Assembly: GCF_028356935.1 (NCBI RefSeq)
Contig: NZ_CP102798.1
Span: 4,402,001-4,466,000 of the forward strand
Length of the DNA stretch: 64,000 bases
Direction: 5' to 3'
DNA from: Lysinibacillus sp. OF-1
Lineage (GTDB): Bacteria > Bacillota > Bacilli > Bacillales_A > Planococcaceae
In this document: positions 1 to 64,000 of the stretch, piece after piece
Numbering within the stretch: position 1 is the stretch's first letter
Layout of the letters: each line of letters opens with the position of its first letter
The notes under the pieces: model-generated
The model's database searches: none
What the model was told of the DNA's origin: nothing
What the model saw: only the letters and a program-made list of their open reading frames with translations
Program-made: the position numbers and the translations under genes

Positions 1-2
1 AT

Positions 3-197
3 CTATCTATTGCTGCCATGTATTGTGAATATTTATATGTACTAAAAAATGGTCGCATACTAACACATGGCAAGCCTGAGAAGCTACTAACACCTTCATT
101 AGTAAAAGAGGTTTATGAAGTTGACTGTTGTATCTATCAAAATAATGATACGAATAATATAGTCGTTGCGTATCATCCAGCTTTACCTAATCACTAA
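3..197 (+). CDS. FecE-like siderophore/heme ABC transporter ATPase, C-terminal fragment
   Basis: An open frame runs from the window edge to the TAA at 195-197 and encodes about 64 residues. It carries the tail typical of iron-siderophore ABC ATPases: a '...AAMYCEYLYVLKNGRI' strand, then HGKPEKLLTPSLVKEVYEVDC. In this family the segment follows the switch histidine and pairs with a FecCD-type membrane permease to power ferric-siderophore uptake. Walker A, signature and Walker B lie outside the window. No partner permease or binding protein follows directly; the nearest binding protein is at 16271. The identification is good because the C-terminal motif is characteristic, but the substrate cannot be told. 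Confidence 0.8.
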   Translation, partial: LSIAAMYCEYLYVLKNGRILTHGKPEKLLTPSLVKEVYEVDCCIYQNNDTNNIVVAYHPALPNH

Positions 198-241
198 AGC
201 TATTTTTGACTGACAACCAATCAATATAAGGAGGAGTATCT

Positions 242-1696
242 ATGAATCCAATTTCATCAGAAAAATCAAGTACGTTCTATTCATATAGATGGTTGGCATT
301 AGCGGTGATATTACTTCCAACATTATTAATCTCCTTAAATACTTACATGATACAAATTGCATTACCTTCCATTCAAAACGACTTGCATATATCCTTTTCT
401 CACGCTCAATTACTATTTTCAGGATATTCGGTTGGGCTTGCAACTGCTCTAATAATTGGAGGTAAACTAGGCGATATTTACGGTAGAAAAAAAATATTAT
501 GGATTGGCGTATTGTTCTTTACCCTTACTGCTTTCTTAGGAGGAATACTTTCAAGCCCATTGTTATTAGTTGGGATTCGATTTGTTCAAGGCTTAGCCGC
601 AGCCCTTATTCAGCCTCAAGTTTTATCAACAATCCAGGAAATTTTTCCGCCTAGAGAAAAAAATTTAGCTTTCGGCTTGTATGGTGCTGTCATTGGAGTA
701 GCCTTTACCTTTGGCTTAATATTAGGGGGATTATTAGTTCAATGGAATATATTTAACGGCGGTTGGCGAACTGTATTTTTTTTCAATGTTCCAATTGGCA
801 TGCTAGTACTCCTTTTGCTCCCTTTTATACCGGAGTCAACGGATAAGAAATCCAATCATATTGATTGGATGGGTTCAATTTTATTAATGGTTAGTATATT
901 TCTACTTATTTATCCTTTATCCGAAGTCCAACAACAAGGATGGCAAACATGGATTTTTAGCTGTCTACTGCTTTCATTTGTTGTACTTATTCTGTTCATT
1001 TATCTTGAGCGATTTAAGCAAAAACTTCAACAATCACCTCTCGTAGACCTAAGTTTATTTAAGCATCGCCCTTTTGTATTTGGCATTTGTTCTGTGCTAG
1101 CTATTTACTTAAGTATGTTTGCCTTTTTCTTTATCCTTAGTTACTTTTTACAATATGGCCTAAAGTATGATACAGGAGAAACGAGTTTAGTTTTTCTACC
1201 AATAGGAATTGGATTTTTTGTAACGTCTATTATTTCTTCAAAAATTATTAATAAGTATGGTTTTATTGTTTTAAAAATGGGTGCATTATGTATGAGTATG
1301 TGTACTTTTTTACTTGTCTTCTTTTTATGGATGGAGCAATATAATTTACTCAGAACTGATGCAATAATCCTTTTATTCGTCTATGGCCTTGGACTTGGTC
1401 TTGCTACAACACCTTTAGCAAATGCCATATTGGGTAACATTCCAAAGATTCATATGGGGGTTGCTGCTGGTCTATTTACAACCTTTATGTACTTAGCAAA
1501 TTCCTTAGCAGTCGCAGGTATTAGTATACTATTTTCTTATTATTTAGGAACAAGTTTAGAGAGCGCTTCTTTGTTAAATTATATACATGCTTTTACTATA
1601 AGTTTAATTGTCATTGGACTGTTTTCTATGATAGCCTATATGATTTTGTCACTTTATCATAAAATGATTTTAAGAATAAAAATAAAGCAACAATAA
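242..1696 (+). CDS. MFS multidrug efflux transporter, DHA2 (EmrB/QacA) type
   Basis: A 484-residue membrane protein, the usual length of 14-helix drug:proton antiporters. Motif A, GGKLGDIYGRKK, lies near residue 73-84. The antiporter-specific motif C, GAVIGVAFTFGLILGG, lies near residues 150-166. It should export lipophilic cations or antibiotics using the proton gradient in the cytoplasmic membrane; the substrate is not predictable. The start is supported by AAGGAGGA eight bases upstream. It is monocistronic: the preceding gene ends 44 bases before, and a hairpin terminator follows. No regulator gene is adjacent. Confidence 0.85.
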   Translation: MNPISSEKSSTFYSYRWLALAVILLPTLLISLNTYMIQIALPSIQNDLHISFSHAQLLFSGYSVGLATALIIGGKLGDIYGRKKILWIGVLFFTLTAFLGGILSSPLLLVGIRFVQGLAAALIQPQVLSTIQEIFPPREKNLAFGLYGAVIGVAFTFGLILGGLLVQWNIFNGGWRTVFFFNVPIGMLVLLLLPFIPESTDKKSNHIDWMGSILLMVSIFLLIYPLSEVQQQGWQTWIFSCLLLSFVVLILFIYLERFKQKLQQSPLVDLSLFKHRPFVFGICSVLAIYLSMFAFFFILSYFLQYGLKYDTGETSLVFLPIGIGFFVTSIISSKIINKYGFIVLKMGALCMSMCTFLLVFFLWMEQYNLLRTDAIILLFVYGLGLGLATTPLANAILGNIPKIHMGVAAGLFTTFMYLANSLAVAGISILFSYYLGTSLESASLLNYIHAFTISLIVIGLFSMIAYMILSLYHKMILRIKIKQQ

Positions 1697-1734
1697 ATTA
1701 CTATTTTGATTTATAGATTTTTCAAATAATGTAT

Positions 1735-1806
1735 GACAAGCTCTTCATTATTTCGAGCTTGTCTACAGTCTGAAATCACCTCGTACACTATCGAGGTGAT
1801 TTTTTA
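1735..1806. terminator. Double hairpin terminator between convergent genes
   Basis: Two stems lie in tandem: GACAAGCTC/GAGCTTGTC (1735-1743 with 1755-1763) and AATCACCTCG/CGAGGTGATT (1774-1783 with 1792-1801). The second is followed by a T run on the plus strand, and A-rich DNA precedes it for the minus strand. It probably ends the MFS transcript at 1696 and also insulates the convergent EamA gene. Confidence 0.75.
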
Positions 1807-1816
1807 TAACCAACGT

Positions 1817-2671
1817 TCACTTCTTGTTTCTTTTCGACAACAAAAGAGCACAAAGAATAATACATATCCCTATGAAATGTTTGATTAATAACGGTTCTTT
1901 CAATATCAAATATCCAAGTAGAACACCTACTACAGGAACGATATAATTACTAAAAGAGGCAAATAAAGCACCCTCACTTTTAATTAAAAGATTATAAAGC
2001 ATATACACAATCCCTGCGTGGAAAATGCCTAATATAACAATGGAGACGACCTGAATCCCATTTATGCTTAATCGTAATGGTTGTTCAAGGATAAATGCCA
2101 TTGGTAATAAAATCACAGTGGCAATTCCTAAAACATTTCTCATATGAACGATTGGTGAACCACCCTCTAACTTCTCCATTAAAATTAACGAAAATGCAAA
2201 GCTCAGTGCTGCTAATAGTAGCAGCACATTCCCTAATACTGTCCCTGAACCACTCACCCCTTGTATTGGCCAAGAAAGAATGATGATCCCCAAAAAGCCT
2301 AATAGAATGCTAATCGTTTGAAACGAACTAACTTTTTTATTAAAGAAAAAAACAAAGAGAACTGACGTGATAATCGGGACAATTGCTATGAGCATAGACG
2401 CAATACTACTGGATACATATTTTTGACCTTGCGCAATGAGGACGAAGGGAATCACTACTTCAAAAATGGCAATCCCAATGTATAATTTACTATTTGCTAA
2501 GTAGTTTTCTTTTTTCAAAAATAAGCTCATAATACTTAAGCAGATTGCACCGATTAAAGCTTTTAACAAAGATAAAGTGACAGCTCCCACATCATTCGTA
2601 ACTAATGCTACGAAGAAAAACTGAGAGCCCCATATACAACTTATTAATAGCAAAAGGCTGTATTTTCTCAT
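1817..2671 (-). CDS. EamA/DMT-family metabolite exporter (second of a pair)
   Basis: A 284-residue protein with about ten hydrophobic helices and the two-fold repeat of EamA (RhaT/YdcZ-like) drug/metabolite transporters. It starts CIWGSQFFFVALV, where the CxWGS N-terminal pattern is typical, and the second half ends with VPVVGVLLGYLILKEPL, the family's signature. The family exports amino acids, cysteine-pathway metabolites or other small molecules. Its ATG overlaps the stop of the upstream EamA gene by one base (TAATG), implying translational coupling. The two proteins may form a pair, although EamA proteins also act alone. Confidence 0.8.
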   Translation of the reverse strand: MRKYSLLLLISCIWGSQFFFVALVTNDVGAVTLSLLKALIGAICLSIMSLFLKKENYLANSKLYIGIAIFEVVIPFVLIAQGQKYVSSSIASMLIAIVPIITSVLFVFFFNKKVSSFQTISILLGFLGIIILSWPIQGVSGSGTVLGNVLLLLAALSFAFSLILMEKLEGGSPIVHMRNVLGIATVILLPMAFILEQPLRLSINGIQVVSIVILGIFHAGIVYMLYNLLIKSEGALFASFSNYIVPVVGVLLGYLILKEPLLIKHFIGICIILCALLLSKRNKK

Positions 2672-3579
2672 TACACTACCTGCCTCTGCCCAAAATAATT
2701 TGTTCCTATGACGCCAATAATGATGATGATTCCACCAATAAAGTGATAAAGGTGAAAGACTTCCTGTAAAAACAAAACGCCTGCAAGTATTGTAATGAGC
2801 GTAGCAAAGTTACTAAAAACACTCATTTTAGAAGCCTCTAATTTAGATAACGCATAATTGGATAAATAGGACGTACCGAGCGAGGATAATAGCCCTAAAT
2901 ATAAAATCGCGATGACAAAATCAACATGTGTTAATGGCTGAAAAAATTCATCGATTGTACCATTCATCAGATGATTTCCAAGAGCCACCCCATTAAAAAT
3001 GACAAATCCACATAATGTCATCACATACGTTAAAATCAGTAATGAATATTGCTTTGTAAGCCTTCGTGCAAACACGTTATAAAGCGACGCAGCAAGGGCT
3101 GAAAGTAAAATAAGTCCACTGCCGATGACATTTCCTGTAGTTGCATTGGCCCCATTCATAATTAGCATGTAGATAACTCCAAGTACAGATAAACTAATGA
3201 AGACGAGCTGTCCACGAGTAGCTTTTTCCTTTAATAATAAACCTGCTAGTGCTAATGTAAAAATAGGAATCGTTGCTTGAATAATTCCAGCTTCTGAAGA
3301 GGAAATTTTAGCAAGCCCAAGCACTTGAAAAGTGAAAAAAACAATGGGATACAATATGGCTAACGGTAAAATTTTTAGTAAATCATATTTTTTTATTGTT
3401 AGCTTATTTTTCGTAAATACCATTAAAATAACAATACAGATGAAGGCAAACGTAAAGCGATGGGCTAATATATCAGTTGGACTCGCCACCGTTAATGTAA
3501 CTTTCACAAACATGAATGAAAGGCCAATGATACATGCATACGAAATCGCTGCTATATAGGCTTTTCTTTTTTCTGACAT
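2671..3579 (-). CDS. EamA/DMT-family metabolite exporter (first of a pair)
   Basis: A 302-residue, ten-helix EamA transporter. Each half is a five-helix repeat; the motif SSSEAGIIQATIPIFTLALAGLLLKEKATRGQ lies near residues 92-124 in two blocks, and the C-terminal half has the matching LQEVFHLYHFIGG. GAAGGAG lies nine bases before the ATG. It is the first gene of a two-gene operon and is transcribed divergently from a MocR-type regulator. That is a common arrangement for amino-acid or vitamin-related exporters under MocR control. The substrate is unknown; a PLP- or amino-acid-linked effector is inferred from the regulator class. Confidence 0.8.
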   Translation of the reverse strand: MSEKRKAYIAAISYACIIGLSFMFVKVTLTVASPTDILAHRFTFAFICIVILMVFTKNKLTIKKYDLLKILPLAILYPIVFFTFQVLGLAKISSSEAGIIQATIPIFTLALAGLLLKEKATRGQLVFISLSVLGVIYMLIMNGANATTGNVIGSGLILLSALAASLYNVFARRLTKQYSLLILTYVMTLCGFVIFNGVALGNHLMNGTIDEFFQPLTHVDFVIAILYLGLLSSLGTSYLSNYALSKLEASKMSVFSNFATLITILAGVLFLQEVFHLYHFIGGIIIIIGVIGTNYFGQRQVV

Positions 3580-3653
3580 ACGATAATGCTCCTTCTCAAA
3601 TCATTCCGGCCGGTATAGTTATCGTATTAAAAAGAGAACCTATAGACGATATG

Positions 3654-3684
3654 AAAAAAACACATCTGTACCGATACAGATGTG
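3654..3684 (-). promoter_or_regulatory. Perfect 10-bp-arm palindrome with T tract between EamA operon and MocR gene
   Basis: CACATCTGTA at 3661-3670 is mirrored by TACAGATGTG at 3675-3684, with the loop CCGA. Read on the minus strand it is followed by seven T, so it has the form of an intrinsic terminator about 75 bases before the EamA start codon. On the plus strand the hairpin abuts the CTGGAGG ribosome site of the MocR gene. It could be a leader attenuator for the EamA operon, an operator for the MocR protein, or an insulator. Confidence 0.5.
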
Positions 3685-3697
3685 CTGGAGGCTGTCT

Positions 3698-5035
3698 ATG
3701 CTTAAATATGAATGGATTTATTCTCAGCTGCTGACTCAAATACAAGCAGGTACTCTTCAATCAGGGGCAAAGCTACCTTCTATCCGCCAGTTATCACAGC
3801 AATTTTCCTGTAGTAAAAGTACTATTTTAACTGCTTTAAAAAAACTTGAGGATCAGCATCTTATCTATGTATTACCGAAAAGCGGCTACTATGTTGTTGA
3901 CCATCAGTTACCCTTACAACCACAGGAAAGAGATCACATAGATTTTGCTACATCTTCACCCAGTTGGCATGCTTTCCCATATCAGGATTTTCAACATTGT
4001 ATAAACAAAGCTATTGATACATACCAAACAGATCTATTTAGATATGGAACACCAAAAGGCTTACCATCTTTAATAACAGAAGCGAAAAAATTATTAGCAA
4101 ACTATCAAGTATTCGCAAAAGAAGAAAATATTTTTATTACTTCTGGCGTCCAGCAATCCCTGTCTTTGCTAAGTATTATGCCATTTCCAAATGGTCGTTC
4201 AACCATTTTAGTGGAACAACCTAGTTACCATTTATATATGGATTATTTAAAAACTTATGGAGTTTCGGCAATCGGCATCAAAAGAACAACGGATGGCATT
4301 GATTTACATGAATTAGAAAGCATTTTTAGTAAACATGACATAAAGTTTTTTTACACGATGCCACGTCTGCACAATCCTCTAGGTACTTCTTATAGTAAAA
4401 AGACAAAAGATCTAATCCGTAAACTTGCTTATCAATATAATGTTTACATTGTTGAAGATGATTATTTGGCAGATTTCGAGCAAAATTCGAAAATAGATCC
4501 CATTTATACAGATGATACACAGCAATATGTTATCTATTTAAAAAGCTTTTCTAAAATCATGTTTCCTGGCTTACGTATTGGACTTGCCGTTTTACCAGAT
4601 GTCTTTACTGACACATTTCAGCAGTACAAAAATACCACTGATATTGATAGCTCCATGATTTCACAGGCTGCCTTAGAGCTTTACTTGAAAAGTGGTATGT
4701 TTGAACGTTATCAAAAGAAAGTCACCGAAGCTTATGCAAGCCGAGCGAATAGCCTTCAGCAATCCATAGCAACGCATTTAGCCCAATATCAGGCATCAAT
4801 AGAAGTCTGTATGCATAGCCATATCGTTCTACCAAGACAGGTCAATACTCAAAAGCTTATTCAGCATTTGATGCAACATAAAATTTATCTAGATACGATT
4901 AACCGCAATTATTTAGATGCATTTGATCATGAGCGAATATTAAAGCTAAATGTGTCCAATGTGGAGGAATCTAAAATCGACGTTGGCATAAGGGAAATTG
5001 CATCAGCCCTTCAAAGTCCTAGCAATTACTTCTAA
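3698..5035 (+). CDS. MocR-family regulator (GntR DNA-binding domain fused to aminotransferase-like domain)
   Basis: About 445 residues. A winged-helix GntR domain covers residues 1-70 (QLLTQIQAGTLQSGAKLPSIRQLSQQFSCS in two blocks). It is followed by a fold-type-I aminotransferase domain with the PLP-lysine motif SFSKIMFPGLRIG and the substrate/PLP region TMPRLHNPLGTSYS. Such proteins sense PLP or amino-acid adducts and activate a neighbouring gene. I place the start at 3698 rather than the upstream ATG at 3680, because CTGGAGG at 3685-3691 is correctly spaced only for 3698. Two EamA exporters lie divergently upstream and are the likely targets. Known relatives are GabR, PdxR and DdlR; which effector applies here is not visible. 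Confidence 0.85.
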   Translation: MLKYEWIYSQLLTQIQAGTLQSGAKLPSIRQLSQQFSCSKSTILTALKKLEDQHLIYVLPKSGYYVVDHQLPLQPQERDHIDFATSSPSWHAFPYQDFQHCINKAIDTYQTDLFRYGTPKGLPSLITEAKKLLANYQVFAKEENIFITSGVQQSLSLLSIMPFPNGRSTILVEQPSYHLYMDYLKTYGVSAIGIKRTTDGIDLHELESIFSKHDIKFFYTMPRLHNPLGTSYSKKTKDLIRKLAYQYNVYIVEDDYLADFEQNSKIDPIYTDDTQQYVIYLKSFSKIMFPGLRIGLAVLPDVFTDTFQQYKNTTDIDSSMISQAALELYLKSGMFERYQKKVTEAYASRANSLQQSIATHLAQYQASIEVCMHSHIVLPRQVNTQKLIQHLMQHKIYLDTINRNYLDAFDHERILKLNVSNVEESKIDVGIREIASALQSPSNYF

Positions 5036-5108
5036 AGAAAAAAATTCATGAAACCTTATTGTAGCTCATATAATGAGACATCTTAAATTGCTTAATAAGG
5101 AGGATTCA

Positions 5109-5354
5109 ATGCAATCTGAAAAATTGCGATTAAGGAAAATTCAGCGTCTTGCATATGAAATCATGGATGAGATGCACAAAGACAAAGACCGTACTGAATT
5201 ACACAAACTCATTCCAATTATCGATAATTTATCTCGGGCCATTGGTGATTTAACAGATTCCGTTGGTAAATACTCGTTAGATTATGTGGAAGAAAAAGTG
5301 AGCAATGCACATGCACTTTTATTTAGTAAAGAAAAGGTGGATATTTTTTATTAA
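5109..5354 (+). CDS. Small hypothetical protein, helical
   Basis: 81 residues starting at 5109, chosen because AAGGAGGA lies directly upstream (5097-5103); an ATG at 5073 has no such site. The product is charged and probably all-helical (RLRKIQRLAYEIMDEMHK...), with no membrane segment or signal peptide. A -10-like CATATAATG precedes it. I do not recognise the family. It stands alone between the MocR gene and a terminator. Confidence 0.6.
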   Translation: MQSEKLRLRKIQRLAYEIMDEMHKDKDRTELHKLIPIIDNLSRAIGDLTDSVGKYSLDYVEEKVSNAHALLFSKEKVDIFY

Positions 5355-5366
5355 TAAAGACAGGGA

Positions 5367-5398
5367 AAAAGGGTAACCATATACATGGCTACCCTTTT
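5367..5398. terminator. Bidirectional terminator
   Basis: A stem of AAAAGGGTA..CCA paired with TGG..TACCCTTTT (one A/C mismatch) lies between the convergent small genes ending at 5354 and 5403. A/T runs flank both sides. Confidence 0.65.
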
Positions 5399-5402
5399 GG
5401 CA

Positions 5403-5561
5403 TTAATGCGTTTCAGGTTCGAATGTTTTACAGTCTGTTTCCTCGCTGTTGGAAGCATGTTGTCCCTTTTGGCTGACAACATAAATTTTTTCGGCTGTAC
5501 ATTTGTTACCAGAATCCCAAAATGTGCAGTTATTGACTTCACAAAGAATTTCTTGTGCCAT
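5403..5561 (-). CDS. DUF1540 small cysteine-rich protein
   Basis: 52 residues, starting MAQEILCEVNNCTFW. The spacing C-x4-C ... C ... C with the closing DCKTFEP is the DUF1540 pattern, a small cysteine motif, probably metal-binding, common in Firmicutes including spore formers. The internal ATG at 5561 is selected over a longer frame because GAGGAGGTG sits eight bases upstream. Function is unknown. No operon partner is seen; the next minus-strand gene upstream begins beyond 6500. Confidence 0.75.
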   Translation of the reverse strand: MAQEILCEVNNCTFWDSGNKCTAEKIYVVSQKGQHASNSEETDCKTFEPETH

Positions 5562-5651
5562 TGTCTCACACCTCCTCTTTGTTAGTTTTAACAAATTAGA
5601 GGTAAACAATACGTTGTTAAACAAAGTCAATCGATGATTACATTGCCTCCA

Positions 5652-6536
5652 TTAAGCCATACTAAAGTCTAGATTAGCTGGATGGGTTGGTAAATGCTCC
5701 TGTGAAAGCATATTCGTTGTTGGAACTTTGTCATCTACCTCTTCAAATCGGAAACCATCTGCCCATACTTTCCCAGAACCAATTAATAACACACCAAAAT
5801 AAATGGAGTCACCTTCTTCAGGTACGTCTAAGACAATAGAATAATGATTCCATTCAGTAGAACCTGTCACAGAACGCTGATCCATATTATCAAATTGAAT
5901 AGTATCACCCGTACCATTGTCAATACGCATCCATGCACCACACTTTGTGGCATCTGCCGTCTTTAAATAGCAAGACATTTTCAAGCGCTTTCCTTTATAG
6001 TCAGTAGCCTGAAAGCCCTGCATCATCGTAGCAAATTGTCCCTGATTTGCTGATGCAGCTGTGGAATACAATACGCCTGAACGCTTCCCTGAATGAAACA
6101 CCTTGTCATCTGTATGAAATTTATATAATTCTGGATTCGCTCCACTCAACATCCAACCTTTAACCTGTTCAACTGTTTCCATGTAATTTTCCTCCTCCAA
6201 CATATTAAGTGATTGCATCAATTTTCGATACTTCCCTGGTGGTAATGCATAAACTTCTTTAAAGGCTCTTGTAAAAGTTTCTTGTGATTGAAACTGAAGT
6301 GTAAATGCAATGGTTAATATCGATACATTAGAGTACATCAAATAACTCGCAGCCATGGCTAGTCGACGTATACGAATATATTCACCAATCGTAATCCCCG
6401 TTTCCTGCTTAAAAATACGACTTAGATGGAACTTCGAGTAGCCAGCATTATTAGGAAGACGTTCAAGTGAAATTTCTTCCATCAATTGCTCCTCGATATA
6501 GGCAATCGTTCTTTGTGTTGCCTGACTATACTCCAT
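5652..6536 (-). CDS. AraC-family regulator with C-terminal jelly-roll-like domain
   Basis: About 294 residues. Unusually, the AraC double helix-turn-helix is at the N-terminus (residues about 5-105: LERLPNNAGYSKFHLSRIFKQ... then the YALPPGKYR signature). The C-terminal about 150 residues (NPELYKFHTDDKV ... WADGFRFEEVD) look like a beta-sandwich, carbohydrate-binding-like sensor. The ATG at 6536 follows GAGGTG at proper spacing; a GTG three codons earlier is less likely. It lies 69 bases downstream of the esterase-family gene on the same strand, so it may be the last gene of the resistance operon. Ligand and targets are not known. Confidence 0.75.
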   Translation of the reverse strand: MEYSQATQRTIAYIEEQLMEEISLERLPNNAGYSKFHLSRIFKQETGITIGEYIRIRRLAMAASYLMYSNVSILTIAFTLQFQSQETFTRAFKEVYALPPGKYRKLMQSLNMLEEENYMETVEQVKGWMLSGANPELYKFHTDDKVFHSGKRSGVLYSTAASANQGQFATMMQGFQATDYKGKRLKMSCYLKTADATKCGAWMRIDNGTGDTIQFDNMDQRSVTGSTEWNHYSIVLDVPEEGDSIYFGVLLIGSGKVWADGFRFEEVDDKVPTTNMLSQEHLPTHPANLDFSMA

Positions 6537-6605
6537 GTTACTCACCTCATCTTTATTATATTGAAGAAGGAAAGAGATTTTTTGATGGAAGTTGCTAAAT
6601 TTAAC

Positions 6606-7868
6606 TTAATCAATTATTTTTGTTGGTGTTGCTTCTTGCACAACAATGAGACCATCATAAGCCTCTTCAGGTGTCATTTTAATGGTATACAGCATTTGTG
6701 TTAGCTTATACCACGGACGGAAATCATCACCGATATTGCCCATTCTTTGCTTTTGGGAAAGGATATCTGCCAGCTCCTTCGATTGTTTGGCAGTTTCAAA
6801 ATCCACATAAAAGATGTTGCTATCGATGTCACTAAAAGCATCCACTAACACATTATGATGTTCAATTGAATATTCCTTTCGTTCACCAGAGCCGTTTTGT
6901 GCTTGAAATGTATTATTGACAAAGTCTGTGCCAATCGCAAAATAGTGTTCTTTATATTGCTCATTTAAGTATTGTCCCATTGATTGATAGCCTGCCATCG
7001 AAGCAGAGGTTTTCTCAATATGACCGTTATGAGCAGACATTAACACTTTATCATGCCCTTGCGTTGCTTCGTACTCCACAATCCATTGTAAATTTTCAGC
7101 CAAATATTCATCCCGTAAATTCATATAGTTTCCATCATTTACAAATAATTGCGTACGTTGCTTCATAATTTGTGCATATTGAGCAGCAAAGGAGAAGGCA
7201 TCCTTTGATGATTTTTTCTCATATATCGCCTTGTTTGATTGTAAATCGTTGATGATTGTATCAATCGTTTTATCAAGCTCTATTAGCTGATTATTCGATA
7301 AATCTCTCATCGTTTTGTTGGAAACATGCTCTAGCTCAGTCGTAAATTTCTTAGCATTGTCAGCATGTACCTGTGCATAATAATCAAGCAATCCCTTTTT
7401 GCTATAATCATAGCGTTGCATATCATTTCCGTAAAAATAAATTTTATCTTGTTCATCGACTGTTAAGTTATAATCATGCATCCATTGAACAAGTTCAATC
7501 ATTTGTTCTGTTTTATAAATGCCATAATCAAGAGCCTTTATAGCTTCCTCCGCCGTTCCAACACCGTTTAAAATAAATTGATTAATCTGCTGGGCTCCAC
7601 CAAAATCTCCTTCTAAGACAAAAACATGGACATTTTCATTCTTAATCATCGCTTTAAATAGGTCTTTTTTTAATGTTTGAAATTCGATATTGCCATGTGT
7701 TGCTTCTCCAAACCCAATAATTTTTACATCATCAGGGATATTGATATCTTTTATTTCACTAGTATACTGCGAGACATCTTTTATAGACTCCCCCTGCCCA
7801 CATCCAGCTAAAGCTACTAATAGCATTGATGCAGTTAAAAATCGGAAGCTTCGTTTCATTATTCTCAT
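6606..7868 (-). CDS. Erythromycin-esterase-family lipoprotein
   Basis: 420 residues. A lipoprotein signal peptide with lipobox LAGC (Cys23) anchors it outside the membrane. The Ere (erythromycin/succinoglycan esterase) fold is shown by IGFGEATHGN (Glu55, His58 region), VLEGDFGG near residue 85, and SAHNGHIEK (His280, His283). Acquired EreA/EreB hydrolyse the macrolide lactone, but many chromosomal homologues have no proven substrate. AAAGGAG supports the first ATG. It is 20 bases downstream of an ABC permease gene and in the same direction, so it probably belongs to the exporter operon controlled by the upstream two-component system. A second homologue is at 24122. Confidence 0.8.
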   Translation of the reverse strand: MRIMKRSFRFLTASMLLVALAGCGQGESIKDVSQYTSEIKDINIPDDVKIIGFGEATHGNIEFQTLKKDLFKAMIKNENVHVFVLEGDFGGAQQINQFILNGVGTAEEAIKALDYGIYKTEQMIELVQWMHDYNLTVDEQDKIYFYGNDMQRYDYSKKGLLDYYAQVHADNAKKFTTELEHVSNKTMRDLSNNQLIELDKTIDTIINDLQSNKAIYEKKSSKDAFSFAAQYAQIMKQRTQLFVNDGNYMNLRDEYLAENLQWIVEYEATQGHDKVLMSAHNGHIEKTSASMAGYQSMGQYLNEQYKEHYFAIGTDFVNNTFQAQNGSGERKEYSIEHHNVLVDAFSDIDSNIFYVDFETAKQSKELADILSQKQRMGNIGDDFRPWYKLTQMLYTIKMTPEEAYDGLIVVQEATPTKIID

Positions 7869-7888
7869 GTCAATTCTCCTTTAAGGTG

Positions 7889-8626
7889 TTAAATGGCTTT
7901 TCGTTGGAAATAGTAATATCCTCCGAGGAAAAATAGGATGAACCCACCACCTACTACTGTTAATAATTGCTCCCATGGCACAAAGAATACATCGTCTGTC
8001 TTGCCACCTATGTACATCATTGAAAAAGGCTGTGCCCAGGGATAATATGGACCAATTCGTTCAGAGTTCACCGCTAAAATTGATGGCAACGTAAATATGA
8101 CATTGACAGCAAATGGAGCAGCAAAGCTTTTAAACATTATGGATAACCATAATTGAAGGGCCACTAAAGGCAATGTTGCTACCCATCCTCCAACAATACT
8201 TTTCCATACGATTCCCATTGGAAAAGGATCTGTATAGCCCTTCAGCGTACCTACAGCAAAGATGGAGCCTAAATACAAGAGCTGCATCGCTAGAACAAGC
8301 AGCATAATTAACACATATTTTGCTACAAATACTTTCCCTCTCGTTACCGGTAATGCTAAAAGCTGCTTCCATCCGCCAGACTGATGTTCATATCTACAGA
8401 TGAGACTCGCAAAAACGCCCGTAATAAGAGGTAAAAATAATAATGCGTATGTTAAATTCATTGAAAATAAGGCAATATACCATTCATTTATTTCCAGTCC
8501 CTGCATATTGTCCTCTAAATTTGCTGATAGTCCAATGAAAAGCCCAATCATGGGCCCCGCCAAAATAATAGGTACCATTTTTGATTTACGCAATTTAAAC
8601 CATTCAGCTTGCAGTAAAGCGTTCAT
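7889..8626 (-). CDS. ABC-2 type permease, lantibiotic-immunity (MutG/BcrB) type
   Basis: 245 residues with about six membrane helices. The ISEN-type motif of immunity permeases is recognisable as YEHQSGGWKQLLALPVTRGKVFVAKY near residues 75-100. It is paired with a second permease just upstream, their frames overlapping by one base (TAATG). Together with the ATPase at 9333 they form a three-component exporter of the BcrAB / lantibiotic FEG class, which removes peptide antibiotics or other membrane-active compounds from the membrane. Confidence 0.8.
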   Translation of the reverse strand: MNALLQAEWFKLRKSKMVPIILAGPMIGLFIGLSANLEDNMQGLEINEWYIALFSMNLTYALLFLPLITGVFASLICRYEHQSGGWKQLLALPVTRGKVFVAKYVLIMLLVLAMQLLYLGSIFAVGTLKGYTDPFPMGIVWKSIVGGWVATLPLVALQLWLSIMFKSFAAPFAVNVIFTLPSILAVNSERIGPYYPWAQPFSMMYIGGKTDDVFFVPWEQLLTVVGGGFILFFLGGYYYFQRKAI

Positions 8627-9336
8627 TATTTCACGTCCCTTCTTGCAAAATCGACCATGCCAGCAATATAGAGTAAAATACCAATCCCTACACCTAGCAT
8701 GACATTGATTATCGGCTCATCCCAGTGGTTCATCAATGATGGCCATTTCCATATCATCCAGTCAGGTAGAACATAGGAGGAATAAGCAAATATCACCCCA
8801 AAAATGCCTACTGTAATAGGAATTCCTTGATTATGGCTTACACTCGCAATCCACAATTGAAGTGCCAAAATAGGCAATGCTGCAAGCGCAGGGAAGTAAC
8901 TAAATTTAACTAACTCCATATAAGGAATAGATTCACCTAGATTTAAAAACAGCCCATAACTCAGCGTAAAAATCATGAGTAGTGTTGAAGACAAAAATAG
9001 TAGAATAGCTAACACAGTATATTTAGATAAATACACAGTTAATTTGGATACAGGTAATGCGATAAGCTGCTTCCAAGCGTTAGTCTCGTTTTCAATACTC
9101 GCCATGAAGGACGTTAAAATGGCAATGCCCAACACAATGGCAAGCGGTGTAAATGAATGAACATTTAGTAAATAATAGCCCCAATCATCTTCACTTTGCT
9201 GTAAGAGGTAATCCTTTCTTACTCCATAATTGACCATTTGTAGAGCGACAACACCTAAGGGACCTAAGAGCGTTAAAAACCATAATCCTTTGCGTTTGAT
9301 TTTTAAAAAATCAGCAGTTAACAGCTTGCCCATCAT
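8626..9336 (-). CDS. ABC-2 type permease, lantibiotic-immunity (MutE) type
   Basis: 236 residues, about six helices, with the paralogous motif ENETNAWKQLIALPVSKLTVYLSKY matching the next gene's YEHQSGGWKQLLALPV. The two permeases are therefore ancient duplicates. The start overlaps the ATPase stop by four bases (ATGA) and the end overlaps the next start by one base, so the three genes are translationally coupled. It is probably one half of the membrane channel of the exporter. Confidence 0.8.
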   Translation of the reverse strand: MMGKLLTADFLKIKRKGLWFLTLLGPLGVVALQMVNYGVRKDYLLQQSEDDWGYYLLNVHSFTPLAIVLGIAILTSFMASIENETNAWKQLIALPVSKLTVYLSKYTVLAILLFLSSTLLMIFTLSYGLFLNLGESIPYMELVKFSYFPALAALPILALQLWIASVSHNQGIPITVGIFGVIFAYSSYVLPDWMIWKWPSLMNHWDEPIINVMLGVGIGILLYIAGMVDFARRDVK

Positions 9337-10244
9337 ATCGCCTGCTCTCCCATCGTCATTTGCAGGAATATATCCTCCAATGAGCGTTTCTCTTCCTCCA
9401 CTCGGAATACTGAAATACCCTCCTGAACAAGAACATGGACAATATGAGCAACTTTTTCATCTGAGCATTCCTCTAATAAAATAACCCCATCTTGATAATC
9501 TGCTTTAATGCCATGGGCTAATAGAGAGCGCCATCCTTTTTCACCATTGTTCACTTTAAATAGAATCTTTGGTTGAGCAAACCTACGCATCGCCTCAATA
9601 GAATCTTGGAAAATCAATTTCCCCTTAGAAACAATCCCTACTTGAGTCGCCATTTGATCGATCTCTGATAATAAATGGCTGGAAATAATAATAGTCATGC
9701 CGTATTCCTTTGGTAGCCTTTTAATTAAATTACGAATTTCAATAATTCCTGAAGGATCCAGACCATTCGTTGGTTCATCTAAAATAAGTAATTCAGGATT
9801 ATGCAGTAGAGAAGCAGCAATACCTAGACGTTGCTTCATCCCTAACGAAAAGCCCTTTACCTTTTTATTAGCAGCTTCCTTCAAACGGACAATTTCGAGA
9901 ACTTCATCGATTCGAGATTTCGGTACACCTACTATTTTTCTTAGTGCCTCCAAATTCTCATATGCTGTTAAGTGTGGGTAGTAGGAAGGATTCTCTACTA
10001 ATGAACCTACATTGGCTAAGATTTGAATACGCTCCTTCGTAATGTCTTTTTGAAAAATTTTAATGGTACCTGTGGAAGGCTTCATTAAACCAAGAAGCAT
10101 ACGAATGGTAGTCGTTTTCCCTGCTCCATTTGGCCCTAAAAATCCGTATATTTCACCTTTTTGTATTTGTAAATTCATATTTGATACAGCTTGCTCTTTC
10201 CCAAAGTGTTTTGATAAGTTTTGTGTTTGTACGATATATTCCAA
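9333..10244 (-). CDS. ABC transporter ATPase, BcrA-like
   Basis: About 303 residues. Walker A GPNGAGKTTT, signature FSLGMKQRLGIAASLL, Walker B LLILDEPTNGLDPSG and the switch region IISSHLLSEI are all present. A roughly 80-residue C-terminal extension is typical of BcrA/lantibiotic immunity ATPases. The reading frame opens at an ATG at 10268, but the only good ribosome site (GAGGTG) serves the TTG at 10244. The upstream ATG also overlaps a -10-like TATGAT, so I prefer TTG. It is the first gene of the exporter/esterase operon. Confidence 0.85.
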   Translation of the reverse strand: MEYIVQTQNLSKHFGKEQAVSNMNLQIQKGEIYGFLGPNGAGKTTTIRMLLGLMKPSTGTIKIFQKDITKERIQILANVGSLVENPSYYPHLTAYENLEALRKIVGVPKSRIDEVLEIVRLKEAANKKVKGFSLGMKQRLGIAASLLHNPELLILDEPTNGLDPSGIIEIRNLIKRLPKEYGMTIIISSHLLSEIDQMATQVGIVSKGKLIFQDSIEAMRRFAQPKILFKVNNGEKGWRSLLAHGIKADYQDGVILLEECSDEKVAHIVHVLVQEGISVFRVEEEKRSLEDIFLQMTMGEQAI

Positions 10245-10263
10245 TGTTCTCACCTCATTTACT

Positions 10264-10319
10264 ATCATAAGAAGAAAAGGTTAAAAACAGGTATGGACCA
10301 AGTTTAAATTTTGTTTAAA
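10264..10319 (-). promoter_or_regulatory. Promoter of ABC exporter operon with direct-repeat activator sites
   Basis: Read on the minus strand, TTTAAACAAAATTTAAAC (10319-10302) contains two TTTAAAC half-sites 11 bases apart, one helical turn, as OmpR-family response regulators use. A third copy with one mismatch (TTTTAAC) begins at 10286, 33 bases from the first. TATGAT (10269-10264) is a candidate -10, 32 bases after the repeat. The same 18-base repeat, third half-site offset and -10 spacing recur before the second esterase gene at 24034. Confidence 0.65.
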
Positions 10320-10395
10320 AAACTTCTACTCTTTTTATAAGAGCCTTTCTTTTTCTGCTGCTATGCTTTCGATACAAAAAATTGTTGCATCAACA

Positions 10396-10437
10396 TAAAA
10401 AAATCTGCGAGCTTTTACTTCCCAAGCTTCGCAGATT
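10396..10437 (-). terminator. Intrinsic terminator after the two-component system
   Basis: On the minus strand AATCTGCGAAGCTT pairs with AAGCTCGCAGATT (one bulge) and is followed by a T run. The stem begins inside the last codons of the histidine kinase gene (stop at 10415-10417). It separates the regulator operon from the exporter operon, which therefore needs its own promoter. Confidence 0.8.
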
Positions 10438-11797
10438 GAATCACATTTTTTATAATAATTTTTGTGCCCGAGTGATTGGAGTTTATGTCCCATTCTAAAC
10501 CCATACCCTTTACCATTACATCAACAATGGATAAACCAATTCCTGCCCCCTTAGCATTCGATTCATTTTTCATCCCTTGACCATGGTCCTCAATCAGAAA
10601 TGCTCTGTAGCTCTCCGTTGATTCCGTTGTCACCTTTATATATTTCCCACTGTTAGCGTGACGCAATACATTTTGGAATATATTATCAAATATTCGTCCT
10701 AACCATAATGGATCAACACGCCATTCATTAGGTTCAAATGCTTGCAGTTCAATGTCGATCGTAAAACCTTCTCGCTCAAAAACTGGATACCAGGTTGTTA
10801 GATGTTCCCGCACAAACCGAATAACATTGATGTTTTTCGGTTCGAAATTATATTTACTTGCCATTAACAATGTATAGGACATTAGATTTTCGATTAAAGC
10901 ATCAATATTCACTATAGATGTTTCCATTGCCTTCAAAGCTTGTTTGCCTTCCTCTGACAAGGTTTCTTTGCTAATCGTATAGGACTGGGCTCTTACTTTT
11001 GTTAACGGTGTCCGTAAATCATGTGATAAATTGGCAATCAGTTCCCGTCTTAGCTGTTCTTCCTTCTGTTGACGCTGTTTACTATCTCTCAGCTCGCAAA
11101 CCATTCTGTTAAAGCTATGCTCTAATTGCCCAATTTCATCCCGCTTTTTCACATGAATCTCAATAGGTAGACCGTCTACATCACGTATCTCCATGGCCTC
11201 TTGGAGATGTAATAATCTTTTTCGGATTCCTTTGAAAAATAAAAGCGAAACGACAATAAAAAATAAAATAACGGCAATTACACCAAAAAGTAAGAAGCTA
11301 CCATAGTTATCATAGACCTTAATAAGCGGTGGATTAAAGGCTTCCCTTGAAATCTCTAATACAATAAAGCCATTTGATACATCACCGCCTAAGAAAGCCA
11401 TAACAGTAAATGGATTACCTCCATAGCGTTCCTTTATAAATTGAGTTGTATAGGCTGGTGTCCATTTTGTTGGTAACTGCTCCTTCACATTGACAGAAGT
11501 CAGGAGATTGCCCTCTTCACTTACCCAAAACATAGAGGCTGTAGGATATTGCTCTTGCCATTTTTGAAAAAACTCGGCAACAGTATGATCTGAAGCTTGT
11601 TTTATGTTGTTGGCCTCTGTATGCCATTGCTCCTCGATTTCACTTTCCAGAAGAACATCACTTGAAAATTCTCCAGACGCTGTTTTTGTAATGCCTAACA
11701 CGAAAATCGCAACACCCAGATAGGATATTTGCACAATTGATATGGCTAATAAAATAATTAGCATATATTTTGCTAATAGTGATCGGAAAAATTTCAT
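10415..11797 (-). CDS. Sensor histidine kinase (HAMP, HisKA, HATPase)
   Basis: 460 residues. Membrane helix 1 is at about 10-35, an extracytoplasmic sensor region of about 130 residues at 36-165, membrane helix 2 at about 167-188, HAMP at about 190-240, and HisKA with phospho-accepting His259 in LIANLSHDLRTPLTKV. The ATPase domain has FDNIFQNVLRHA and KGAGIGLSIVDVM. It autophosphorylates on sensing an external signal and passes the phosphate to the regulator encoded just upstream, whose stop it overlaps by four bases (ATGA). The long sensor loop differs from the short-loop BceS kinases that sense through their transporter, so it may detect its signal directly. Confidence 0.88.
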   Translation of the reverse strand: MKFFRSLLAKYMLIILLAISIVQISYLGVAIFVLGITKTASGEFSSDVLLESEIEEQWHTEANNIKQASDHTVAEFFQKWQEQYPTASMFWVSEEGNLLTSVNVKEQLPTKWTPAYTTQFIKERYGGNPFTVMAFLGGDVSNGFIVLEISREAFNPPLIKVYDNYGSFLLFGVIAVILFFIVVSLLFFKGIRKRLLHLQEAMEIRDVDGLPIEIHVKKRDEIGQLEHSFNRMVCELRDSKQRQQKEEQLRRELIANLSHDLRTPLTKVRAQSYTISKETLSEEGKQALKAMETSIVNIDALIENLMSYTLLMASKYNFEPKNINVIRFVREHLTTWYPVFEREGFTIDIELQAFEPNEWRVDPLWLGRIFDNIFQNVLRHANSGKYIKVTTESTESYRAFLIEDHGQGMKNESNAKGAGIGLSIVDVMVKGMGLEWDINSNHSGTKIIIKNVIQSAKLGK

Positions 11798-12462
11798 AGT
11801 TTCACCCTATAGCCTATACCTCGAATTGTTTCGATAATCAGAGGCTTTGCAGGATTTACTTCAATCTTTTCTCTTAAGTAACGGATATGTACCATCAATG
11901 TTTTATCACCTTCTATATAACTCTCACCCCAAACACCCTCATAGAGTTGTTCCTTCGTTAAAATTTGATTGAGGTGACGTATAAAATACTGCAATAAATA
12001 AAATTGTTTACCAGTCAAAAGAATTTCTTCTTCATCCAATGTATTGATAATTCGCATATCTTTCGTATAAATTTTTAGGTGCTTCAATGCTAGGACATCA
12101 TCATTTTTTTGATATCTTCTCAGTAATACTTCAAGCCTTGCTACTAGTTCATCGGGGTGGAATGGCTTTGTTACATAATCATCAGCGAAGTGGAGCCCTT
12201 CAATTTTATCCTCAATAGCCGTTCGAGCTGATAACATTAATATTGGTAAGTCCTTATTTTCTCGTTTAATTCTTTTGCCAATGGAGAAACCATCTAAGCC
12301 AGGTAGCATCACATCCAATATAGCAATATCCTTTGAGGCAATATGTTGCTCAAGATCTTCTCCAGACTCTAACCAGGTTACTTCATAGCCTCTTTCAGTT
12401 AATTCCTTACTGACCCATTGCCCTATTTCTTTTTCATCTTCTATGTACAATATACGAATCAA
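11794..12462 (-). CDS. OmpR-family response regulator
   Basis: 222 residues. The receiver domain (1-115) has the acidic pair ED at 8-9, phospho-acceptor Asp50 in AILDVMLPGLDG, and the conserved Lys in YVTKPF. A winged-helix DNA-binding domain (about 125-220) ends in GIGYRVKL. The start is a TTG with AAGGAGGGTGA upstream. It is the first gene of the two-component operon. Likely targets are the exporter operon starting at 10244 and, from a shared direct repeat, the esterase gene at 24122; this is inference. Confidence 0.88.
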   Translation of the reverse strand: MIRILYIEDEKEIGQWVSKELTERGYEVTWLESGEDLEQHIASKDIAILDVMLPGLDGFSIGKRIKRENKDLPILMLSARTAIEDKIEGLHFADDYVTKPFHPDELVARLEVLLRRYQKNDDVLALKHLKIYTKDMRIINTLDEEEILLTGKQFYLLQYFIRHLNQILTKEQLYEGVWGESYIEGDKTLMVHIRYLREKIEVNPAKPLIIETIRGIGYRVKL

Positions 12463-12696
12463 TGGTCACCCTCCTTATTACTAATTAAAAATTATATTAA
12501 AATACCATATTTTGCATTATACATTTAATTAGAAATTAAAAACAATATAAATCCCATACATGGTTATTATAGGGTAAAATCTTATTAATTGTGGGAATAG
12601 GCAGGTATACATACAAAATCCTACTGCCCTGTGGATGAAAAGATTCTTTACTTGTCTAAAGCTGCTCAAAACTTAGGATATTTAACAGTTCATGCA

Positions 12697-12733
12697 AAAG
12701 AGAGCAAACTAATGTTTCTAGTTTGCTCTCTTT
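12697..12733. terminator. Strong bidirectional hairpin terminator
   Basis: A perfect 13-base stem AAAGAGAGCAAAC / GTTTGCTCTCTTT with an 11-base loop. It lies nine bases beyond the end of the minus-strand glyoxalase-like gene, with A/T runs on both sides. Confidence 0.8.
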
Positions 12734-12741
12734 TTGGATTA

Positions 12742-13182
12742 TTATTGAATAATCAGCATATCATTTTCATCAAACTGCCACATGTCACCATAGGCTACTT
12801 CCCAGTAGTAGCCATTTGGATCTTGGAAATAGCCACTATAGCCTCCCCAAAACACAGTTTCTGGCTCTTTCACAATTGTCGCTCCAGCCTCTTTTGCTAA
12901 TGCAAATACACGATCCACTTCTTCTTTTGTTTTACCATTATAGGCAAGTGTAATTCCGCCAAAGCCACGGCCAATTTCTGGTGGGTTGGCTTCATTGATG
13001 TCTTTGACTAAGCGTTCAATTGGAAAAAGCGATATTTTCGTTCCTCCATTATTAAAGAACATCACATCTGGATTCGTTTCATCCCCGTACACGACTATCT
13101 CAAAGCCAAGCCCCTCTCGATAAAATGCTAGTGATTCCACCATATCTATAACACCTAATGTGATTAAATTTAACCGATTCAT
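12742..13182 (-). CDS. VOC-superfamily (glyoxalase/bleomycin-resistance-like) protein
   Basis: 146 residues with two beta-alpha-beta-beta-beta VOC modules. It opens with the strand NLITLGVIDMVESLAFYREGLGF and ends with SGYFQDPNGYYWEVAY, where the terminal Glu is the usual metal ligand. VOC proteins can be lyases, dioxygenases or antibiotic-binding proteins; nothing here fixes the substrate. AAAGGGG precedes the ATG. It is a single-gene unit bounded by a terminator. Confidence 0.75.
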   Translation of the reverse strand: MNRLNLITLGVIDMVESLAFYREGLGFEIVVYGDETNPDVMFFNNGGTKISLFPIERLVKDINEANPPEIGRGFGGITLAYNGKTKEEVDRVFALAKEAGATIVKEPETVFWGGYSGYFQDPNGYYWEVAYGDMWQFDENDMLIIQ

Positions 13183-13265
13183 CTTCCAATTCCCCTTTAT
13201 AAAGTTTTACTATTTTTAGTTTAAATTCGCTATCCAACAAAAATTCCCTTTATTACAGAAAAAAG

Positions 13266-13409
13266 TCATTCATTTACTTCAGTCCAAATACTCTTTATAC
13301 AGGCAATTGTCATTCCATAGCGCCCCATATTTTTCTGATTAGAAGATGCGTGACCAATTAGGGGCTTACCATTTTGTTTAATAGCAAAATTTTTTATTCC
13401 TCTAACCAT
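13266..13409 (-). CDS. Possible small ORF or gene remnant of unknown function
   Basis: A 47-codon minus-strand frame (MVRGIKNFAIKQNGKPLIGH... IKSIWTEVNE) has protein-like composition and stays open about ten codons upstream of the ATG. It lies in a 350-base gap between the VOC gene and the aldo/keto reductase. There is only a weak ribosome site. It may be a short real gene or the 3' remnant of a lost one. I do not recognise it. The rest of this gap holds nothing obvious besides the promoter region of the next gene. Confidence 0.25.
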   Translation of the reverse strand: MVRGIKNFAIKQNGKPLIGHASSNQKNMGRYGMTIACIKSIWTEVNE

Positions 13410-13532
13410 TGTCAGCTCACAAAAGTTACCTCGACGTTTCTATGAAACAAAAATGTGCGTACTTTTTTTCACCTTATCGAAACATCATAATGAAAAAGCA
13501 ATCAAGCAAACTCACATATTGGAGGAATAAAA

Positions 13533-14378
13533 ATGATTACTCATTTACAAGATACAATCACATTAAATAATGGCTTACAAATGCCTGGTATGGGTTTAGG
13601 TGTTTTCCAAGTAGCGAATGGCGCTACTGCAGAAATGGTCAAAAACGCCATCGAGGTCGGCTATCGAAGCATCGATACAGCTGCTATTTATGGCAATGAA
13701 GAAGGTGTAGGAGAAGGTATTAAACAGGCACTAACATCCACTAGTTTACAACGTGAAGACCTGTTTATTACATCAAAAGTGTGGAACGATGGATTAAGCT
13801 ATGAGGAAACTATTACAGCCTATGAAAAGAGTTTAGAAAAACTGGGTTTAGATTATCTAGATCTTTATCTTATTCATTGGCCAGGTAAAGATAAATATAC
13901 TGACTCTTGGAAGGCTCTAGAAGACTTATATGATCAAGGTAAGATAAAAGCAATTGGCGTATGTAATTTCACAGCCTCACACTTGCAAAACTTACTATCA
14001 TTTGCTCGCATTAAGCCTGTTATCAATCAAGTGGAATTTCATCCACGCTTACAGCAAGCTGAGCTTCATTCATTCTGTAATAACCACCAAATTCAACTGG
14101 AGGCTTGGGCACCTTTAATGCAAGGTGGGCTTCTTGAAGATGAAACGATTTCGAAAATCGCAATAAAATATGGAAAATCTAATGCTCAAGTTATTTTGCG
14201 CTGGGATGTACAAAACGGCATTATTGCGATTCCAAAATCTGTGCGTCGAGAACGCATGCTACAAAATGCTGATATCTTCGACTTCCTTCTAACAGACGAA
14301 GAAATGGCTACAATCAATGCGATGAATCTTGAACAGCGTGTCGGACCGAATCCAAATAAATTCGACTTTGCTCTATAA
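13533..14378 (+). CDS. Aldo/keto reductase, AKR5 type (YvgN/YtbE-like)
   Basis: 281 residues, the length of NADPH-dependent glyoxal/methylglyoxal reductases. The catalytic tetrad is visible: Asp in IDTAAIYGNEEG, Tyr in the same motif, Lys in ITSKVWN and His in YLIHWPG. The NADP-binding segment IAIPKSVRRERM is present near residue 230. It probably reduces reactive aldehydes in the cytoplasm. TTGGAGGA precedes the ATG. It is monocistronic, with a terminator 15 bases after the stop. The neighbouring VOC protein and HxlR/MFS pair fit an electrophile-stress theme, but this is context only. Confidence 0.85.
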   Translation: MITHLQDTITLNNGLQMPGMGLGVFQVANGATAEMVKNAIEVGYRSIDTAAIYGNEEGVGEGIKQALTSTSLQREDLFITSKVWNDGLSYEETITAYEKSLEKLGLDYLDLYLIHWPGKDKYTDSWKALEDLYDQGKIKAIGVCNFTASHLQNLLSFARIKPVINQVEFHPRLQQAELHSFCNNHQIQLEAWAPLMQGGLLEDETISKIAIKYGKSNAQVILRWDVQNGIIAIPKSVRRERMLQNADIFDFLLTDEEMATINAMNLEQRVGPNPNKFDFAL

Positions 14379-14392
14379 GCATAAAAAGAGGA

Positions 14393-14424
14393 AAAGAGAC
14401 TGTCTTACATGTGACAGTCTCTTT
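14393..14424. terminator. Bidirectional terminator
   Basis: A 12-base perfect stem AAAGAGACTGTC / GACAGTCTCTTT between the reductase and the convergent HxlR gene. Confidence 0.8.
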
Positions 14425-14433
14425 CTCCCCTCA

Positions 14434-14817
14434 TTACGATGTTTGCTGCATTGCGATATCTTCATCACGTTGTTTTAACAGTACATCTTCACCTTTATCC
14501 TGTAATAATTCAACATGCTTTTCGCCCCAAGTGCAAAGCATGTTCAGAATAGGTTCCATCCCTTGTCCATAGGTCGTTAATGAATATTCGACTTTTGGTG
14601 GTACTTGATTGAAGACCTTTCGATGAATTAATCCAGCCTGCTCTAGCTCTCTTAATTGACTTGTAAGCATTTTTTGAGAAATACCCGGAATTAATCGGCG
14701 AAACTCATTTGTTCGAATTTTACCATGGTGGTTTAAATGACAAAGAATGACTGGTTTCCATTTACCGCCGATAACTTCAAGCGTAGCTTCAACACCAATA
14801 TTATAAACTTTTTGCAT
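14434..14817 (-). CDS. HxlR-family transcriptional regulator
   Basis: 127 residues. The winged helix contains the HxlR hallmark LEVIGGKWKPVILCHL near residues 13-28, RRLIPGISQKMLTSQLRELEQAGLI as recognition helix and wing, and YSLTTYGQGMEPIL. HxlR proteins often sense aldehydes, quinones or disulfide stress through a Cys; one Cys is present in VILCHL and another in NMLCTWGE. It is divergent from an MFS transporter 109 bases away, which is the likely target, with a palindromic site between them. Confidence 0.85.
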   Translation of the reverse strand: MQKVYNIGVEATLEVIGGKWKPVILCHLNHHGKIRTNEFRRLIPGISQKMLTSQLRELEQAGLIHRKVFNQVPPKVEYSLTTYGQGMEPILNMLCTWGEKHVELLQDKGEDVLLKQRDEDIAMQQTS

Positions 14818-14851
14818 TGTGACCCCCTGTAATATTTAAAAGTAACTAAAA

Positions 14852-14888
14852 GTACCGTACATATCTTTTAGGTATGTATGAATAGTAC
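14852..14888. promoter_or_regulatory. Candidate HxlR operator in divergent promoter region
   Basis: TACATA (14858-14863) and TATGTA (14873-14878) form an inverted repeat with a 9-base spacer, flanked symmetrically by GTAC on each side (14852 and 14885). It lies midway between the HxlR gene and the divergent MFS gene. The assignment as operator is inferred from position and symmetry. Confidence 0.45.
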
Positions 14889-14926
14889 TACACACAATAA
14901 AAAAAATCAAAGGAGATTTTAATAGT

Positions 14927-16111
14927 ATGTCAAAATCAAAAGAGTCAAGTGCTAAATTAACCTTACTAGCTCTTGCAATCAGTGCATTCGGTATAGGTTC
15001 CACTGAATTTATCAGCGTTGGACTTCTACCATTAATTACAGATGACTTTGGTATCTCTCTAAGCACAGCTGGCTTAACCGTTTCTATATATGCACTAGGG
15101 GTAACTGTTGGAGCTCCATTATTAACAGCCTTAACATCACGCCTTAGTCGAAAAACCGTATTATTGCTTGTCATGACCATCTTTATAGTAGGTAACTTAG
15201 CAGTCGCTTTAGCACCTAATTTCTCTTTATTATTAATCGGACGTATTATTTCAGCATTAGCACACGGTGTGTTTATGTCCATCGCTTCCGTTATAGCGGC
15301 TGATGTAGTGGAACCAAATAAACGAGCCAGTGCTATTGCCTTTATGTTTACAGGCTTAACTTTGGCTACTGTAACAGGTGTTCCACTTGGTACATTTATT
15401 GGTCAAGTAACAGACTGGCGGATGTCGTTCATCTTTATCGTCGTCATTGGGATTATCGGTTTAATTAGTAATGCGATCTTAGTACCTAACCAATTGTCGA
15501 AAGGCAATCCTATCTCTATTCGTGATATTGGCAAAGTATTAGGCAATATTCGCATGATTTTAATATTGTTCATTACCGCAATTGGATACGGTGGTGCCTT
15601 TGTTGTCTACACATATATTTCACCTATTTTAGAGCAATATATGGGGTATTCTCCTCATGCAGTAGTCATTATTTTAGTGGTCTATGGTATTTGCGTTGCG
15701 ATCGGTAATACATTAGGTGGTCATTTTGCTAATCATAATCCGCTACGTTCTATCTTTATTATTTTTGTAGGACTTGCCTTGGCGTTGCTCGGCATTGGCT
15801 TCATGCTCGAATCACCTATTATCGGATTAATCATGGTATTAGTAATGGGCTTATTTATGTTTATGAATGTCCCAGGATTGCAGCTATATGCTGTTCTACT
15901 GTCTGAAAAATATGTACCATCAGCTATTTCTATGGCCTCAGCATTAAATATTTCTGCCTTCAACATTGGTATATTTTTAGGGTCCTATATTGGGGGCTTT
16001 ATTATTCACCATCAATCATTAGCGCATACTCCCTTGTATGGATTTTTAATGGTTATGCTGGCAGCAATTGTTACATTAGTCTGGTACATTTTCGATAATA
16101 AAAAACAATAG
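14927..16111 (+). CDS. MFS efflux transporter, DHA1 (AraJ/PbuE-like)
   Basis: 394 residues with 12 predicted helices. The N-terminal FGIGSTEFISVGLLPLI is the typical opening of this purine/arabinose/drug efflux subfamily, with LTSRLSRKTVLL as the loop 2-3 motif. It exports small hydrophilic or drug-like compounds by proton antiport. AAAGGAGA precedes the ATG. It is divergent from the HxlR regulator, which probably represses it. No clear terminator follows before the Fur-regulated gene 160 bases downstream. Confidence 0.83.
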   Translation: MSKSKESSAKLTLLALAISAFGIGSTEFISVGLLPLITDDFGISLSTAGLTVSIYALGVTVGAPLLTALTSRLSRKTVLLLVMTIFIVGNLAVALAPNFSLLLIGRIISALAHGVFMSIASVIAADVVEPNKRASAIAFMFTGLTLATVTGVPLGTFIGQVTDWRMSFIFIVVIGIIGLISNAILVPNQLSKGNPISIRDIGKVLGNIRMILILFITAIGYGGAFVVYTYISPILEQYMGYSPHAVVIILVVYGICVAIGNTLGGHFANHNPLRSIFIIFVGLALALLGIGFMLESPIIGLIMVLVMGLFMFMNVPGLQLYAVLLSEKYVPSAISMASALNISAFNIGIFLGSYIGGFIIHHQSLAHTPLYGFLMVMLAAIVTLVWYIFDNKKQ

Positions 16112-16200
16112 GAAGTCAAATTTCATTTTGTATAAAAAAGAAGTAGAGAATGTGTATTGTTTGTTGATATGTTGTGTCCTATAATTTACTTGAATCAAAC

Positions 16201-16219
16201 GAGAATGATTATCATTCTA
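16201..16219 (+). promoter_or_regulatory. Fur box upstream of siderophore-binding lipoprotein
   Basis: GAGAATGATTATCATTCTA matches 15 of 19 positions of the Fur consensus GATAATGATAATCATTATC. It lies 52 bases before the start codon at 16271, as expected for iron-repressed promoters. Confidence 0.85.
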
Positions 16220-16270
16220 GGTTGAGATGACATTCTTACTGTTTTAGTAAATTAATAGGAGTGAATAACA

Positions 16271-17221
16271 ATGCGTAGAGGTCGATATTTTTCATTTGTC
16301 CTTTTACTTGCACTAATGTTCGTGTTAGGTGCCTGTGGCTCAAATGAAGTAAAAGAGGATACAGCGAAAGAAGATCAATCAACTAAAGATACAAGAATTG
16401 TAGAAGATGAGTTTGGAAAAGTAGAAATTCCTACAAACCCACAGCGTGTAGCTGCTATCTATATGGAAGATTATTTAACTGCCTTGGATGTAAAACCTGT
16501 TGTGCAATGGTATCACCCATCATGGGGTAAACAGGACTATTTAGGATTAGATGTTCCTGAGTTCGACATTACTGGTAGTATGGAAACATTACTACAAGCT
16601 AAGCCTGATTTAATCATTGTGGATGGCGCCGCGGATAAGGCAAAATATGAAGAATACTCAAAGATTGCACCTACTTACCGCTTAAAAGAAGATATTCTAC
16701 AAAATCCACGTGAAATTGTAAAAACAATAGCTGATGTTTTAAATATTCCTGATAAAGCAAAGGAAATCGTTGACAAATATGAGCAACGTGTATCCGATTT
16801 AAAAGCAAAATTAGATGAATCAATTGGAGACGAAACAGTTGCTGTTGTACGTCTAAATGTCGCAGATAATACATTAGCTTTATTTGGCATTAAAAATCGC
16901 TACACTGGCTATATTTACACAGAAACGGGCTTGACACCACATCCGTTAGCACGTGATATGACAGAGTTTCATGAAGTCTTATCAGAAGAGGCTATTCCAG
17001 AGCTAGATGCGGATCATATCATCCTTTTCCCTTCAAATGGCACTTGGGATTCGGAAGAAAATCAAGAAGCGATTAAATGGTTAGATAGTACACTATGGAA
17101 AACAGTACCTGCTGTTAAAAATGGGCATGTCTATATTGCGGATCGAACATATTGGCAGTCTGGAGCTATCACAGCTAACCTGCTGAAATATGATGATCTT
17201 GAGAAATGGTTCGTGAAATAA
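16271..17221 (+). CDS. Iron-siderophore ABC transporter substrate-binding lipoprotein (FeuA/FecB-like)
   Basis: 316 residues with a lipoprotein signal and lipobox LGAC (residues about 18-21). The periplasmic-binding fold TroA/FecB class is shown by TNPQRVAAIYMEDYLTALDVKP near the mature N-terminus, KPDLIIVDG, and the closing VYIADRTYWQSGA. It captures a ferric siderophore outside the membrane for an FecCD permease and ATPase, which are not adjacent. A Fur box controls it. The segment YHPSWGKQDYLGL is almost repeated in the downstream Btr-like regulator, so the two genes share an ancestor and probably a ligand. Confidence 0.88.
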   Translation: MRRGRYFSFVLLLALMFVLGACGSNEVKEDTAKEDQSTKDTRIVEDEFGKVEIPTNPQRVAAIYMEDYLTALDVKPVVQWYHPSWGKQDYLGLDVPEFDITGSMETLLQAKPDLIIVDGAADKAKYEEYSKIAPTYRLKEDILQNPREIVKTIADVLNIPDKAKEIVDKYEQRVSDLKAKLDESIGDETVAVVRLNVADNTLALFGIKNRYTGYIYTETGLTPHPLARDMTEFHEVLSEEAIPELDADHIILFPSNGTWDSEENQEAIKWLDSTLWKTVPAVKNGHVYIADRTYWQSGAITANLLKYDDLEKWFVK

Positions 17222-17227
17222 TTTTCA

Positions 17228-17256
17228 AAAGAAAGCTCTTTATGAGGGCTTTCTTT
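17228..17256 (+). terminator. Terminator of the siderophore-binding gene
   Basis: AAAGAAAGC pairs with GCTTTCTTT across a short loop, six bases after the stop codon. A near-identical but stronger hairpin recurs at 17801-17828. Confidence 0.65.
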
Positions 17257-17309
17257 GCATAGCGTTGAAAAACAAAACCATCCATAAAATTTTTGTGAAA
17301 GATGAAAAT

Positions 17310-17425
17310 GGATTTCCGTTGCAGGCTACTTGCTTTCCTGTGGGCGAGCGCTGAGCCGCTTCCTCCGTGCAGGGGCTCGCCTGTCTCGCTATCCCATGGG
17401 AGTCAAGTAGCCTTCCACTCCAACC
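17310..17425 (+). repeat. Structured intergenic repeat, copy 1
   Basis: A GC-rich island of about 116 bases beginning GGATTTCCGTTGCAGGCTAC and ending GTAGCCTTCCACTCCAAC. It has complementary ends (GGCTACTTG / CAAGTAGCC) and internal arms (GGCGAGCGC, GGGGCTCGCC). This type of 'TTTCCGTT...CACTCCAA' element is, from general knowledge, dispersed in many Bacillaceae genomes. It contains no ORF and differs sharply in base composition from its surroundings. Confidence 0.7.
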
Positions 17426-17610
17426 CACAAAAATGGTACCTTTTTAGCAAAGGTTTTCAAATAAGGCGAAGGTCTTCACTACTCTTTATGGAGAGGTGTT
17501 GTCACACATCACTTCCCCACATTGAAAATAAGAGCTTATTCCCTCTAAAAATAATGGGCTATTTAATCGCTATATTACTATGAAAAAAAGTAAAGACACT
17601 TTGCAGAATG

Positions 17611-17742
17611 GTTGATTGGAGTGGAGCCAGCGTCACTCCTAGGGGATTTAGCGTCACAGATGAGACCCTGGAGCGAGCGTAAGTGAGTGAAGCGGCTCAT
17701 CGGACGCCCCCTGGAAAGGGCGCTGGCGGAACGGAAATCAAC
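17611..17742 (-). repeat. Structured intergenic repeat, copy 2 (inverted)
   Basis: The same family of element in opposite orientation. It begins GTTGATTGGAGTGGAGCCAG and ends CGGAACGGAAATCAAC, so its outer 7 bases (GTTGATT / AATCAAC) are an inverted repeat. It carries inner GAGCCAGCG / CGCTGGCGG arms. Together with copy 1 it encloses about 185 bases of A+T-rich DNA in which I see no gene. Confidence 0.7.
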
Positions 17743-17800
17743 CTTTCACCTTGCAAATTTGCTTTTTCTGCCGTTGACATCATCTTTTTTCAACAACATG

Positions 17801-17828
17801 AAAGAAAGCTCTTCAGAGAGCTTTCTTT
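17801..17828 (+). terminator. Perfect hairpin just upstream of the Btr-like gene
   Basis: A 12-base perfect stem AAAGAAAGCTCT / AGAGCTTTCTTT with a 4-base loop (TCAG), extended weakly by CAACA/TGTTG. It lies about 40 bases before the regulator's start. It resembles the terminator at 17228, so it could be the original terminator of the binding-protein gene displaced by repeat insertion, or a leader attenuator. Confidence 0.5.
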
Positions 17829-17869
17829 GTGTTGTTCTCCAAATTCAATTATAAAGGGGTGAATCATCA

Positions 17870-19438
17870 ATGGGTAACTTAACACATGTCTATACGTTAC
17901 AAACTATTTCTTATGTGATTCAATCAACGAACAAGCAGCAGTTTAATAGTGATTTCTATACACTTTTCATCGTAATGAGTGGCAGCGGAAAGCTAGAAAT
18001 AGATCATAACACCATTCATCTTAGTGAAGAAAAGTGCATATCGATTCCTCCTAATAACACGGCTAATATACGCATTCAAAACGAGCACCTTTGTTTTTAT
18101 CAATTACAGTTCAACATTGTCCATCTTTGCAATAAACAGACTACTAGCCCTTTTAAGCGTGTCAAAGAGCAACGTCTTCTCCCCTTTTCGCAATGTCGTA
18201 GACTGCTAGAAGCCATTTATCAGAACCGTCTAGCGGAGGATGAGCACACCATCTTTGAGCAGCATGTACACTTTCAAGAGCTGATGTTATTGCTCTTACA
18301 TCAAACAATACCCAAGCTGGTGCAAAAAAATGATCGTCAATCTGTTGAGCAATCCATTAACTATTTGCATAAACATTTTGAAAAAGAGTGGACTGTCGAG
18401 CAGTTGGCAGAGCTAGCTGATGTTCCAAGATGGAATTATACCCGTATGTTCAAAGAGATTACAGGGCAAATCCCTCTTCACTATTTAAATAACATTCGCA
18501 TTGAAAAAGCCAAGCAATTATTAATGACAACAAATGATCGGGTATTTGAAATTAGTCAGTCTATCGGATTTAATAATGAGTATTATTTCAATCGTCGTTT
18601 TAAAGAACATGTCGGCATCTCTCCAGGACAATATCGAAGAAACCAAAGCAGCAATCTACGTGTATTTGCACCATTCTTAGAAGATTTCTTTGTCGCCCTT
18701 GGGATTACACCAATTGCTCAATTCAGTCATCCAAAATGGGGAAAACAAGACTATTTAGGTCTACAAGAAGTGCCTGATATCGATGTACAAAATGGAGAAA
18801 TGGATCGACTCCTTCACTATAAACCAACATTAATTATGCTAGATGCAGGTATAGAGCGATGGGAATCCTGTCATCATTTAAATGAAGTAGCTCCCATCTG
18901 TCATATCTCACATCCTGGAGAGAACTGGCAGTCTACTTTGTTTAAGATTGCTGATTTAACAGGAAAAACCGCCTTGATGCAAGACGTGATCCTACAATAT
19001 GAGGATAAGGTACAGCAAGCAAAAGGAATTCTTAGTAAATCCGTTTATGGGCAAAGTGTGGCATTTCTTCGCATTTCAGCCATTGGCATTACTCTATATG
19101 CGGGTCCTGAATGTGGCTATACGGGGCCAATTTTATATCGTGACCTCGGTTTAATGCCACATCCACTTGTCTGGAGTATTCCGCACAATCAACGTAAAGC
19201 ACCACTGACATTTGATCAATTGCTGCAATTAGATGCGGATCATTTATTTATTACTTTTGATAAACAACATTCCATTTACGAGAACGAGGAGCGTACGATT
19301 TTAAAAACTTCTATGTGGAAAAATCTAGCTGCAGTTAAAACCAACTGTGTATATGAAGTGGATTTTTTAACATGGATGAATTACGGTATTCTGTCTCATA
19401 GTAAAAAAATTGATGATGTCTTACATGTTCTCGGCTAA
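17870..19438 (+). CDS. btr: AraC-type regulator fused to a siderophore-binding domain (Btr-like)
   Basis: 522 residues in three parts. Residues 1-130 are a cupin-like AraC arm, about 155-258 a double helix-turn-helix ending in the signature FNRRFKEHVGISPGQYRR, and 265-522 a FecB/FeuA-like binding domain (FSHPKWGKQDYLGL, KPTLIMLDAG, CGYTGPILYRDLGL). There is no signal peptide, so the binding domain is cytoplasmic. In Bacillus subtilis, Btr has this layout and activates the feuABC uptake operon when it binds ferric bacillibactin. A similar role for the adjacent Fur-boxed gene at 16271 is likely. The start has AAAGGGGTGA upstream. Confidence 0.87.
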   Translation: MGNLTHVYTLQTISYVIQSTNKQQFNSDFYTLFIVMSGSGKLEIDHNTIHLSEEKCISIPPNNTANIRIQNEHLCFYQLQFNIVHLCNKQTTSPFKRVKEQRLLPFSQCRRLLEAIYQNRLAEDEHTIFEQHVHFQELMLLLLHQTIPKLVQKNDRQSVEQSINYLHKHFEKEWTVEQLAELADVPRWNYTRMFKEITGQIPLHYLNNIRIEKAKQLLMTTNDRVFEISQSIGFNNEYYFNRRFKEHVGISPGQYRRNQSSNLRVFAPFLEDFFVALGITPIAQFSHPKWGKQDYLGLQEVPDIDVQNGEMDRLLHYKPTLIMLDAGIERWESCHHLNEVAPICHISHPGENWQSTLFKIADLTGKTALMQDVILQYEDKVQQAKGILSKSVYGQSVAFLRISAIGITLYAGPECGYTGPILYRDLGLMPHPLVWSIPHNQRKAPLTFDQLLQLDADHLFITFDKQHSIYENEERTILKTSMWKNLAAVKTNCVYEVDFLTWMNYGILSHSKKIDDVLHVLG

Positions 19439-19467
19439 AAGAGGAAGCTCACTTTGGCTTCCTTTTT
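19437..19467 (+). terminator. Terminator of the Btr-like gene
   Basis: AGGAAGC pairs with GCTTCCT, followed by a T run, immediately after the stop codon. Confidence 0.75.
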
Positions 19468-19561
19468 AAATGATTAGGACAGACATTGCACTGCAAAATA
19501 ACACCTAAAGACGTTTAGCTACATAAGATAAGATATCAGCTATAGGATAGGAGGAATTACA

Positions 19562-19960
19562 TTGTATTACAATCCTTATCCGTACTTTGTTCATCCTTAT
19601 CATTACCCAACGTCGCCACTTGCCCAGCAGCTTGCCGTTAGACCTATTCCTCAACATTTAGCAATGCCGAACACTACCCCCTTTCCACCTGTCGACACAC
19701 ATAAATTAAAAATGTCAGCTACACGGATAAAGGCGATCATGCAACAGGCTCAATTGCTTACGGATAAAATTGATAGCTCTCAACAATTTGCACATGATCT
19801 AATGAATGCTGCACAGCTTTCAAATAAAACAGAGGTTGATAAATTAATCACATCAACAGGCATTACGATGAAATTTGATGCAAATTATACACCAGACAAT
19901 TTCAGAATACGTCTTATGGATAATGGTTGTTGTGGCATAACCATAAATTTAAGTTGGTAA
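19562..19960 (+). CDS. Tyr/Pro/His-rich hypothetical protein
   Basis: 132 residues from a TTG start with GGAGG seven bases upstream. Residues 1-45 are rich in Tyr, Pro and His (YYNPYPYFVHPYHYP), a composition seen in spore-coat and spore-associated proteins. Residues 50-110 look helical, and the protein closes with DNGCCGITINLSW. There is no signal peptide or membrane segment. A spore role is only a compositional guess; no sporulation sigma-factor promoter was established. Confidence 0.55.
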   Translation: MYYNPYPYFVHPYHYPTSPLAQQLAVRPIPQHLAMPNTTPFPPVDTHKLKMSATRIKAIMQQAQLLTDKIDSSQQFAHDLMNAAQLSNKTEVDKLITSTGITMKFDANYTPDNFRIRLMDNGCCGITINLSW

Positions 19961-20051
19961 AAAAATTTACCCTTATATCTCTATCGAACTTGTAAACTAT
20001 AAAATTCTATGCTAAAGTGTTTTTATTATTATTTCTGAAAATTCTTATATC

Positions 20052-20166
20052 ACTTTTCTTATCGAGAGAGACGGAGGGATTGGCCCGATGAAGTCTCAGC
20101 AACCAGCTCAACAGTATGGTGCTAATTCCAATTGGCAAAATTTTAAGCCTGAAAGATGAGAAGAAG
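20052..20166 (+). promoter_or_regulatory. SAM-I (S-box) riboswitch
   Basis: All landmark blocks are present in order: the P1 5' strand TTCTTATC, GAGAGACGGAGGGATTGGCCC, GATGAAGTCTCAGCAACCAG, GGTGCTAATTCC, and CCTGAAAGATGAGAA closing P1. A terminator hairpin with a T run follows at 20187. In S-box RNAs bound S-adenosylmethionine favours the terminator, so the downstream gene is expressed when SAM is low. The gene controlled here encodes a cyclase-family protein rather than a known methionine gene. Confidence 0.93.
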
Positions 20167-20186
20167 AACTACCGTTGCTTATTCTG

Positions 20187-20214
20187 GAGTCCTCTTCTAA
20201 GGGGACTCTTTTTT
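20187..20214 (+). terminator. Riboswitch expression-platform terminator
   Basis: GAGTCCTCTT pairs with AAGGGGACTC (one wobble), followed by six T. It lies between the SAM-I aptamer and the cyclase start codon. Confidence 0.85.
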
Positions 20215-20250
20215 ATGTTCTACTAATTTTAACAGAAAGCAGTGAAATCA

Positions 20251-20988
20251 ATGTCAAACCAACTTTTACAAGCATTACAATTATTAAAATCAAAACAATG
20301 GGTTGATTTAACACATACATTCGGCCCTAATTCCCCACATTTTTTTATGTTTGAAGATGCTAAATTTGAAACATTATTCTCTCATGATGACGGGTTCTTC
20401 GCACAACAATTCACGTTCCCAGGACAATATGGCACACATATCGACCCACCCATTCATTTTGTGCGAGACTCCCGCTATCTAGAAGAATTAGAACTAAAAG
20501 AACTAGTTCTTCCTCTTGTCGTTATTGATAAATCACGAGAAGCTGCTAGCAATCATGACTTCTCGCTAAGTGTGCAAGATATTTTTGATTTTGAAGCACA
20601 ACATGGAGTAATTGAAGCAGGTACCTTTGTAGCGCTACGTACGGATTGGAGTAAGCGCTGGCCAGATAAAGAGGCATTTAGTAACCAAGATATGGATGGA
20701 CATAACCATATACCAGGCTGGGGCTTAGAGGCATTACAATTTTTATTGAAGGAACGTCAAATAAGTGCACTTGGCCATGAAACATTTGATACTGATTCAG
20801 CCGCTGATTTTCACAAAAATGGTAAGCTAGACGGCGAATACTTCGTGCTTGAACAAAACATCTATCAAATTGAGTTGATGACTAACTTGGACAAGCTACC
20901 TGCGAAGGGGGCAATTATCTTCAATATCGTCCCTAAGCCTGAAAAGGCATCTGGATTCCCTGTACGCTCATTTGCTATTTTGCCATAA
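20251..20988 (+). CDS. Cyclase-family (kynurenine-formamidase-like) metal hydrolase
   Basis: About 245 residues. The metal-binding motif QYGTHIDPPIHF (near residue 65) is the HxGTHxDxPxHF signature of the cyclase family. LGHETFDTD near residue 170 and the C-terminal IFNIVPKPEKASGFPVRSFAI complete the fold. Relatives hydrolyse N-formylkynurenine, isatin or other cyclic amides. A GTG lies three codons earlier, but neither start has a strong ribosome site; I favour the ATG at 20251. Control by a SAM-I riboswitch ties it to sulfur-amino-acid or one-carbon metabolism, which is not the usual context for this family. Confidence 0.83.
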   Translation: MSNQLLQALQLLKSKQWVDLTHTFGPNSPHFFMFEDAKFETLFSHDDGFFAQQFTFPGQYGTHIDPPIHFVRDSRYLEELELKELVLPLVVIDKSREAASNHDFSLSVQDIFDFEAQHGVIEAGTFVALRTDWSKRWPDKEAFSNQDMDGHNHIPGWGLEALQFLLKERQISALGHETFDTDSAADFHKNGKLDGEYFVLEQNIYQIELMTNLDKLPAKGAIIFNIVPKPEKASGFPVRSFAILP

Positions 20989-20991
20989 CAC

Positions 20992-21032
20992 AAAGGTCTG
21001 TACGATTCATATGTTGAATCATACAGACCTTT
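20992..21032. terminator. Bidirectional terminator
   Basis: AAAGGTCTGTA / TACAGACCTTT with an inner GATTCA/TGAATC continuation, just after the cyclase stop and overlapping the stop of the convergent DedA gene. Confidence 0.8.
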
Positions 21033-21627
21033 ATTTTCGTATATTTCTTTTTTTGAATAGATAGTAAACGATGAGCATTACGAGGCCAAACAATAGGATG
21101 AGATAAATACTATAATGGGATAAATAATAACCAACAAACCGCCACTTCTCCCCAAGCATCCTCCCTAACGTTATAAATGTGAAAGTCCAGATAAATGCCC
21201 CTGTATAGGCAAAAAAAGCAAACTTTCTATATGGATAATTATTAATTGCCGCAATATAGGCTGTCAGATGTCGTACACCAGGTATAAAATAGCCTATTAA
21301 TAATAAAGTTGGCCCAATTTTAGTAAACAGTTGTTTTGTAAAATCAATTTTTTGCTCCGTAATATGAATTTTGGGTCCATATTTCTGCAATAATGGTAAG
21401 CCAAAACGATAGCCGATATAGTAGCTTAAGGTAATACCGCCAACTGCACCAATCATTGCACTTACTAAAGCGGGAATGTGTTCAAGGCTTTCTATATAAA
21501 CGCTGTAGCCAACATATGTTAGAAAGACCTCATCAGGAAGTGGCAACCCAACAATGCCTCCAATTAGGATCACGATAATACCCAAATACCCGTAATGTTC
21601 AATTAGAGATTGCACATGATGTGCCAT
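21031..21627 (-). CDS. DedA-family membrane protein
   Basis: About 198 residues (or 209 if the ATG at 21660 is used; I prefer MAHHVQSLIEHYGYLG because family members begin there). The sequence GGIVGLPLPDEVFLTYVGY and the amphipathic re-entrant GYFIPGVRHLTAYIA are DedA hallmarks, with the key Arg in PGVRH. DedA proteins are membrane proteins linked to recycling of undecaprenyl phosphate or phospholipid carriers and to membrane-potential homeostasis. It is monocistronic. The downstream terminator is shared with the cyclase gene. Confidence 0.82.
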   Translation of the reverse strand: MAHHVQSLIEHYGYLGIIVILIGGIVGLPLPDEVFLTYVGYSVYIESLEHIPALVSAMIGAVGGITLSYYIGYRFGLPLLQKYGPKIHITEQKIDFTKQLFTKIGPTLLLIGYFIPGVRHLTAYIAAINNYPYRKFAFFAYTGAFIWTFTFITLGRMLGEKWRFVGYYLSHYSIYLILLFGLVMLIVYYLFKKRNIRK

Positions 21628-21727
21628 ATAACATCCCACCCAAAATTTATTAAAACGCATTGATTAACAAGTTCCTTCAATAGATCTAAGAGAACCTGAG
21701 GCATCGACTTTAAGACCTTCAGCAGCT

Positions 21728-22478
21728 TTATATCATTTGAAACTGCCGTAAAGCAAAGTCAATACCACCTTCAGTGGAACTCTTTGTAACAAAATTCGCA
21801 ACTGCTTTTAGAGCTGCACTACCATTTCCCATAGCAATACCTAGCCCTACATGCTCTAACATATCAATATCATTATCCCCATCTCCAAAAGCAATAGCAT
21901 TTTCAGGATCAATGTTAAAATGGTCTAGTACCGCTTTAACAGCTATCGATTTGGCAACATCCTGCTGTAATACATTCACAATATAAGGATGCCATCGCTG
22001 CCAAAATATATGCGGAAATTGGCTAGCATATCTTTTTTCAGCCTCCTCATCTGCATATAGACACATGAGAAAAACTTCTTCATCCACAATTTTTTCATTC
22101 ACAACCGGAAAATTTCGTAAAGATAGAGTTGCCTGCATCGCATTGAAAGCAGCTGGATGCTGAATGCCATTCATCGATAGTTGCTCTGTAAAAAATGTGA
22201 GGCTATGCTGCTGTTCACGTGCAAAAGCTTGTACATTTTGAATTATGTATGATTAAATCCTTGTGTTTCACATATGCCCCATTTGCTGTAATAAAGGTTT
22301 CAATCCCTAGCGCTTGTATCTCCTGACACATCGATAAAGGTCTTCCTGTAGCCGCTACAAGGTGAATTCCTCTCTCCTGCAAAAGTTGAATGGCCTGCTT
22401 TGTGCTTTCTTCCACACAGCCATCTTCGTAATTAATCAGTGTTCCATCCACATCAAAAAATATGATATTATAATTCAT
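21728..22478 (-). pseudogene. Cof-type HAD phosphatase split by a single-base frameshift
   Basis: The N-terminal frame (22478-22215) has the HAD motif I FFDVDGTL and the motif II region VAATGRP. The C-terminal frame (ending 21728) has motif III/IV GDGDNDIDMLEHVGLGIAMGNG. Between them, the frame of the second part can be read back as VQAFAREQQHSLTFFTEQLS to an A4 run (plus-strand 22236-22239). One extra A there shifts the frame and stops it at TGA. Without it a normal protein of about 250 residues results. Cof-type HADs dephosphorylate sugar phosphates, FMN or PLP. It may be a true mutation or a sequencing error. Confidence 0.8.
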
Positions 22479-22814
22479 CTTAAGCCGCCTTTATAAAACA
22501 GTACTTTAGAATCACAAACATTTAATTCATTCCTTATACTTAATGAAAAGTATGAAAGTATTTTGACAAACTTTCAGCAAACTCTATAACTTACATTAAC
22601 AGCACCGATAAATACTATTACAAGCATAGATTTAATGACAATTAACTATAAAACAGATGAATATTTTTATTTTAATAATTCTAAAGGAGTATACCAAAGA
22701 ACACAGAATTGTTAAAATAAAAGATATCTACTTAAATACATTGAACGATAAACATTTACGTATAAATAGAGCAAAAGAAACAAAATTTTAGAGCCTGCAA
22801 AGGAGTTGATTCTT

Positions 22815-23498
22815 ATGGCATTTAACATTTACTACTATGAAAGTAGTGTAGATTGTAAATTTTGCAAAAAGCATTTTACAACTTATAAAGTACGCCCTAA
22901 TCGATATAAAATCATCGAGGAGCAAACAGATTTCATGCCTGTTTATGATGGCTTAAATCCTTTGCTGTATGAGGTTGCTGTTTGTCCCCATTGCGGCTAT
23001 GCCTACCATAAGTCTATGACACGGACATATGGACCTTTCATGCAACTCATTGATGAAATTTACATTAAAGAGCTCCAGAAGCCGATGGATATTTGTCAGG
23101 AACGTACAATCGATGATGCCATTGTCAGTTTTAAGCTTGCTTATTTGGTATCACGTGCTTCCATGGAGGAATCCCTTTTAATGGCGAATTTCGCCTTGAA
23201 AATTGCTTGGCTTTATCGTTTAAAAACCGATGAGGAATCCGAAAAGCGTTACCTTTTTGCAGCTAGAGACTTTTATAGTAAATCCTTTGCATCCAATCAG
23301 GAGGGTGGAGAAAGAATCCAGTTTTTACATGCTGAATTAAGCCTTCGACTCGGTGATATTGTAGAAGCTAAAAAAGGATTCTCACGTTTAATTGCCGATC
23401 GAAATGTATCACCAAAATATCGAAAGCTTGCGCGTAATCGTTGGGAAAATTATAAATATGACGAACAACCTATAACAGTTAATGAAATCATTAATTGA
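22815..23498 (+). CDS. DUF2225 family zinc-ribbon protein
   Basis: 227 residues. Paired CxxC motifs, CKFCKK near residue 14 and CPHCGYAYHK near residue 56, form a zinc ribbon. A helical, TPR-like region follows (SMEESLLMANFALKIAWLYRLK ... FSRLIADRNVSPKYRKLARNR). This is the DUF2225 layout known in Firmicutes, of unknown function. The ATG at 22815 follows AAAGGAG; the in-frame TTG nine bases earlier overlaps that site. The 327 bases upstream (22479-22805) are A+T-rich with no gene. The next gene starts 22 bases after its stop and is probably co-transcribed. Confidence 0.78.
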   Translation: MAFNIYYYESSVDCKFCKKHFTTYKVRPNRYKIIEEQTDFMPVYDGLNPLLYEVAVCPHCGYAYHKSMTRTYGPFMQLIDEIYIKELQKPMDICQERTIDDAIVSFKLAYLVSRASMEESLLMANFALKIAWLYRLKTDEESEKRYLFAARDFYSKSFASNQEGGERIQFLHAELSLRLGDIVEAKKGFSRLIADRNVSPKYRKLARNRWENYKYDEQPITVNEIIN

Positions 23499-23520
23499 TT
23501 TGACGAGGAGAGGACTAGTT

Positions 23521-23874
23521 ATGTTGCTATTCCATAAAAGAATTGATGTGAGAGAAGAGGACATATTTTCAGAGTTACATCATTTTTTATTAAGAAAAAA
23601 TAATCGCTACTTAACAAACGATGAGATAGTCGCTTTAACAGGAGTGTCACCTGAACTCCTTTACAAATGGGTAAAAGCAGGAAAGTTAAAAAAGTCCATT
23701 TTCCCTAATTTAGGAGCGCCCTGTGAACGATGTGGACAAATTACACAAGCTAAAATTTGTGTGAGCTGCTCCTCCTCCATTGTTGGTACATTAAAGCAAG
23801 AAGAAAAGGATCGTGCATGGTTCAATCAAATTCAACGTAACCATGTTAGAGCAAGCACCTATCACTATAAATAA
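23521..23874 (+). CDS. YvyF-like (TIGR03826 flagellar-operon) protein lacking the N-terminal zinc ribbon
   Basis: 117 residues. It has a MerR-like HTH (RYLTNDEIVALTGVSPELLYKWVKAGKL) followed by a zinc ribbon CERCGQ ... CVSCSS. This matches the middle and C-terminal parts of the flagellar-operon protein YvyF. The usual N-terminal CxxC ribbon is absent, replaced by MLLFHKRIDVREEDIFSELHHF. GAGGAGAGG eight bases before the ATG supports the start. No flagellar gene is near, so this is more likely a paralogue working with the DUF2225 protein than the flagellar one. Confidence 0.6.
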   Translation: MLLFHKRIDVREEDIFSELHHFLLRKNNRYLTNDEIVALTGVSPELLYKWVKAGKLKKSIFPNLGAPCERCGQITQAKICVSCSSSIVGTLKQEEKDRAWFNQIQRNHVRASTYHYK

Positions 23875-23878
23875 TGAT

Positions 23879-23912
23879 AAACATCTCCACTTTACAAATG
23901 GAGATGTTTTAT
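23879..23912 (+). terminator. Terminator of the DUF2225/YvyF-like pair
   Basis: AAACATCTCCA / TGGAGATGTTT perfect stem with a T run, immediately after the stop codon. Confidence 0.8.
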
Positions 23913-23986
23913 GTTGTTGAAAAAAGGTGATTCACTAGCAGAAAAAGAACCCTTGGCAAGGTAGTTTTGTTTCCAACGCTATGGAG

Positions 23987-24018
23987 CAACTCCACTTTAC
24001 AAACGGGGATGTTTTTTT
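23987..24018 (+). repeat. Degenerate second copy of the preceding terminator
   Basis: CAACTCCACTTTACAAACGG, continuing GGATG and then seven T, repeats the terminator at 23879 (CATCTCCACTTTACAAATGG, then AGATG) with a few changes. The stem is weakened by mismatches. It suggests a local duplication of about 100 bases. Confidence 0.5.
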
Positions 24019-24033
24019 GCCAATATAGGCAAA

Positions 24034-24088
24034 TTTAAACAAAATTTAAACAAACTCTTCCTAAGCTTTAAACTTCGTTCCTTATAAT
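24034..24088 (+). promoter_or_regulatory. Promoter of second esterase gene with response-regulator-type repeats
   Basis: TTTAAACAAAATTTAAAC at 24034-24051 contains two TTTAAAC half-sites 11 bases apart. A third TTTAAAC lies at 24067, 33 bases from the first. TATAAT at 24083-24088 is the -10, 31 bases after the repeat. No good -35 is present, as expected for an activated promoter. The arrangement copies that upstream of the ABC exporter (10264-10319). Confidence 0.68.
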
Positions 24089-24121
24089 AAGTATCAATAT
24101 AAGAAGAAGGGCTGATTATTA

Positions 24122-25540
24122 ATGAAAAAAGATAGGAAACGTAAGGTTTTATTAAGTATTGCACTGACAAGTTTAATGGCACTAAACGGAGTAACTAGTG
24201 TCTCTGCGGCTGTCACTGCAAATGAAGAACAGCTCAATATTGAACTTAATTCAACAGTCAAACAGGTTAGGTCTTCTAATGAAACGTTATTAGATTGGAA
24301 AAAATGGGTAAACGATCATGCCTATAGCCTGTCCTCCATTCAACCTGAAACATTTAATGGACAAAAAATTCCATCTAGTGAATTTGAGGATTTAGAGATG
24401 CTAAAGCCATTATTACATGATAAGCGCATTGTCTTTTTAGGAGAGAGCTCTCATGGTGTTGCACAATTTAATCTAGCTAAAACACGTTTAATACAATTTT
24501 TACATCAAGAAATGGGCTATAATGTTCTCGCTTTTGAAAGTGGCATGGGAAATGTGATGAACGCCCAAGGAAAAATTGACAAACAAGCGGCTCTACAAAC
24601 AATGAAGGATGGTATTTTCGGTGTATGGTGGACAAAAGAAACCCTTCCTCTGTTTGAATACGCCAAAACAACTTATACAACAAAGCAACCCCTTGTTCTC
24701 ACGGGCTTTGATATTCAACAACAAGGGGCATTCACGAATGGAGATTGGCTGCACAATCCTCAATTAGCTCAACAATTCAGTGAAGCAGAGAAACAACTCG
24801 CTGAATGGAGCTCAGGAAAAGATTTAAAGGGCTATCAAAAAGAAAAGGCAACAATTATCAATGTGTATAAACAAGTAAAGGCACAAGTACAGTTAAAAGA
24901 AAAAGAGTTGCAAGCAGCATATCCAAATGAACCCCACATTGTAAAACTGATGGAGCGTACTTTAGCAGATCGTATTCGTTTAGCAAATGAATATGTTGAA
25001 CTAACTATTCAGGCCAATATTGACCTTGAACAAAATAATATAGAGTCATTTTTACAAACAATGGAATGGCGAGATCAGGCAATGGGTGAAAACTTACTTT
25101 GGTTAGCTGAAAAGGTTTATCCAACAGAAAAGTTTATCGTGTGGGCACATAATGACCATATTCGTAAAGCACAATCGGATGTAATGGGTTCCCCTTATCC
25201 AGTCAAATTAATGGGCGAACGTTTACCAGACATCTACAAGAAATATAGCTATGTACTAGGCCTATACATGGGAAGTGGCGAGACAGCAAATAATATGGGT
25301 GAACCGATGGCTGTATTACCACCTATCAAGGGATCTATTGAGGATATTCTGTCTACAAAAAATAAACCATATACATTCATCGATATGCGCAATCGTCAAA
25401 ATGAGCGAGGCAACTCATGGATGTTTGAGCCTCGCATAGGCTATAGCTGGGGCGTTATGCAGGAAAGCTTTGTTCCACGCGATCAATACGATGGTATTCT
25501 CTTGATCGATAAAGTAAGTAAACCCCATTATGTAAAATAA
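24122..25540 (+). CDS. Erythromycin-esterase-family secreted protein
   Basis: 472 residues. A Sec signal peptide ends around SVSAAVTA (residues 26-33) with no lipobox Cys, so it is probably secreted or wall-associated. The Ere fold is marked by VFLGESSHGVAQF (Glu108, His111), LAFESGMGN near residue 137, LTGFDIQ near 193 and VWAHNDHIRK (His343, His346). Relatives include macrolide esterases and succinoglycan-type esterases; the substrate is unproven. It is monocistronic. It is a paralogue of the lipoprotein at 6606, and its promoter carries the same repeat as that operon's promoter, so both may answer to the same signal. Confidence 0.82.
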   Translation: MKKDRKRKVLLSIALTSLMALNGVTSVSAAVTANEEQLNIELNSTVKQVRSSNETLLDWKKWVNDHAYSLSSIQPETFNGQKIPSSEFEDLEMLKPLLHDKRIVFLGESSHGVAQFNLAKTRLIQFLHQEMGYNVLAFESGMGNVMNAQGKIDKQAALQTMKDGIFGVWWTKETLPLFEYAKTTYTTKQPLVLTGFDIQQQGAFTNGDWLHNPQLAQQFSEAEKQLAEWSSGKDLKGYQKEKATIINVYKQVKAQVQLKEKELQAAYPNEPHIVKLMERTLADRIRLANEYVELTIQANIDLEQNNIESFLQTMEWRDQAMGENLLWLAEKVYPTEKFIVWAHNDHIRKAQSDVMGSPYPVKLMGERLPDIYKKYSYVLGLYMGSGETANNMGEPMAVLPPIKGSIEDILSTKNKPYTFIDMRNRQNERGNSWMFEPRIGYSWGVMQESFVPRDQYDGILLIDKVSKPHYVK

Positions 25541-25555
25541 CCTCTCTTATAAAAT

Positions 25556-25586
25556 AATCGCAAACTAGATTCCCTAGTTTGCGATT
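25556..25586. terminator. Bidirectional terminator
   Basis: AATCGCAAACTA / TAGTTTGCGATT perfect 12-base stem between the esterase gene and the convergent DUF4272 gene. Confidence 0.78.
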
Positions 25587-25589
25587 ACT

Positions 25590-26765
25590 TTATGTATCCA
25601 TGGATATCGTATCCCATTCCTCGTCTTGATACCCAATCATCCAAAATAAGCCTCTACGCCTTTCCATCACAACACTTTCATTTAACGCTAAAGGAGCTGT
25701 CTGTCCATTAATTCGACTATCTACACAAGCCCAATGCAATCTATAAATTTTATCAGCCTCGTCTAAAATTTCTTCCTTACTGCGCATAATTGTTTGTTGG
25801 TAAAACTGTTCAAACGTTTCGCAGCTTGAAACAGCTTGAATCGCATATTCACAATCACAAACATCTTCCGGAAAATCTAACTCTTCCACCATACCTAATG
25901 CCCAAATGAGTGTCCAATAGGCTTCATATTGCCATGAAATATTGACAGCCTCTTGCGTACTAGGATGCTGCGCCCCCAGAAAGAGCCTTTCTTGCTCCGT
26001 TAAGAATGGTTGTACTTTATATTTATGTAGCATATCGGTAAAGAATTCCCTAGACCCTTCAATATCGCCATTTTGTGCTACGTCACAGGCGAATTGAATA
26101 ACAATCAATAGGGCAACTGCTCTTCTTGCGATATCCTCTTGACTTTTAAAGTGGAGATTTTCTAATGGTGATAGCTGAGGAAGAGAAGCAGCGTAAGGAA
26201 TCTCTCGTTCTGTTAAAAAAGCGATCGTTTTATTTTTTCGCACTTCTCCCTGTGCTGATGCTACCTCATGCGTATTTATTTTTCTTGTACAAGCATGGGG
26301 TCTAAAGTCAGATGGACCTGATTCCCCGTTAGGATAAACAATCACGCTACCGTTTTGATCCAGCAAAGTACCGTCTGGTAGAAAACCAATACCGCCTATC
26401 CTTGTTAGTAGTCTTGTAAATAGCTGCATATGCTCGTCTGTCATAGCCCTATCCATCTCGATTGCAATGACTGTATTGAGCACAGCTATTTGAATCATTA
26501 CTCGTTCTTTTAGCTGTTCATCTTTAAAGGGAATAGTATCGTAATAGCCCATCATCCCAGGGATATTTTTTGCAAAATAATCAGGGTTCATATCTTCAGT
26601 TAAAATGTTCATCGAGCATCTACATTTTTTAAAAAGCCCTTTAGATTTCAATAAATATCCGCTATCTTGTTTTTCAATAGCAAAGCCTTTGGCAAATACG
26701 TCGGCTATTTTAGCATGCATATCATCTAGATCATTTTTGGAAGCAAATATCGTAAAATGATTCAA
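25590..26765 (-). CDS. DUF4272 domain protein
   Basis: 391 residues, cytoplasmic. The C-terminal half (about 200-391) has the DUF4272 pattern SQEDIARRAVALLIVIQFA ... LTEQERLFLGAQ ... WQYEAYWTLIWALGMVEELDFP. The N-terminal part (1-180) is less conserved and contains a possible DNLDP-like strand set. The start is a TTG with AAAGGAGAG lying in the 3' end of the upstream gene, which stops only one base earlier. DUF4272 proteins often neighbour SMI1/KNR4 (SUKH) proteins, as here. Function is unknown; an immunity-type role is possible. Confidence 0.75.
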   Translation of the reverse strand: MNHFTIFASKNDLDDMHAKIADVFAKGFAIEKQDSGYLLKSKGLFKKCRCSMNILTEDMNPDYFAKNIPGMMGYYDTIPFKDEQLKERVMIQIAVLNTVIAIEMDRAMTDEHMQLFTRLLTRIGGIGFLPDGTLLDQNGSVIVYPNGESGPSDFRPHACTRKINTHEVASAQGEVRKNKTIAFLTEREIPYAASLPQLSPLENLHFKSQEDIARRAVALLIVIQFACDVAQNGDIEGSREFFTDMLHKYKVQPFLTEQERLFLGAQHPSTQEAVNISWQYEAYWTLIWALGMVEELDFPEDVCDCEYAIQAVSSCETFEQFYQQTIMRSKEEILDEADKIYRLHWACVDSRINGQTAPLALNESVVMERRRGLFWMIGYQDEEWDTISMDT

Positions 26766-26766
26766 A

Positions 26767-28068
26767 CTACTCTCTCCTTTGTAACATATAGCATTTCAGT
26801 ATCCAATTTTCCAAACCATTCAGTACTTGGCTAAATAATTGTTTATTTTTTCGTAATACCTCATGTTCCATCCAATAAGCCAGCAAAGAGCGCCATTCTT
26901 CCTCATTTATCATTGTTGTTGGTGTGATTCCCTGCTGCATCATATAGCAAACAGCTCGGATAGCTGTCAGTCTCTCTACTTCACTACCATCTAACCACTC
27001 AAATAGTGTCCCTGCACTTGGCTGTGATACTGCTAAAAGCGAGTCCCAGCCATCGATCGGAAATGCAACATAGGGCTTCATCCATGTAATAATGTTTGGG
27101 TGCTGGAAATGGCGTAATCGATGTAATGCCGTATAGGCATCCATGTTATCTTTTTCAATATCCTGTAGGATAAGGGCCAGCCCTTCGTCTACTGGTAAAC
27201 AATGCGCCGTTAAATAATCACGTAGCCAGGCTGGAAGTTCAGCATTCCCTTGCCAAAGTTCCTTTACCCATCTTTCAGCCTCGTCAGCACACACCGTTAC
27301 TAGAACTTCACCCCAAGCTTTTTGTTGTGCTGGAGTCTGTGCTTGTTCAACTCTTTGTTGAAGTGCCTCATATATCCTTACCTTATCAAATTGCCAAAAA
27401 GCCTCTTGAATGCTTGTTTCTCTTACGCCATGCATGGAAACATAATGAAGTAAAGATTCTAAGCTTGATTTAGCCTGCTGTAAATTAGAGCTTAAATATT
27501 GTTCCAGCCACGTTAACCATATTTGTGACCTAGTCAGATTAACATCCAATCCCTCCCCACTACAAAATTGTTGATGCTGTCCACAGTCTACACTAATACA
27601 GCCTAGCGTGGTCGCAATGTCGACATACGCAGGAAAGCTTAAGGCAAGCAAATTAAATTCATCTTCTTCATGACTCCAATACCAAATCGATTCGTCCTCA
27701 AGCTTGAGGAGAAGGGCATCTCCGTTACCTGCCGTAAAAAATTGTAAGTATTGCTGTTCATGCAATTCATCATCCCCTCCAAAATAGGGGAAATCCAAAT
27801 CATTTAAGCTCCAGCCAAAATCTCCAGAAGGCTTATCCAGCAATTCTGTAGGCAAGATAGCTTCGTCAGGGAGAGACCAATAAATAGTTACTTGCTGCGA
27901 GCAATTTAGTAAGAGATGACGGAACTCATTAGGGATTTGTACGCCAAGTCGTGCCTCTACCTGCTGTAAATCATGTTCAGTAGCGACTGCTCGTATTTCA
28001 ATCGGATGTACATAAGCTCCTTGCCACTTCAATCGCTTTATTAAATGTTGCCAACGCTCAATCCACAT
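26767..28068 (-). CDS. SMI1/KNR4 (SUKH) family protein with long C-terminal extension
   Basis: 433 residues. Residues about 25-155 form a SUKH domain (ATEHDLQQVEARLGVQIPNEFRHLLL ... GDALLLKLEDESIWYWSHEEDEF). The remaining about 270 residues are helical and HEAT-like, with no recognised motif. Bacterial SUKH proteins are typically immunity proteins against polymorphic nuclease toxins. No toxin gene lies nearby, so this may be an orphan immunity or housekeeping member. It is coupled to the DUF4272 gene. Confidence 0.75.
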   Translation of the reverse strand: MWIERWQHLIKRLKWQGAYVHPIEIRAVATEHDLQQVEARLGVQIPNEFRHLLLNCSQQVTIYWSLPDEAILPTELLDKPSGDFGWSLNDLDFPYFGGDDELHEQQYLQFFTAGNGDALLLKLEDESIWYWSHEEDEFNLLALSFPAYVDIATTLGCISVDCGQHQQFCSGEGLDVNLTRSQIWLTWLEQYLSSNLQQAKSSLESLLHYVSMHGVRETSIQEAFWQFDKVRIYEALQQRVEQAQTPAQQKAWGEVLVTVCADEAERWVKELWQGNAELPAWLRDYLTAHCLPVDEGLALILQDIEKDNMDAYTALHRLRHFQHPNIITWMKPYVAFPIDGWDSLLAVSQPSAGTLFEWLDGSEVERLTAIRAVCYMMQQGITPTTMINEEEWRSLLAYWMEHEVLRKNKQLFSQVLNGLENWILKCYMLQRRE

Positions 28069-28252
28069 TGCAGCTCACCTCCACATAGGCTAAAATGATT
28101 TCTTTCGTCTTATTTTTATCGTCAGAAAATCATCTACTGATTAGGTTCATTTCCAACACAATAAAAAATGCTATTATTTTACTGATATATAAGCCTTCAA
28201 ATATGCTAAATTACTTAACTCTATACGGTCTTTTTTAGTAAGTAACAGTGAA

Positions 28253-29083
28253 TTATTTGACTTTCTTTACTTCCATCATAATTTTTGTCACATACTCTTC
28301 TTCTCGATTTTTTATAACAGCATCATAAACGTATTCCTCATAAACGTATTGACCAAGCTCATAGCCTTTTTCATGCATGACATTAAATAAACGTGTATAG
28401 GTCTCTCCAAGCTTCGCAGAGGGCCCAACATGATAACCAATAACGAATTCCCCCTCTATTGCTTTAAAGTAAGGATGACCTTCTCTTGGATTAGGCTGCT
28501 CAATATATAAATAGCTGTAATTATCGTAATTGCCAGCTAATACTTGTTCTCTCCTCGTAATCCCTCCGATTGGATAACCTGTATCTAATTGAGAGCGATC
28601 TAATTCCTCGATAAAATCCGATACAGCCTTCACAAACTGCTCTTCAGTAGAATCTTCGATATTTTTACTTAGGTATAATGTATCTTCAGGAAAGTACTCA
28701 ATCGTGATGTCATCAAAATGTAGATGTAGAGCTTCCTCAGTCGTTTTGATTTTGACATCAATAATATTTTCAATCATTTCGAGCTCTCGACGTTTCTTCG
28801 CAACAATTTCTTTTTGTTGATGCATCAATTCTAAAAAATTCTCTGGTGATTTCTCTGCCATATACTGCTGAATATCCTTCAAGGACATTCCAACTGCTTT
28901 TAATAACTCAATAACACTAAAAAAATCATATTGAGCAAGTGAATAATACCGATAATCTTTACTATCCTTCATGATGGGAGATAATAATCCAATTTGATCG
29001 TAATAAATGAGTGTTTGCTTATTAACCTTACAAATTTTAGCAAATTCCCCAGTTGTAAAATATTTTACATTTTTATTAAGCAT
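28253..29083 (-). CDS. MerR-family multidrug-sensing regulator (BltR/BmrR-like)
   Basis: 276 residues. The MerR helix-turn-helix is at 9-78 (YFTTGEFAKICKVNKQTLIYYDQIGLL), followed by a dimerisation coiled coil at about 85-120 and a GyrI-like effector domain at about 125-276. BmrR and BltR of Bacillus subtilis share this layout and activate efflux genes on binding lipophilic cations. It is divergent from a BltD-like acetyltransferase and a MATE exporter; the shared 86-base gap contains a MerR-type promoter with a 19-base spacer. It probably activates that operon. Confidence 0.87.
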   Translation of the reverse strand: MLNKNVKYFTTGEFAKICKVNKQTLIYYDQIGLLSPIMKDSKDYRYYSLAQYDFFSVIELLKAVGMSLKDIQQYMAEKSPENFLELMHQQKEIVAKKRRELEMIENIIDVKIKTTEEALHLHFDDITIEYFPEDTLYLSKNIEDSTEEQFVKAVSDFIEELDRSQLDTGYPIGGITRREQVLAGNYDNYSYLYIEQPNPREGHPYFKAIEGEFVIGYHVGPSAKLGETYTRLFNVMHEKGYELGQYVYEEYVYDAVIKNREEEYVTKIMMEVKKVK

Positions 29084-29100
29084 TTTTTGAGCTTCCTCCC

Positions 29101-29131
29101 TTGACTATATAGTAACTATATACTTTAAATT
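29101..29131 (+). promoter_or_regulatory. MerR-type promoter with palindromic operator in the spacer
   Basis: A -35 TTGACT at 29101-29106 and a -10 TAAATT at 29126-29131 are separated by 19 bases, the overlong spacing that MerR activators correct. TATATAGT/ACTATATA (29106-29122) is a perfect palindrome with a single central A lying in the spacer. It drives the acetyltransferase/MATE operon. Confidence 0.78.
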
Positions 29132-29169
29132 GTACCTATTCACAATAAAAATAGAAAGGTTTTGACATT

Positions 29170-29637
29170 ATGTTCACGGAGATTCGTGACATTACAGCTT
29201 TCAACAAGAAAGAAATTTTAGCTTTACGCATCGCAGACAATCAGCAACATTTTATTGAAACGACAGACCAATGCTTAACAGAGGCAGAAATGGATCGACG
29301 CTTTACTCCTTTAGGTCTGTATAAAGATAACACCGTTATAGGCTTCGCTATGTATGGATTATTCCCTCATGAAGATTACAGTCAACGCGTTTGGCTCGAT
29401 CGCTATCTAATTGATGAACAATACCAAGGGCAAGGTTTAGGTAAACATTTTTTACAGCAACTTATTCATTACTTAACAGTAAAGTTCAACTGTTCACAAA
29501 TATATTTAAGTGTTTATGACAATAACGCAGTAGCTATTCAGCTGTATAAACGATTTGGTTTTATATTTAATGGTGAACTAGATGACAAAGGGGAAAAAGT
29601 AATGGTGTTGGAGGTGCATGGACATGACAACCATTAA
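29170..29637 (+). CDS. bltD: Spermine/spermidine-type N-acetyltransferase (BltD-like)
   Basis: 155 residues with the GNAT acetyl-CoA loop QGQGLGKHF near residues 87-95. Blocks such as GFAMYGLFPHEDY, RVWLDRYLIDEQYQGQGLGK and YKRFGFIFNGELDDKGEKVMV closely follow my memory of Bacillus subtilis BltD, which acetylates spermine and spermidine. In B. subtilis bltD follows the drug pump gene blt under BltR; here it precedes a MATE pump. It is the first gene of the operon, and its 3' end overlaps the next start. Confidence 0.83.
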   Translation: MFTEIRDITAFNKKEILALRIADNQQHFIETTDQCLTEAEMDRRFTPLGLYKDNTVIGFAMYGLFPHEDYSQRVWLDRYLIDEQYQGQGLGKHFLQQLIHYLTVKFNCSQIYLSVYDNNAVAIQLYKRFGFIFNGELDDKGEKVMVLEVHGHDNH

Positions 29638-30967
29638 TCCTATTGAAACAAGACCACTGAAACCATTATTTCTTTCATACTTATTCCCCGCAATGATCGG
29701 TATGCTTTTGATGTCCGTCAATATTTTGGTAGATGGTATTTTCGTTAGTCATGGCGTGGGTCCTACAGCGTTAGCTGGGGTTAATATAGCCGTTCCCATT
29801 TTCTCTATTTTACTTTCAATTTCTCTATGGATTGGTATGGGAGGAGCTACGCTTTTCTCAATTTCTCTTGGGGAGGGCAATAGGCAACGAGCTCATCAGC
29901 TCTTTACATTAGCGTTTATAATGATGTTACTAGTCGTGCTAACGATTATCGGATTCCTTGCGTTCAATTTAAAAGATATTTCTTATATATTTGGGGCAAG
30001 CGATGATACGTATCCCTATGTACAGGAATACTTACATGTTATTTTACTGTTTGGCGTGTTTTACACACTAGAAAATCTACTAAGTATTTTCATTCGAAAT
30101 GATGGTAACCCAAAGCTTGCTATGCTGGGCTTAATTACAACATCAGTATTGAATATACTCTTAAATTATATCTTTATCTTCGTACTAGATTATGGTGTGA
30201 CTGGCTGTGCCTTAGCAACAGCAATCGCCACTATTATAGGTACGTCTGTACTTTGTCTTCATTTTTTCCGTCCACAATCTGAGTTAAAGTTTGTCTCTTC
30301 ATTTTTTAATCTATCAGATCTCAGAAAAATATTTGCTATTGGACTACCTAGCTTTATCGTTGAAGCTTCCGTAGCAGTTATCGTTATTTTGTATAATGTT
30401 ACCTTCTTGCACTACTTAGGGGCAAATGGCGTAACAGCCTATGCAATGGTCAACTATATCCATACTGTATTGTTAACGATTTTCCTTGGCATCGGTATGG
30501 CACTACAACCATTAGTGAGCTATCACCATGGGGCGAGATTACTAGAACGATTAACAGCATTATTAAAAATAGGGCTAGCTACTGCATTTATTTTAGGGTT
30601 AACGACGGCACTTATCGCAATGCTTTTCCCTTCTCAATTAATGGCATTATTTGGAGATAGCTCCTTTGAAATTCGTAGTTTGGCAGCACAGGGCTTTGTT
30701 CACTTTGCCATTGGCTATGTATTTTTAGGAATCAATATGGTGTTCGCAGAATTTTTTCAATCCATTGAAAAAATTCGTATTGCCACAACCATTATGTTAC
30801 TACGCAGTATTATTTTATTTATCCCTACCCTCATCGTACTACCCAAACTACTTGGCTCTCAGGCCATTTGGTGGACCTTCCCGGTAGCAGAGGGCATTAC
30901 AGCATTGCTCATTTACTTGTATATTAAAAAAAATCCAAGAACCATTTCCTCTCTAAAAAATGCTTAA
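29624..30967 (+). CDS. MATE-family multidrug efflux transporter
   Basis: About 447 residues with 12 helices in two repeats (LFLSYLFPAMIGMLLMSVNILVDGIFVSHGVGPTALAGVNIAVP in three blocks), the typical MATE opening. The start at 29624 is chosen because GGAGGTG lies at correct distance; the ATG six bases earlier is too close. It overlaps the acetyltransferase gene by 14 bases. MATE pumps exchange H+ or Na+ for cationic drugs. Its position downstream of a BltR-like activator and BltD-like enzyme suggests it replaces the MFS pump Blt of B. subtilis. Confidence 0.85.
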   Translation: MTTINPIETRPLKPLFLSYLFPAMIGMLLMSVNILVDGIFVSHGVGPTALAGVNIAVPIFSILLSISLWIGMGGATLFSISLGEGNRQRAHQLFTLAFIMMLLVVLTIIGFLAFNLKDISYIFGASDDTYPYVQEYLHVILLFGVFYTLENLLSIFIRNDGNPKLAMLGLITTSVLNILLNYIFIFVLDYGVTGCALATAIATIIGTSVLCLHFFRPQSELKFVSSFFNLSDLRKIFAIGLPSFIVEASVAVIVILYNVTFLHYLGANGVTAYAMVNYIHTVLLTIFLGIGMALQPLVSYHHGARLLERLTALLKIGLATAFILGLTTALIAMLFPSQLMALFGDSSFEIRSLAAQGFVHFAIGYVFLGINMVFAEFFQSIEKIRIATTIMLLRSIILFIPTLIVLPKLLGSQAIWWTFPVAEGITALLIYLYIKKNPRTISSLKNA

Positions 30968-30970
30968 ATA

Positions 30971-30999
30971 GAAAGGGGCCTCATCATGGCCCCTTTCTT
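30971..30999. terminator. Strong bidirectional terminator
   Basis: GAAAGGGGCC / GGCCCCTTTC with a 7-base loop, directly after the MATE gene and touching the stop of the convergent GNAT remnant. Confidence 0.82.
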
Positions 31000-31297
31000 A
31001 CTTTTTATTCAAATATTCATCACGCAACATACTCATAATAATCCCATCCGAAAATGCATTGTTCATAAACAAAGCCTGTCTTAAAATAACTTCTGTATTT
31101 GAAACCGAACAAATAGCAAAATCATAGCGCGAGGCATCTTCTTTAAAACGTTGAATCGCCTCTTTAATGTGTTCTTTTGTAAATATGTTACGCGTTCCTG
31201 TCATATACATGATTTCTTCATTTTGAAAGCACCTTGCAATACGATCGATATCATCCTCACGAATGGCTCTTAAATAGACTCTTTGACCTTTTATCAT
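30998..31297 (-). pseudogene. GNAT acetyltransferase with internal in-frame deletion
   Basis: The 99-codon frame starts at the ATG at 31297 (GAGGAG upstream). Residues 1-72 match the N-terminus of a RimJ/RimL-type GNAT (MIKGQRVYLRAIREDDIDRI ...). The last about 28 residues match its C-terminus (ILRQALFMNNAFSDGIIMSML). The intervening about 70 residues, including the acetyl-CoA-binding loop, are missing, and the two ends are joined in frame at SNTEV|ILRQ. The product should be inactive. A longer upstream extension of the frame overlaps the AI-2E gene end and its terminator and is not credible. Confidence 0.72.
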
Positions 31298-31322
31298 GAT
31301 AGACTCCTCTTTCACATGAAAT

Positions 31323-31353
31323 AAGGAACCATCTTGTACGTAGATGATTCCTT
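31323..31353 (-). terminator. Terminator of the AI-2E gene
   Basis: On the minus strand AAGGAATCATC pairs with GATGGTTCCTT (one wobble), followed by TTATTT, 18 bases after the stop. Confidence 0.65.
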
Positions 31354-31370
31354 TGTCAAAACTATTCCAT

Positions 31371-32414
31371 TTACTTTTCATTGGGTATTGGTACCGATTT
31401 CTTTACAGGCTCTTCCGAGGAGGTTACACCTAGAATATCGAGCAGGAACATAAACAGCGGAATACCAATGATTAACCCCCATACACCAAGGAAATGCTCT
31501 GAGAAGAGGATGACCATAAACGTATAGAAAATCGGTAAATCTGTCTTTGCGGACATCAGCTTTGGATTTAAGAAATAAGCTTCAATGGCATGTAATACCA
31601 TGACAATGACTAAAATATAGACAATGTACATTAAGCCACCGATACTATATGCGATAATACTTAGTGGAATTAGTGAAATAATAACTCCTGCGACTGGCAC
31701 TAAACCTAAAATAAAGAGCATAATCCCAAGAGCAATCAGATGTGGAAAGCCCATTATAGAAAGGGCAATCACTGATAACACACAGTTGACAGCAGCAATA
31801 ATAAATTGAGCCTCAATTACTTTACCAAATGAGCGGATGAAAATTCTTGAAAAATAATGAAGTTCATCATAAAGTGGTCCAACTTTACTATCCTTAAACT
31901 TGGCTGTAAACTCAATAATGCGTTTCTTTTCCAACAAGATGAACAAGCTCAATATTAGAGAAATCAAAATTTGCATAATGATTTTACCAATATTCGTAAT
32001 ATTTTTAAGAGTTAAATCCACACCCTGCTCTAAATATTTTCCAAGTTCGATTTTCTCAAAAGTTGGCGCTAAATATCTGGCAATCTCATTGTCATCTGGA
32101 TCGAGATTAAAGCTGGCAATAAGATCGAAAAGCTGGGTAATTTGCTGGGTTACAATCGGCAAATACTTGTAAATTACCGCAACAATACCTGCGACAAGTA
32201 AAAGGTACAATGTTACTGTAACAGCCTTTTCATTCATCGGTGTATATTTTCTTATGCTTTTCGTTGTCTTCGTAGTAAGCTGATTCATCAAATAGGTAAT
32301 AATAAACGTCAGCAAAATTAAGTTGATCATACTACGCATTAAATACAATGCAACTGCAATCCCAACTAGAAGAATAATACGTTTAAATCCATTACTCCGA
32401 AAGAAATTACTCAT
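31371..32414 (-). CDS. AI-2E family (TqsA/YtvI-like) membrane protein
   Basis: 347 residues with about eight helices. The C-terminal half has the family motif PHLIALGIMLFILGLVPVAGVIISLIPL and NPKLMSAKTDLPIFYTFMVILFSEHFLG. AI-2E proteins are membrane exporters. TqsA affects AI-2 release in E. coli, and other members act as Na+/H+ antiporters, so the substrate here is open. GAAGGAGTG precedes the ATG. It is monocistronic, with a terminator downstream. Confidence 0.8.
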   Translation of the reverse strand: MSNFFRSNGFKRIILLVGIAVALYLMRSMINLILLTFIITYLMNQLTTKTTKSIRKYTPMNEKAVTVTLYLLLVAGIVAVIYKYLPIVTQQITQLFDLIASFNLDPDDNEIARYLAPTFEKIELGKYLEQGVDLTLKNITNIGKIIMQILISLILSLFILLEKKRIIEFTAKFKDSKVGPLYDELHYFSRIFIRSFGKVIEAQFIIAAVNCVLSVIALSIMGFPHLIALGIMLFILGLVPVAGVIISLIPLSIIAYSIGGLMYIVYILVIVMVLHAIEAYFLNPKLMSAKTDLPIFYTFMVILFSEHFLGVWGLIIGIPLFMFLLDILGVTSSEEPVKKSVPIPNEK

Positions 32415-32856
32415 TTATTCACTCCTTCTACAAAACGGCCTCGCTGCCTCTGCTACCTAGGGCTACACTATCAACTAAACATAAGCAGTATAAAATTGAT
32501 TTACAACAATACGCATCATTCTTATGTAAAAATTTCCCTCTCATTTAATGAGTATAGCCATCTACCTTCAAAATAAGACGAAATTCATGTTTCTTTAGAA
32601 GTGTCTGTATAAAACCTTAGGCGTGGGTGAAGTGAATTGTATGTCTTGTCAAATTAAAAAATCAATACTTTTATCCTTTTTGAAAGCTTTATCAGCGTAT
32701 AAGCCTAAATTCTATGAATCTATTATAACCCTATAAAACCAGCATATCCAATTTGAAAGTTCTTTTATAATGGTATTTGCATAGAACTTTTATCAGATGG
32801 TACATTATGCTATTTTGATTACAGAAACAAATTAAAAATAGACAAGGACTGATTCT
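32415..32856. other. 442-base A+T-rich intergenic region
   Basis: This gap lies between the divergent AI-2E and Rid genes. I see no complete gene. A short minus-strand frame around 32560-32625 reads like a protein tail (KKHEFRLILKVDGYTH then stop) and may be a gene remnant. An inverted repeat AAAGTTCT / AGAACTTT lies near 32755-32790. Confidence 0.35.
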
Positions 32857-33246
32857 ATGAAAATTGCGAGGAATCCTGAGAACATTCACCCACCTGTTGC
32901 TCCTTATGTACATCAAATTGAAGTCACTGGCCCCCATAGGTGGTTAACCCTATCAGGTCAAATCGGTATGATGGCAGATGGGACTATCCCTGAAGATGCA
33001 GCAGTACAATTGAATGTAGCACTAGAAAATATAAAAAAAAATTTAGAAAGCGCCAATATGGAGGTTCAAGATCTGACGAAGATCGTTTTCTATTTGGTAG
33101 GAGAAATGGATGCAAGTCAACGACAGCAAATCATCAATAACTTTTTTGGGGGACATCTTCCATGCACAACATTGATATATGTGGTTGCACTCGCTACTCC
33201 TGCCTTAAAGGTTGAGATAGACGCATGGGCTTGTAAGAAATTATAA
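32857..33246 (+). CDS. Rid-family (YjgF/YER057c/UK114) protein without the catalytic Arg
   Basis: 129 residues, the standard length of this trimeric fold. GPHRWLTLSGQIGMMADGTIPEDAAVQLNVALENIKKNLESANM (given in blocks) and the closing ALKVEIDAWACKK are family features. RidA enamine/imine deaminases carry an Arg in a P-A-R-x-C-V motif; here the equivalent is PCTTLIYV with Thr, so 2-aminoacrylate deaminase activity is unlikely. It probably belongs to a Rid4-7-type subgroup with another substrate. It is monocistronic. Confidence 0.8.
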   Translation: MKIARNPENIHPPVAPYVHQIEVTGPHRWLTLSGQIGMMADGTIPEDAAVQLNVALENIKKNLESANMEVQDLTKIVFYLVGEMDASQRQQIINNFFGGHLPCTTLIYVVALATPALKVEIDAWACKKL

Positions 33247-33298
33247 ATCATACTATGTTATATATAATCAAGATGTGCTGTAATTATGTATTTTTCTA

Positions 33299-33327
33299 GT
33301 ACCCCTTTAACCCTTCTAAAGGGGTAC
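33299..33327. terminator. Hairpin terminator between convergent genes
   Basis: GTACCCCTTTA / TAAAGGGGTAC stem between the Rid gene and the TetR gene, with A/T flanks. Confidence 0.6.
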
Positions 33328-33360
33328 AGTTTCATCTACTTTTACATAGATAGTAAAGTA

Positions 33361-33942
33361 TTATTTAAGTAATGTGAGCGTTGTTGCAATTGCATTATCA
33401 ACAAAGGCTTGTTGCGGCTGTGATTTCAGCATGACCGTTAATCCGATTAGTGCCACAAGTAGTGCTTGTGCTAAAGATTTCGCATCCGTGTCAGCATCTA
33501 ACTCGCCTGATTGGATTCCTCGCTCAATCGTCTCCTGAAAAATAACAGCTAAATAAAGTTGATGCTCTCTCGTTAAAATTTCAAATCTCTCGTCATGAGG
33601 AGCTAATTCAACCATTGTATTGATACAAAAACAGCCGTTACTAAGATCTTTCGTATATTCAGCTGCAATCACTTCTTCAAAAAAAGTAGCAAATGCCTGC
33701 TTTACAGACGTATGGCTTTGGAGTCTTGCTCGTATATCAGCTGCACGAGATGTCGTATATCTTCGAAGTGCTGCTTCGAAAAGCTCTTTTTTGTCACCAA
33801 AGGTTGAATAAATACTAGGACGTTGAATGCCCATTCTAGCAGTGAGATCACTTAAAGAAGTAGCTTCATATCCCTTCTCCCAAAATAACTGCATGGCAGC
33901 CTCTAATACTTTTTCTTCATCAAATTCACGGGTTCTTGCCAT
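33361..33942 (-). CDS. TetR/AcrR-family repressor
   Basis: 193 residues. The N-terminal TetR helix-turn-helix is at about 8-54 (KVLEAAMQLFWEKGYEATSLSDLTARMGIQRPSIYSTFGDK in blocks). The C-terminal ligand domain contains DLSNGCFCINTMVEL, the pattern of the TetR_C_16/AcrR-like subgroup. AAAGGAGGTG precedes the ATG. It is divergent from an MFS-oxidoreductase-esterase operon, with a TACCGAACGGTA site in the gap; repression of that operon is likely. Confidence 0.85.
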   Translation of the reverse strand: MARTREFDEEKVLEAAMQLFWEKGYEATSLSDLTARMGIQRPSIYSTFGDKKELFEAALRRYTTSRAADIRARLQSHTSVKQAFATFFEEVIAAEYTKDLSNGCFCINTMVELAPHDERFEILTREHQLYLAVIFQETIERGIQSGELDADTDAKSLAQALLVALIGLTVMLKSQPQQAFVDNAIATTLTLLK

Positions 33943-34082
33943 AAAAAACCCACCTCCTTTATGTAAGGATTAATAAGCTGGTCACTACAATTTAAATACC
34001 AAATAGTATGTAATAATTGTATAACCTGCTCTTTATATTGTCAATTTCCGTTTTATTTATAAAAATAAATTCAAAAAATACA

Positions 34083-34141
34083 TTGACACAGCAAATAAAA
34101 CTAAGATATATTTACCAATAATTATTTCATACCGAACGGTA
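34083..34141 (+). promoter_or_regulatory. Promoter and TetR operator of the MFS-LLM-esterase operon
   Basis: TTGACA at 34083-34088 and TATATT at 34107-34112 (18-base spacer) form a good vegetative promoter. TACCGAACGGTA at 34130-34141 is a palindrome (arms TACCG/CGGTA) just downstream of the predicted start. A related ATACCAAATAGTAT lies nearer the TetR gene at about 33997-34010, suggesting two operator sites and autoregulation. Confidence 0.68.
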
Positions 34142-34180
34142 AGTTATAATGACAATTCAATTATGAATGGAGGATATCGT

Positions 34181-35398
34181 GTGGACAATGATCTGAAGCG
34201 AGAAAACGATGCGCCTACTATAAATCAACAGTCTTCCATGTCTCGAGCTATAACATTATTATTCGCAACAGCCTGTGGAATGTCTGTAGCCAATATTTAT
34301 TTTGCACAGCCGCTGCTCGATCAATTGTCAAATGAGTTTACTATTGATCACTCGATTATTGGTGTTGTTATTACCATCACGCAAATCTTTTATGGCTTAG
34401 GTTTATTACTCTTAGTGCCTCTAGGGGATTTACTCAATCAGCGCCGATTGATTATTGGACAGATGCTACTGTCCATAACGGCTTTGGTTATAGTAGGCAC
34501 TGCCTCCTATAGCGCAGTACTTTTCACAGGTATGGCTTTGGTAGGTCTACTTGCAGTTGTGACGCAGACACTTGTGGCATTTGCGGCTACTATGGCTTCC
34601 CCTACAGAACGAGGTCGTGTTGTTGGTATTGTCACGAGCGGAATCGTCATTGGCATACTGCTCGCTCGGACCTTCGCTGGTCTCTTAACTGATCTTGCTG
34701 GCTGGCGGTCCGTTTATCTAGTCTCTGCCACTCTTATGTTTTTAATGGTCTGTATATTTCTAAAAGTGTTACCTAAAGTGGAGCGTGAAGTAAAAGCCCT
34801 ATCCTACTTTCAGCTAATTAAATCCGTATTTATGTTGTTCATTCAAGAAAGAACTTTACGTATCCGCTCGGTTCTAGCCATGCTAATTTTTGCTAATTTC
34901 AGTATTTTATGGACGCCACTTGTTCTGCCACTTAGTGCCCCACCGTTAACACTGTCACACAGTGTCATTGGTGCTTTTGGTCTTATTGGAGTGGCTGGTG
35001 CATTAGCTGCCGCACAGGCAGGGAAATTTGCTGACCGGGGTTATGGACAAAAAACAACAGGGATTGCTTTAGTGCTACTACTCATTTCATGGTTGTTTAT
35101 AAATTATCTAGAAAAGTCGTTATTTGCATTAGTTGTTGGTATTATCTTGCTGGATTTGGCCGTACAGGCAATTCATGTCACTAATCAGACGATGATTCTT
35201 CCATTGCGTGCAGAAGCGCGAAGTCGACTTACCGCTGGTTACATGGTGTTCTACTCCATCGGCAGCGCTGGCGGTTCAATCGCTTCTACACAGACATATG
35301 CACACTTTGGCTGGGAAGGGGTTTGCTTACTTGGAGCTTCTATCAGTACAATTGCCCTTATTTTTTGGGTAATGACTAGACGATTCACAAAATATTGA
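34181..35398 (+). CDS. MFS transporter
   Basis: About 405 residues, 12 helices. It starts from a GTG with TGGAGGA at correct spacing; the ATG six codons earlier lacks a site. ATACGMSVANIYFAQPLLDQLSNEF-type residues open helix 1, followed by PLGDLLNQRRLI (motif A) and SPTERGRVVGIVTSGIVIGILLAR. This subgroup (YgaY/YfcJ-like) exports drugs or small metabolites. It is the first gene of a three-gene operon with an LLM flavin oxidoreductase and an esterase, so it may expel or import the compound those enzymes act on. Confidence 0.82.
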   Translation: MDNDLKRENDAPTINQQSSMSRAITLLFATACGMSVANIYFAQPLLDQLSNEFTIDHSIIGVVITITQIFYGLGLLLLVPLGDLLNQRRLIIGQMLLSITALVIVGTASYSAVLFTGMALVGLLAVVTQTLVAFAATMASPTERGRVVGIVTSGIVIGILLARTFAGLLTDLAGWRSVYLVSATLMFLMVCIFLKVLPKVEREVKALSYFQLIKSVFMLFIQERTLRIRSVLAMLIFANFSILWTPLVLPLSAPPLTLSHSVIGAFGLIGVAGALAAAQAGKFADRGYGQKTTGIALVLLLISWLFINYLEKSLFALVVGIILLDLAVQAIHVTNQTMILPLRAEARSRLTAGYMVFYSIGSAGGSIASTQTYAHFGWEGVCLLGASISTIALIFWVMTRRFTKY

Positions 35399-35420
35399 TT
35401 TAACTTAGGAGAGATAACAA

Positions 35421-36494
35421 ATGGAAATAGGAATTACTTCTTTCGTAGAAACAAAACCAGATGTTCATAGTGGCGAGGTAATTAGTCATGCACAGCGTTT
35501 ACGTGAAGTAGTGGAGGAAATCATTCTTGCAGATCAAGTAGGATTGGATGTGTTTGGCGTTGGCGAGCACCATCGAGAAGATTATGCTGCTTCCTCCCCA
35601 GCAATGGTGTTATCAGCTGCCGCTCCACAAACGAAAAAAATTCGATTAACAAGTGCCGTGACAGTTCTTTCTTCTGCCGATCCCGTACGTGTCTTTCAGG
35701 ATTTTTCTACTTTAGACGGACTATCAAATGGGCGTGCGGAGATTATGGCTGGCCGTGGATCCTTTATCGAATCTTTCCCCCTATTTGGCTACAATTTAAA
35801 TGATTATGATGAACTGTTTGAAGAACATTTGGACTTATTACTCAAAATTCGCGAGTCAGAAAAAGTAGTATGGGAAGGGAAGCATCGACCAGCGATCAAC
35901 AATTTAGGTGTGTATCCAAGATCTGTTCAAAACTCCTTACCCATATGGATTGGAAGTGGAGGAAATCAACAATCTGCCATTCGGGCCGGACTTTTAGGAT
36001 TACCACTTATGCTAGCAATCATTGGAGGCAGTCCTATGCAGTTTGCTCCAATCGTACAACTCTATAAAAAAGCTGCAGCTCATGCAGGCCACGATTTATC
36101 TAAGCTTCAGGTAGGCTCTCATTCAATAGGTTTTGTTGGTCCAAATAAGGAATGGGCAGCAGATACATTTTTCCCATCCACAAAAGCAGGCATGAATAAA
36201 TTGGGCAAAGAACGCGGCTGGCCGTATTATGATCGTTCTAGTTATGATGCTGCACGAAGTTTTGAAGGGGCATTATATGTAGGTGATCCAAAGACAGTTG
36301 CAGATAAAATCATTCATCTTCGTAAACATGTAGGGATCACACGGTTTATGCTATACGTACCTTTAAGTACAATGCCACATGATCAAGTCATGCAAGCGAT
36401 AGAACTTCTTGGAACAGAAGTGGCACCCCGTGTGCGTGAGGAAGTTGCTAAATGGGAGGCGGAAATGGCACTAGAAGGACATCCATTTCTTTAG
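35421..36494 (+). CDS. LLM-class (luciferase-like) flavin-dependent oxidoreductase
   Basis: 357 residues with a TIM-barrel luciferase-like fold: VFGVGEHHREDYAASSPAMVLSAAAPQTKKIRLTSAVTVLSSADPVRVFQDFSTLDGLSNGRAEIMAGRGSF (given as known blocks) holds the substrate and FMN regions. Relatives are FMN/F420-dependent monooxygenases or reductases. It starts 22 bases after the MFS gene and ends 30 bases before the esterase. Putative Atu-type LLM proteins with this opening (MEIGITSFVE) are common next to TetR/MFS genes, but no substrate is established. Confidence 0.83.
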   Translation: MEIGITSFVETKPDVHSGEVISHAQRLREVVEEIILADQVGLDVFGVGEHHREDYAASSPAMVLSAAAPQTKKIRLTSAVTVLSSADPVRVFQDFSTLDGLSNGRAEIMAGRGSFIESFPLFGYNLNDYDELFEEHLDLLLKIRESEKVVWEGKHRPAINNLGVYPRSVQNSLPIWIGSGGNQQSAIRAGLLGLPLMLAIIGGSPMQFAPIVQLYKKAAAHAGHDLSKLQVGSHSIGFVGPNKEWAADTFFPSTKAGMNKLGKERGWPYYDRSSYDAARSFEGALYVGDPKTVADKIIHLRKHVGITRFMLYVPLSTMPHDQVMQAIELLGTEVAPRVREEVAKWEAEMALEGHPFL

Positions 36495-36524
36495 GATTTC
36501 ATTATATTTTAAAGGGGAATTTAT

Positions 36525-37466
36525 ATGACGATTAATAATCGAGTACTACCAGAATTAAGACAGGCTTACTCACAGTTTCCGGGCTTTCGTCTGCAGGAAG
36601 ATTTAGCGTGGAGTCGCAGCCTCTTAGTCCAGCCACCATTAGAAAAGTCAAAACTTGTGCACACGACGAATTGCATGATTCCTAGAGGAGATGGAGGTGA
36701 AATGCTAGTTAAAATTTATGAACCAATTGAACGAAACCGTGATAAACTTCCAGCTATGCTTTGGATTCATGGTGGTGGTTTCGTTATGGGACACCCCGAT
36801 ATGGATGATCTTCTATGTGAACGTTTTGTTCAGACCGCTAACTGCGTTGTCGTTTCTGTTGATTATCGACTTGCTCCTGAGCATCCTTATCCAGCCGCGA
36901 TTGAAGATTGTTATGCAGGGTTAGTATGGATGACAGCTGAGGCTCCATCACTAGGCATTGATGTTAAACGAGTGGCAATTGCTGGTGCAAGTGGTGGCGG
37001 AGGGCTAACAGCAGCACTAGCATTAATGGCTCGCGATAAGGGAGGGCCTTCAATTATATTTCAAATGCCATTATATCCAATGCTTGATAACCGAAATGAA
37101 ACGCCATCTAGCTATGAGATTACCGATGCTCATGCAACATGGAGTAGATCAAATAATTTGACCGCTTGGCGTATGTACTTAGGAGAAGAAAAGGACACCA
37201 ACGAACTTTCTCCGTATGCGGTTCCTTCAAGAGCAGATAATTTAGCAGGATTACCACCAACCTATACATGTATAGGTCAACTTGATTTATTTCGAGATGA
37301 AACCTTTGATTATGTAACACGTCTTGCCCAAGCAGGAGTAGATGTTGAAATGAATCTCTACCCTGGTAGCTTTCATTGCTTTGAAGTCTTTGTACCTGAA
37401 GCCGAGGTAAGTCAGCGTGCAAGTCAGAACTATTTAGATGCAATGGCTCGCGCTCTTCACCCTTAG
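36525..37466 (+). CDS. Alpha/beta hydrolase, HSL-type esterase
   Basis: 313 residues. The oxyanion motif IHGGGFVMG (near residue 82), nucleophile elbow GASGGGG (near residue 155, Ser), acid QLDLFRDE and His in YPGSFHCFEVF define a hormone-sensitive-lipase-type carboxylesterase. It cleaves short-chain esters in the cytoplasm. The elbow reads GASGG rather than the more usual GDSAGG. It is the last gene of the TetR-controlled operon, followed by a terminator 130 bases on. An oxygenase plus an esterase is consistent with Baeyer-Villiger-like degradation or detoxification, which is speculative. Confidence 0.85.
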   Translation: MTINNRVLPELRQAYSQFPGFRLQEDLAWSRSLLVQPPLEKSKLVHTTNCMIPRGDGGEMLVKIYEPIERNRDKLPAMLWIHGGGFVMGHPDMDDLLCERFVQTANCVVVSVDYRLAPEHPYPAAIEDCYAGLVWMTAEAPSLGIDVKRVAIAGASGGGGLTAALALMARDKGGPSIIFQMPLYPMLDNRNETPSSYEITDAHATWSRSNNLTAWRMYLGEEKDTNELSPYAVPSRADNLAGLPPTYTCIGQLDLFRDETFDYVTRLAQAGVDVEMNLYPGSFHCFEVFVPEAEVSQRASQNYLDAMARALHP

Positions 37467-37596
37467 TCTACCTTACTGAAAATGTGAAATAGCCCTTATC
37501 ATAGTCGTTAAGTAGTTCAGTTGCAATCATAATTGGCAGGAGCATAATTTTCTAAATGAAAGTTGCTGCTCTTGGAATGTTTGAATATGAAAATTT

Positions 37597-37633
37597 AAAA
37601 TGCGAAAATGCTTTGACGATATTTTCGCATTTT
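37597..37633 (+). terminator. Terminator of the MFS-LLM-esterase operon
   Basis: AAAATGCGAAAAT / ATTTTCGCATTTT perfect 13-base stem with an 11-base loop. The surrounding 344-base gap (37467-37810) has no other clear gene. Confidence 0.75.
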
Positions 37634-37810
37634 ATAATTATAACAATTTAGTTATGATGACCTTGTTGATAAAAACTTCACAGCTATGCAAGTCCAATTC
37701 CTCAATTTATGGCAAGTTTATCGTAAAATAAAATAATGACTTTTTTTATCATCAAATGAACTATGATGTTAAAATTACTATAAAGTGATCCAATCAGGAG
37801 GTGTAATCAT

Positions 37811-38773
37811 TTGGAAGAAAAATATACTATAGGTGAAACAGCTAAAATAATAGGTTCTACTATAAAAACAGTTCGTTACTATGATGAAATTGGGTTGCTA
37901 AAACCTACAAGTTATACTGATGGTGGACATCGATTATACACAGTGAAAGATATATGGCGTCTTGAAATGATTACAAACCTGCGTTATTTGGATTTTGGAA
38001 TTGATGATATAAGCAAAATGATATCTGAGGAGCTATCAGTCACTAGAATACTTGATTGGCAGATTGAATCGATGGAAACACAGGTTAATACGCTTATGGA
38101 TATGATATCAATTTTGCGTCAAGCAAAGGAACATAATGGGGATTCATTGCAGTGTATTCATGATTTAGTGAATGCACGAACAATTAAAGCTGAAAATAAA
38201 AAACAATTTATCGATAAAAAAGTGCAAGAAATACAATTCTTAAATGGCATTCCAAAAGAGTGGAAAGATTCGTTTTTTTATTATTTTGACAAATACATTA
38301 TTAATCAGGTGAAAGGCTCCGCCAAACAAACCGCTGCTTGGCATGAGTTGCAGGAGCTCATAAATGATCCGCAGTTTATAAAAGACCTGAAAAATACTGA
38401 ATTTCTGTACATGAATATTGTTCATCAGCCAAAATACAATGCTACAACACTGGTCAGAAAGCTCGAAAACATCCATGATCGATTGAATAAGGCGTTGAAA
38501 CAAAAATCGCCTGCCAGCAGTCCGGTTGTACAGGCCATTGTCGATGATACTGCTAGGCTGTATGCGAACTCAGAGCATTTGGACAATAAAGAAGATTACT
38601 TCCATTACTTTGTAAAATATATTCAAAGAACCAAAACCAAACGACTCGAACGATGCGAAATATTATGTGCCATTCTAAGTCCACAATACTACCAACTCTC
38701 AAAAGCTAATCAATTACTATTTCAAGGAATAGAATGGCGACTTGAACATATGGAAAATTCAGAAGGCGAATAA
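37811..38773 (+). CDS. MerR-family regulator with long C-terminal domain
   Basis: 320 residues from a TTG start with AGGAGGTG nine bases upstream. The N-terminal MerR HTH is at 4-72 (YTIGETAKIIGSTIKTVRYYDEIGLLKP), followed by a coiled coil at about 80-120. The remaining 200 residues are helical with no GyrI-like sequence, resembling the TipAS-free, DUF-type MerR regulators. No target gene is adjacent in the divergent position. Ligand and targets are unknown. Confidence 0.78.
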   Translation: MEEKYTIGETAKIIGSTIKTVRYYDEIGLLKPTSYTDGGHRLYTVKDIWRLEMITNLRYLDFGIDDISKMISEELSVTRILDWQIESMETQVNTLMDMISILRQAKEHNGDSLQCIHDLVNARTIKAENKKQFIDKKVQEIQFLNGIPKEWKDSFFYYFDKYIINQVKGSAKQTAAWHELQELINDPQFIKDLKNTEFLYMNIVHQPKYNATTLVRKLENIHDRLNKALKQKSPASSPVVQAIVDDTARLYANSEHLDNKEDYFHYFVKYIQRTKTKRLERCEILCAILSPQYYQLSKANQLLFQGIEWRLEHMENSEGE

Positions 38774-38795
38774 TTGAGGGGCTAAACACCCTCAA
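38774..38795. terminator. Short hairpin between convergent genes
   Basis: TTGAGGG / CCCTCAA with an 8-base loop, starting right at the MerR stop codon; no strong T run. Confidence 0.4.
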
Positions 38796-38811
38796 CTATT
38801 CACCTTAGCTG

Positions 38812-40245
38812 TCAACCTTTCTGTAACGTAAATTCTGGATAATCCCCAATATTTTGCTCTAATAGTTTAAATGGCTGTTGCTTTAAATAATGATTAAAGA
38901 AATCCAATGAATAGTCGTTAATCAGATGATAAGCCTTTTGGATGTCGACCCCTTCCATCCGTTCATAAAGTGGTGAAAACAGGTATAAATCAGAGAAGCC
39001 CATATGCTTCATATCTTTAATCTTCATCCAATAGTTCCCACCCACAGTTACATACTCATACCGTGGCAAAGTTTCGTTTACAAACTCGATGAACTCCTCA
39101 CTATCCGTTTCCTTCGCTTCTCTGATTGAGTCATCAGCACTCATCATCATAAATGGCTTCTTCAGCCCCTCCGTAGGAACTCGGAGTTTTCCATATAGAA
39201 CGCCGTCCATATTAAGAGCTGCTTTTATTCTTGAATCTGTCATTAGCATTTGGGTGCTCGTTGCCCCACCAAAGGAATGGCCAAACATACCTATATTCTC
39301 CATATCCATTCGACCTGTAAAACGGTTTTCAGAATCATTTTGGGCCAGCTGCTCTACTTGATCCAGCACAAATTTAGCATCTTCAACCCAACCTTCATTT
39401 GCTTTATCTAAATATGCAATTGATTCCGTTTTTTGTGGGACGTAATTTGCTATACGACCATCAGAAAAAACTGAGGCCGTGCTACTGTAGGTGTGATCTA
39501 TACCTACCACGATATAGCCTTGACTGACTAATTGCTCAATTTGAAAAGTGTTCTGATTTTTATGCCCACTAAAGCCATGAGAGAAAAGGAGTACCGGATA
39601 GGTTGTTTCCTGATTAGAAATCTCAGCGTTCTCAATAGCATGTGTTTTGACATAACCAAAATTTGCGAATAAAAACTTCGGTAAATTTAGAATTTTACTA
39701 TACCCCTCTGCAAAAACAGCAGAATCGGAAATATAAGGAGCCGTATTACCTTTAGCATTCGTATCAGCAGGATACCAGATTTGTACCATTAATTCGCGTT
39801 TGTCGCCAAGCTCTGGTGTGAGAGTCTCTTCCCTCTTAGTATCTTCCCAATCGTAGGTGACTGTTCCAATTTGGTACGGACCCGCTGGCTTTTCAAAGGT
39901 AAATACCGGAAGAACGATAGGCAGACTAACTGCTATGGCAGAATAAAGTACAGCTAATGTTGAATTCAGAACAACGCGTAATCGGCGCATACTTGATTGT
40001 TGTTCTTTTTGAACTTTTGGGTTAAAAAAGTGCCTTATCACAACAACAACGAGAAAAAATAATGTCATCAAATAAGTCGGTATCATTTGCCACCGCATCC
40101 CTTCAATGATTCCATGGACAAGTAGAAATAGCATAGACATACCACCAGCTATCAGTATTCCTCGCTGTGACTTGTTTCTACCAAAAACTAACCAACCTAG
40201 TAAAACAATATTAAAGATGACATAAAACAATTCAATAGACCTCAT
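38812..40245 (-). CDS. Membrane-anchored alpha/beta hydrolase, PAF-acetylhydrolase II-like
   Basis: 477 residues. The first about 120 residues contain four to five membrane helices, and the hydrolase domain follows outside. The oxyanion segment VLLFSHGFSGHKNQN, the nucleophile in GMFGHSFGGAT (near residue 330) and the His in IKDMKHMGFSDL are typical of platelet-activating-factor acetylhydrolase-type esterases. It may cleave short acyl esters or lipids at the membrane surface. AAGGAGG precedes the ATG. It is monocistronic. The 257-base upstream gap holds only promoter-like A+T-rich DNA. Confidence 0.8.
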   Translation of the reverse strand: MRSIELFYVIFNIVLLGWLVFGRNKSQRGILIAGGMSMLFLLVHGIIEGMRWQMIPTYLMTLFFLVVVVIRHFFNPKVQKEQQSSMRRLRVVLNSTLAVLYSAIAVSLPIVLPVFTFEKPAGPYQIGTVTYDWEDTKREETLTPELGDKRELMVQIWYPADTNAKGNTAPYISDSAVFAEGYSKILNLPKFLFANFGYVKTHAIENAEISNQETTYPVLLFSHGFSGHKNQNTFQIEQLVSQGYIVVGIDHTYSSTASVFSDGRIANYVPQKTESIAYLDKANEGWVEDAKFVLDQVEQLAQNDSENRFTGRMDMENIGMFGHSFGGATSTQMLMTDSRIKAALNMDGVLYGKLRVPTEGLKKPFMMMSADDSIREAKETDSEEFIEFVNETLPRYEYVTVGGNYWMKIKDMKHMGFSDLYLFSPLYERMEGVDIQKAYHLINDYSLDFFNHYLKQQPFKLLEQNIGDYPEFTLQKG

Positions 40246-40502
40246 AATAAAAACCTCCTTGTTTTTTGATCTTGCTGATTCAAATCAAAGTGTATTACCT
40301 CCAGTAAGAGGAGAATCAACAATCAATACAAAAAAACACTGACATTTTTTATAATTGTCCACCATTTTACAAATTTAAGGTTGTATATTATTAAAATAAA
40401 AATTGAGCAGTTATAAAAAATTGTCTTTATAATATCAATAAAGAACTATGAATATTTCACAGGTACAGGTTAAATTATTTTAGAAGTTAGGAGAGGACAG
40501 AA

Positions 40503-41255
40503 ATGGATTCCTATGAAGTATCGACATTAAAAAAGGGCCTTTTGATATTGGATATATTACGACAAAAGCATGCTCTTACATTGACTGAAATTATGGAAGA
40601 GTTATCACTGAATAAGACATCGGTTTTTCGCATGCTTTATACTTTGGAAAAAATGAATTATGTTAATAAATATAATAAATACTATCAATTAAATCCTCAT
40701 ATTTTTAGAGATGAACATCTATATTGGCATCAAGATATTGAATGGACTTCCCTTGTAGCACCCTATCAATTAGCCCGACAAGAAGAAATAACTACTTATA
40801 TTGGTATTTTAGAAGATTGTGAAATGGTGATAAAAAATGTCATCAGGGAGCCATTTGAACAACCTTTTTTTCAAGCAATCGATACTCGAACACCCATGCA
40901 TTCAAGTGCACTTGGAAAAGTAGTCTTAGCTCACCTACCCATAGAAACGCAACATGACATGTTAAATAGTATAAGACTTCATCCACTTACATCAAAAACC
41001 TTCTATGATTATGGTTTATTAATTCCTCACTTACAGGTTATTAAAGCACAAGGATACGCTGTTGATAATGAAGAAACCAATCTAGGTAAATGTTGTATTG
41101 CAGTACCTATCTATGTCAATAAAGAAGTAATAGGTGCCATTGCCCTACACGGTTCGACGGAGCAAATAAAGAAAGCGGCCATTCGTTCTTTTGTAAAAAA
41201 ATTAGTCGAGGCAAGTAAAAAATTAACAGCGGAAATTGATTATCTTTTAACATAG
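40503..41255 (+). CDS. IclR-family regulator
   Basis: 250 residues. A winged helix at about 6-60 (LKKGLLILDILRQKHALTLTEIMEELSLNKTSVFRMLYTLEK in blocks) is followed by the IclR effector domain (MHSSALGKVVLAHLP, NLGKCCIAVPIYVNKEVIGAIALHG). IclR proteins control small-carboxylic-acid, aromatic or sugar catabolism genes and usually have a neighbouring target. The aldo/keto reductase 142 bases downstream on the same strand is the best candidate. A promoter-like TTGTCT..TATAAT lies upstream. Confidence 0.85.
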   Translation: MDSYEVSTLKKGLLILDILRQKHALTLTEIMEELSLNKTSVFRMLYTLEKMNYVNKYNKYYQLNPHIFRDEHLYWHQDIEWTSLVAPYQLARQEEITTYIGILEDCEMVIKNVIREPFEQPFFQAIDTRTPMHSSALGKVVLAHLPIETQHDMLNSIRLHPLTSKTFYDYGLLIPHLQVIKAQGYAVDNEETNLGKCCIAVPIYVNKEVIGAIALHGSTEQIKKAAIRSFVKKLVEASKKLTAEIDYLLT

Positions 41256-41397
41256 TTTTGTATCTTAGAAGATTAATAAGCTATGCTCCTTTGCAATAAA
41301 AATGCTTTTGCTTCTATATATGAAACTATTAGTATAGATGTTTGTAAAAATAGGTTTTTATCCTATTCTTGTTATAGAAAAACGAGGAGGTAAGAAG

Positions 41398-42330
41398 ATG
41401 AAATTCCATACATTAAAGAAAACTAATATCCGTATTTCAGAAATTGGTCTTGGAACAAATGCTGTTGGTGGTCATAATTTATTTGAAAGCTTAAATGAAC
41501 AAGATGGAAAGGAGCTAGTGACAACAGCCCTAGATCTTGGAATAACTTTTATTGATACAGCAGACATTTATGGTAAAGGGCGTTCAGAGGAAATCGTTGG
41601 GGATGTTTTGAAAAACTATCGTAGGGAAGATTTCGTTTTGGCAACAAAGGCAGCTAAACGTTGGTTTGAAGATGGTACAGTAACAGTAGATAATCATCCA
41701 AAATATCTACGACAAGCTTTTGAAAATAGCTTAAATCGCCTCCAATTGGATTATGTAGATCTATACTATTTGCACTTCCCTGATAACGAAACACCCCTTG
41801 TTGAATCGATTGGAGAATTATCGCGCTTAAAAGAAGAAGGTAAAATCGGAGCAATAGGAATTTCTAACGTAACATTAGATCAATTAATCGAAGCAAATAT
41901 GCATAATGATATTTCAGTCTTACAATCTCCTTATAATATGTTAAACCGTTCAGCCGAACAAGATTTACTGCCATACTGTATAAAAAATGATATTTCATTT
42001 ATTCCTTATGGACCACTCTCATATGGTCTACTTGGTGGCAAGTATACAAAAGATTTTAAACTAGGCGCAGGGGACTGGCGAGTTTCAAACCCTTTATTCC
42101 ACGGTGAACTGTTTGAACAAACATTAGTTAAAGTAGAGGCGTTAAAGGAAGTAGCAGCAGAAAAACAAACAACATTACCAAATCTGGCTCTTGCTTGGTT
42201 ATTAGCCCAAGACGGTGTTGATGCCGTTATCCCAGGAGGAAAGCATAAAAGCCAAGTAGCTATCAATGTGGAAGCAACGGATGTCCTGTTAACAAATGAA
42301 GATTTAATGAAAATAGAAGGAATTTTATAA
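41398..42330 (+). CDS. Aldo/keto reductase, IolS/YqkF type
   Basis: 310 residues, the start chosen at 41398 because AGGAGGT lies just upstream. The AKR motifs are FIDTADIYGKGRSEEIVG (Asp and Tyr), LATKAAKRW (Lys) and YYLHFPD (His). PGGKHKSQVAINVEA near the end is the NADP adenine-binding segment. This subclass reduces aldehydes or sugars such as pyridoxal or inosose. It lies downstream of the IclR regulator and ends at a strong terminator. Confidence 0.83.
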   Translation: MKFHTLKKTNIRISEIGLGTNAVGGHNLFESLNEQDGKELVTTALDLGITFIDTADIYGKGRSEEIVGDVLKNYRREDFVLATKAAKRWFEDGTVTVDNHPKYLRQAFENSLNRLQLDYVDLYYLHFPDNETPLVESIGELSRLKEEGKIGAIGISNVTLDQLIEANMHNDISVLQSPYNMLNRSAEQDLLPYCIKNDISFIPYGPLSYGLLGGKYTKDFKLGAGDWRVSNPLFHGELFEQTLVKVEALKEVAAEKQTTLPNLALAWLLAQDGVDAVIPGGKHKSQVAINVEATDVLLTNEDLMKIEGIL

Positions 42331-42332
42331 TA

Positions 42333-42382
42333 AAAAATGAGAAAAGAGAGGATTTTTGCAAATTCGCTCTTTTCTCATTTTT
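42333..42382 (+). terminator. Terminator of the aldo/keto reductase gene
   Basis: AAAAATGAGAAAAGAG pairs with CTCTTTTCTCATTTTT, with a further imperfect AAT/ATT inner part, directly after the stop codon. Confidence 0.82.
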
Positions 42383-42492
42383 ATTATATTTTAGCTTTGT
42401 GCTCTATCGCAATTTTAGCGTAGTTTGACTGTGCAATTCTGCTAACAGCCTGTCATTTTCTTGGATTATTGGAAATTAAGCGACTCCTCTTC

Positions 42493-43431
42493 TTAATCCA
42501 ATTTACGCACTTTAATCGGGATTAATGTTCTTTCTAATTGTTCACGATGCTGTTCGTACTGAAGTGGCAACATTAATTGGCTACCCATTGTCTCAGGTGT
42601 TTCGTCATGAGCAAATCCAGGAGGATCTGTAGCGATTTCAAATAGAATTTCGCCAGGCTCACGGAAATAAATCGCATTGAAATAATTACGATCTTTGACT
42701 TCCGTTACATGCTGTCCATGGTTCATCACATACTCTTGCCATTCTAAATGATCCGTATTATCTTGAGCTCTCCACGCAATATGGTGAACCGTTCCTACAC
42801 CCATTTGACCACGTACACCTGCTACTGTTTTTAAATCTACAGTATTACCAATAGCTGCACTTGATTTATAACGAGTATAGTCACCCTCTGTCGCTACCTG
42901 TTCAAGGCCCATCACTTCTGTTAAAACTTTTGCCGTTTCTTCAGGATGACTTGAGTATAGTGTAGCTCCACCAAAACCTTTAATAGCAACCTCGGGTGTT
43001 ACCTCACCAAATGTCCATTCATTGAGCTCGCCTTCCGCACGTGCAACGAGTTCAATATGCAAACCATGTGGGTCGTCCAATTGAATGACTTGCTCACCAA
43101 AGCGTTCAGCTTTTTGGAAGGGAATCGAGAATTTTGCTAAGCGATTAATCCAAAATGGAAGTGCCCCTTCTGGTACAACATACGTTGTAACGCCAACTTG
43201 GCCATCACCAATACGTCCTTGATAAGCATCTGCCCAAGGGAAGAAGGTAATGATTGTGCCTGGTTTTCCACCTTTATCGCCAAAATATAAATGATATGTG
43301 CCAGGATCATCAAAGTTTACAGTTTGCTTCACTAAACGTAAGCCCAACACACCTGCGTAAAAATCAATATTCTCTTGTGGATGCCCTACGATGGCTGTGA
43401 TATGGTGAATACCTGCTGTATGTTTTTTCAT
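42493..43431 (-). CDS. Ring-cleaving VOC dioxygenase (MhqO-like)
   Basis: 312 residues with two VOC modules. Each half has metal-ligand motifs: GIHHITAIVGHPQ (His) with HGLHIELVA (Glu), and VHHIAWRAQDN with EILFEIATDPPGF. MhqO/MhqE-type hydroquinone dioxygenases share this length and layout and take part in quinone detoxification in Bacillus. It lies 73 bases downstream of an FMN reductase gene in the same direction, with an MhqR-type operator upstream of both, which fits a quinone-response operon. Confidence 0.83.
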   Translation of the reverse strand: MKKHTAGIHHITAIVGHPQENIDFYAGVLGLRLVKQTVNFDDPGTYHLYFGDKGGKPGTIITFFPWADAYQGRIGDGQVGVTTYVVPEGALPFWINRLAKFSIPFQKAERFGEQVIQLDDPHGLHIELVARAEGELNEWTFGEVTPEVAIKGFGGATLYSSHPEETAKVLTEVMGLEQVATEGDYTRYKSSAAIGNTVDLKTVAGVRGQMGVGTVHHIAWRAQDNTDHLEWQEYVMNHGQHVTEVKDRNYFNAIYFREPGEILFEIATDPPGFAHDETPETMGSQLMLPLQYEQHREQLERTLIPIKVRKLD

Positions 43432-43504
43432 GTTAACAAGCCCTTTCGACTATTTTTCTCACCTTTACTGTGCCCAACTACGTCCTACCTCAAACTGGAT
43501 AAGC

Positions 43505-44098
43505 TTAGCGAATTGTATATAAAGCTTTAGACCATGGGATTAATTGATCTAACATTTGGTCCACTGAATCTGATTGTACTTCCTTTGGTTTAAAGTCTGT
43601 TCCATTTTCAAAATCTGTGAATAAGGATAATGCTGGGTGAACACGTACATCTGCAATTAATAGCTCTCCCATAATGCCACGTAGATGTTCTGCTGCACGA
43701 GCTCCACCTACAGAACCATATGAAACGATTCCTGCTGCCTTGTTATTCCACTCAACACGTAAATAGTCTAGTGCATTTTTTAAGGCCCCTGTAATAGAGT
43801 GATTATATTCTTGTACGATAAACACAAATCCATCTTGTTTAGCAATAATTTCTGACCAAGCCTGTGCACCCGAAGCATCTTGCCCTGGTTCGCCTAATAA
43901 TGGCAATTTATAATCAGCAATATCGATCACTGTATAGTTTGCGTCACCACGTAGATCTGCAATTTCCTTTACCCATTGTGCTACTTGAGGGCTTACACGT
44001 CCCTCACGTGTCGATCCAATAATAATACCGATATTTAATTCTGCCATTGTTTGTTCCTCCTCTTTTTTTGAACTAAATAATTTATTCAAAAAACCCAT
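43505..44098 (-). CDS. NADPH-dependent FMN reductase / quinone reductase
   Basis: 197 residues with a flavodoxin-like fold. The phosphate loop GSTREGRVSPQVAQW, EYNHSITGALKNALDYL and SYGSVGGARAAEHLR are features of the NADPH-dependent FMN reductase family (YieF/ChrR, azoreductase types). It probably reduces quinones by two electrons. Two starts are each preceded by an excellent ribosome site: ATG 44098 (AGGAGGT) and ATG 44047 (GAGGAGG). The first adds a 17-residue basic/acidic leader, MGFLNKLFSSKKEEEQT. An MhqR-type palindrome lies 56 bases upstream. Confidence 0.82.
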   Translation of the reverse strand: MGFLNKLFSSKKEEEQTMAELNIGIIIGSTREGRVSPQVAQWVKEIADLRGDANYTVIDIADYKLPLLGEPGQDASGAQAWSEIIAKQDGFVFIVQEYNHSITGALKNALDYLRVEWNNKAAGIVSYGSVGGARAAEHLRGIMGELLIADVRVHPALSLFTDFENGTDFKPKEVQSDSVDQMLDQLIPWSKALYTIR

Positions 44099-44138
44099 AA
44101 TTGTACCTCCTGACGAAAGCTAAAGGTTCGAATTCATT

Positions 44139-44171
44139 TATCTCGAAATTATTTATCTTGAATTCGAGATA
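44139..44171 (-). promoter_or_regulatory. MhqR-type operator (quinone response)
   Basis: TATCTTGAATTCGAGATA at 44154-44171 is an 18-base near-perfect palindrome (one mismatch pair). It agrees with the Bacillus subtilis MhqR consensus as I recall it, tATCTcgaAtTCgAGATa. A second partial copy, TATCTCGAAATT, lies at 44139-44150. The site sits just upstream of the FMN reductase/dioxygenase pair. No MhqR gene is seen next to it. Confidence 0.75.
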
Positions 44172-44236
44172 ATAATAACACGATATTTTTATCAACGTCA
44201 ACAACTTTGTTTTTAAATTTAAAAAGGCAGAGAAAA

Positions 44237-44581
44237 TTAACTCTCTACCTTCCCTAAAAGCTTATAAACCTGTGATTTTAAATAGCTATATTGCCCATCA
44301 TTGGTATCATGAAAAGCCTCATTCCTATTTGAATCAATATCCTGATAGTCGATTATGTATGAAAATTGCTCCTCCGTAAAATCCATTCTTACGCCATTAA
44401 TGACATTATAAAAGTGCCAGCCCTCCTTGAGAAATGTCTTTCTAATTTCTCCGCCAAGAATATCCTGCACCACTAATGAAGTAACGCCACATTGCCCTTT
44501 TGCAAGGTTATCCAAGCTCCATTTAGAACTTGATTGGCTTGACCATAATTTTCTTAAAGCGTTTAAAATGTCTTTTTTCAT
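44237..44581 (-). CDS. YunG-family protein
   Basis: 114 residues. The conserved core SSKWSLDNLAKGQCGVTSLVVQDILGGEI and WHFYNVINGVRMDFTEEQFSY matches the Bacillus YunG family (about 115 residues), whose function is unknown. The Cys in GQCGVTSLV and His in WHFYN recall a papain-like hydrolase arrangement, but that is a suggestion only. GAGAGGAG supports the ATG at 44581; a longer frame upstream overlaps the preceding gene. Confidence 0.75.
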   Translation of the reverse strand: MKKDILNALRKLWSSQSSSKWSLDNLAKGQCGVTSLVVQDILGGEIRKTFLKEGWHFYNVINGVRMDFTEEQFSYIIDYQDIDSNRNEAFHDTNDGQYSYLKSQVYKLLGKVES

Positions 44582-44603
44582 GCTATAACTCCTCTCAAAC
44601 ACT

Positions 44604-45067
44604 TTAAAATGGGACTTCATCCATTTTTATTGGTGTTGAGTTCCCTGTAATCCAATCATCTTTAATAGCACTATAGACAATACTATCTGTCACGGTACCG
44701 TCCTCATTTTCCCAAGCATTTCTTAAATAGCCCTCTTTCACAAAGCCAGCCTTACTAAAGCATTTTCGCATCCCCATATTATCGGCTCTAGTATAGCCTT
44801 CAATACGAATCTTACCTTTTTCGCCAAATAGATCAATGAAGTGCTTTAACACCATATCCTTACTTCCACATGAATAAAAAGAATCCCGACTTTTTCCCCT
44901 TCCTCAAGTAGCCAATGTGTTTCACGATCGTTCTTATAGTAACCCTCCACATATGCAGCTCGAATGGACTCTTCTTTTACCAGTGGATTCGTGTGATACA
45001 ACCATTTATTTTGAGTGAGTAACTGTACTAAATCATCAATTTCTTCTTCAAATAATTTGAATTCCAT
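44604..45067 (-). pseudogene. GNAT acetyltransferase broken by frameshift and internal deletion
   Basis: The N-terminal frame (45067-44846) reads MEFKLFEEEIDDLVQLLT ... EGEKVGILFIH. The C-terminal frame (to 44604) reads GSKDMVLKHFIDLF ... RIEGYTRADNMGMRKCFSKAGFVKEGYLRNAWENEDGTVTDSIVYS. Together they give about 150 residues against about 180 for intact relatives. The central strand and acetyl-CoA loop that should lie between VGILF and the RIEGYTR block are missing, and the frames disagree. The junction is near 44855-44865. An intact function is unlikely. Confidence 0.7.
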
Positions 45068-45081
45068 TAATAGCTCCTTTC

Positions 45082-45501
45082 TTAAATGTCCTCACATATA
45101 TCAGAAAAAATAAAATTGGTTTTTGTATGTGCATATGGCTGTAATACATCAATAAACTGCTCAACATCAGAAAAAGTTTGAAAATGCCCTTTTAATAAAA
45201 AACATGCCTCACCTGATATTCGATAACAAAAATCTATCGTTGTATACGTCTTAATAAGATCTTTAAAATCTGCATAGCGGTTGTTTTTTATTGTCGCCTC
45301 AATGATAGCCTCAACTGGATAGCCTAATGCCTTTTTATTAATAGCCAAAGTATATTTTTTTATGACTTCCTGTTCCTCTAATTGCCGTACTCTTTCACGA
45401 ACAGCTGGTGCCGATAAATGTACTCGTCTCCCTAATTCACTCATAGAAATACGACTATCCTCCTTTAATTCTTTCAGTATCCTTTCATTAATGAAATCCA
45501 T
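45082..45501 (-). CDS. Lrp/AsnC-family regulator
   Basis: 139 residues. The N-terminal HTH (NERILKELKEDSRISMSELGRRVHLSAPAVRERVRQLEEQEVIKKYT in blocks) is followed by the RAM ligand-binding domain (CYRISGEACFLLKG). Lrp/AsnC proteins sense amino acids. It is divergent from an AhpD-like gene 106 bases away, with paired AATTCG-containing elements in the gap. That gene is the likely target, although members also control amino-acid transport. Confidence 0.83.
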   Translation of the reverse strand: MDFINERILKELKEDSRISMSELGRRVHLSAPAVRERVRQLEEQEVIKKYTLAINKKALGYPVEAIIEATIKNNRYADFKDLIKTYTTIDFCYRISGEACFLLKGHFQTFSDVEQFIDVLQPYAHTKTNFIFSDICEDI

Positions 45502-45607
45502 TATGGCAATACCCCTTCTTTTTAAAAGGAAACGATTATAATTTCCTTCGAATTCGCATGTTAACTTCGTTATTCATATTTTACACTAATGAAAGGAGGG
45601 ATGTTTG

Positions 45608-46012
45608 ATGACACTTATTCATTTACACGACAAGGGCTTAACGCCATTTCAACAACTATTAGGCTATAACGAGGGAATTCAGCTGCACTGGCAACAGTTG
45701 GGGGAGGTACTCGAAAAAGACGGGCATCTATCCGCTTCATTAAAAGAAGAGGTTCGAAAAACATTAGCTCAAAAAAATGGCTGTCAGTATTGTAAGGCAA
45801 AAGGCAAACCAGATCCACAATACTATGATGAGAAAACAGCCGTATGTACAGGTTTTGCAGAAGCATTCTTAGCTTCAAAAGGTCACACTGCGGCCAATGT
45901 CACAGCTGTATTAAAGGATTATTTAACAGCAGCCGAGATTAGCGAGCTACTAGCATTTATTTGCTTCGCGACAGCACAGCAATATTTTGGTGCTCTTATG
46001 CAATTAAAATAA
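45608..46012 (+). CDS. AhpD/carboxymuconolactone-decarboxylase-like protein
   Basis: 134 residues, all helical. NGCQYCKAKG near residue 58 is the CxxC redox motif of AhpD-like alkylhydroperoxidases, and ELLAFICFATAQQYFG is the typical closing helix. Members act in peroxide or thiol-redox detoxification. AAAGGAGGG lies seven bases before the ATG at 45608. It is divergent from an Lrp/AsnC regulator and followed by a hairpin. Confidence 0.72.
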   Translation: MTLIHLHDKGLTPFQQLLGYNEGIQLHWQQLGEVLEKDGHLSASLKEEVRKTLAQKNGCQYCKAKGKPDPQYYDEKTAVCTGFAEAFLASKGHTAANVTAVLKDYLTAAEISELLAFICFATAQQYFGALMQLK

Positions 46013-46013
46013 C

Positions 46014-46038
46014 GGAACTAGGGGTCTTCCCTAGTTCC
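46014..46038 (+). terminator. Hairpin after AhpD-like gene
   Basis: GGAACTAGGG / CCCTAGTTCC perfect 10-base stem with a 5-base loop, starting next to the stop codon; the T run is short. Confidence 0.6.
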
Positions 46039-46100
46039 TATCCACCAATTTGAACGTTCTATCCATCACATTTAGTGCTGTATCCACCGCTTTATGCATG

Positions 46101-46520
46101 CTATCCATCTAAATCGATTTTATTAGCTATATCTATAATAAATTGCTTACTAAGCTCCTCTTTCATATTATTCTCAGCATCCACCATCACTTGTTCAATG
46201 AGACAGCCTTGATGATGAAAGACATCTTCATGATCTGAAGCACAACTAAATAATGAGGTTTGTCCTTCAATCGCATAAATCACATCTAAGAAAGAAATTT
46301 CTTGTGGACGCTTAGAAATACGGTAACCACCGTTGACACCTGGATTCGACTCAATTAAACCTGCCTTCACAAGCTTTGTTAATATTTTCGAAAGATAGGT
46401 TGGTGATAATTTCTGCATTTCTGCTAGAGACTCTACGCTCATTGATTTCCCTTTAGGATTGAGCGTTAAAAACACCATCGTATGTAACGCATAATTTGTT
46501 GCTTTTGAATATTTCATCAT
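46101..46520 (-). CDS. Rrf2-family regulator
   Basis: 139 residues. Rrf2 winged helix (KYSKATNYALHTMVFL, SPTYLSKILTKLVKAGLIESNPGVNGGY) with a short sensor region containing two Cys (FSCASDHEDVFHHQGCLIE). The third Cys of iron-sulfur IscR/NsrR types is not evident, so thiol-based or other sensing is more likely. GGAGGTGATTA precedes two adjacent ATG codons. No adjacent target is obvious; the nearest divergent gene is on the far side of the cupin gene. Confidence 0.8.
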   Translation of the reverse strand: MMKYSKATNYALHTMVFLTLNPKGKSMSVESLAEMQKLSPTYLSKILTKLVKAGLIESNPGVNGGYRISKRPQEISFLDVIYAIEGQTSLFSCASDHEDVFHHQGCLIEQVMVDAENNMKEELSKQFIIDIANKIDLDG

Positions 46521-46622
46521 TAATCACCTCCATTCAGGACTATTACTATCTGTAATTAAAACACATTCTACCATATATCAAGAAAAAAGCATGTTTTGCA
46601 GAAAAACACGCTTTATGATTTC

Positions 46623-47150
46623 TTATTCACGCTGCCCATAGCCTTCTTCTTCAGCCATGGCATCAGCCTTTGTCGTATGAACAGTTCCAAATGGATGGTT
46701 TGGTGGTGCATAAATTGTGTAAAGCTTTAGCGGTTTATTGCCTATATTCGTAACATTATGCCATGTCCCTGCTGGCACCATAATGGCCATATCTTCAGAC
46801 ACGTGTCTTTGGAAGTTTAAATAATCTTTACTTGGTCCCATCTGTGTAACGCCATGCCCTTCCTCAATACAAATAAATTGATCGACGTGAGGGTGTACTT
46901 CTAAGCCAATATCTTCCCCAACGTTAAGGCTCATCACAGTTACTTGTAAGTGTGGCCCTGTCCATAGTACTGTTCGATAATTTTTGTTGTGCTTTGTAGT
47001 CTCTTCAATGTTGACAACGAATGGTCCTGATCCAAAATCATTCTGGACATTACTTCTTGGCACTCGTTCTTCCTGATTTGGATAGGCCCAATAAACAGGT
47101 TGATAACCGTAATTATACAGTAGATAATTACCGTAATAAGGGTGGTACAT
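46623..47150 (-). CDS. Cupin-domain protein
   Basis: 175 residues. A Tyr-rich head (MYHPYYGNYLLYNYGYQPVYW) precedes a single cupin: GEDIGLEVHPHVDQFICIEEGHG (motif 1 His and Glu) and VPAGTWHNVTNIG (motif 2 His). Metal binding is likely. The ATG at 47150 has AGAGGA upstream and is preferred to longer frames. The Tyr/Pro-rich start resembles that of spore-associated proteins such as the one at 19562, which is a weak hint. Its function is not known. Confidence 0.72.
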   Translation of the reverse strand: MYHPYYGNYLLYNYGYQPVYWAYPNQEERVPRSNVQNDFGSGPFVVNIEETTKHNKNYRTVLWTGPHLQVTVMSLNVGEDIGLEVHPHVDQFICIEEGHGVTQMGPSKDYLNFQRHVSEDMAIMVPAGTWHNVTNIGNKPLKLYTIYAPPNHPFGTVHTTKADAMAEEEGYGQRE

Positions 47151-47271
47151 GTAACTCAATCCTCTCATACATGATAACGCTATATTATGCAGTTGAATGA
47201 AAGAAGGTACTCCGTTTGCACGTTGAATTATTAATGGAGTGCTATTTATAAACAGATTGGAGGTAGCTGCC

Positions 47272-47730
47272 ATGTACGCTAGATTAGCAGAAATGCTAGC
47301 AAGTACTACGGCGATTAAATGGTTTCCTGGACATGATGTTGAAGATGATTGGATTGTAGAAGCTGAAGTTGAATTAGGGTTCAGCTTACCACCATCCTAT
47401 TGCTGGTGGTTAAAAAATTATGGCAATGGGCAACTGAATGGTGGATCTATTCTCACAATCGGTCAACCAGCATACAGAGACATCGATCATACAGATATTC
47501 TTTATATACATCGTCTTAACTTGGCTGACAAGGATTGGTGTAAACAATATCCGAATAGGTTAGATTTATTTGTTCCAGACGCAGACGAACTATATTTTTT
47601 TAATACATCATCAAAAGATGAACATGGTGAGTTTTCAGTTATGTGCTTTGACTTATTGAATGACATGATTTATGAATATGCTTCTACTTTCTCAAAGTTT
47701 CTCGAAAAATTAATGGATGAACGGAGCTAA
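47272..47730 (+). CDS. SMI1/KNR4 (SUKH) family protein
   Basis: 152 residues from the ATG at 47272 (TTGGAGGT upstream). The SUKH core reads VEAEVELGFSLPPSYCWWLKNYGNGQLNGG ... DELYFFNTSSKDEHGEFSVMCFDLLNDMIYEYASTFSKFLEKLM. Such single-domain proteins are mostly immunity proteins to polymorphic nuclease toxins. No toxin partner is beside it. With the broken DUF4303 gene at 48897 it may mark the remains of an immunity-gene cluster. Confidence 0.75.
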   Translation: MYARLAEMLASTTAIKWFPGHDVEDDWIVEAEVELGFSLPPSYCWWLKNYGNGQLNGGSILTIGQPAYRDIDHTDILYIHRLNLADKDWCKQYPNRLDLFVPDADELYFFNTSSKDEHGEFSVMCFDLLNDMIYEYASTFSKFLEKLMDERS

Positions 47731-47733
47731 TAG

Positions 47734-47766
47734 TGTGAGTTGCCATATCTATAGAGGCAACTCACA
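47734..47766. terminator. Hairpin between convergent SUKH and serine hydrolase genes
   Basis: TGTGAGTTGCC / GGCAACTCACA 11-base perfect stem. It overlaps the stop of the minus-strand gene; no clear T run. Confidence 0.5.
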
Positions 47767-48883
47767 ACTCAGAAAACTCCCTTTTAAGACGCTTGCGAAA
47801 CTTATCATCTGTCAGAAATTTCAATTGAAAACTATTCATACTATTAGATAGTTTAATTTGTTCCATTGTATTTAAGTCGTTAGCAAAAAGGGCAATTTCC
47901 GTTTGATTCCCTTCTTTATCTTCCGCATAGGCTGCTAGTGTTAAGACAAATGCAGTCGATCCACCCTTTTGACCTGCATGTGTTAGCCATTCTTGATTTT
48001 TAGGATTCTGCATCAACTGTTCCATTACGGGATCTAAGTATTTATGTACCTCTGCAATGAAGAAGTTTTTATTATTCAATTTTTCTAAAATAGAGATGTA
48101 ATCGTTTGTAGTGGCCCTTATTAAACGGTCAGACCATATCTTTTGAAAATCTATATTGAGCAGTTTTTGTGCCTCTGCTTTCTCCTCGTAAGTCAAAGGT
48201 TGCTCTATCCAACTGGCGTGAATAGACGATGCACGCTCACGATATTCAGCCATATCCATTTCTTGCAAAGCCGCTAATGTTTCTTTTTTCGTTAAATTTT
48301 TTTCTTTCAAGACTTGAACCGGGATATGGAGTGCACTGACGATTGGATATAATGGTTCATGATCCTCTACATGTAGCTGTGTAAGCACATCATTAATCGC
48401 TTGAAAACCTAATACATGCATTAAATATTCCGTATTCGCATTGGAACTATAAGCAATCATACCACTTGCGACTTCACTTAAAGGTACATGATCCACACCC
48501 TGAAGGTTTAACTGCGCTAACCATGCTTCATGTGCACCTCCATCCGTTTTAGGAATATAAAATACCTCTAACTCCTTTAGATCGACCTGTTGCTGAGGAT
48601 TAATGCGACCCTCTGCTGCTTGCTGTGCATAGGCTATAGCGACGATGATTTTAACTGTACTTGCTAATGGCAGCTGTTCCTTAGTGTTTAATTCCACCCA
48701 ATATTGTTGATTGCGTTGAATGGCTACGGAAACATTTTTATCAGCTCTATGTTCCTTTATAAATTGAACAATATATTCTGGGTCGTCCTTCTTAATCTCT
48801 TTTTGAAACTTCCAAAAGACAATACCTATTACTAACCCTGCACAAATTAAAATGCCACCCATCATCCAATATAATTTTTTCAC
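47762..48883 (-). CDS. Class-A beta-lactamase-like serine hydrolase, membrane-anchored
   Basis: About 373 residues with one N-terminal helix (residues about 5-25) that anchors it outside. The penicilloyl-serine motifs are ASTVKI (SxxK, near residue 78), YSSNANTEY (SxN-like, near residue 148) and GQKGGST (KTG-like, near residue 310). The spacing is longer than in true class-A beta-lactamases, so carboxypeptidase or other peptidoglycan activity is possible. GGAGGG is spaced for the GTG at 48883 rather than the ATG two codons before. It lies 13 bases downstream of the DUF4303 gene. Confidence 0.72.
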   Translation of the reverse strand: MKKLYWMMGGILICAGLVIGIVFWKFQKEIKKDDPEYIVQFIKEHRADKNVSVAIQRNQQYWVELNTKEQLPLASTVKIIVAIAYAQQAAEGRINPQQQVDLKELEVFYIPKTDGGAHEAWLAQLNLQGVDHVPLSEVASGMIAYSSNANTEYLMHVLGFQAINDVLTQLHVEDHEPLYPIVSALHIPVQVLKEKNLTKKETLAALQEMDMAEYRERASSIHASWIEQPLTYEEKAEAQKLLNIDFQKIWSDRLIRATTNDYISILEKLNNKNFFIAEVHKYLDPVMEQLMQNPKNQEWLTHAGQKGGSTAFVLTLAAYAEDKEGNQTEIALFANDLNTMEQIKLSNSMNSFQLKFLTDDKFRKRLKREFSEL

Positions 48884-48896
48884 TTTCATCCCTCCA

Positions 48897-49446
48897 TCAC
48901 TCGTCTGCTTCCACCAACCATTGCTGCAATGCTGTAGACGACTGGTTTAATTGCAACGCTATTTCTATGTTTACTTCATCTGGGGGCATCACTTCCACGA
49001 GTATACAAATAGCGTCTCTTGTTTGATTCAAGGCAAATAGTCCCTCCTCATCAAGCTTTTTCATGGCTAATTCCATTGCTGTTAGCCGGAATGTCAATTC
49101 TTGCTGCCATTTTTCACCCCCAAGGACATTGATATTAGGTCGCTCATTCAAGTACTGACATACATTTGTAAAATACTCTTCACCGAAGCAACAATAAGGA
49201 GAATCTGCATAAGACCATTTGATAAGAGCAGCCATTTCAGATTGAGAGTTGTTGCTATTTCTTGCCTGTTTAGTAGCTTCCCGCTCCAATGCTTCCCACG
49301 ACCAAGCTGAAACGTTCGGAGCATGCCCTTCGCCAGTTGTATATAGCGTACAGTAATAGTCCCGCTCACCATTTTTAAATAAATTCAGAAATGATTTTCT
49401 TGCAGCATTAACAATTTCCTCTACTAAAGTCTCCGGTAGGCATCAT
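48897..49446 (-). pseudogene. DUF4303 protein with a frameshift near the start codon
   Basis: The main frame encodes LPETLVEEIVNAARKSFL ... GERDYYCTLYTTGEGHAPNVSAWSWEALEREATKQ ... WSYADSPYCCFGEEYF ... LVEADE, a DUF4303-type protein of about 180 residues. Its frame has no start codon before an upstream TGA. A tandem ATGATG at 49446-49441 would give MMLPETLVEE if one C of the CC at 49439-49440 were absent. I infer a one-base insertion at codon 3. A short product from the internal TTG at 49289 is possible but would lack half the domain. Function is unknown; these genes often sit in immunity clusters. Confidence 0.55.
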
Positions 49447-49534
49447 AACTATGAATATCTCCTTTAACTTGCTTTAGGTATATAGAACGTGTTATCGACG
49501 GATAGCACCTTTTTCAATTTGATAGTAAGACACA

Positions 49535-49569
49535 AAAAACCATCTCTAATCTTCATTTAGGTGGTTTTA
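49535..49569 (-). terminator. Terminator of the small membrane protein gene
   Basis: AAAACCA / TGGTTTT arms (with TCT/AGG imperfect extension) followed on the minus strand by TTTTTTG, 16 bases after the stop. Confidence 0.6.
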
Positions 49570-49584
49570 AATGTTTCAATTTAG

Positions 49585-49797
49585 TCATCGACCCTTCTTG
49601 AGAAATAAGACTAATGCTAATGAAGCCAAAAAGAATAAACTTAGATGGAAACTAACCAAATTAGCAATGTATTGAATGTAATAATGAGTATTAAGTATTG
49701 TACTTTGTTGTCGCATTAAAGTAGAAATAATTGTTGGACTAAATAACGAAATAACAGCGATAACAATTATACAACTTGAAAACATTTTCTTATCCAA
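49585..49797 (-). CDS. Small two-helix membrane protein
   Basis: 70 residues if started at the TTG at 49797, which has TAGGTGAT directly upstream. It has hydrophobic segments at about 7-25 (SCIIVIAVISLFSPTIIS) and 43-66 (LVSFHLSLFFLASLALVLFL) and a basic C-terminus KKGR. I do not recognise it. A terminator follows. It may be real or the surviving part of a decayed gene, since the adjacent upstream DNA contains a coding remnant. Confidence 0.45.
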   Translation of the reverse strand: MDKKMFSSCIIVIAVISLFSPTIISTLMRQQSTILNTHYYIQYIANLVSFHLSLFFLASLALVLFLKKGR

Positions 49798-49818
49798 AAA
49801 ATCACCTACCAATTCTGT

Positions 49819-49923
49819 TCAGAAGTATCTATAGGTTTTTGAATAAGATGCTCCCACTAGTTTTCCTGCAACTCCACTCCCAAGACTCATCTCTCCTATA
49901 GTGGTAGCAGCATTTAATAAAGT
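49819..49923 (-). pseudogene. Coding remnant
   Basis: A 34-codon minus-strand stretch bounded by stops reads LLNAATTIGEMSLGSGVAGKLVGASYSKTYRYF then TGA. It is protein-like (Gly/Ala-rich, helix-forming) but has no good start. It is probably the tail of a lost gene. I cannot name the family. Confidence 0.3.
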
Positions 49924-49953
49924 TTAAGGTCATTGCATTGTAAGCTACATACA

Positions 49954-50397
49954 CTAATGAATTAACGAAGCTCTTAAACTGCTAATGCCATTTTCTAAAT
50001 ATCCTTTGAGGCATGTTAACATATAAACCCAACCCTCTTTTTGCCCCATCATTTTTGCCATAATCTCTGGGTCATGGGCATTAAACCCTGACTCTACTAC
50101 AGTAATAATGGTTTCGCCTTGTAATTCTTCAAGAGTGATGGTAACCATCGTCACTTCACCATGCTCTTCACCCCATACAAACATAATTTTTTCATTAGCC
50201 TCCATTTCCAGCACAGTGATTACACCCTCAGCATGATACTCATCATATCTAAGCGTAATCCTTTTACCCGCTCCCCATCTTTCAGAGCTATCAGAGAACC
50301 AATAATGCCCAATTTCAGTAGGAGAAATAATGGCTTCAAAAACTTTATGGACTGGCTGCCTGATTTTTAATTTCGTCGTCACATCCGTATTCATCAT
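49954..50397 (-). CDS. SRPBCC-family (AHSA1/START-like) protein
   Basis: 147 residues. TKLKIRQPVHKVFEAIISPTEIGHYWFSDSSERWGAGKRITLRY opens the helix-grip fold (two blocks), and GWVYMLTCLKGYLENG closes it, as in AHSA1-like SRPBCC proteins. These bind hydrophobic ligands or act as stress-linked accessory proteins. Paired ATGs follow AAAAAGGATGATG. It is monocistronic. Confidence 0.78.
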   Translation of the reverse strand: MMNTDVTTKLKIRQPVHKVFEAIISPTEIGHYWFSDSSERWGAGKRITLRYDEYHAEGVITVLEMEANEKIMFVWGEEHGEVTMVTITLEELQGETIITVVESGFNAHDPEIMAKMMGQKEGWVYMLTCLKGYLENGISSLRASLIH

Positions 50398-50480
50398 CGA
50401 TCATCATCCTTTTTGTAATATTTATCTACACATTCTTCGCCAAATTTTCCCTTTTACCTCTCTAATAATAAAAATTGACT

Positions 50481-50519
50481 AAAAAAGTGTGATTCCCCTA
50501 ATGGTAAAATCACACTTTT
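50481..50519 (-). terminator. Terminator of the second two-component system
   Basis: AAAGTGTGATT / AATCACACTTT perfect 11-base stem, overlapping the kinase stop codon and followed on the minus strand by a T run. Confidence 0.8.
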
Positions 50520-51666
50520 ATATTGGTAAAATGATCTCAAATGTTGTACCGACATTTAATGTACTTTGGACGTTTACTTTCCCATGATGCTTTTCAACGA
50601 TGGTTCTGACAATAGATAAACCTAACCCAGAGCCACCCAACTCACGGGCTCGGGAGTGATCGACACGGTAAAACGGCTCAAAAATATAGTGTAGCTGATC
50701 ATTTGGTATCCCAATTCCTGAATCTGTAATTGTAATATGAGTAGCTCCATTCTTAACCTGTCCACGAACTTCAACCATTCCATTCTTGTGGTTGTACTTA
50801 ATCGCATTTTCAATCATATTAGAAAAAACTCTATAGAGTAATGTTTGATTTCCCGTTATCGTTTTCACGTCAATATCTACAGAAATAGCGATATTTTTTT
50901 CTATACATAAAGGCTGTAATTCTTGTGTAATCGTGTCTAACATTGCTTTGAGCTCAATATCATCAGAAAAATGTTCCGTTTGCTCATAAGCTAATGTTAA
51001 CAGATCGTTCACAACCTGGATGAGCCTTTGTGTGCCTTGCTCTGTCACCTCTAAATTTTCCTTATAATCTTCTACTGTTGGTGATTTTTCCAGTTTTAAA
51101 ACCTGGATACCTGCCTTCATGGTTGTTAGTGGTGTTTTCAATTCATGTGCTGCATTTGCGGCAAAGCTCTTTTGGTACAGAAACGATTTTTCTAGTCGAT
51201 CTAGCATGTGATTAAATGAAGCTGTAAGATCCCCTATTTCATCTTTTGTAGAAATATGTTCGATACGTTGAGCTAAATTATGTTCGCTTATATTTCCGAT
51301 TTTTTGACTAAGATCATGAACTGGCTTTAAAGCTCGACCAGCCACTACATAAATGGTAGCTATCCCTGCTACAATAATAATTAACATCCATATGACACTC
51401 TGATTGATAAATTTCTTTTTCGCTTCTCTTACATCCGTAATCTTTATTTGAGCAACGATATCATGATTCATCTTGGTTTCTACTGTCGCCTCATCTATGA
51501 TTTCTTTGTGAAGCCTATTTTCTTGATTGAGTATCGTTGTCGTAATAGGTTGAACAATTTTTTCCTCGGCACTATAAATGGATAGGAACGTTAACAAAAT
51601 TGTAACCACTACAAAAATACAGCCAGTTAAAAGGGTCAGCCTCATTCTTAATGTTAAGTTATTCAT
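50518..51666 (-). CDS. Sensor histidine kinase (second two-component system)
   Basis: About 382 residues from the ATG at 51666 (GAGG upstream). Helix 1 is at about 9-30, a short external loop of about 60 residues, helix 2 at about 90-110, HAMP at about 111-165, HisKA with His174 in FAANAAHELKTPLTTM, and the ATPase with SNMIENAIKYNH and GGSGLGLSIVRTIVEKHHG. Its ATG overlaps the regulator stop by eight bases (ATGAATAA). The short loop suggests it senses within or near the membrane. A secreted two-repeat protein encoded 205 bases upstream of the regulator may be linked. Confidence 0.87.
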   Translation of the reverse strand: MNNLTLRMRLTLLTGCIFVVVTILLTFLSIYSAEEKIVQPITTTILNQENRLHKEIIDEATVETKMNHDIVAQIKITDVREAKKKFINQSVIWMLIIIVAGIATIYVVAGRALKPVHDLSQKIGNISEHNLAQRIEHISTKDEIGDLTASFNHMLDRLEKSFLYQKSFAANAAHELKTPLTTMKAGIQVLKLEKSPTVEDYKENLEVTEQGTQRLIQVVNDLLTLAYEQTEHFSDDIELKAMLDTITQELQPLCIEKNIAISVDIDVKTITGNQTLLYRVFSNMIENAIKYNHKNGMVEVRGQVKNGATHITITDSGIGIPNDQLHYIFEPFYRVDHSRARELGGSGLGLSIVRTIVEKHHGKVNVQSTLNVGTTFEIILPI

Positions 51667-52351
51667 ATGAACCTCTATCATTTTCTGCAATGATATAACC
51701 TTGTCCTCGGATTGTCTGAATCACTTCTATTTCCCCCAAAACATCTGCCATTTTTTTTCGTAATGAATGGATATGGAACTTGAGTGAATTTGAAAATAAA
51801 TCCGTTTCACTGTCCCATACATGCTCTATCAACTCCTCTGAGCTAATGACTTTATTTTGATGTAGCATGAGATATTCTAGAATAGCATATTCCTTTTTGG
51901 TAACATGTATCATCTCACCATCCACTAAAACTATTTTCTTTGAGCTATCAAGTGTTATATTTTCAAAAGATATAATGGCGCTTTTTTGACTAAAAGACCG
52001 CCTTAATAAGTTGCGTATACGCGCATCCAACTCTTGAAAATCAAAGGGCTTTATTAAATAATCATTGGCTCCACAATCAAGACCCAATATTTTATCATGA
52101 ATAGCTGAACGTGCTGAAAGGATAAGTATTTTCACATCCTCGCTCTGAACTCGAATCTGCTCTAACACCTCTATGCCATCCATTTTGGGTAGGTTTAAGT
52201 CCAATATAATAAGGTCATATTCATTGATTTCGAATAATTCTAATGCTTCCTTACCATCAAAAGCTGTATCAACGGCATAGCCAGATTTCTTTAACCCTTT
52301 AGAGATGATCCTGGATAAGACAGCCTCATCTTCGACCAATAAAAGTTTCAT
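51659..52351 (-). CDS. OmpR-family response regulator (second two-component system)
   Basis: 230 residues. The receiver domain has the ED pair at 7-8, phospho-acceptor Asp51 in LIILDLNLPKMDG and Lys in YLIKPFD. The winged-helix domain ends QTIRGQGYIIAEND. AAAGGTGGAT precedes the ATG. It is the first gene of the operon. It resembles QseB/CiaR-type regulators in length and motifs; the target genes are not evident, though the adjacent secreted protein gene is a candidate. Confidence 0.87.
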   Translation of the reverse strand: MKLLLVEDEAVLSRIISKGLKKSGYAVDTAFDGKEALELFEINEYDLIILDLNLPKMDGIEVLEQIRVQSEDVKILILSARSAIHDKILGLDCGANDYLIKPFDFQELDARIRNLLRRSFSQKSAIISFENITLDSSKKIVLVDGEMIHVTKKEYAILEYLMLHQNKVISSEELIEHVWDSETDLFSNSLKFHIHSLRKKMADVLGEIEVIQTIRGQGYIIAENDRGSYE

Positions 52352-52517
52352 TCGTTCTATCCACCTTTAAAAATCAGACTTTTTTAACGACCCGTTAGTT
52401 TCATAAATTTTGCTAACAAACAAGTCCTACCCCTTTGTACTAGAATAGCCTACTTGAATGAGCTTTTAAAATAATTTAAGTCAACTAACACTTGTCTCTT
52501 TTACCTTTACATAGTAA

Positions 52518-52553
52518 GAAGCTTGTTTTGAAAGATCAAAACAAGCTTCTTTT
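52518..52553. terminator. Terminator of the secreted two-repeat protein gene
   Basis: GAAGCTTGTTTT / AAAACAAGCTTC perfect 12-base stem with an 8-base loop, three bases beyond the stop of the minus-strand gene. Confidence 0.78.
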
Positions 52554-52555
52554 CA

Positions 52556-52873
52556 TTACTTATCCTTTTCCCCGCCATCAACTATTGTAGTTGTCATCAT
52601 CACAGCACCCTCAGGAATAGCTGGCATTTCACCAGGTTCAAAGGTTTTTACGCTCACTTTGACTGATTCTTTTTCATCTACTTTTGTTTTTTTCATTAAC
52701 AAGCCTTTAGGAACCTCCTTTTTCTCCCCAGGCTTAAGTATCTTCACATCAGCCTTGATTGATTGTGCCCCTTTTTCATTCTCATCATTTGAAGAAGCTA
52801 ATGCAGAAAATGAAAAACCACCTGTTAATAAACCTAATGCTAGTGTTCCTACCCCTAATGCTCTTAATTTCAT
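52556..52873 (-). CDS. Small secreted protein with two internal repeats
   Basis: 105 residues. A Sec signal peptide ends at SALASS (about residue 26). The mature part has two copies of a roughly 24-residue unit, VKILKPGEKKEVPKGLLMKK (from about 43) and VKTFEPGEMPAIPEGAVMMT (from about 75). They share V-K-x3-PGE-x4-P-x-G-x2-M. I do not recognise the family. It lies upstream of and parallel to the second two-component system, separated by a terminator, so it may be a target or a signal-related partner of that system. This is inference. Confidence 0.65.
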   Translation of the reverse strand: MKLRALGVGTLALGLLTGGFSFSALASSNDENEKGAQSIKADVKILKPGEKKEVPKGLLMKKTKVDEKESVKVSVKTFEPGEMPAIPEGAVMMTTTIVDGGEKDK

Positions 52874-53094
52874 AAATATCCCTCCAAGAAAATGATTTGT
52901 AACAATGGTTACAGACCAAGTATATCGATTGCTAGGTTAGAGGAGGGTTAGATTTTATAATAATTGATGATTTCTTTTACATTCCTATAATGTTCAAAAT
53001 TTCGCTGACACATTTGTTTTGAATATTGATCATCATTCCTTTTTATAGTGTATTGACTTTTTTATATACTCTTCTTATGAATATAAATTCAATA

Positions 53095-53132
53095 AAAAAG
53101 GTGCGATTCTCCTGCTGATAGAATCGCACCTT
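53095..53132 (-). terminator. Terminator of the ABC-F gene
   Basis: AAGGTGCGATTCT / AGAATCGCACCTT stem followed on the minus strand by six T, five bases after the stop codon. Confidence 0.85.
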
Positions 53133-53137
53133 CCCAT

Positions 53138-54586
53138 TTAAAATATTTTATTACTTTCTATAGTAAACTGTAAATCTGCTACATTTGCGATAAAATTCTT
53201 ATCATGTGTCACGAAGATGATTGTTCCCTCATAAGCCATTATAAATTGCTCTAGCGCCTCTAATGCTTGAATATCTAAGAAGTTGGTTGGCTCATCCAGT
53301 AACAGTATATTAAAGTTCCCCAAAAACAGATAACAAAGCTGGAGTCGTATCGCTTCACCACCGCTTAATAACTTCACACTTTTTTGTATATCATTTCCTA
53401 CAAACTGCATGGAATTTAGAACACTTCGTAGAAAACCCTCATCGTAATCAGAACGATTTTTTAAAAATTGGAGGACCGTTTCCTCACTTTTAAATTGGTA
53501 GCTCATCTGATGAAAATAGCCTATTTTGGCCTTAGGGGAAATGGTTAACCCATCCCCATAGTTTGCAATATGTTGTAGTAATGTACTTTTTCCACAACCG
53601 TTACTACCTGCAAGCGCAACCTTTTTACCTAATGGTATTTGGAAGTTCACTTTATTCAATAGTAGTTTCCCTGGTACGTGTAAAGTGAATTGCTCTGCCA
53701 TAATCGGAAATTTATTGTGTAGTTCCAAAGCTTTCGATTGTCGAAAAACTATTTTTCTCTCTACCTGTACCGCATCTACTTTCTGAAGCTTCTCTATTCG
53801 ATGTTCTATCGCTTTGGCTGCACGTTGTACGCTTTTTTGACTCGTACCTTTGGACTTTGTCATAAACATACGATTCGGTTTTGCATGAGCTTCTCTTTTT
53901 GACATGCTCCCTGCTTGGGTAATTTTTTCAGCTTTTCTCATTTTTTTATCAACAGCTTGTTCAAGACGACTTCTTTCCTTCAAGTATAAGTCATGCGCCT
54001 GACTTTGTTGATCTCGCTCTACCTGCTTTTGCTGAGCATAATTACTATAATTTCCAGAATAAATATTTATTCTGCCCCCATCAACCTCCCAGATCGTTGT
54101 GACCAATTCATCTAGTACAGCACGATCATGGCTAATTAGTACAAGCGCTCCATAATAATAACGCAATTCATCCAGTAAAAACGAAATACCCTCTTGATCT
54201 AAATGTGTTGTTGGTTCATCAATGAGCAGTGCTTCCTCATAAGAAGAAAGTAATTGTGCTAACTTCAATCTCGTTTGCTCCCCACCACTTAGTCCTTCAG
54301 AATATGGAGGAACAGCTAATTTTCCTAATAACTGTGCCTCTACCTCTACGAACGTTGGTGCTTCCATTTGTTCAAAATATCCAAAATGAACATGACTCTT
54401 TAACATCCCACTCGTCGGCTGAATTTTGCTAGCAAGTAACTTCATTAATGTACTTTTTCCAGCACCATTTTTCCCAACGATGCCGATCCGATCGAATTGG
54501 TGAATAGCTAATTTTTCAATGTTTAAAATTTCTTTATCTAAATAATTTACGATTACATGCTCTAATTCAAAGCAAATTTTCTCCAT
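53138..54586 (-). CDS. ABC-F ribosome-protection ATPase (Msr/Vga-like antibiotic resistance)
   Basis: 482 residues, no membrane segment. There are two ATPase domains: Walker A GKNGAGKST (38-46), LSGGEQ (99-104) and LLIDEPTTHLD; then GSNGCGKST, LLSGGEAIRL and LLLDEPTNFLD. Between them is a long basic interdomain linker (about 190-290) with SKREAHAKPNRMFMTKSKGTSQKSVQR, typical of antibiotic-resistance ABC-F proteins. These bind the ribosomal E site and displace macrolides, lincosamides, pleuromutilins or streptogramins. CGGGAGG precedes the ATG. A 365-base leader with an ErmD-like peptide lies upstream, which points to macrolide-type induction. Confidence 0.88.
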   Translation of the reverse strand: MEKICFELEHVIVNYLDKEILNIEKLAIHQFDRIGIVGKNGAGKSTLMKLLASKIQPTSGMLKSHVHFGYFEQMEAPTFVEVEAQLLGKLAVPPYSEGLSGGEQTRLKLAQLLSSYEEALLIDEPTTHLDQEGISFLLDELRYYYGALVLISHDRAVLDELVTTIWEVDGGRINIYSGNYSNYAQQKQVERDQQSQAHDLYLKERSRLEQAVDKKMRKAEKITQAGSMSKREAHAKPNRMFMTKSKGTSQKSVQRAAKAIEHRIEKLQKVDAVQVERKIVFRQSKALELHNKFPIMAEQFTLHVPGKLLLNKVNFQIPLGKKVALAGSNGCGKSTLLQHIANYGDGLTISPKAKIGYFHQMSYQFKSEETVLQFLKNRSDYDEGFLRSVLNSMQFVGNDIQKSVKLLSGGEAIRLQLCYLFLGNFNILLLDEPTNFLDIQALEALEQFIMAYEGTIIFVTHDKNFIANVADLQFTIESNKIF

Positions 54587-54950
54587 ATTGCTACCTCCCG
54601 AAAATAAATCATTTCGTATCGATAGCTATGGTATCGATACGAGCTTTTAGTTAAAGCCCGTATCAAAAGAATAATAGCATATGCATTCTACCTTCCCCCT
54701 TATTGGGTAAATAAAAAACACAGACAATGTGCCTGTGATCTAAGTAACTGAGATATATTAGGAAAGTTGGCTCACTAAATAAAGGCGTGAGCTCCCTTTG
54801 TTGTGTTATGAAAGATGATTAAAAAAGGACAGACTATCCCGTATACTCTGGTTTCACAAACAGAGTTATTGACCCTATTCAGTTATTGGTTCAAAAAGGT
54901 AAAACGTAGTCTCATTGAATAGCCCATTTTTTTAATCCTCCTTAAAAGTG
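54587..54950 (-). promoter_or_regulatory. Attenuator leader of the ABC-F gene
   Basis: After the leader peptide stop the minus-strand RNA can form several hairpins. One is CACAGGCA/TGTCTGTG with six T (54737-54713), an intrinsic terminator. Next come GATACGGGCTT/AAGCTCGTATC and the perfect 10-base CGTATCGATA/TATCGATACG (54641-54615), which share CGTATC and so exclude one another. Another T6 tract lies at 54826-54821. The layout fits ribosome-stalling-controlled attenuation, as for erm and other ABC-F genes. The exact switching scheme is not established. Confidence 0.75.
54883..54927 (-). CDS. ErmD-type leader peptide MGYSMRLRFTFLNQ
   Basis: A 14-codon ORF with AAGGAGG (54943-54937) nine bases before its ATG and TAA at its end. 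Its product MGYSMRLRFTFLNQ matches, from memory, the ErmD leader MTHSMRLRFPTLNQ in length and in 10 of 14 residues. It includes the SMRLRF core with the Arg-x-Arg motif at which macrolide-bound ribosomes stall. It lies 297 bases upstream of the ABC-F start. The likely role is a macrolide sensor in cis. Confidence 0.87.
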   Translation of the reverse strand: MGYSMRLRFTFLNQ

Positions 54951-54958
54951 TTATGATT

Positions 54959-54986
54959 ATTATAAATATTTTTCCCAATTAGTCAA
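54959..54986 (-). promoter_or_regulatory. Promoter of the ABC-F leader transcript
   Basis: On the minus strand TTGACT (54986-54981) and TATAAT (54964-54959) are separated by 16 bases, a good sigma-A promoter placing the start near 54952, just before the leader peptide's ribosome site. Confidence 0.75.
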
Positions 54987-55123
54987 GGTCTCCCAGACTA
55001 AAGACATACAAAAAAAGGTCGATATATCATAAATGAACATTACAAAAAGTATATCATTTGGTGAAAACCTGATATAGTATGGATTTAAGAAAAAATCTAA
55101 ATTGATATGGTGGTGTTATGTGA

Positions 55124-55963
55124 ATGAAAAAATACGTAATGGATATTTTAATGATTATGCTTGGATCACTGCTCTTTGCCCTTGCAGTTAACTTATTTGT
55201 CATTCCGAATGATTTGGGTGAAGGCGGCGTAACAGGCTTAACAATTATTGCCTATTATCTTTTCGGATGGTCTCCGAGTATTGTCAGCTTTATCATGAAT
55301 GCAGCTTTACTAATGGTTGGCTATAAATTCCTAAATAGACAAACAACAATCTATACTATCATTGCGGTCTCTTTCCATTCTTTATTCTTACATTTAACAG
55401 AATCTTGGTCTATTTCCTCAGATGAGATTATCGTAAATACGATTTTTGGTGGCGTATTTGCCGGGGTTGGTATCGGCTTAATTATTAGAGTTGGTGGTAC
55501 AACAGCAGGTTCTACGATTTTAGCTAGAATTACCAACAAATACCTTGGTTGGAGTATTAGCTATGGACTTTTATTCTTTGATTTAATTGTTGCTTTTTCA
55601 TCTTATTTTATCATCGGTGCAGAGGCTTTAATGCTAACGATTATTATGCTCTATGTTGGTACAAAGGTGATGGAATTTGTGATTGAGGGCGTTAACCCTA
55701 AAAAAGCTGTTACCATTATCTCAAAGAAACCAGAAGACATTGCTGGACAGGTGACTGCTTATATGAACCGTGGAGTTACAGTTCTTTCAGGTCATGGCTA
55801 TTATACAAAGGAACAAAAAGAAATTCTGTATATCGTCATTAGTAAACAAGAAGTTGTGAAGCTCAAAAAAATTGTCAAAGAAGTCGATAAAGATGCCTTT
55901 ATTGCCATTCATGATGTAAGGGACGTTTTTGGAGAAGGCTTTATTGAACTAGCAAAATCTTAA
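55124..55963 (+). CDS. YitT-family membrane protein with DUF2179 domain
   Basis: 279 residues. Five to six helices fill residues 1-195 (LGSLLFALAVNLFVIPNDLGEGGVTGL is the YitT signature, in part). A cytoplasmic DUF2179 domain follows (VTIISKKPEDIAGQVTAYMNRGVTVLSGHGYYT ... ILYIVISKQEVVKLK). The family is widespread in Firmicutes and of unproven function, probably transport-related. GGTGGTG precedes the ATG. It is divergent from the ABC-F leader and ends at a terminator. Confidence 0.82.
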   Translation: MKKYVMDILMIMLGSLLFALAVNLFVIPNDLGEGGVTGLTIIAYYLFGWSPSIVSFIMNAALLMVGYKFLNRQTTIYTIIAVSFHSLFLHLTESWSISSDEIIVNTIFGGVFAGVGIGLIIRVGGTTAGSTILARITNKYLGWSISYGLLFFDLIVAFSSYFIIGAEALMLTIIMLYVGTKVMEFVIEGVNPKKAVTIISKKPEDIAGQVTAYMNRGVTVLSGHGYYTKEQKEILYIVISKQEVVKLKKIVKEVDKDAFIAIHDVRDVFGEGFIELAKS

Positions 55964-55970
55964 GACAGTC

Positions 55971-56009
55971 AAAACACCTTTTGTAAGTTACAACAAAAAG
56001 GTGTTTTTT
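55971..56009. terminator. Bidirectional terminator between yitT-like and ddl genes
   Basis: AAAACACCTTTTGT pairs with ACAAAAAGGTGTTTT and is followed by T residues, between convergent stops. Confidence 0.8.
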
Positions 56010-56013
56010 CTAT

Positions 56014-56922
56014 TTACCTATTTCTATCGATCTGTAAGGAGCTTTCAATAATACTGTCCAATAGTGCTGGATAACTGATGCCAGCAGCCAGTGCACTTTT
56101 TGGTAGAAGGCTATTTTGCGTCATCCCAGGCAATGTATTAACCTCTAACACATAAGGGACGCCATCCTTAATTAACATATCTACTCTAGCATAAACACTG
56201 CATCTTAAAGTCTTGTAGCTTAGCATCGCAGCTTTTGCCACACGATCATGAATCGCAAGTGGGAGTTCCACAGGCTCCTCTATTGTAGAAGCATCATCAT
56301 ATTTCGCCTGGTAGTCAAAAAATACTGCCGTATGTTTGATTGAAAGGACTGGCAAAAGCTTCTCATTGAGGATTGGGCATGTAATTTCGTCACCAATCAA
56401 GTACTGCTCAATAATGATTTCGTTATCCCACCTAAATACCTCTGCTACAGCAGTCAATAAGGCACTCTGATTATGGACAATTTGAACACCTACACTAGAG
56501 CCACCAGCATTTGGTTTCACTACAAGCGGATAACCAATAAGTTCTATATCCTGTAAGGGCAGCTCCTCTCCTTTGATGAGATGTATCCAATCTGGTGTTG
56601 CGACACCTTCATATCGCAATATTTTTTTAGCCATATTTTTATCCATGCACAAGCTACTTGCTAGAAGACCACTTCCTGTATAAGGAATACCCAATGTTTC
56701 TAGTACCCCTTGAATCGTACCATCCTCCCCAAACTTTCCATGCAGTGCTAACAAAGCGACATCAATGCCACGCACCTTATCAATTACCTCTTTGTTGTCA
56801 TCTAAAGTAATGGCAACAACCTCATATTTTTGCTTATCTAATTGAGCGACCATTTCTTTACCTGTCATAATGGAAACCTCCTTTTCAGAGGAAGTACCTC
56901 CCATAATTACGCCAACCTTCAT
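56014..56922 (-). CDS. ddl: D-alanine--D-alanine ligase
   Basis: 302 residues from the ATG at 56922 (GAGGGG upstream). ATP-grasp signatures are GGTSSEKEVSIMTG at the start, HGKFGEDGTIQGVLE, YTGSGLLASSLCMDK, VVKPNAGGSSVGV and LEVNTLPGMTQNSLLPKSA. The omega-loop Tyr/Lys residues appear as FDYQAKYDD, and YTGSG keeps the Ser that usually favours D-Ala as second substrate rather than D-lactate. It makes the dipeptide for peptidoglycan. It begins five bases after a MocR-type gene and is probably regulated by it, as ddl is by DdlR in Brevibacillus. Whether this is the only ddl of the genome cannot be told. Confidence 0.87.
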   Translation of the reverse strand: MKVGVIMGGTSSEKEVSIMTGKEMVAQLDKQKYEVVAITLDDNKEVIDKVRGIDVALLALHGKFGEDGTIQGVLETLGIPYTGSGLLASSLCMDKNMAKKILRYEGVATPDWIHLIKGEELPLQDIELIGYPLVVKPNAGGSSVGVQIVHNQSALLTAVAEVFRWDNEIIIEQYLIGDEITCPILNEKLLPVLSIKHTAVFFDYQAKYDDASTIEEPVELPLAIHDRVAKAAMLSYKTLRCSVYARVDMLIKDGVPYVLEVNTLPGMTQNSLLPKSALAAGISYPALLDSIIESSLQIDRNR

Positions 56923-56926
56923 TTTC

Positions 56927-58374
56927 TCAACCCCTCTTATCATTTTTCAATGTATCACCTATGATTTGAATACCACGAACAATATCGTCATCTGCTAAAC
57001 GAGAAAAACCTAAACGAAATGTATTACTGCCTTTCCCATTTGTGAAAAATACATCTCCTGGGTAAAACACTACGCCCTTGTCATAGCACTTCTCCAGTAG
57101 CAGACGTGCATCAATTCCCTCTTCTAGCTCTATAAAAAGATGGAGCCCACCATCTCCTGTGATTCTACTAAACGGAATGAATTGCATACAGGCTTGACGA
57201 GCAAGCTCATATTTTTTTTATAGACAGACCTTGCCTTCTTTAAATATTTTTCAAAATAGCCATCCTGCAAATATTGATATAATACCGCCTGATCGAGTGT
57301 TGACGTATGAATCGTTCGAGCTCTTTTCATGCTTTCTAAGCAGTCGATTAACGCCTTATCTGCTAAAATCCAGCCAACACGTAAGCCTGGGAAAAGTATT
57401 TTAGAAAAGCTGCCAATATAGACAATGTTATTACCTTTACCACTAAAAGCGATCAGCGGCGCCAAATGAGCGCTTAAATACCTTAATTCCTCATTAAAGC
57501 CATCCTCTACGACGGGAATTTGATATTTTGCAAAAAGCTGAAAAATAGCATTCCGTTTTTCTGAGGAAGTAACAATTCCAGTAGGATTATGATAAGACGG
57601 AATGAGATAGGCAAAATCAAATTCTTTTGCTGCTAAGGCTTTTTCCACCTGGTCCATATCAATACCATCATCTTTCATATCAATGCCATGTATCTCTAAC
57701 CCATGCAAACGGAAAAGCTTTAATGCTGCGTGGTGTGTAGGATTTTCACATAGTACACGCCCTGATTTTTTAGCTAAAGAGGACAATAAAATATCTAGCC
57801 CCTCTGTAAAACCATTTGTAATGACAATATCTTTATTAGAAATGTCTACACCCTTCAATTCCATATAACTGAGAAGATAGTCAATTAAAGGCTTATAGCC
57901 CTTTGCATAGCCATAGTTTAAGACAACATCTCCTTCAATCGACATTCTTGTAAGAAACGCCCTTTTGAAATTTTCAACATCAAAAAGCTTTTCTTCCGGG
58001 GCAATACTAGTGAAGGAGATCATTCCTTTTTGCCACTGTATATCTTGTCGTAATAAATCAATTTCATCTGCTAATAAAGTGGTTGCATTCAGCCTTTGCT
58101 TCCAGTCCATTTCAATAGACGCTGTTTTCAATGGCGTGACCTTCCCTACAAAATGCCCTATTCCCTTCTTTGCATAGATGATGCCATCTAGCTCTAATTC
58201 GGCATATGCGTTCAAGACCGTATTTCTACTGATTGATAATAGCTTACTAAGTTCACGGGTAGATGGAAGCTTTTGATGTTCTAACAGATGCCCTTTGACA
58301 ATCATATCTTGAACATAATCCTTCAATTGCACATAAACCGGACGTTCATCCATAAGCTTAAAATCACTAAACAC
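56927..58374 (-). pseudogene. MocR-family regulator interrupted by a frameshift in an A8 run
   Basis: The frame from the GTG at 58374 has a GntR winged helix (1-70) and an aminotransferase-like domain with IPSYHNPTG and SFSKILFPGLRVG. At the run of eight A (plus-strand T 57212-57219) the frame changes; nine A would give YKKKYELARQACMQFIP and continue into the downstream frame (GDGGLHLFIELEEGIDARLL ... TLKNDKRG) to 56927. The whole protein would be about 480 residues, DdlR-like. As written the product ends 16 bases into the wrong frame's tail. It may be a mutation, a base-calling error, or a transcriptional-slippage site. Confidence 0.78.
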
Positions 58375-58672
58375 TTCCTAACCCCCTTGCTTCATTTTTT
58401 CATAACCCTTGCCAACCTAAAAGGTCCACCTATTATGTAATTTCCAGTTAGAGTGGTTGCTCCTCTTTCTATCATATTTCAATAGTATGGTGTGTATATC
58501 AAGAAAACCCTACGCTATGTAGCATGAAATATAGGAGTTTAAAATTTATCATATACAGTTAGACAAAGCTAGAAACGAACTGTTTTCATTTTAACAAGAG
58601 GAATAACCTCCTGTTTATTATGCTATAGTGTATTTATGGGTAATTTTTCAAAAATTAGAAAGGAGCTATGAA

Positions 58673-59455
58673 ATGGATGAAATTTTAACGATTACGAATT
58701 TAACGAAGAGTTATGGAAACAAAGAAATCTTGAGGGGGATTGACCTTCATGCAGCTAGAGGGGAAATCATCGGTTACATTGGTCCTAATGGCGCTGGTAA
58801 AAGTACGACTGTAAAACTTATTCTAGGGCTAGAAGGTGATTATGGCGGAGAAATTAAGCTCTTTGGAAAAAGCATAGGGCAAGATCATATTGATTATAAA
58901 CGAAAAATTGGCTACGTTCCCGAAATCGCTGATGTTTATGACAATTTAACAGGCTATGAGTATTTAACCTTTATTGGACAGCTTTATGGTTTAGAGCTAG
59001 AAGAGGCGGCTGACAAATCCAAATCACTAATGGAATTATTCGGGGTTGGTGAAGCATACCATTCTAGAATTTCCTCCTATTCAAAGGGTATGCGCCAAAA
59101 ACTACTCATCATTGCAAGCCTTATACATAATCCAGACCTACTATTTTTAGACGAACCTATCAATGGCTTAGATGCAAACAGTGTCATGATTTTTAAAGAA
59201 ATTTTAACGCAGCTGGCTGCCAACGGAAAAACCATATTTTACTCATCTCATATTATGGATGTGGTTGAAAAAATCAGTAGCCGTATCATTCTTCTGTATG
59301 AAGGAAAAATTGCAGCAGACGGAACATTTGCCCAACTACAAGCAGATAATACCGAAGGAACATTAGAAAGAATTTTTAACCAGTTAACTGGATTTCATGA
59401 GCATCAGGAAATCGGAGAGAAATTTGTGTCCATCGTCCGAGGAGTTCAATCATGA
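58673..59455 (+). CDS. ABC transporter ATPase
   Basis: 260 residues from the ATG at 58673 (AAGGAG upstream). Walker A GPNGAGKSTT, signature SYSKGMRQKLLIIASLI, Walker B LLFLDEPINGLDAN and the switch YSSHIMDVVEKI are present. Its stop overlaps the next start by four bases (ATGA), so it forms a two-gene exporter with the 540-residue permease. It is divergent from the MocR gene. The 298-base gap upstream (58375-58672) holds promoters but no gene. Confidence 0.85.
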   Translation: MDEILTITNLTKSYGNKEILRGIDLHAARGEIIGYIGPNGAGKSTTVKLILGLEGDYGGEIKLFGKSIGQDHIDYKRKIGYVPEIADVYDNLTGYEYLTFIGQLYGLELEEAADKSKSLMELFGVGEAYHSRISSYSKGMRQKLLIIASLIHNPDLLFLDEPINGLDANSVMIFKEILTQLAANGKTIFYSSHIMDVVEKISSRIILLYEGKIAADGTFAQLQADNTEGTLERIFNQLTGFHEHQEIGEKFVSIVRGVQS

Positions 59456-61074
59456 CAGATTTCAAAACGCTACAATTGCTTGATAAATTCCGACTGCTCT
59501 TTGTAAAAATGGGCATTGATTATGACGTGATGAGAAAAATTCTTCATATTAAATTAACGATGGATGAACGTAAAGTACCAACAATATTTAATCAGAATAA
59601 AAAGAAAGAGAACCAAAAATACGGCTATATTAAATCATTGTGGATTTATGTTTTATTTGGACTTGTACTCATCCCACTTATGGGATTTGGTGAAAACTTT
59701 CTTTTTCAACTGAGTATTGCCTATGCCATGATCATATTTTTAATTATGACATCCCTGATTTCTGATTTTTCTTCTGTACTTTTAGATGTACGGGATAAAA
59801 GCATACTTTCAACCAAGCCTATTTCAGCTAAAACAATCAATGCAGCTAAATTTATGCATATTTTTATTTACTTATCTTATTTAACACTTGCCTTAACAGC
59901 TATCCCACTGATAGTCAGCCTTTTTACTCAAGGAATTGTATTTTTTATTTTAACGGGTCTTGAGATTCTACTCATGAATTTACTGATTGTGGCATTCACA
60001 GCCATTTTGTATATTGCTATTTTACGCTTCTTTGATGGCGAAAAACTGAAGGATATGATTAACTATGTACAAATTGCTTTGTCACTCATGCTGATGATTG
60101 GCTATCAGGTTCTTATTCGATCCTTTGAATTCGTCGATTTAAATATGACCGTAACATTTCATTGGTGGAGCCTCTTCCTTGTACCGATGTGGTTTGCCGC
60201 TCCATATGAATTAATACTACATGGTGATACATCTTTATTAACAGTCATCTACAGTATTTTAGCACTGATTATTCCTATAATCTCAATAGGAATCTACATC
60301 AAGCTCATTCCAACCTTTGAACGCAATCTTCAAAAGCTACTTAGTACAAGTAAATCAAAAAAAGAGAAGAACAACCGACTTAAGTCCTTTCTATTAACAC
60401 TCGTGTGTAGCACACATGAAGAACGAGCTTTCTATCGCTTTGCCACTCTTATGATGAAGCAGGAGCGAGAGTTTAAGCTAAAGGTCTATCCGTCTTTAGG
60501 TTTTTCATTTATTATTCCTTTTATTTTCATGTTTACGTTTAATAGGTCCGAAGAAGTTGATTATGCTCTTAGTATGAGTTACTTAAATATTTACTTTAGT
60601 ATGCTCATTATTCCTTCTGCTGTGCTTTTTCTTGGTCACTCTGCTAAATATAAAGCGGCGTGGATTTATAAAACACTCCCGCTTAAAGATTATACAGACT
60701 TACAAAAAGGTAGCTTGAAGGCATTTTTAATCAAATTGTATATTCCGTTATTTTTAGTACTAAGTGTAATCTTTAGCTATATTTACGGCATTCGAATTAT
60801 CCCAGATTTACTAGTAGTTTTAGTAACAAGCTGGTTGTATACTATTATTTGTTTCGTCACGATGAGCAATAAAATACCTTTTACTAAACCATATGATGAA
60901 GTTGGAGATGCTCAAGGCTGGAAAACTATGTTGTTATTCATCCCTTTAGGTATGCTGGCAGGTCTACATTATTTAATTGCTAGTCAGGTACCATTCGGCT
61001 CTACTGTATATTTCATTGTGCTTCTCCTCATCAATATCGTGATATGGAAGCTGGTTTTTAAATCGGAAAAATAA
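59452..61074 (+). CDS. Large ABC transporter permease
   Basis: 540 residues. A soluble N-terminal part of about 60 residues is followed by roughly 11-12 helices in two groups separated by a basic cytoplasmic loop near residue 300 (STSKSKKEKNNRLKS). No extracellular MacB-like domain is present. It pairs with the adjacent ATPase. Similar large permeases are annotated only as ABC-type exporter components in Bacillaceae; the substrate is unknown. A strong terminator follows. Confidence 0.75.
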   Translation: MTDFKTLQLLDKFRLLFVKMGIDYDVMRKILHIKLTMDERKVPTIFNQNKKKENQKYGYIKSLWIYVLFGLVLIPLMGFGENFLFQLSIAYAMIIFLIMTSLISDFSSVLLDVRDKSILSTKPISAKTINAAKFMHIFIYLSYLTLALTAIPLIVSLFTQGIVFFILTGLEILLMNLLIVAFTAILYIAILRFFDGEKLKDMINYVQIALSLMLMIGYQVLIRSFEFVDLNMTVTFHWWSLFLVPMWFAAPYELILHGDTSLLTVIYSILALIIPIISIGIYIKLIPTFERNLQKLLSTSKSKKEKNNRLKSFLLTLVCSTHEERAFYRFATLMMKQEREFKLKVYPSLGFSFIIPFIFMFTFNRSEEVDYALSMSYLNIYFSMLIIPSAVLFLGHSAKYKAAWIYKTLPLKDYTDLQKGSLKAFLIKLYIPLFLVLSVIFSYIYGIRIIPDLLVVLVTSWLYTIICFVTMSNKIPFTKPYDEVGDAQGWKTMLLFIPLGMLAGLHYLIASQVPFGSTVYFIVLLLINIVIWKLVFKSEK

Positions 61075-61078
61075 CTAC

Positions 61079-61119
61079 AAAACGGCTTGAGTCCCTTAAT
61101 AGGATTCAGCCGTTTTTTC
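61079..61119. terminator. Bidirectional terminator
   Basis: AAAACGGCT..GAGTCC / GGATTC..AGCCGTTTT stem with a T run, between the convergent permease genes. Confidence 0.82.
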
Positions 61120-61120
61120 A

Positions 61121-61735
61121 TTAAAAAGCCTTTCGCTCATAAATACGTATAGACAGTAACCATGACCCCGTATATAAGATAATAATGATGACTGTTGCAA
61201 TGAGATATAGTTGTAGTTCCTGTACCGCCATAAATTTTTGTACAAGGGCTCTTACTTGATTATTAAAGTCCGGAACAAAATAATTTACCATCACCATATA
61301 AATTCCAAATAAAGTTACACTAACAATAGCTAAGTGCTTTGTTTTAAATTGATAGGATATCGGCAGAATAAATGACATCGCAATCATGACTAATCCCATA
61401 ATTAGTAGTATTTCTTTCCACAGTACTAATACTTCTTGCCCGTTCAAAAGAAAGTCGAGCAGATACGTATAGCACATAAATAACCCTGTAAAAATGAATG
61501 CCCCAATATATTTTGAACTGACAATTTCCTTCCTTGTATAGGGTAATGAATTCAGTAAAATATTAGCATTATCTTTTTCATCACTGGAAAATGCATTCAT
61601 AATAAAAACAATACTATAAACAAATACGATAAATACTGGAGAAACACTGACCAATAAGTAAAGTATAATAGTAGCTATGTAGATGATAAGCATGTTTTTT
61701 TGAATTAAAATATCCTTCAGAATAAGGTTCACCAT
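61121..61735 (-). CDS. ABC-2 type permease
   Basis: 204 residues from the ATG at 61735 (GGGGAGA upstream), with six helices. NAFSSDEKDNANILLNSLPYTRKEIVSSKYIGAF is the typical first cytoplasmic loop (ABC-2 family, YhcI/BcrB-like). It lies four bases after the ATPase gene and completes a GntR-regulated exporter. The operon type (GntR-ATPase-permease) resembles the Ytr/YhcEFGHI systems, which respond to cell-wall antibiotics. Confidence 0.8.
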   Translation of the reverse strand: MVNLILKDILIQKNMLIIYIATIILYLLVSVSPVFIVFVYSIVFIMNAFSSDEKDNANILLNSLPYTRKEIVSSKYIGAFIFTGLFMCYTYLLDFLLNGQEVLVLWKEILLIMGLVMIAMSFILPISYQFKTKHLAIVSVTLFGIYMVMVNYFVPDFNNQVRALVQKFMAVQELQLYLIATVIIIILYTGSWLLSIRIYERKAF

Positions 61736-61739
61736 ATCC

Positions 61740-62597
61740 TTATCTCCCCTTTTTTGTATAATACATAATGTCTTCAAGCGTAGGTTTTTCGACGACAACG
61801 GCATCTCCAAATATTGTGGCCACTCTATGTTTATGAGCTGTCAGTGCTTCAAAACCTCTGTTTGTTTTGCGAATGGCCAAGAACTCCTGCTCTGTTTCAC
61901 GATCTAATAGCTCAAGCGTTCCCTTGACGATAGCGTAATCCTCTTCAATTTTATAAAACTCCTTCGTGAAGATATGCTCGCCATTATGAATAAAGGTAAT
62001 ATAATCTGCAATACGATCTAAATCTGTTGTAATATGTGTAGAGAAAAATATAGTTTTGTGTTCATCTTGCATTAACTCATGTAAAATATTTAGAAGCTCT
62101 CTACGAAATATAGGATCAAGACCTGATGTTGGCTCATCCATAATGATTAATTCAGCATGATGAGCTAAAGCCATGGCTAATGATGCCTTCATCTTCATCC
62201 CCTTTGAGAATGTCTTCATATTTTTGTTCAATGGCAGTTCAAACTGATTAATATAATGTTGAAATGTTTTTTCATCCCAGTTTTTATAAGCTGGTTTAAT
62301 GATCCTTTTCATATCCTTTAGCGTAATATTTTCATAAAAAATATTGTCATCATAGACAAAACCGATGCGTTCTTTTATTTCCTTTTCGTTTCCCTTATAG
62401 GGCTTACCAAAAATAGAGATAGTCCCGCTATCCTGCTGCATTAAATTCATAATCATTTTAATCGTCGTCGATTTTCCTGCCCCATTTCCACCAATAAACC
62501 CTGTCACAAAACCCTTTTTAACTTTGATCGAAAGATCCTTTATTTCAAACCCATTAAAGGATTTTTGTATATGCTGTAATTCAATAACATTTTCCAT
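61740..62597 (-). CDS. ABC transporter ATPase (YtrB/YhcH-like)
   Basis: 285 residues. Walker A GGNGAGKSTT, signature TFSKGMKMKASLAMALA, Walker B LIIMDEPTSGLDPIF and the STHITTDLDRIA switch are seen. The about 60-residue C-terminal extension (VKGTLELLDRETEQEFLAIRKT ...) is typical of the YtrB type. The ATG at 62597 overlaps the GntR stop (TGATG), giving translational coupling, with GGAGG upstream inside the regulator gene. Confidence 0.84.
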   Translation of the reverse strand: MENVIELQHIQKSFNGFEIKDLSIKVKKGFVTGFIGGNGAGKSTTIKMIMNLMQQDSGTISIFGKPYKGNEKEIKERIGFVYDDNIFYENITLKDMKRIIKPAYKNWDEKTFQHYINQFELPLNKNMKTFSKGMKMKASLAMALAHHAELIIMDEPTSGLDPIFRRELLNILHELMQDEHKTIFFSTHITTDLDRIADYITFIHNGEHIFTKEFYKIEEDYAIVKGTLELLDRETEQEFLAIRKTNRGFEALTAHKHRVATIFGDAVVVEKPTLEDIMYYTKKGR

Positions 62598-62974
62598 CAC
62601 TCATCCTCCGTATACAATAAAGTAAGCATTTCCTTTAACTCTATTAAGCTAATATTCATTTCCTTCGCATTTTGAATCGCCACCAACAACTTTTCCTCAA
62701 TGGCCTTCATTTTTCTTTCCTTCATCATTTCTGTATTTTGTTCAGAGATGAACGAGCCTTTCCCAACAATAGAGTAAATAAAGCCGTTTTTTTCAAGTTC
62801 TTCATAAGCACGCTTTGTTGTGATGACACTAATTTCCAAATCTTTTGCTAGTTGACGCATGGAGGGTAATGGTTGGCCCTCTTGTAATTCACCCGTTAAG
62901 ATTCGTTTTTTGATTTGTGCATATATTTGTTCATAAATAGGCTCTTTTGAACTGTTAGAAATAATAATTTGCAT
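62597..62974 (-). CDS. GntR-family regulator, YtrA type
   Basis: 125 residues from the ATG at 62974 (GAGGT upstream). The winged helix EPIYEQIYAQIKKRILTGELQEGQPLPSMRQLAKDLEISVITTKRAYEELEKNGFI (in blocks) is followed by only a short dimerisation tail, as in YtrA. YtrA represses its own exporter operon and is relieved by certain cell-wall antibiotics. A set of TATATACA repeats lies just upstream of this gene and is the probable operator. Confidence 0.85.
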   Translation of the reverse strand: MQIIISNSSKEPIYEQIYAQIKKRILTGELQEGQPLPSMRQLAKDLEISVITTKRAYEELEKNGFIYSIVGKGSFISEQNTEMMKERKMKAIEEKLLVAIQNAKEMNISLIELKEMLTLLYTEDE

Positions 62975-62996
62975 GCAAATACCTCTTTTGAAATAT

Positions 62997-63026
62997 TGTA
63001 TATATACTTTATATACAATATATACA
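62997..63026 (-). promoter_or_regulatory. Candidate GntR operator: triple TGTATATA elements
   Basis: TGTATATA at 62997-63004 faces TATATACA at 63010-63017, with another TATATACA at 63019-63026, immediately upstream of the GntR gene. This agrees with the inverted-repeat TGTATA-type sites known for YtrA-class repressors. It may overlap the promoter. Confidence 0.6.
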
Positions 63027-63093
63027 CATTTACAGTTATTTGCAAGTAAAAATTTCCTTTTAGTTAACCTGAGAAGATAGTTACCTGCAAACA

Positions 63094-63129
63094 CCAAAAA
63101 AGCATATAGCCTAATGAATGACTATATGC
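63094..63129 (-). terminator. Terminator after a small ORF
   Basis: On the minus strand GCATATAG pairs with CTATATGC and is followed by six T. Confidence 0.7.
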
Positions 63130-63154
63130 CCTAAAACTTAAAATATAAATGCTT

Positions 63155-63211
63155 TCATTTCTTCCTCGTCTTCTCATCTGCTAAAAAGATTTCATGAAGA
63201 CTAATGGTCAT
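63155..63211 (-). CDS. Possible 18-codon small protein
   Basis: MTISLHEIFLADEKTRKK is preceded by AAAGGGGGA eight bases before the ATG and followed by its own terminator 26 bases after the stop. It lies between the GntR and MarR genes. The strong ribosome site and dedicated terminator argue for expression, either as a small protein or as a leader of a short RNA. There is no homologue I recognise. Confidence 0.4.
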   Translation of the reverse strand: MTISLHEIFLADEKTRKK

Positions 63212-63273
63212 GTTTATTCCCCCTTTAATATTAAGGGTTACTATAAACACGGGTGTTAAAATGTAACATTTCA

Positions 63274-63705
63274 CTAAAATTTATGCAGTATTATGTTTAA
63301 TTTTTCAAGAGTGTCTAACATTTCGGCTAGCTCGTCAGATGATAAATAGGCATGGTATTTTTCAGTAATCTGTTGGTTAAATGCTTCCACTTCTTGTTGA
63401 TAAAGTAATCCCTTTTCACCTAATTCTATAGAAAATGCTCGCTTATCTTCAACATGCTGCTTTTTTGTAATGTAGCCATCCTTTTCAAGCTTTGCTAACT
63501 GCTGACTCACTGCACTTTTCGTAATTGCCATTTTTTCAGCTAGTTCCGAAGGTGAGCAGGATGGATGTCGAATCACTAATGTTAAAAGAACATATTGCTG
63601 ATTATTTAAGGAGAATTTAGTATAGGCCCTTTCCATTTTCTCAAGGATGATCCAAATATCTTCTATCGTTTGATTAATTTGCTCCGCTACATTGTTAGTC
63701 TTCAT
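63274..63705 (-). CDS. MarR-family regulator
   Basis: 143 residues from the ATG at 63705 (AAGGTGAT upstream; a GTG eight codons earlier lacks a site). The winged helix is LVIRHPSCSPSELAEKMAITKSAVSQQLAKLEKDGYITKK with the wing HVEDKRAFSIELGEKG. It overlaps the upstream membrane-protein gene by 11 bases, so the two are co-transcribed and coupled. The membrane protein is the most direct candidate partner. The ligand is not known. Confidence 0.84.
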   Translation of the reverse strand: MKTNNVAEQINQTIEDIWIILEKMERAYTKFSLNNQQYVLLTLVIRHPSCSPSELAEKMAITKSAVSQQLAKLEKDGYITKKQHVEDKRAFSIELGEKGLLYQQEVEAFNQQITEKYHAYLSSDELAEMLDTLEKLNIILHKF

Positions 63706-63976
63706 TTTTTTGAGTATCACCTTTTTCACGCCATTTTTTAGGATTTAGATAGCTTTTAAATTTGTTCGCTACTTCTTTCCCAACAAGTAAAGCACCCAGC
63801 CAAAACATGATTTCAGCAACTATAATACTTCCTGGTATTATACCTGCTTTTACTTTTGTAGGTATCGGTGTGAATGGTGTAATGATTGGGATTAACCACA
63901 GTGAAAGGGAAAAAATAATAATGCCTATTCCAAGCTTATAAGCAAAGGATTTTTGTGTTTTTTCATTAGAGGTCAT
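63695..63976 (-). CDS. Small membrane protein ('transporter suffix domain' type)
   Basis: 93 residues from the ATG at 63976 (AGGAGAAG upstream). Helices are at about 15-34 (LGIGIIIFSLSLWLIPIITPF) and 46-66 (AGIIPGSIIVAEIMFWLGALLVG), then a basic tail LNPKKWREKGD. It resembles proteins annotated as carrying a 'transporter suffix domain', seen alone or at the end of pumps. It is the first gene of a pair with the MarR regulator at the window's right edge. Confidence 0.65.
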   Translation of the reverse strand: MTSNEKTQKSFAYKLGIGIIIFSLSLWLIPIITPFTPIPTKVKAGIIPGSIIVAEIMFWLGALLVGKEVANKFKSYLNPKKWREKGDTQKNED

Positions 63977-64000
63977 ATGTCTTCTCCTGTACAATAATTT

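Follow-up and report, generated by a model that had tools for sequence, protein, structure and literature searches.

Described relatives of the riboswitch and the enzyme

SAM-I (S-box) riboswitches (RF00162) are known as off-switches, and a 2013 survey said of a range of SAM-riboswitch-controlled Bacillales genes only that they are probably part of cysteine/methionine metabolism (PMC3766115). SAM-I variants that sense spermidine, with changes in J1/2 and the internal loop of P3, have been described from Lysinibacillus, Oceanobacillus, Sporosarcina and Ornithinibacillus (PMC10853860). On the protein side, the characterised members of the cyclase family PF04199 (PMC6117287, PMC4243253, PMC5341072) include the Mn-dependent isatin hydrolases (4j0n, 5nna and 5nmp), the kynurenine formamidase KynB (TIGR03035; 4co9), and the cyclase-like esterase MGS0169 and a trans-dienelactone hydrolase. 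Core methionine synthases (PRK06520/YxjG), which consist of the MetE catalytic domain only, are not relatives of these enzymes and are reported to use methyl donors other than methyl-folate (PMC7857596, PMC7005905). We found no paper in the open literature linking a SAM riboswitch with this cyclase family (the main 2004 survey of Gram-positive methionine regulons lay outside this search, and an earlier listing is possible), nor did we find the cyclase in papers on streptococcal methionine regulons.

A SAM-I riboswitch precedes a lone cyclase gene

The window analysed here is a 64,000-nt stretch of the Lysinibacillus sp. OF-1 genome, and its sole Rfam match above cut-off is a SAM-I aptamer on the + strand (20056-20162). 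It spans the whole RF00162 model (positions 1-108) as a four-way junction and, at 85.8 bits (E 6.5e-19), exceeds the gathering score of 44.4. P1 is formed by 20056-20063 with 20155-20162. The junction pairs of P1, J1/2 AGAG, P3 GCAA and the UGC are all retained; these correspond to the SAM-pocket nucleotides of the solved SAM-I structure. The aptamer is followed on the same strand by an intrinsic terminator (20186-20215), a hairpin of ten pairs (GGAGUCCUCU(UCUA)AGGGGACUCU; 20186-20209) with a U-run, and the MFE fold of the leader contains P1 together with this terminator. Judging from the sequence and from constrained folds, a presumed antiterminator (20159-20198, + strand) may form between AGAAGAAGAACU (20159-20170) and AGUCCUCUUCU (20188-20198), overlapping both the 3' strand of P1 and the 5' arm of the terminator. 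Bound SAM would then stabilise P1 and block the antiterminator so that transcription ends at 20186-20215, and in the absence of SAM the antiterminator would form and the cyclase would be made. We infer this direction, with SAM binding lowering expression, by analogy to the known off-switch logic of S-box leaders, in support of the prediction of the sequence-only reading that the enzyme is made when SAM is scarce.

The gene behind the leader (20251-20988, + strand) encodes a hydrolase of 245 amino acids that matches the PF04199 Cyclase profile with 131.6 bits (cut-off 23.1) and belongs to an uncharacterised subfamily. We place its start at the ATG at 20251, which gives 245 codons up to the stop at 20988 (the mechanical start is a GTG at 20242). 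The next gene (21031-21660) runs convergent, so the leader serves the cyclase alone here and the gene is monocistronic. A consensus scan found no promoter-like site on the + strand between aptamer and ATG. Several earlier proposals thus hold up on closer analysis, namely a clear S-box aptamer with terminator and the cyclase as the only downstream gene, and neither degeneration of the aptamer at its SAM contacts nor independent transcription of the cyclase, which had been named as possible objections, was seen in the core pocket nucleotides or in the promoter scan, respectively.

Nine SAM-I sites were found in the OF-1 genome, that of the cyclase included, and all other eight (8/8) precede methionine, cysteine or SAM genes as named from their translations: metQ, metA, metN, metY, metN again, yezD, a metH-like homocysteine methyltransferase and metK. 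Compared to described SAM-I riboswitches, the site upstream of the cyclase shares the full-length aptamer, the contact nucleotides, the terminator layout and a methionine regulon in the same genome, and it differs solely in its target gene. The cyclase is the single PF04199 protein of OF-1; B. subtilis, which was part of our control set, has none, and this would account for its absence from the classical S-box work on that species.

Two other features of the neighbourhood deserve mention. A HAD/Cof-type hydrolase gene on the - strand (21728-22478) lacks 23 bases that are present in two related loci (L041 and L045), and this deletion splits it into two ORFs. A locus of the same species (L040) shares the deletion, so the gene is a genuine pseudogene and the break is not a sequencing error. 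On the + strand, an AraC-type regulator (17870-19438) appears to carry a fused iron-siderophore-binding domain and adjoins a gene for a siderophore-binding lipoprotein (16271-17221), an arrangement that presumably resembles the known one of Btr.

The pairing of riboswitch and cyclase is conserved in Bacillales

We searched relatives with a covariance model built from the nine SAM-I sites of the OF-1 genome. Full-length cyclase genes are present in 28 of 32 genomes of the genus, each with the aptamer directly upstream (28/28). A 29th genome (G016) has kept the aptamer and mostly lost the cyclase, and the other three have no orthologue. At the G016 locus (L038, about 1324-1680), aptamer and terminator are intact in front of a cyclase remnant of about 59 codons that retains the normal C-terminus (...ILP). 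In GTDB genomes of Bacillales, the aptamer lies upstream of the cyclase at 59 of 80 loci, distributed over Bacillaceae, Planococcaceae and Aneurinibacillus, with the genera Lysinibacillus, Metasolibacillus, Sporosarcina, Planococcus, Oceanobacillus, Ornithinibacillus, Paucisalibacillus, Virgibacillus, Lentibacillus, Neobacillus, Mesobacillus, Cytobacillus, Pallidibacillus and Aneurinibacillus. Presence or absence of the aptamer changes only 4 times on the tree (18.7 with shuffled labels), and a terminator-like hairpin follows the aptamer in all 59 relatives, compared to 4.5% of shuffled segments, with one match (L059) that appears atypical. The 21 riboswitch-free loci belong to Brevibacillus, Paenibacillus, Saccharibacillus, one Sporosarcina group and one Psychrobacillus, and no other Rfam regulator was found near the cyclase in these loci, so the enzyme also has a use where SAM does not control it. 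One Paenibacillus orthologue (L063, 3998-4735), likewise from a lineage without the riboswitch, is broken by one in-frame stop.

Among 58 cyclase-linked aptamers, base pairing is kept in 98.5% of base-pair cells, and we counted 120 double-sided changes where shuffles led us to expect 40 (at most 8 with slid partners). The SAM-pocket nucleotides (P1 A-U/U-A, J1/2 AGAG, P3 GCAA and UGC) are invariant or nearly so. These data bear on the idea that the aptamer is a SAM-I variant for another ligand, like the spermidine class, which shares several genera and the fold with it and would account for an unexpected gene downstream. The window aptamer indeed has a G at the first J1/2 position, and 12 of the 58 aptamers read GCAG instead of GCAA in P3. 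However, the GCAG form also precedes metN in the OF-1 genome, and J1/2 AGAG (57/58), the P1 U-A/A-U pairs, GCA-C and UGC are kept, as compared with the published description of the spermidine class (PMC10853860). Unlike in that class, J1/2 and the P3 internal loop of the window aptamer follow the SAM-I consensus, and no polyamine gene lies downstream. A change of ligand is thus very improbable, and SAM is still expected since J1/2 and the P3 internal loop are kept.

The cyclase belongs to a distinct active-site subfamily of PF04199

Instead of the classical PF04199 motif H-x3-H-x-D-x3-H, the cyclase reads Q-x3-H-x-D-x3-H, and its full active-site set is Q58-x3-H62-x-D64-x3-H68, H175, E195 and E207 (numbering without Met1). 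The altered motif is found in 79 of 80 Bacillales rows of the alignment as well as in all complete streptococcal-type rows, family f5 (see below) and several distant rows, and the whole Q-H-D-H/H-E/E/E set is the same across Bacillales, streptococcal-type, f5 and several other distant homologues. In still more distant homologues, these positions change together to the classical H-H-D-H/H/E set. Within the Q-H-D-H/H-E/E/E subfamily, some distant members (L127-L129, L145 and L147) have a signal-peptide-like N-terminus indicative of an exported form, and those of L147 lie near genes of a branched-chain-amino-acid-type ABC transporter.

Alignment to the characterised members of the family shows that the first motif histidine is replaced by Gln58 and the catalytic histidine of isatin hydrolases (His207/212) by Glu195, that His175 is gained, and that Glu207 occupies the position of Glu173 in KynB. 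Among solved structures, isatin hydrolases (E 1.4e-33) and a Ruegeria cyclase-phosphotriesterase come closest. With the isatin hydrolases, the cyclase shares the fold, overall sequence and the H-x-D-x3-H part of the metal motif, but it differs by Gln58 and Glu195, by reading (I/V)EL (IEL/VEL) where these enzymes have GLQC/GLAS, and by reading QxF in place of their WxW/FxW pocket (signature from PMC6117287), so that the aromatic pocket is absent. KynB has PF04199 membership and the glutamate at its second-metal-ligand position in common with the cyclase, whereas two of its six metal-site residues (H50/H54/D56/H60/H161/E173) are different, with Q58 and E195 replacing histidines. MGS0169 and the trans-dienelactone hydrolase (PMC5341072) also have Gln for the first motif histidine, but their second histidine is Gln, too (Q-x3-Q-x-D-x3-H), while the cyclase keeps His62 and has Glu195. 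With 19.1 bits, the cyclase stays far below the TIGR03035 cut-off (223 bits), and the OF-1 genome has no tryptophan dioxygenase. Together with the active-site set and the missing isatin pocket, this indicates that the enzyme is neither KynB nor an isatin hydrolase by the features tested. Its earlier description as kynurenine-formamidase-like is therefore accurate at the level of the Pfam superfamily only and fails as a KynB label. An AlphaFold model of the cyclase has a pLDDT of 64.6 with active-site loops below 50, which leaves the active site unreadable, and a PDB search with this model returned the known fold only.

Methionine genes as recurrent operon partners

The cyclase is the first gene 3' of the switch at 50 of 59 loci. 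In Sporosarcina, a MetI-like PLP enzyme that passes the PRK08247 cut-off lies between riboswitch and cyclase at five loci, and at four loci of Oceanobacillus and Lentibacillus this place is taken by a PF02574 homocysteine S-methyltransferase. A PF02574 homocysteine S-methyltransferase of 350 amino acids is the first gene of the SAM-I operon at L077 (2904-3956), L080, L081 and L104 and falls well short of all NCBIfam cut-offs (best, 136.8 vs 453 bits). Directly 3' of the cyclase, 15 Bacillales loci encode a core-MetE of the PRK06520 family (YxjG type; 458 bits), and eleven such adjoining pairs are visible in the order-wide listings. The reverse order, core-MetE followed by cyclase, is found in two families of loci (10/31 in f6 and 4/6 in f5) that we read, partly from their neighbouring genes, as lactic-acid bacteria. 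Representative f5 and f6 loci have no SAM-I aptamer, and the two that we scanned with Rfam have no other riboswitch; the tie between cyclase and methionine synthesis thus extends beyond riboswitch control. A core-MetE of this family was not found in most Lysinibacillus genomes, including OF-1, so it is an optional partner, and co-occurrence with the cyclase across the order is loose and not obligate. The cyclase thus occurs alone, with an enzyme that produces homocysteine (or cystathionine), namely MetI, or with the homocysteine-consuming core-MetE and S-methyltransferase. The conserved pairing and these partners broadly back the earlier placement of the gene in sulfur-amino-acid/methyl metabolism.

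Possible functions of the cyclase

We consider it likely that the SAM-I off-switch serves to make a metal-dependent PF04199 hydrolase that acts at the homocysteine/methionine node when SAM is low. We infer the place of the cyclase in this metabolism from its regulation and partners, and the enzyme would replenish the pool used by homocysteine methyltransferases from a ring-closed or acylated derivative. It is plausible, at slightly below even chances, that the Q-H-D-H/H-E/E/E subfamily catalyses an undescribed reaction at this node, for example as a dedicated homocysteine-thiolactone hydrolase or by unlocking a non-folate methyl donor for core-MetE, and was recruited into the S-box regulon of Bacillales. 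Editing by methionyl-tRNA synthetase releases homocysteine thiolactone when homocysteine is high and methionine low. As a product of high homocysteine and low methionine, this compound would fit both the regulation and the three settings of the cyclase (with MetI, with a methyltransferase or alone), and it is our leading candidate substrate even if, as a specific guess, it is rather unlikely to be correct. The glutamine at the first motif position is common to the cyclase, a lactone hydrolase and an esterase (PMC5341072), although the sequence as such favours no single substrate.

With a similarly low probability, the cyclase could supply or clear a metabolite of folate-independent methyl transfer by hydrolysing an ester, lactone or amide, either one that bears the methyl donor of core-MetE and the homocysteine S-methyltransferase or one that this donor leaves behind. 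The two opposite gene orders in which core-MetE adjoins the cyclase would fit this role, as would the PF02574 partner and the non-folate donors reported for core methionine synthases in the literature cited above. However, cyclase and switch are kept in Lysinibacillus genomes such as OF-1 that have no core-MetE of this family, and at five loci the cyclase is paired with MetI, which does not methylate homocysteine. It seems doubtful, more so than methyl transfer, that the enzyme deformylates an N-formyl one-carbon compound (10-formyl-tetrahydrofolate or N-formylmethionine) by analogy to kynurenine formamidase: although KynB is a formamidase of PF04199 and its second-metal glutamate aligns with E207 (PMC4243253, PMC6117287), the whole subfamily has Gln for the first motif histidine and Glu for the catalytic histidine of KynB and isatin hydrolase, and the recurrent neighbours include no folate or formyl gene. 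Finally, it is hardly credible that the cyclase is a usual isatin hydrolase or kynurenine formamidase placed behind an S-box by chance. Isatin hydrolases are its nearest matches among solved structures, but the TIGR03035 score, the lack of tryptophan dioxygenase, the altered WxW/FxW and GLQC/GLAS signatures (PMC6117287) and the 59 conserved pairings with a SAM switch all argue against it.

Significance for methionine metabolism

Few regulatory clues to what an uncharacterised enzyme does are as strong as control by a riboswitch. We regard this case as a new S-box target that combines an enzyme subfamily without assigned role with a recurring tie to folate-independent methionine synthases. A widespread hydrolase subfamily is thereby tied to SAM shortage and, separately from the riboswitch, to methionine synthases that themselves lack a settled methyl donor. 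The question at stake is whether this subfamily provides a missing recycling step in methionine metabolism.
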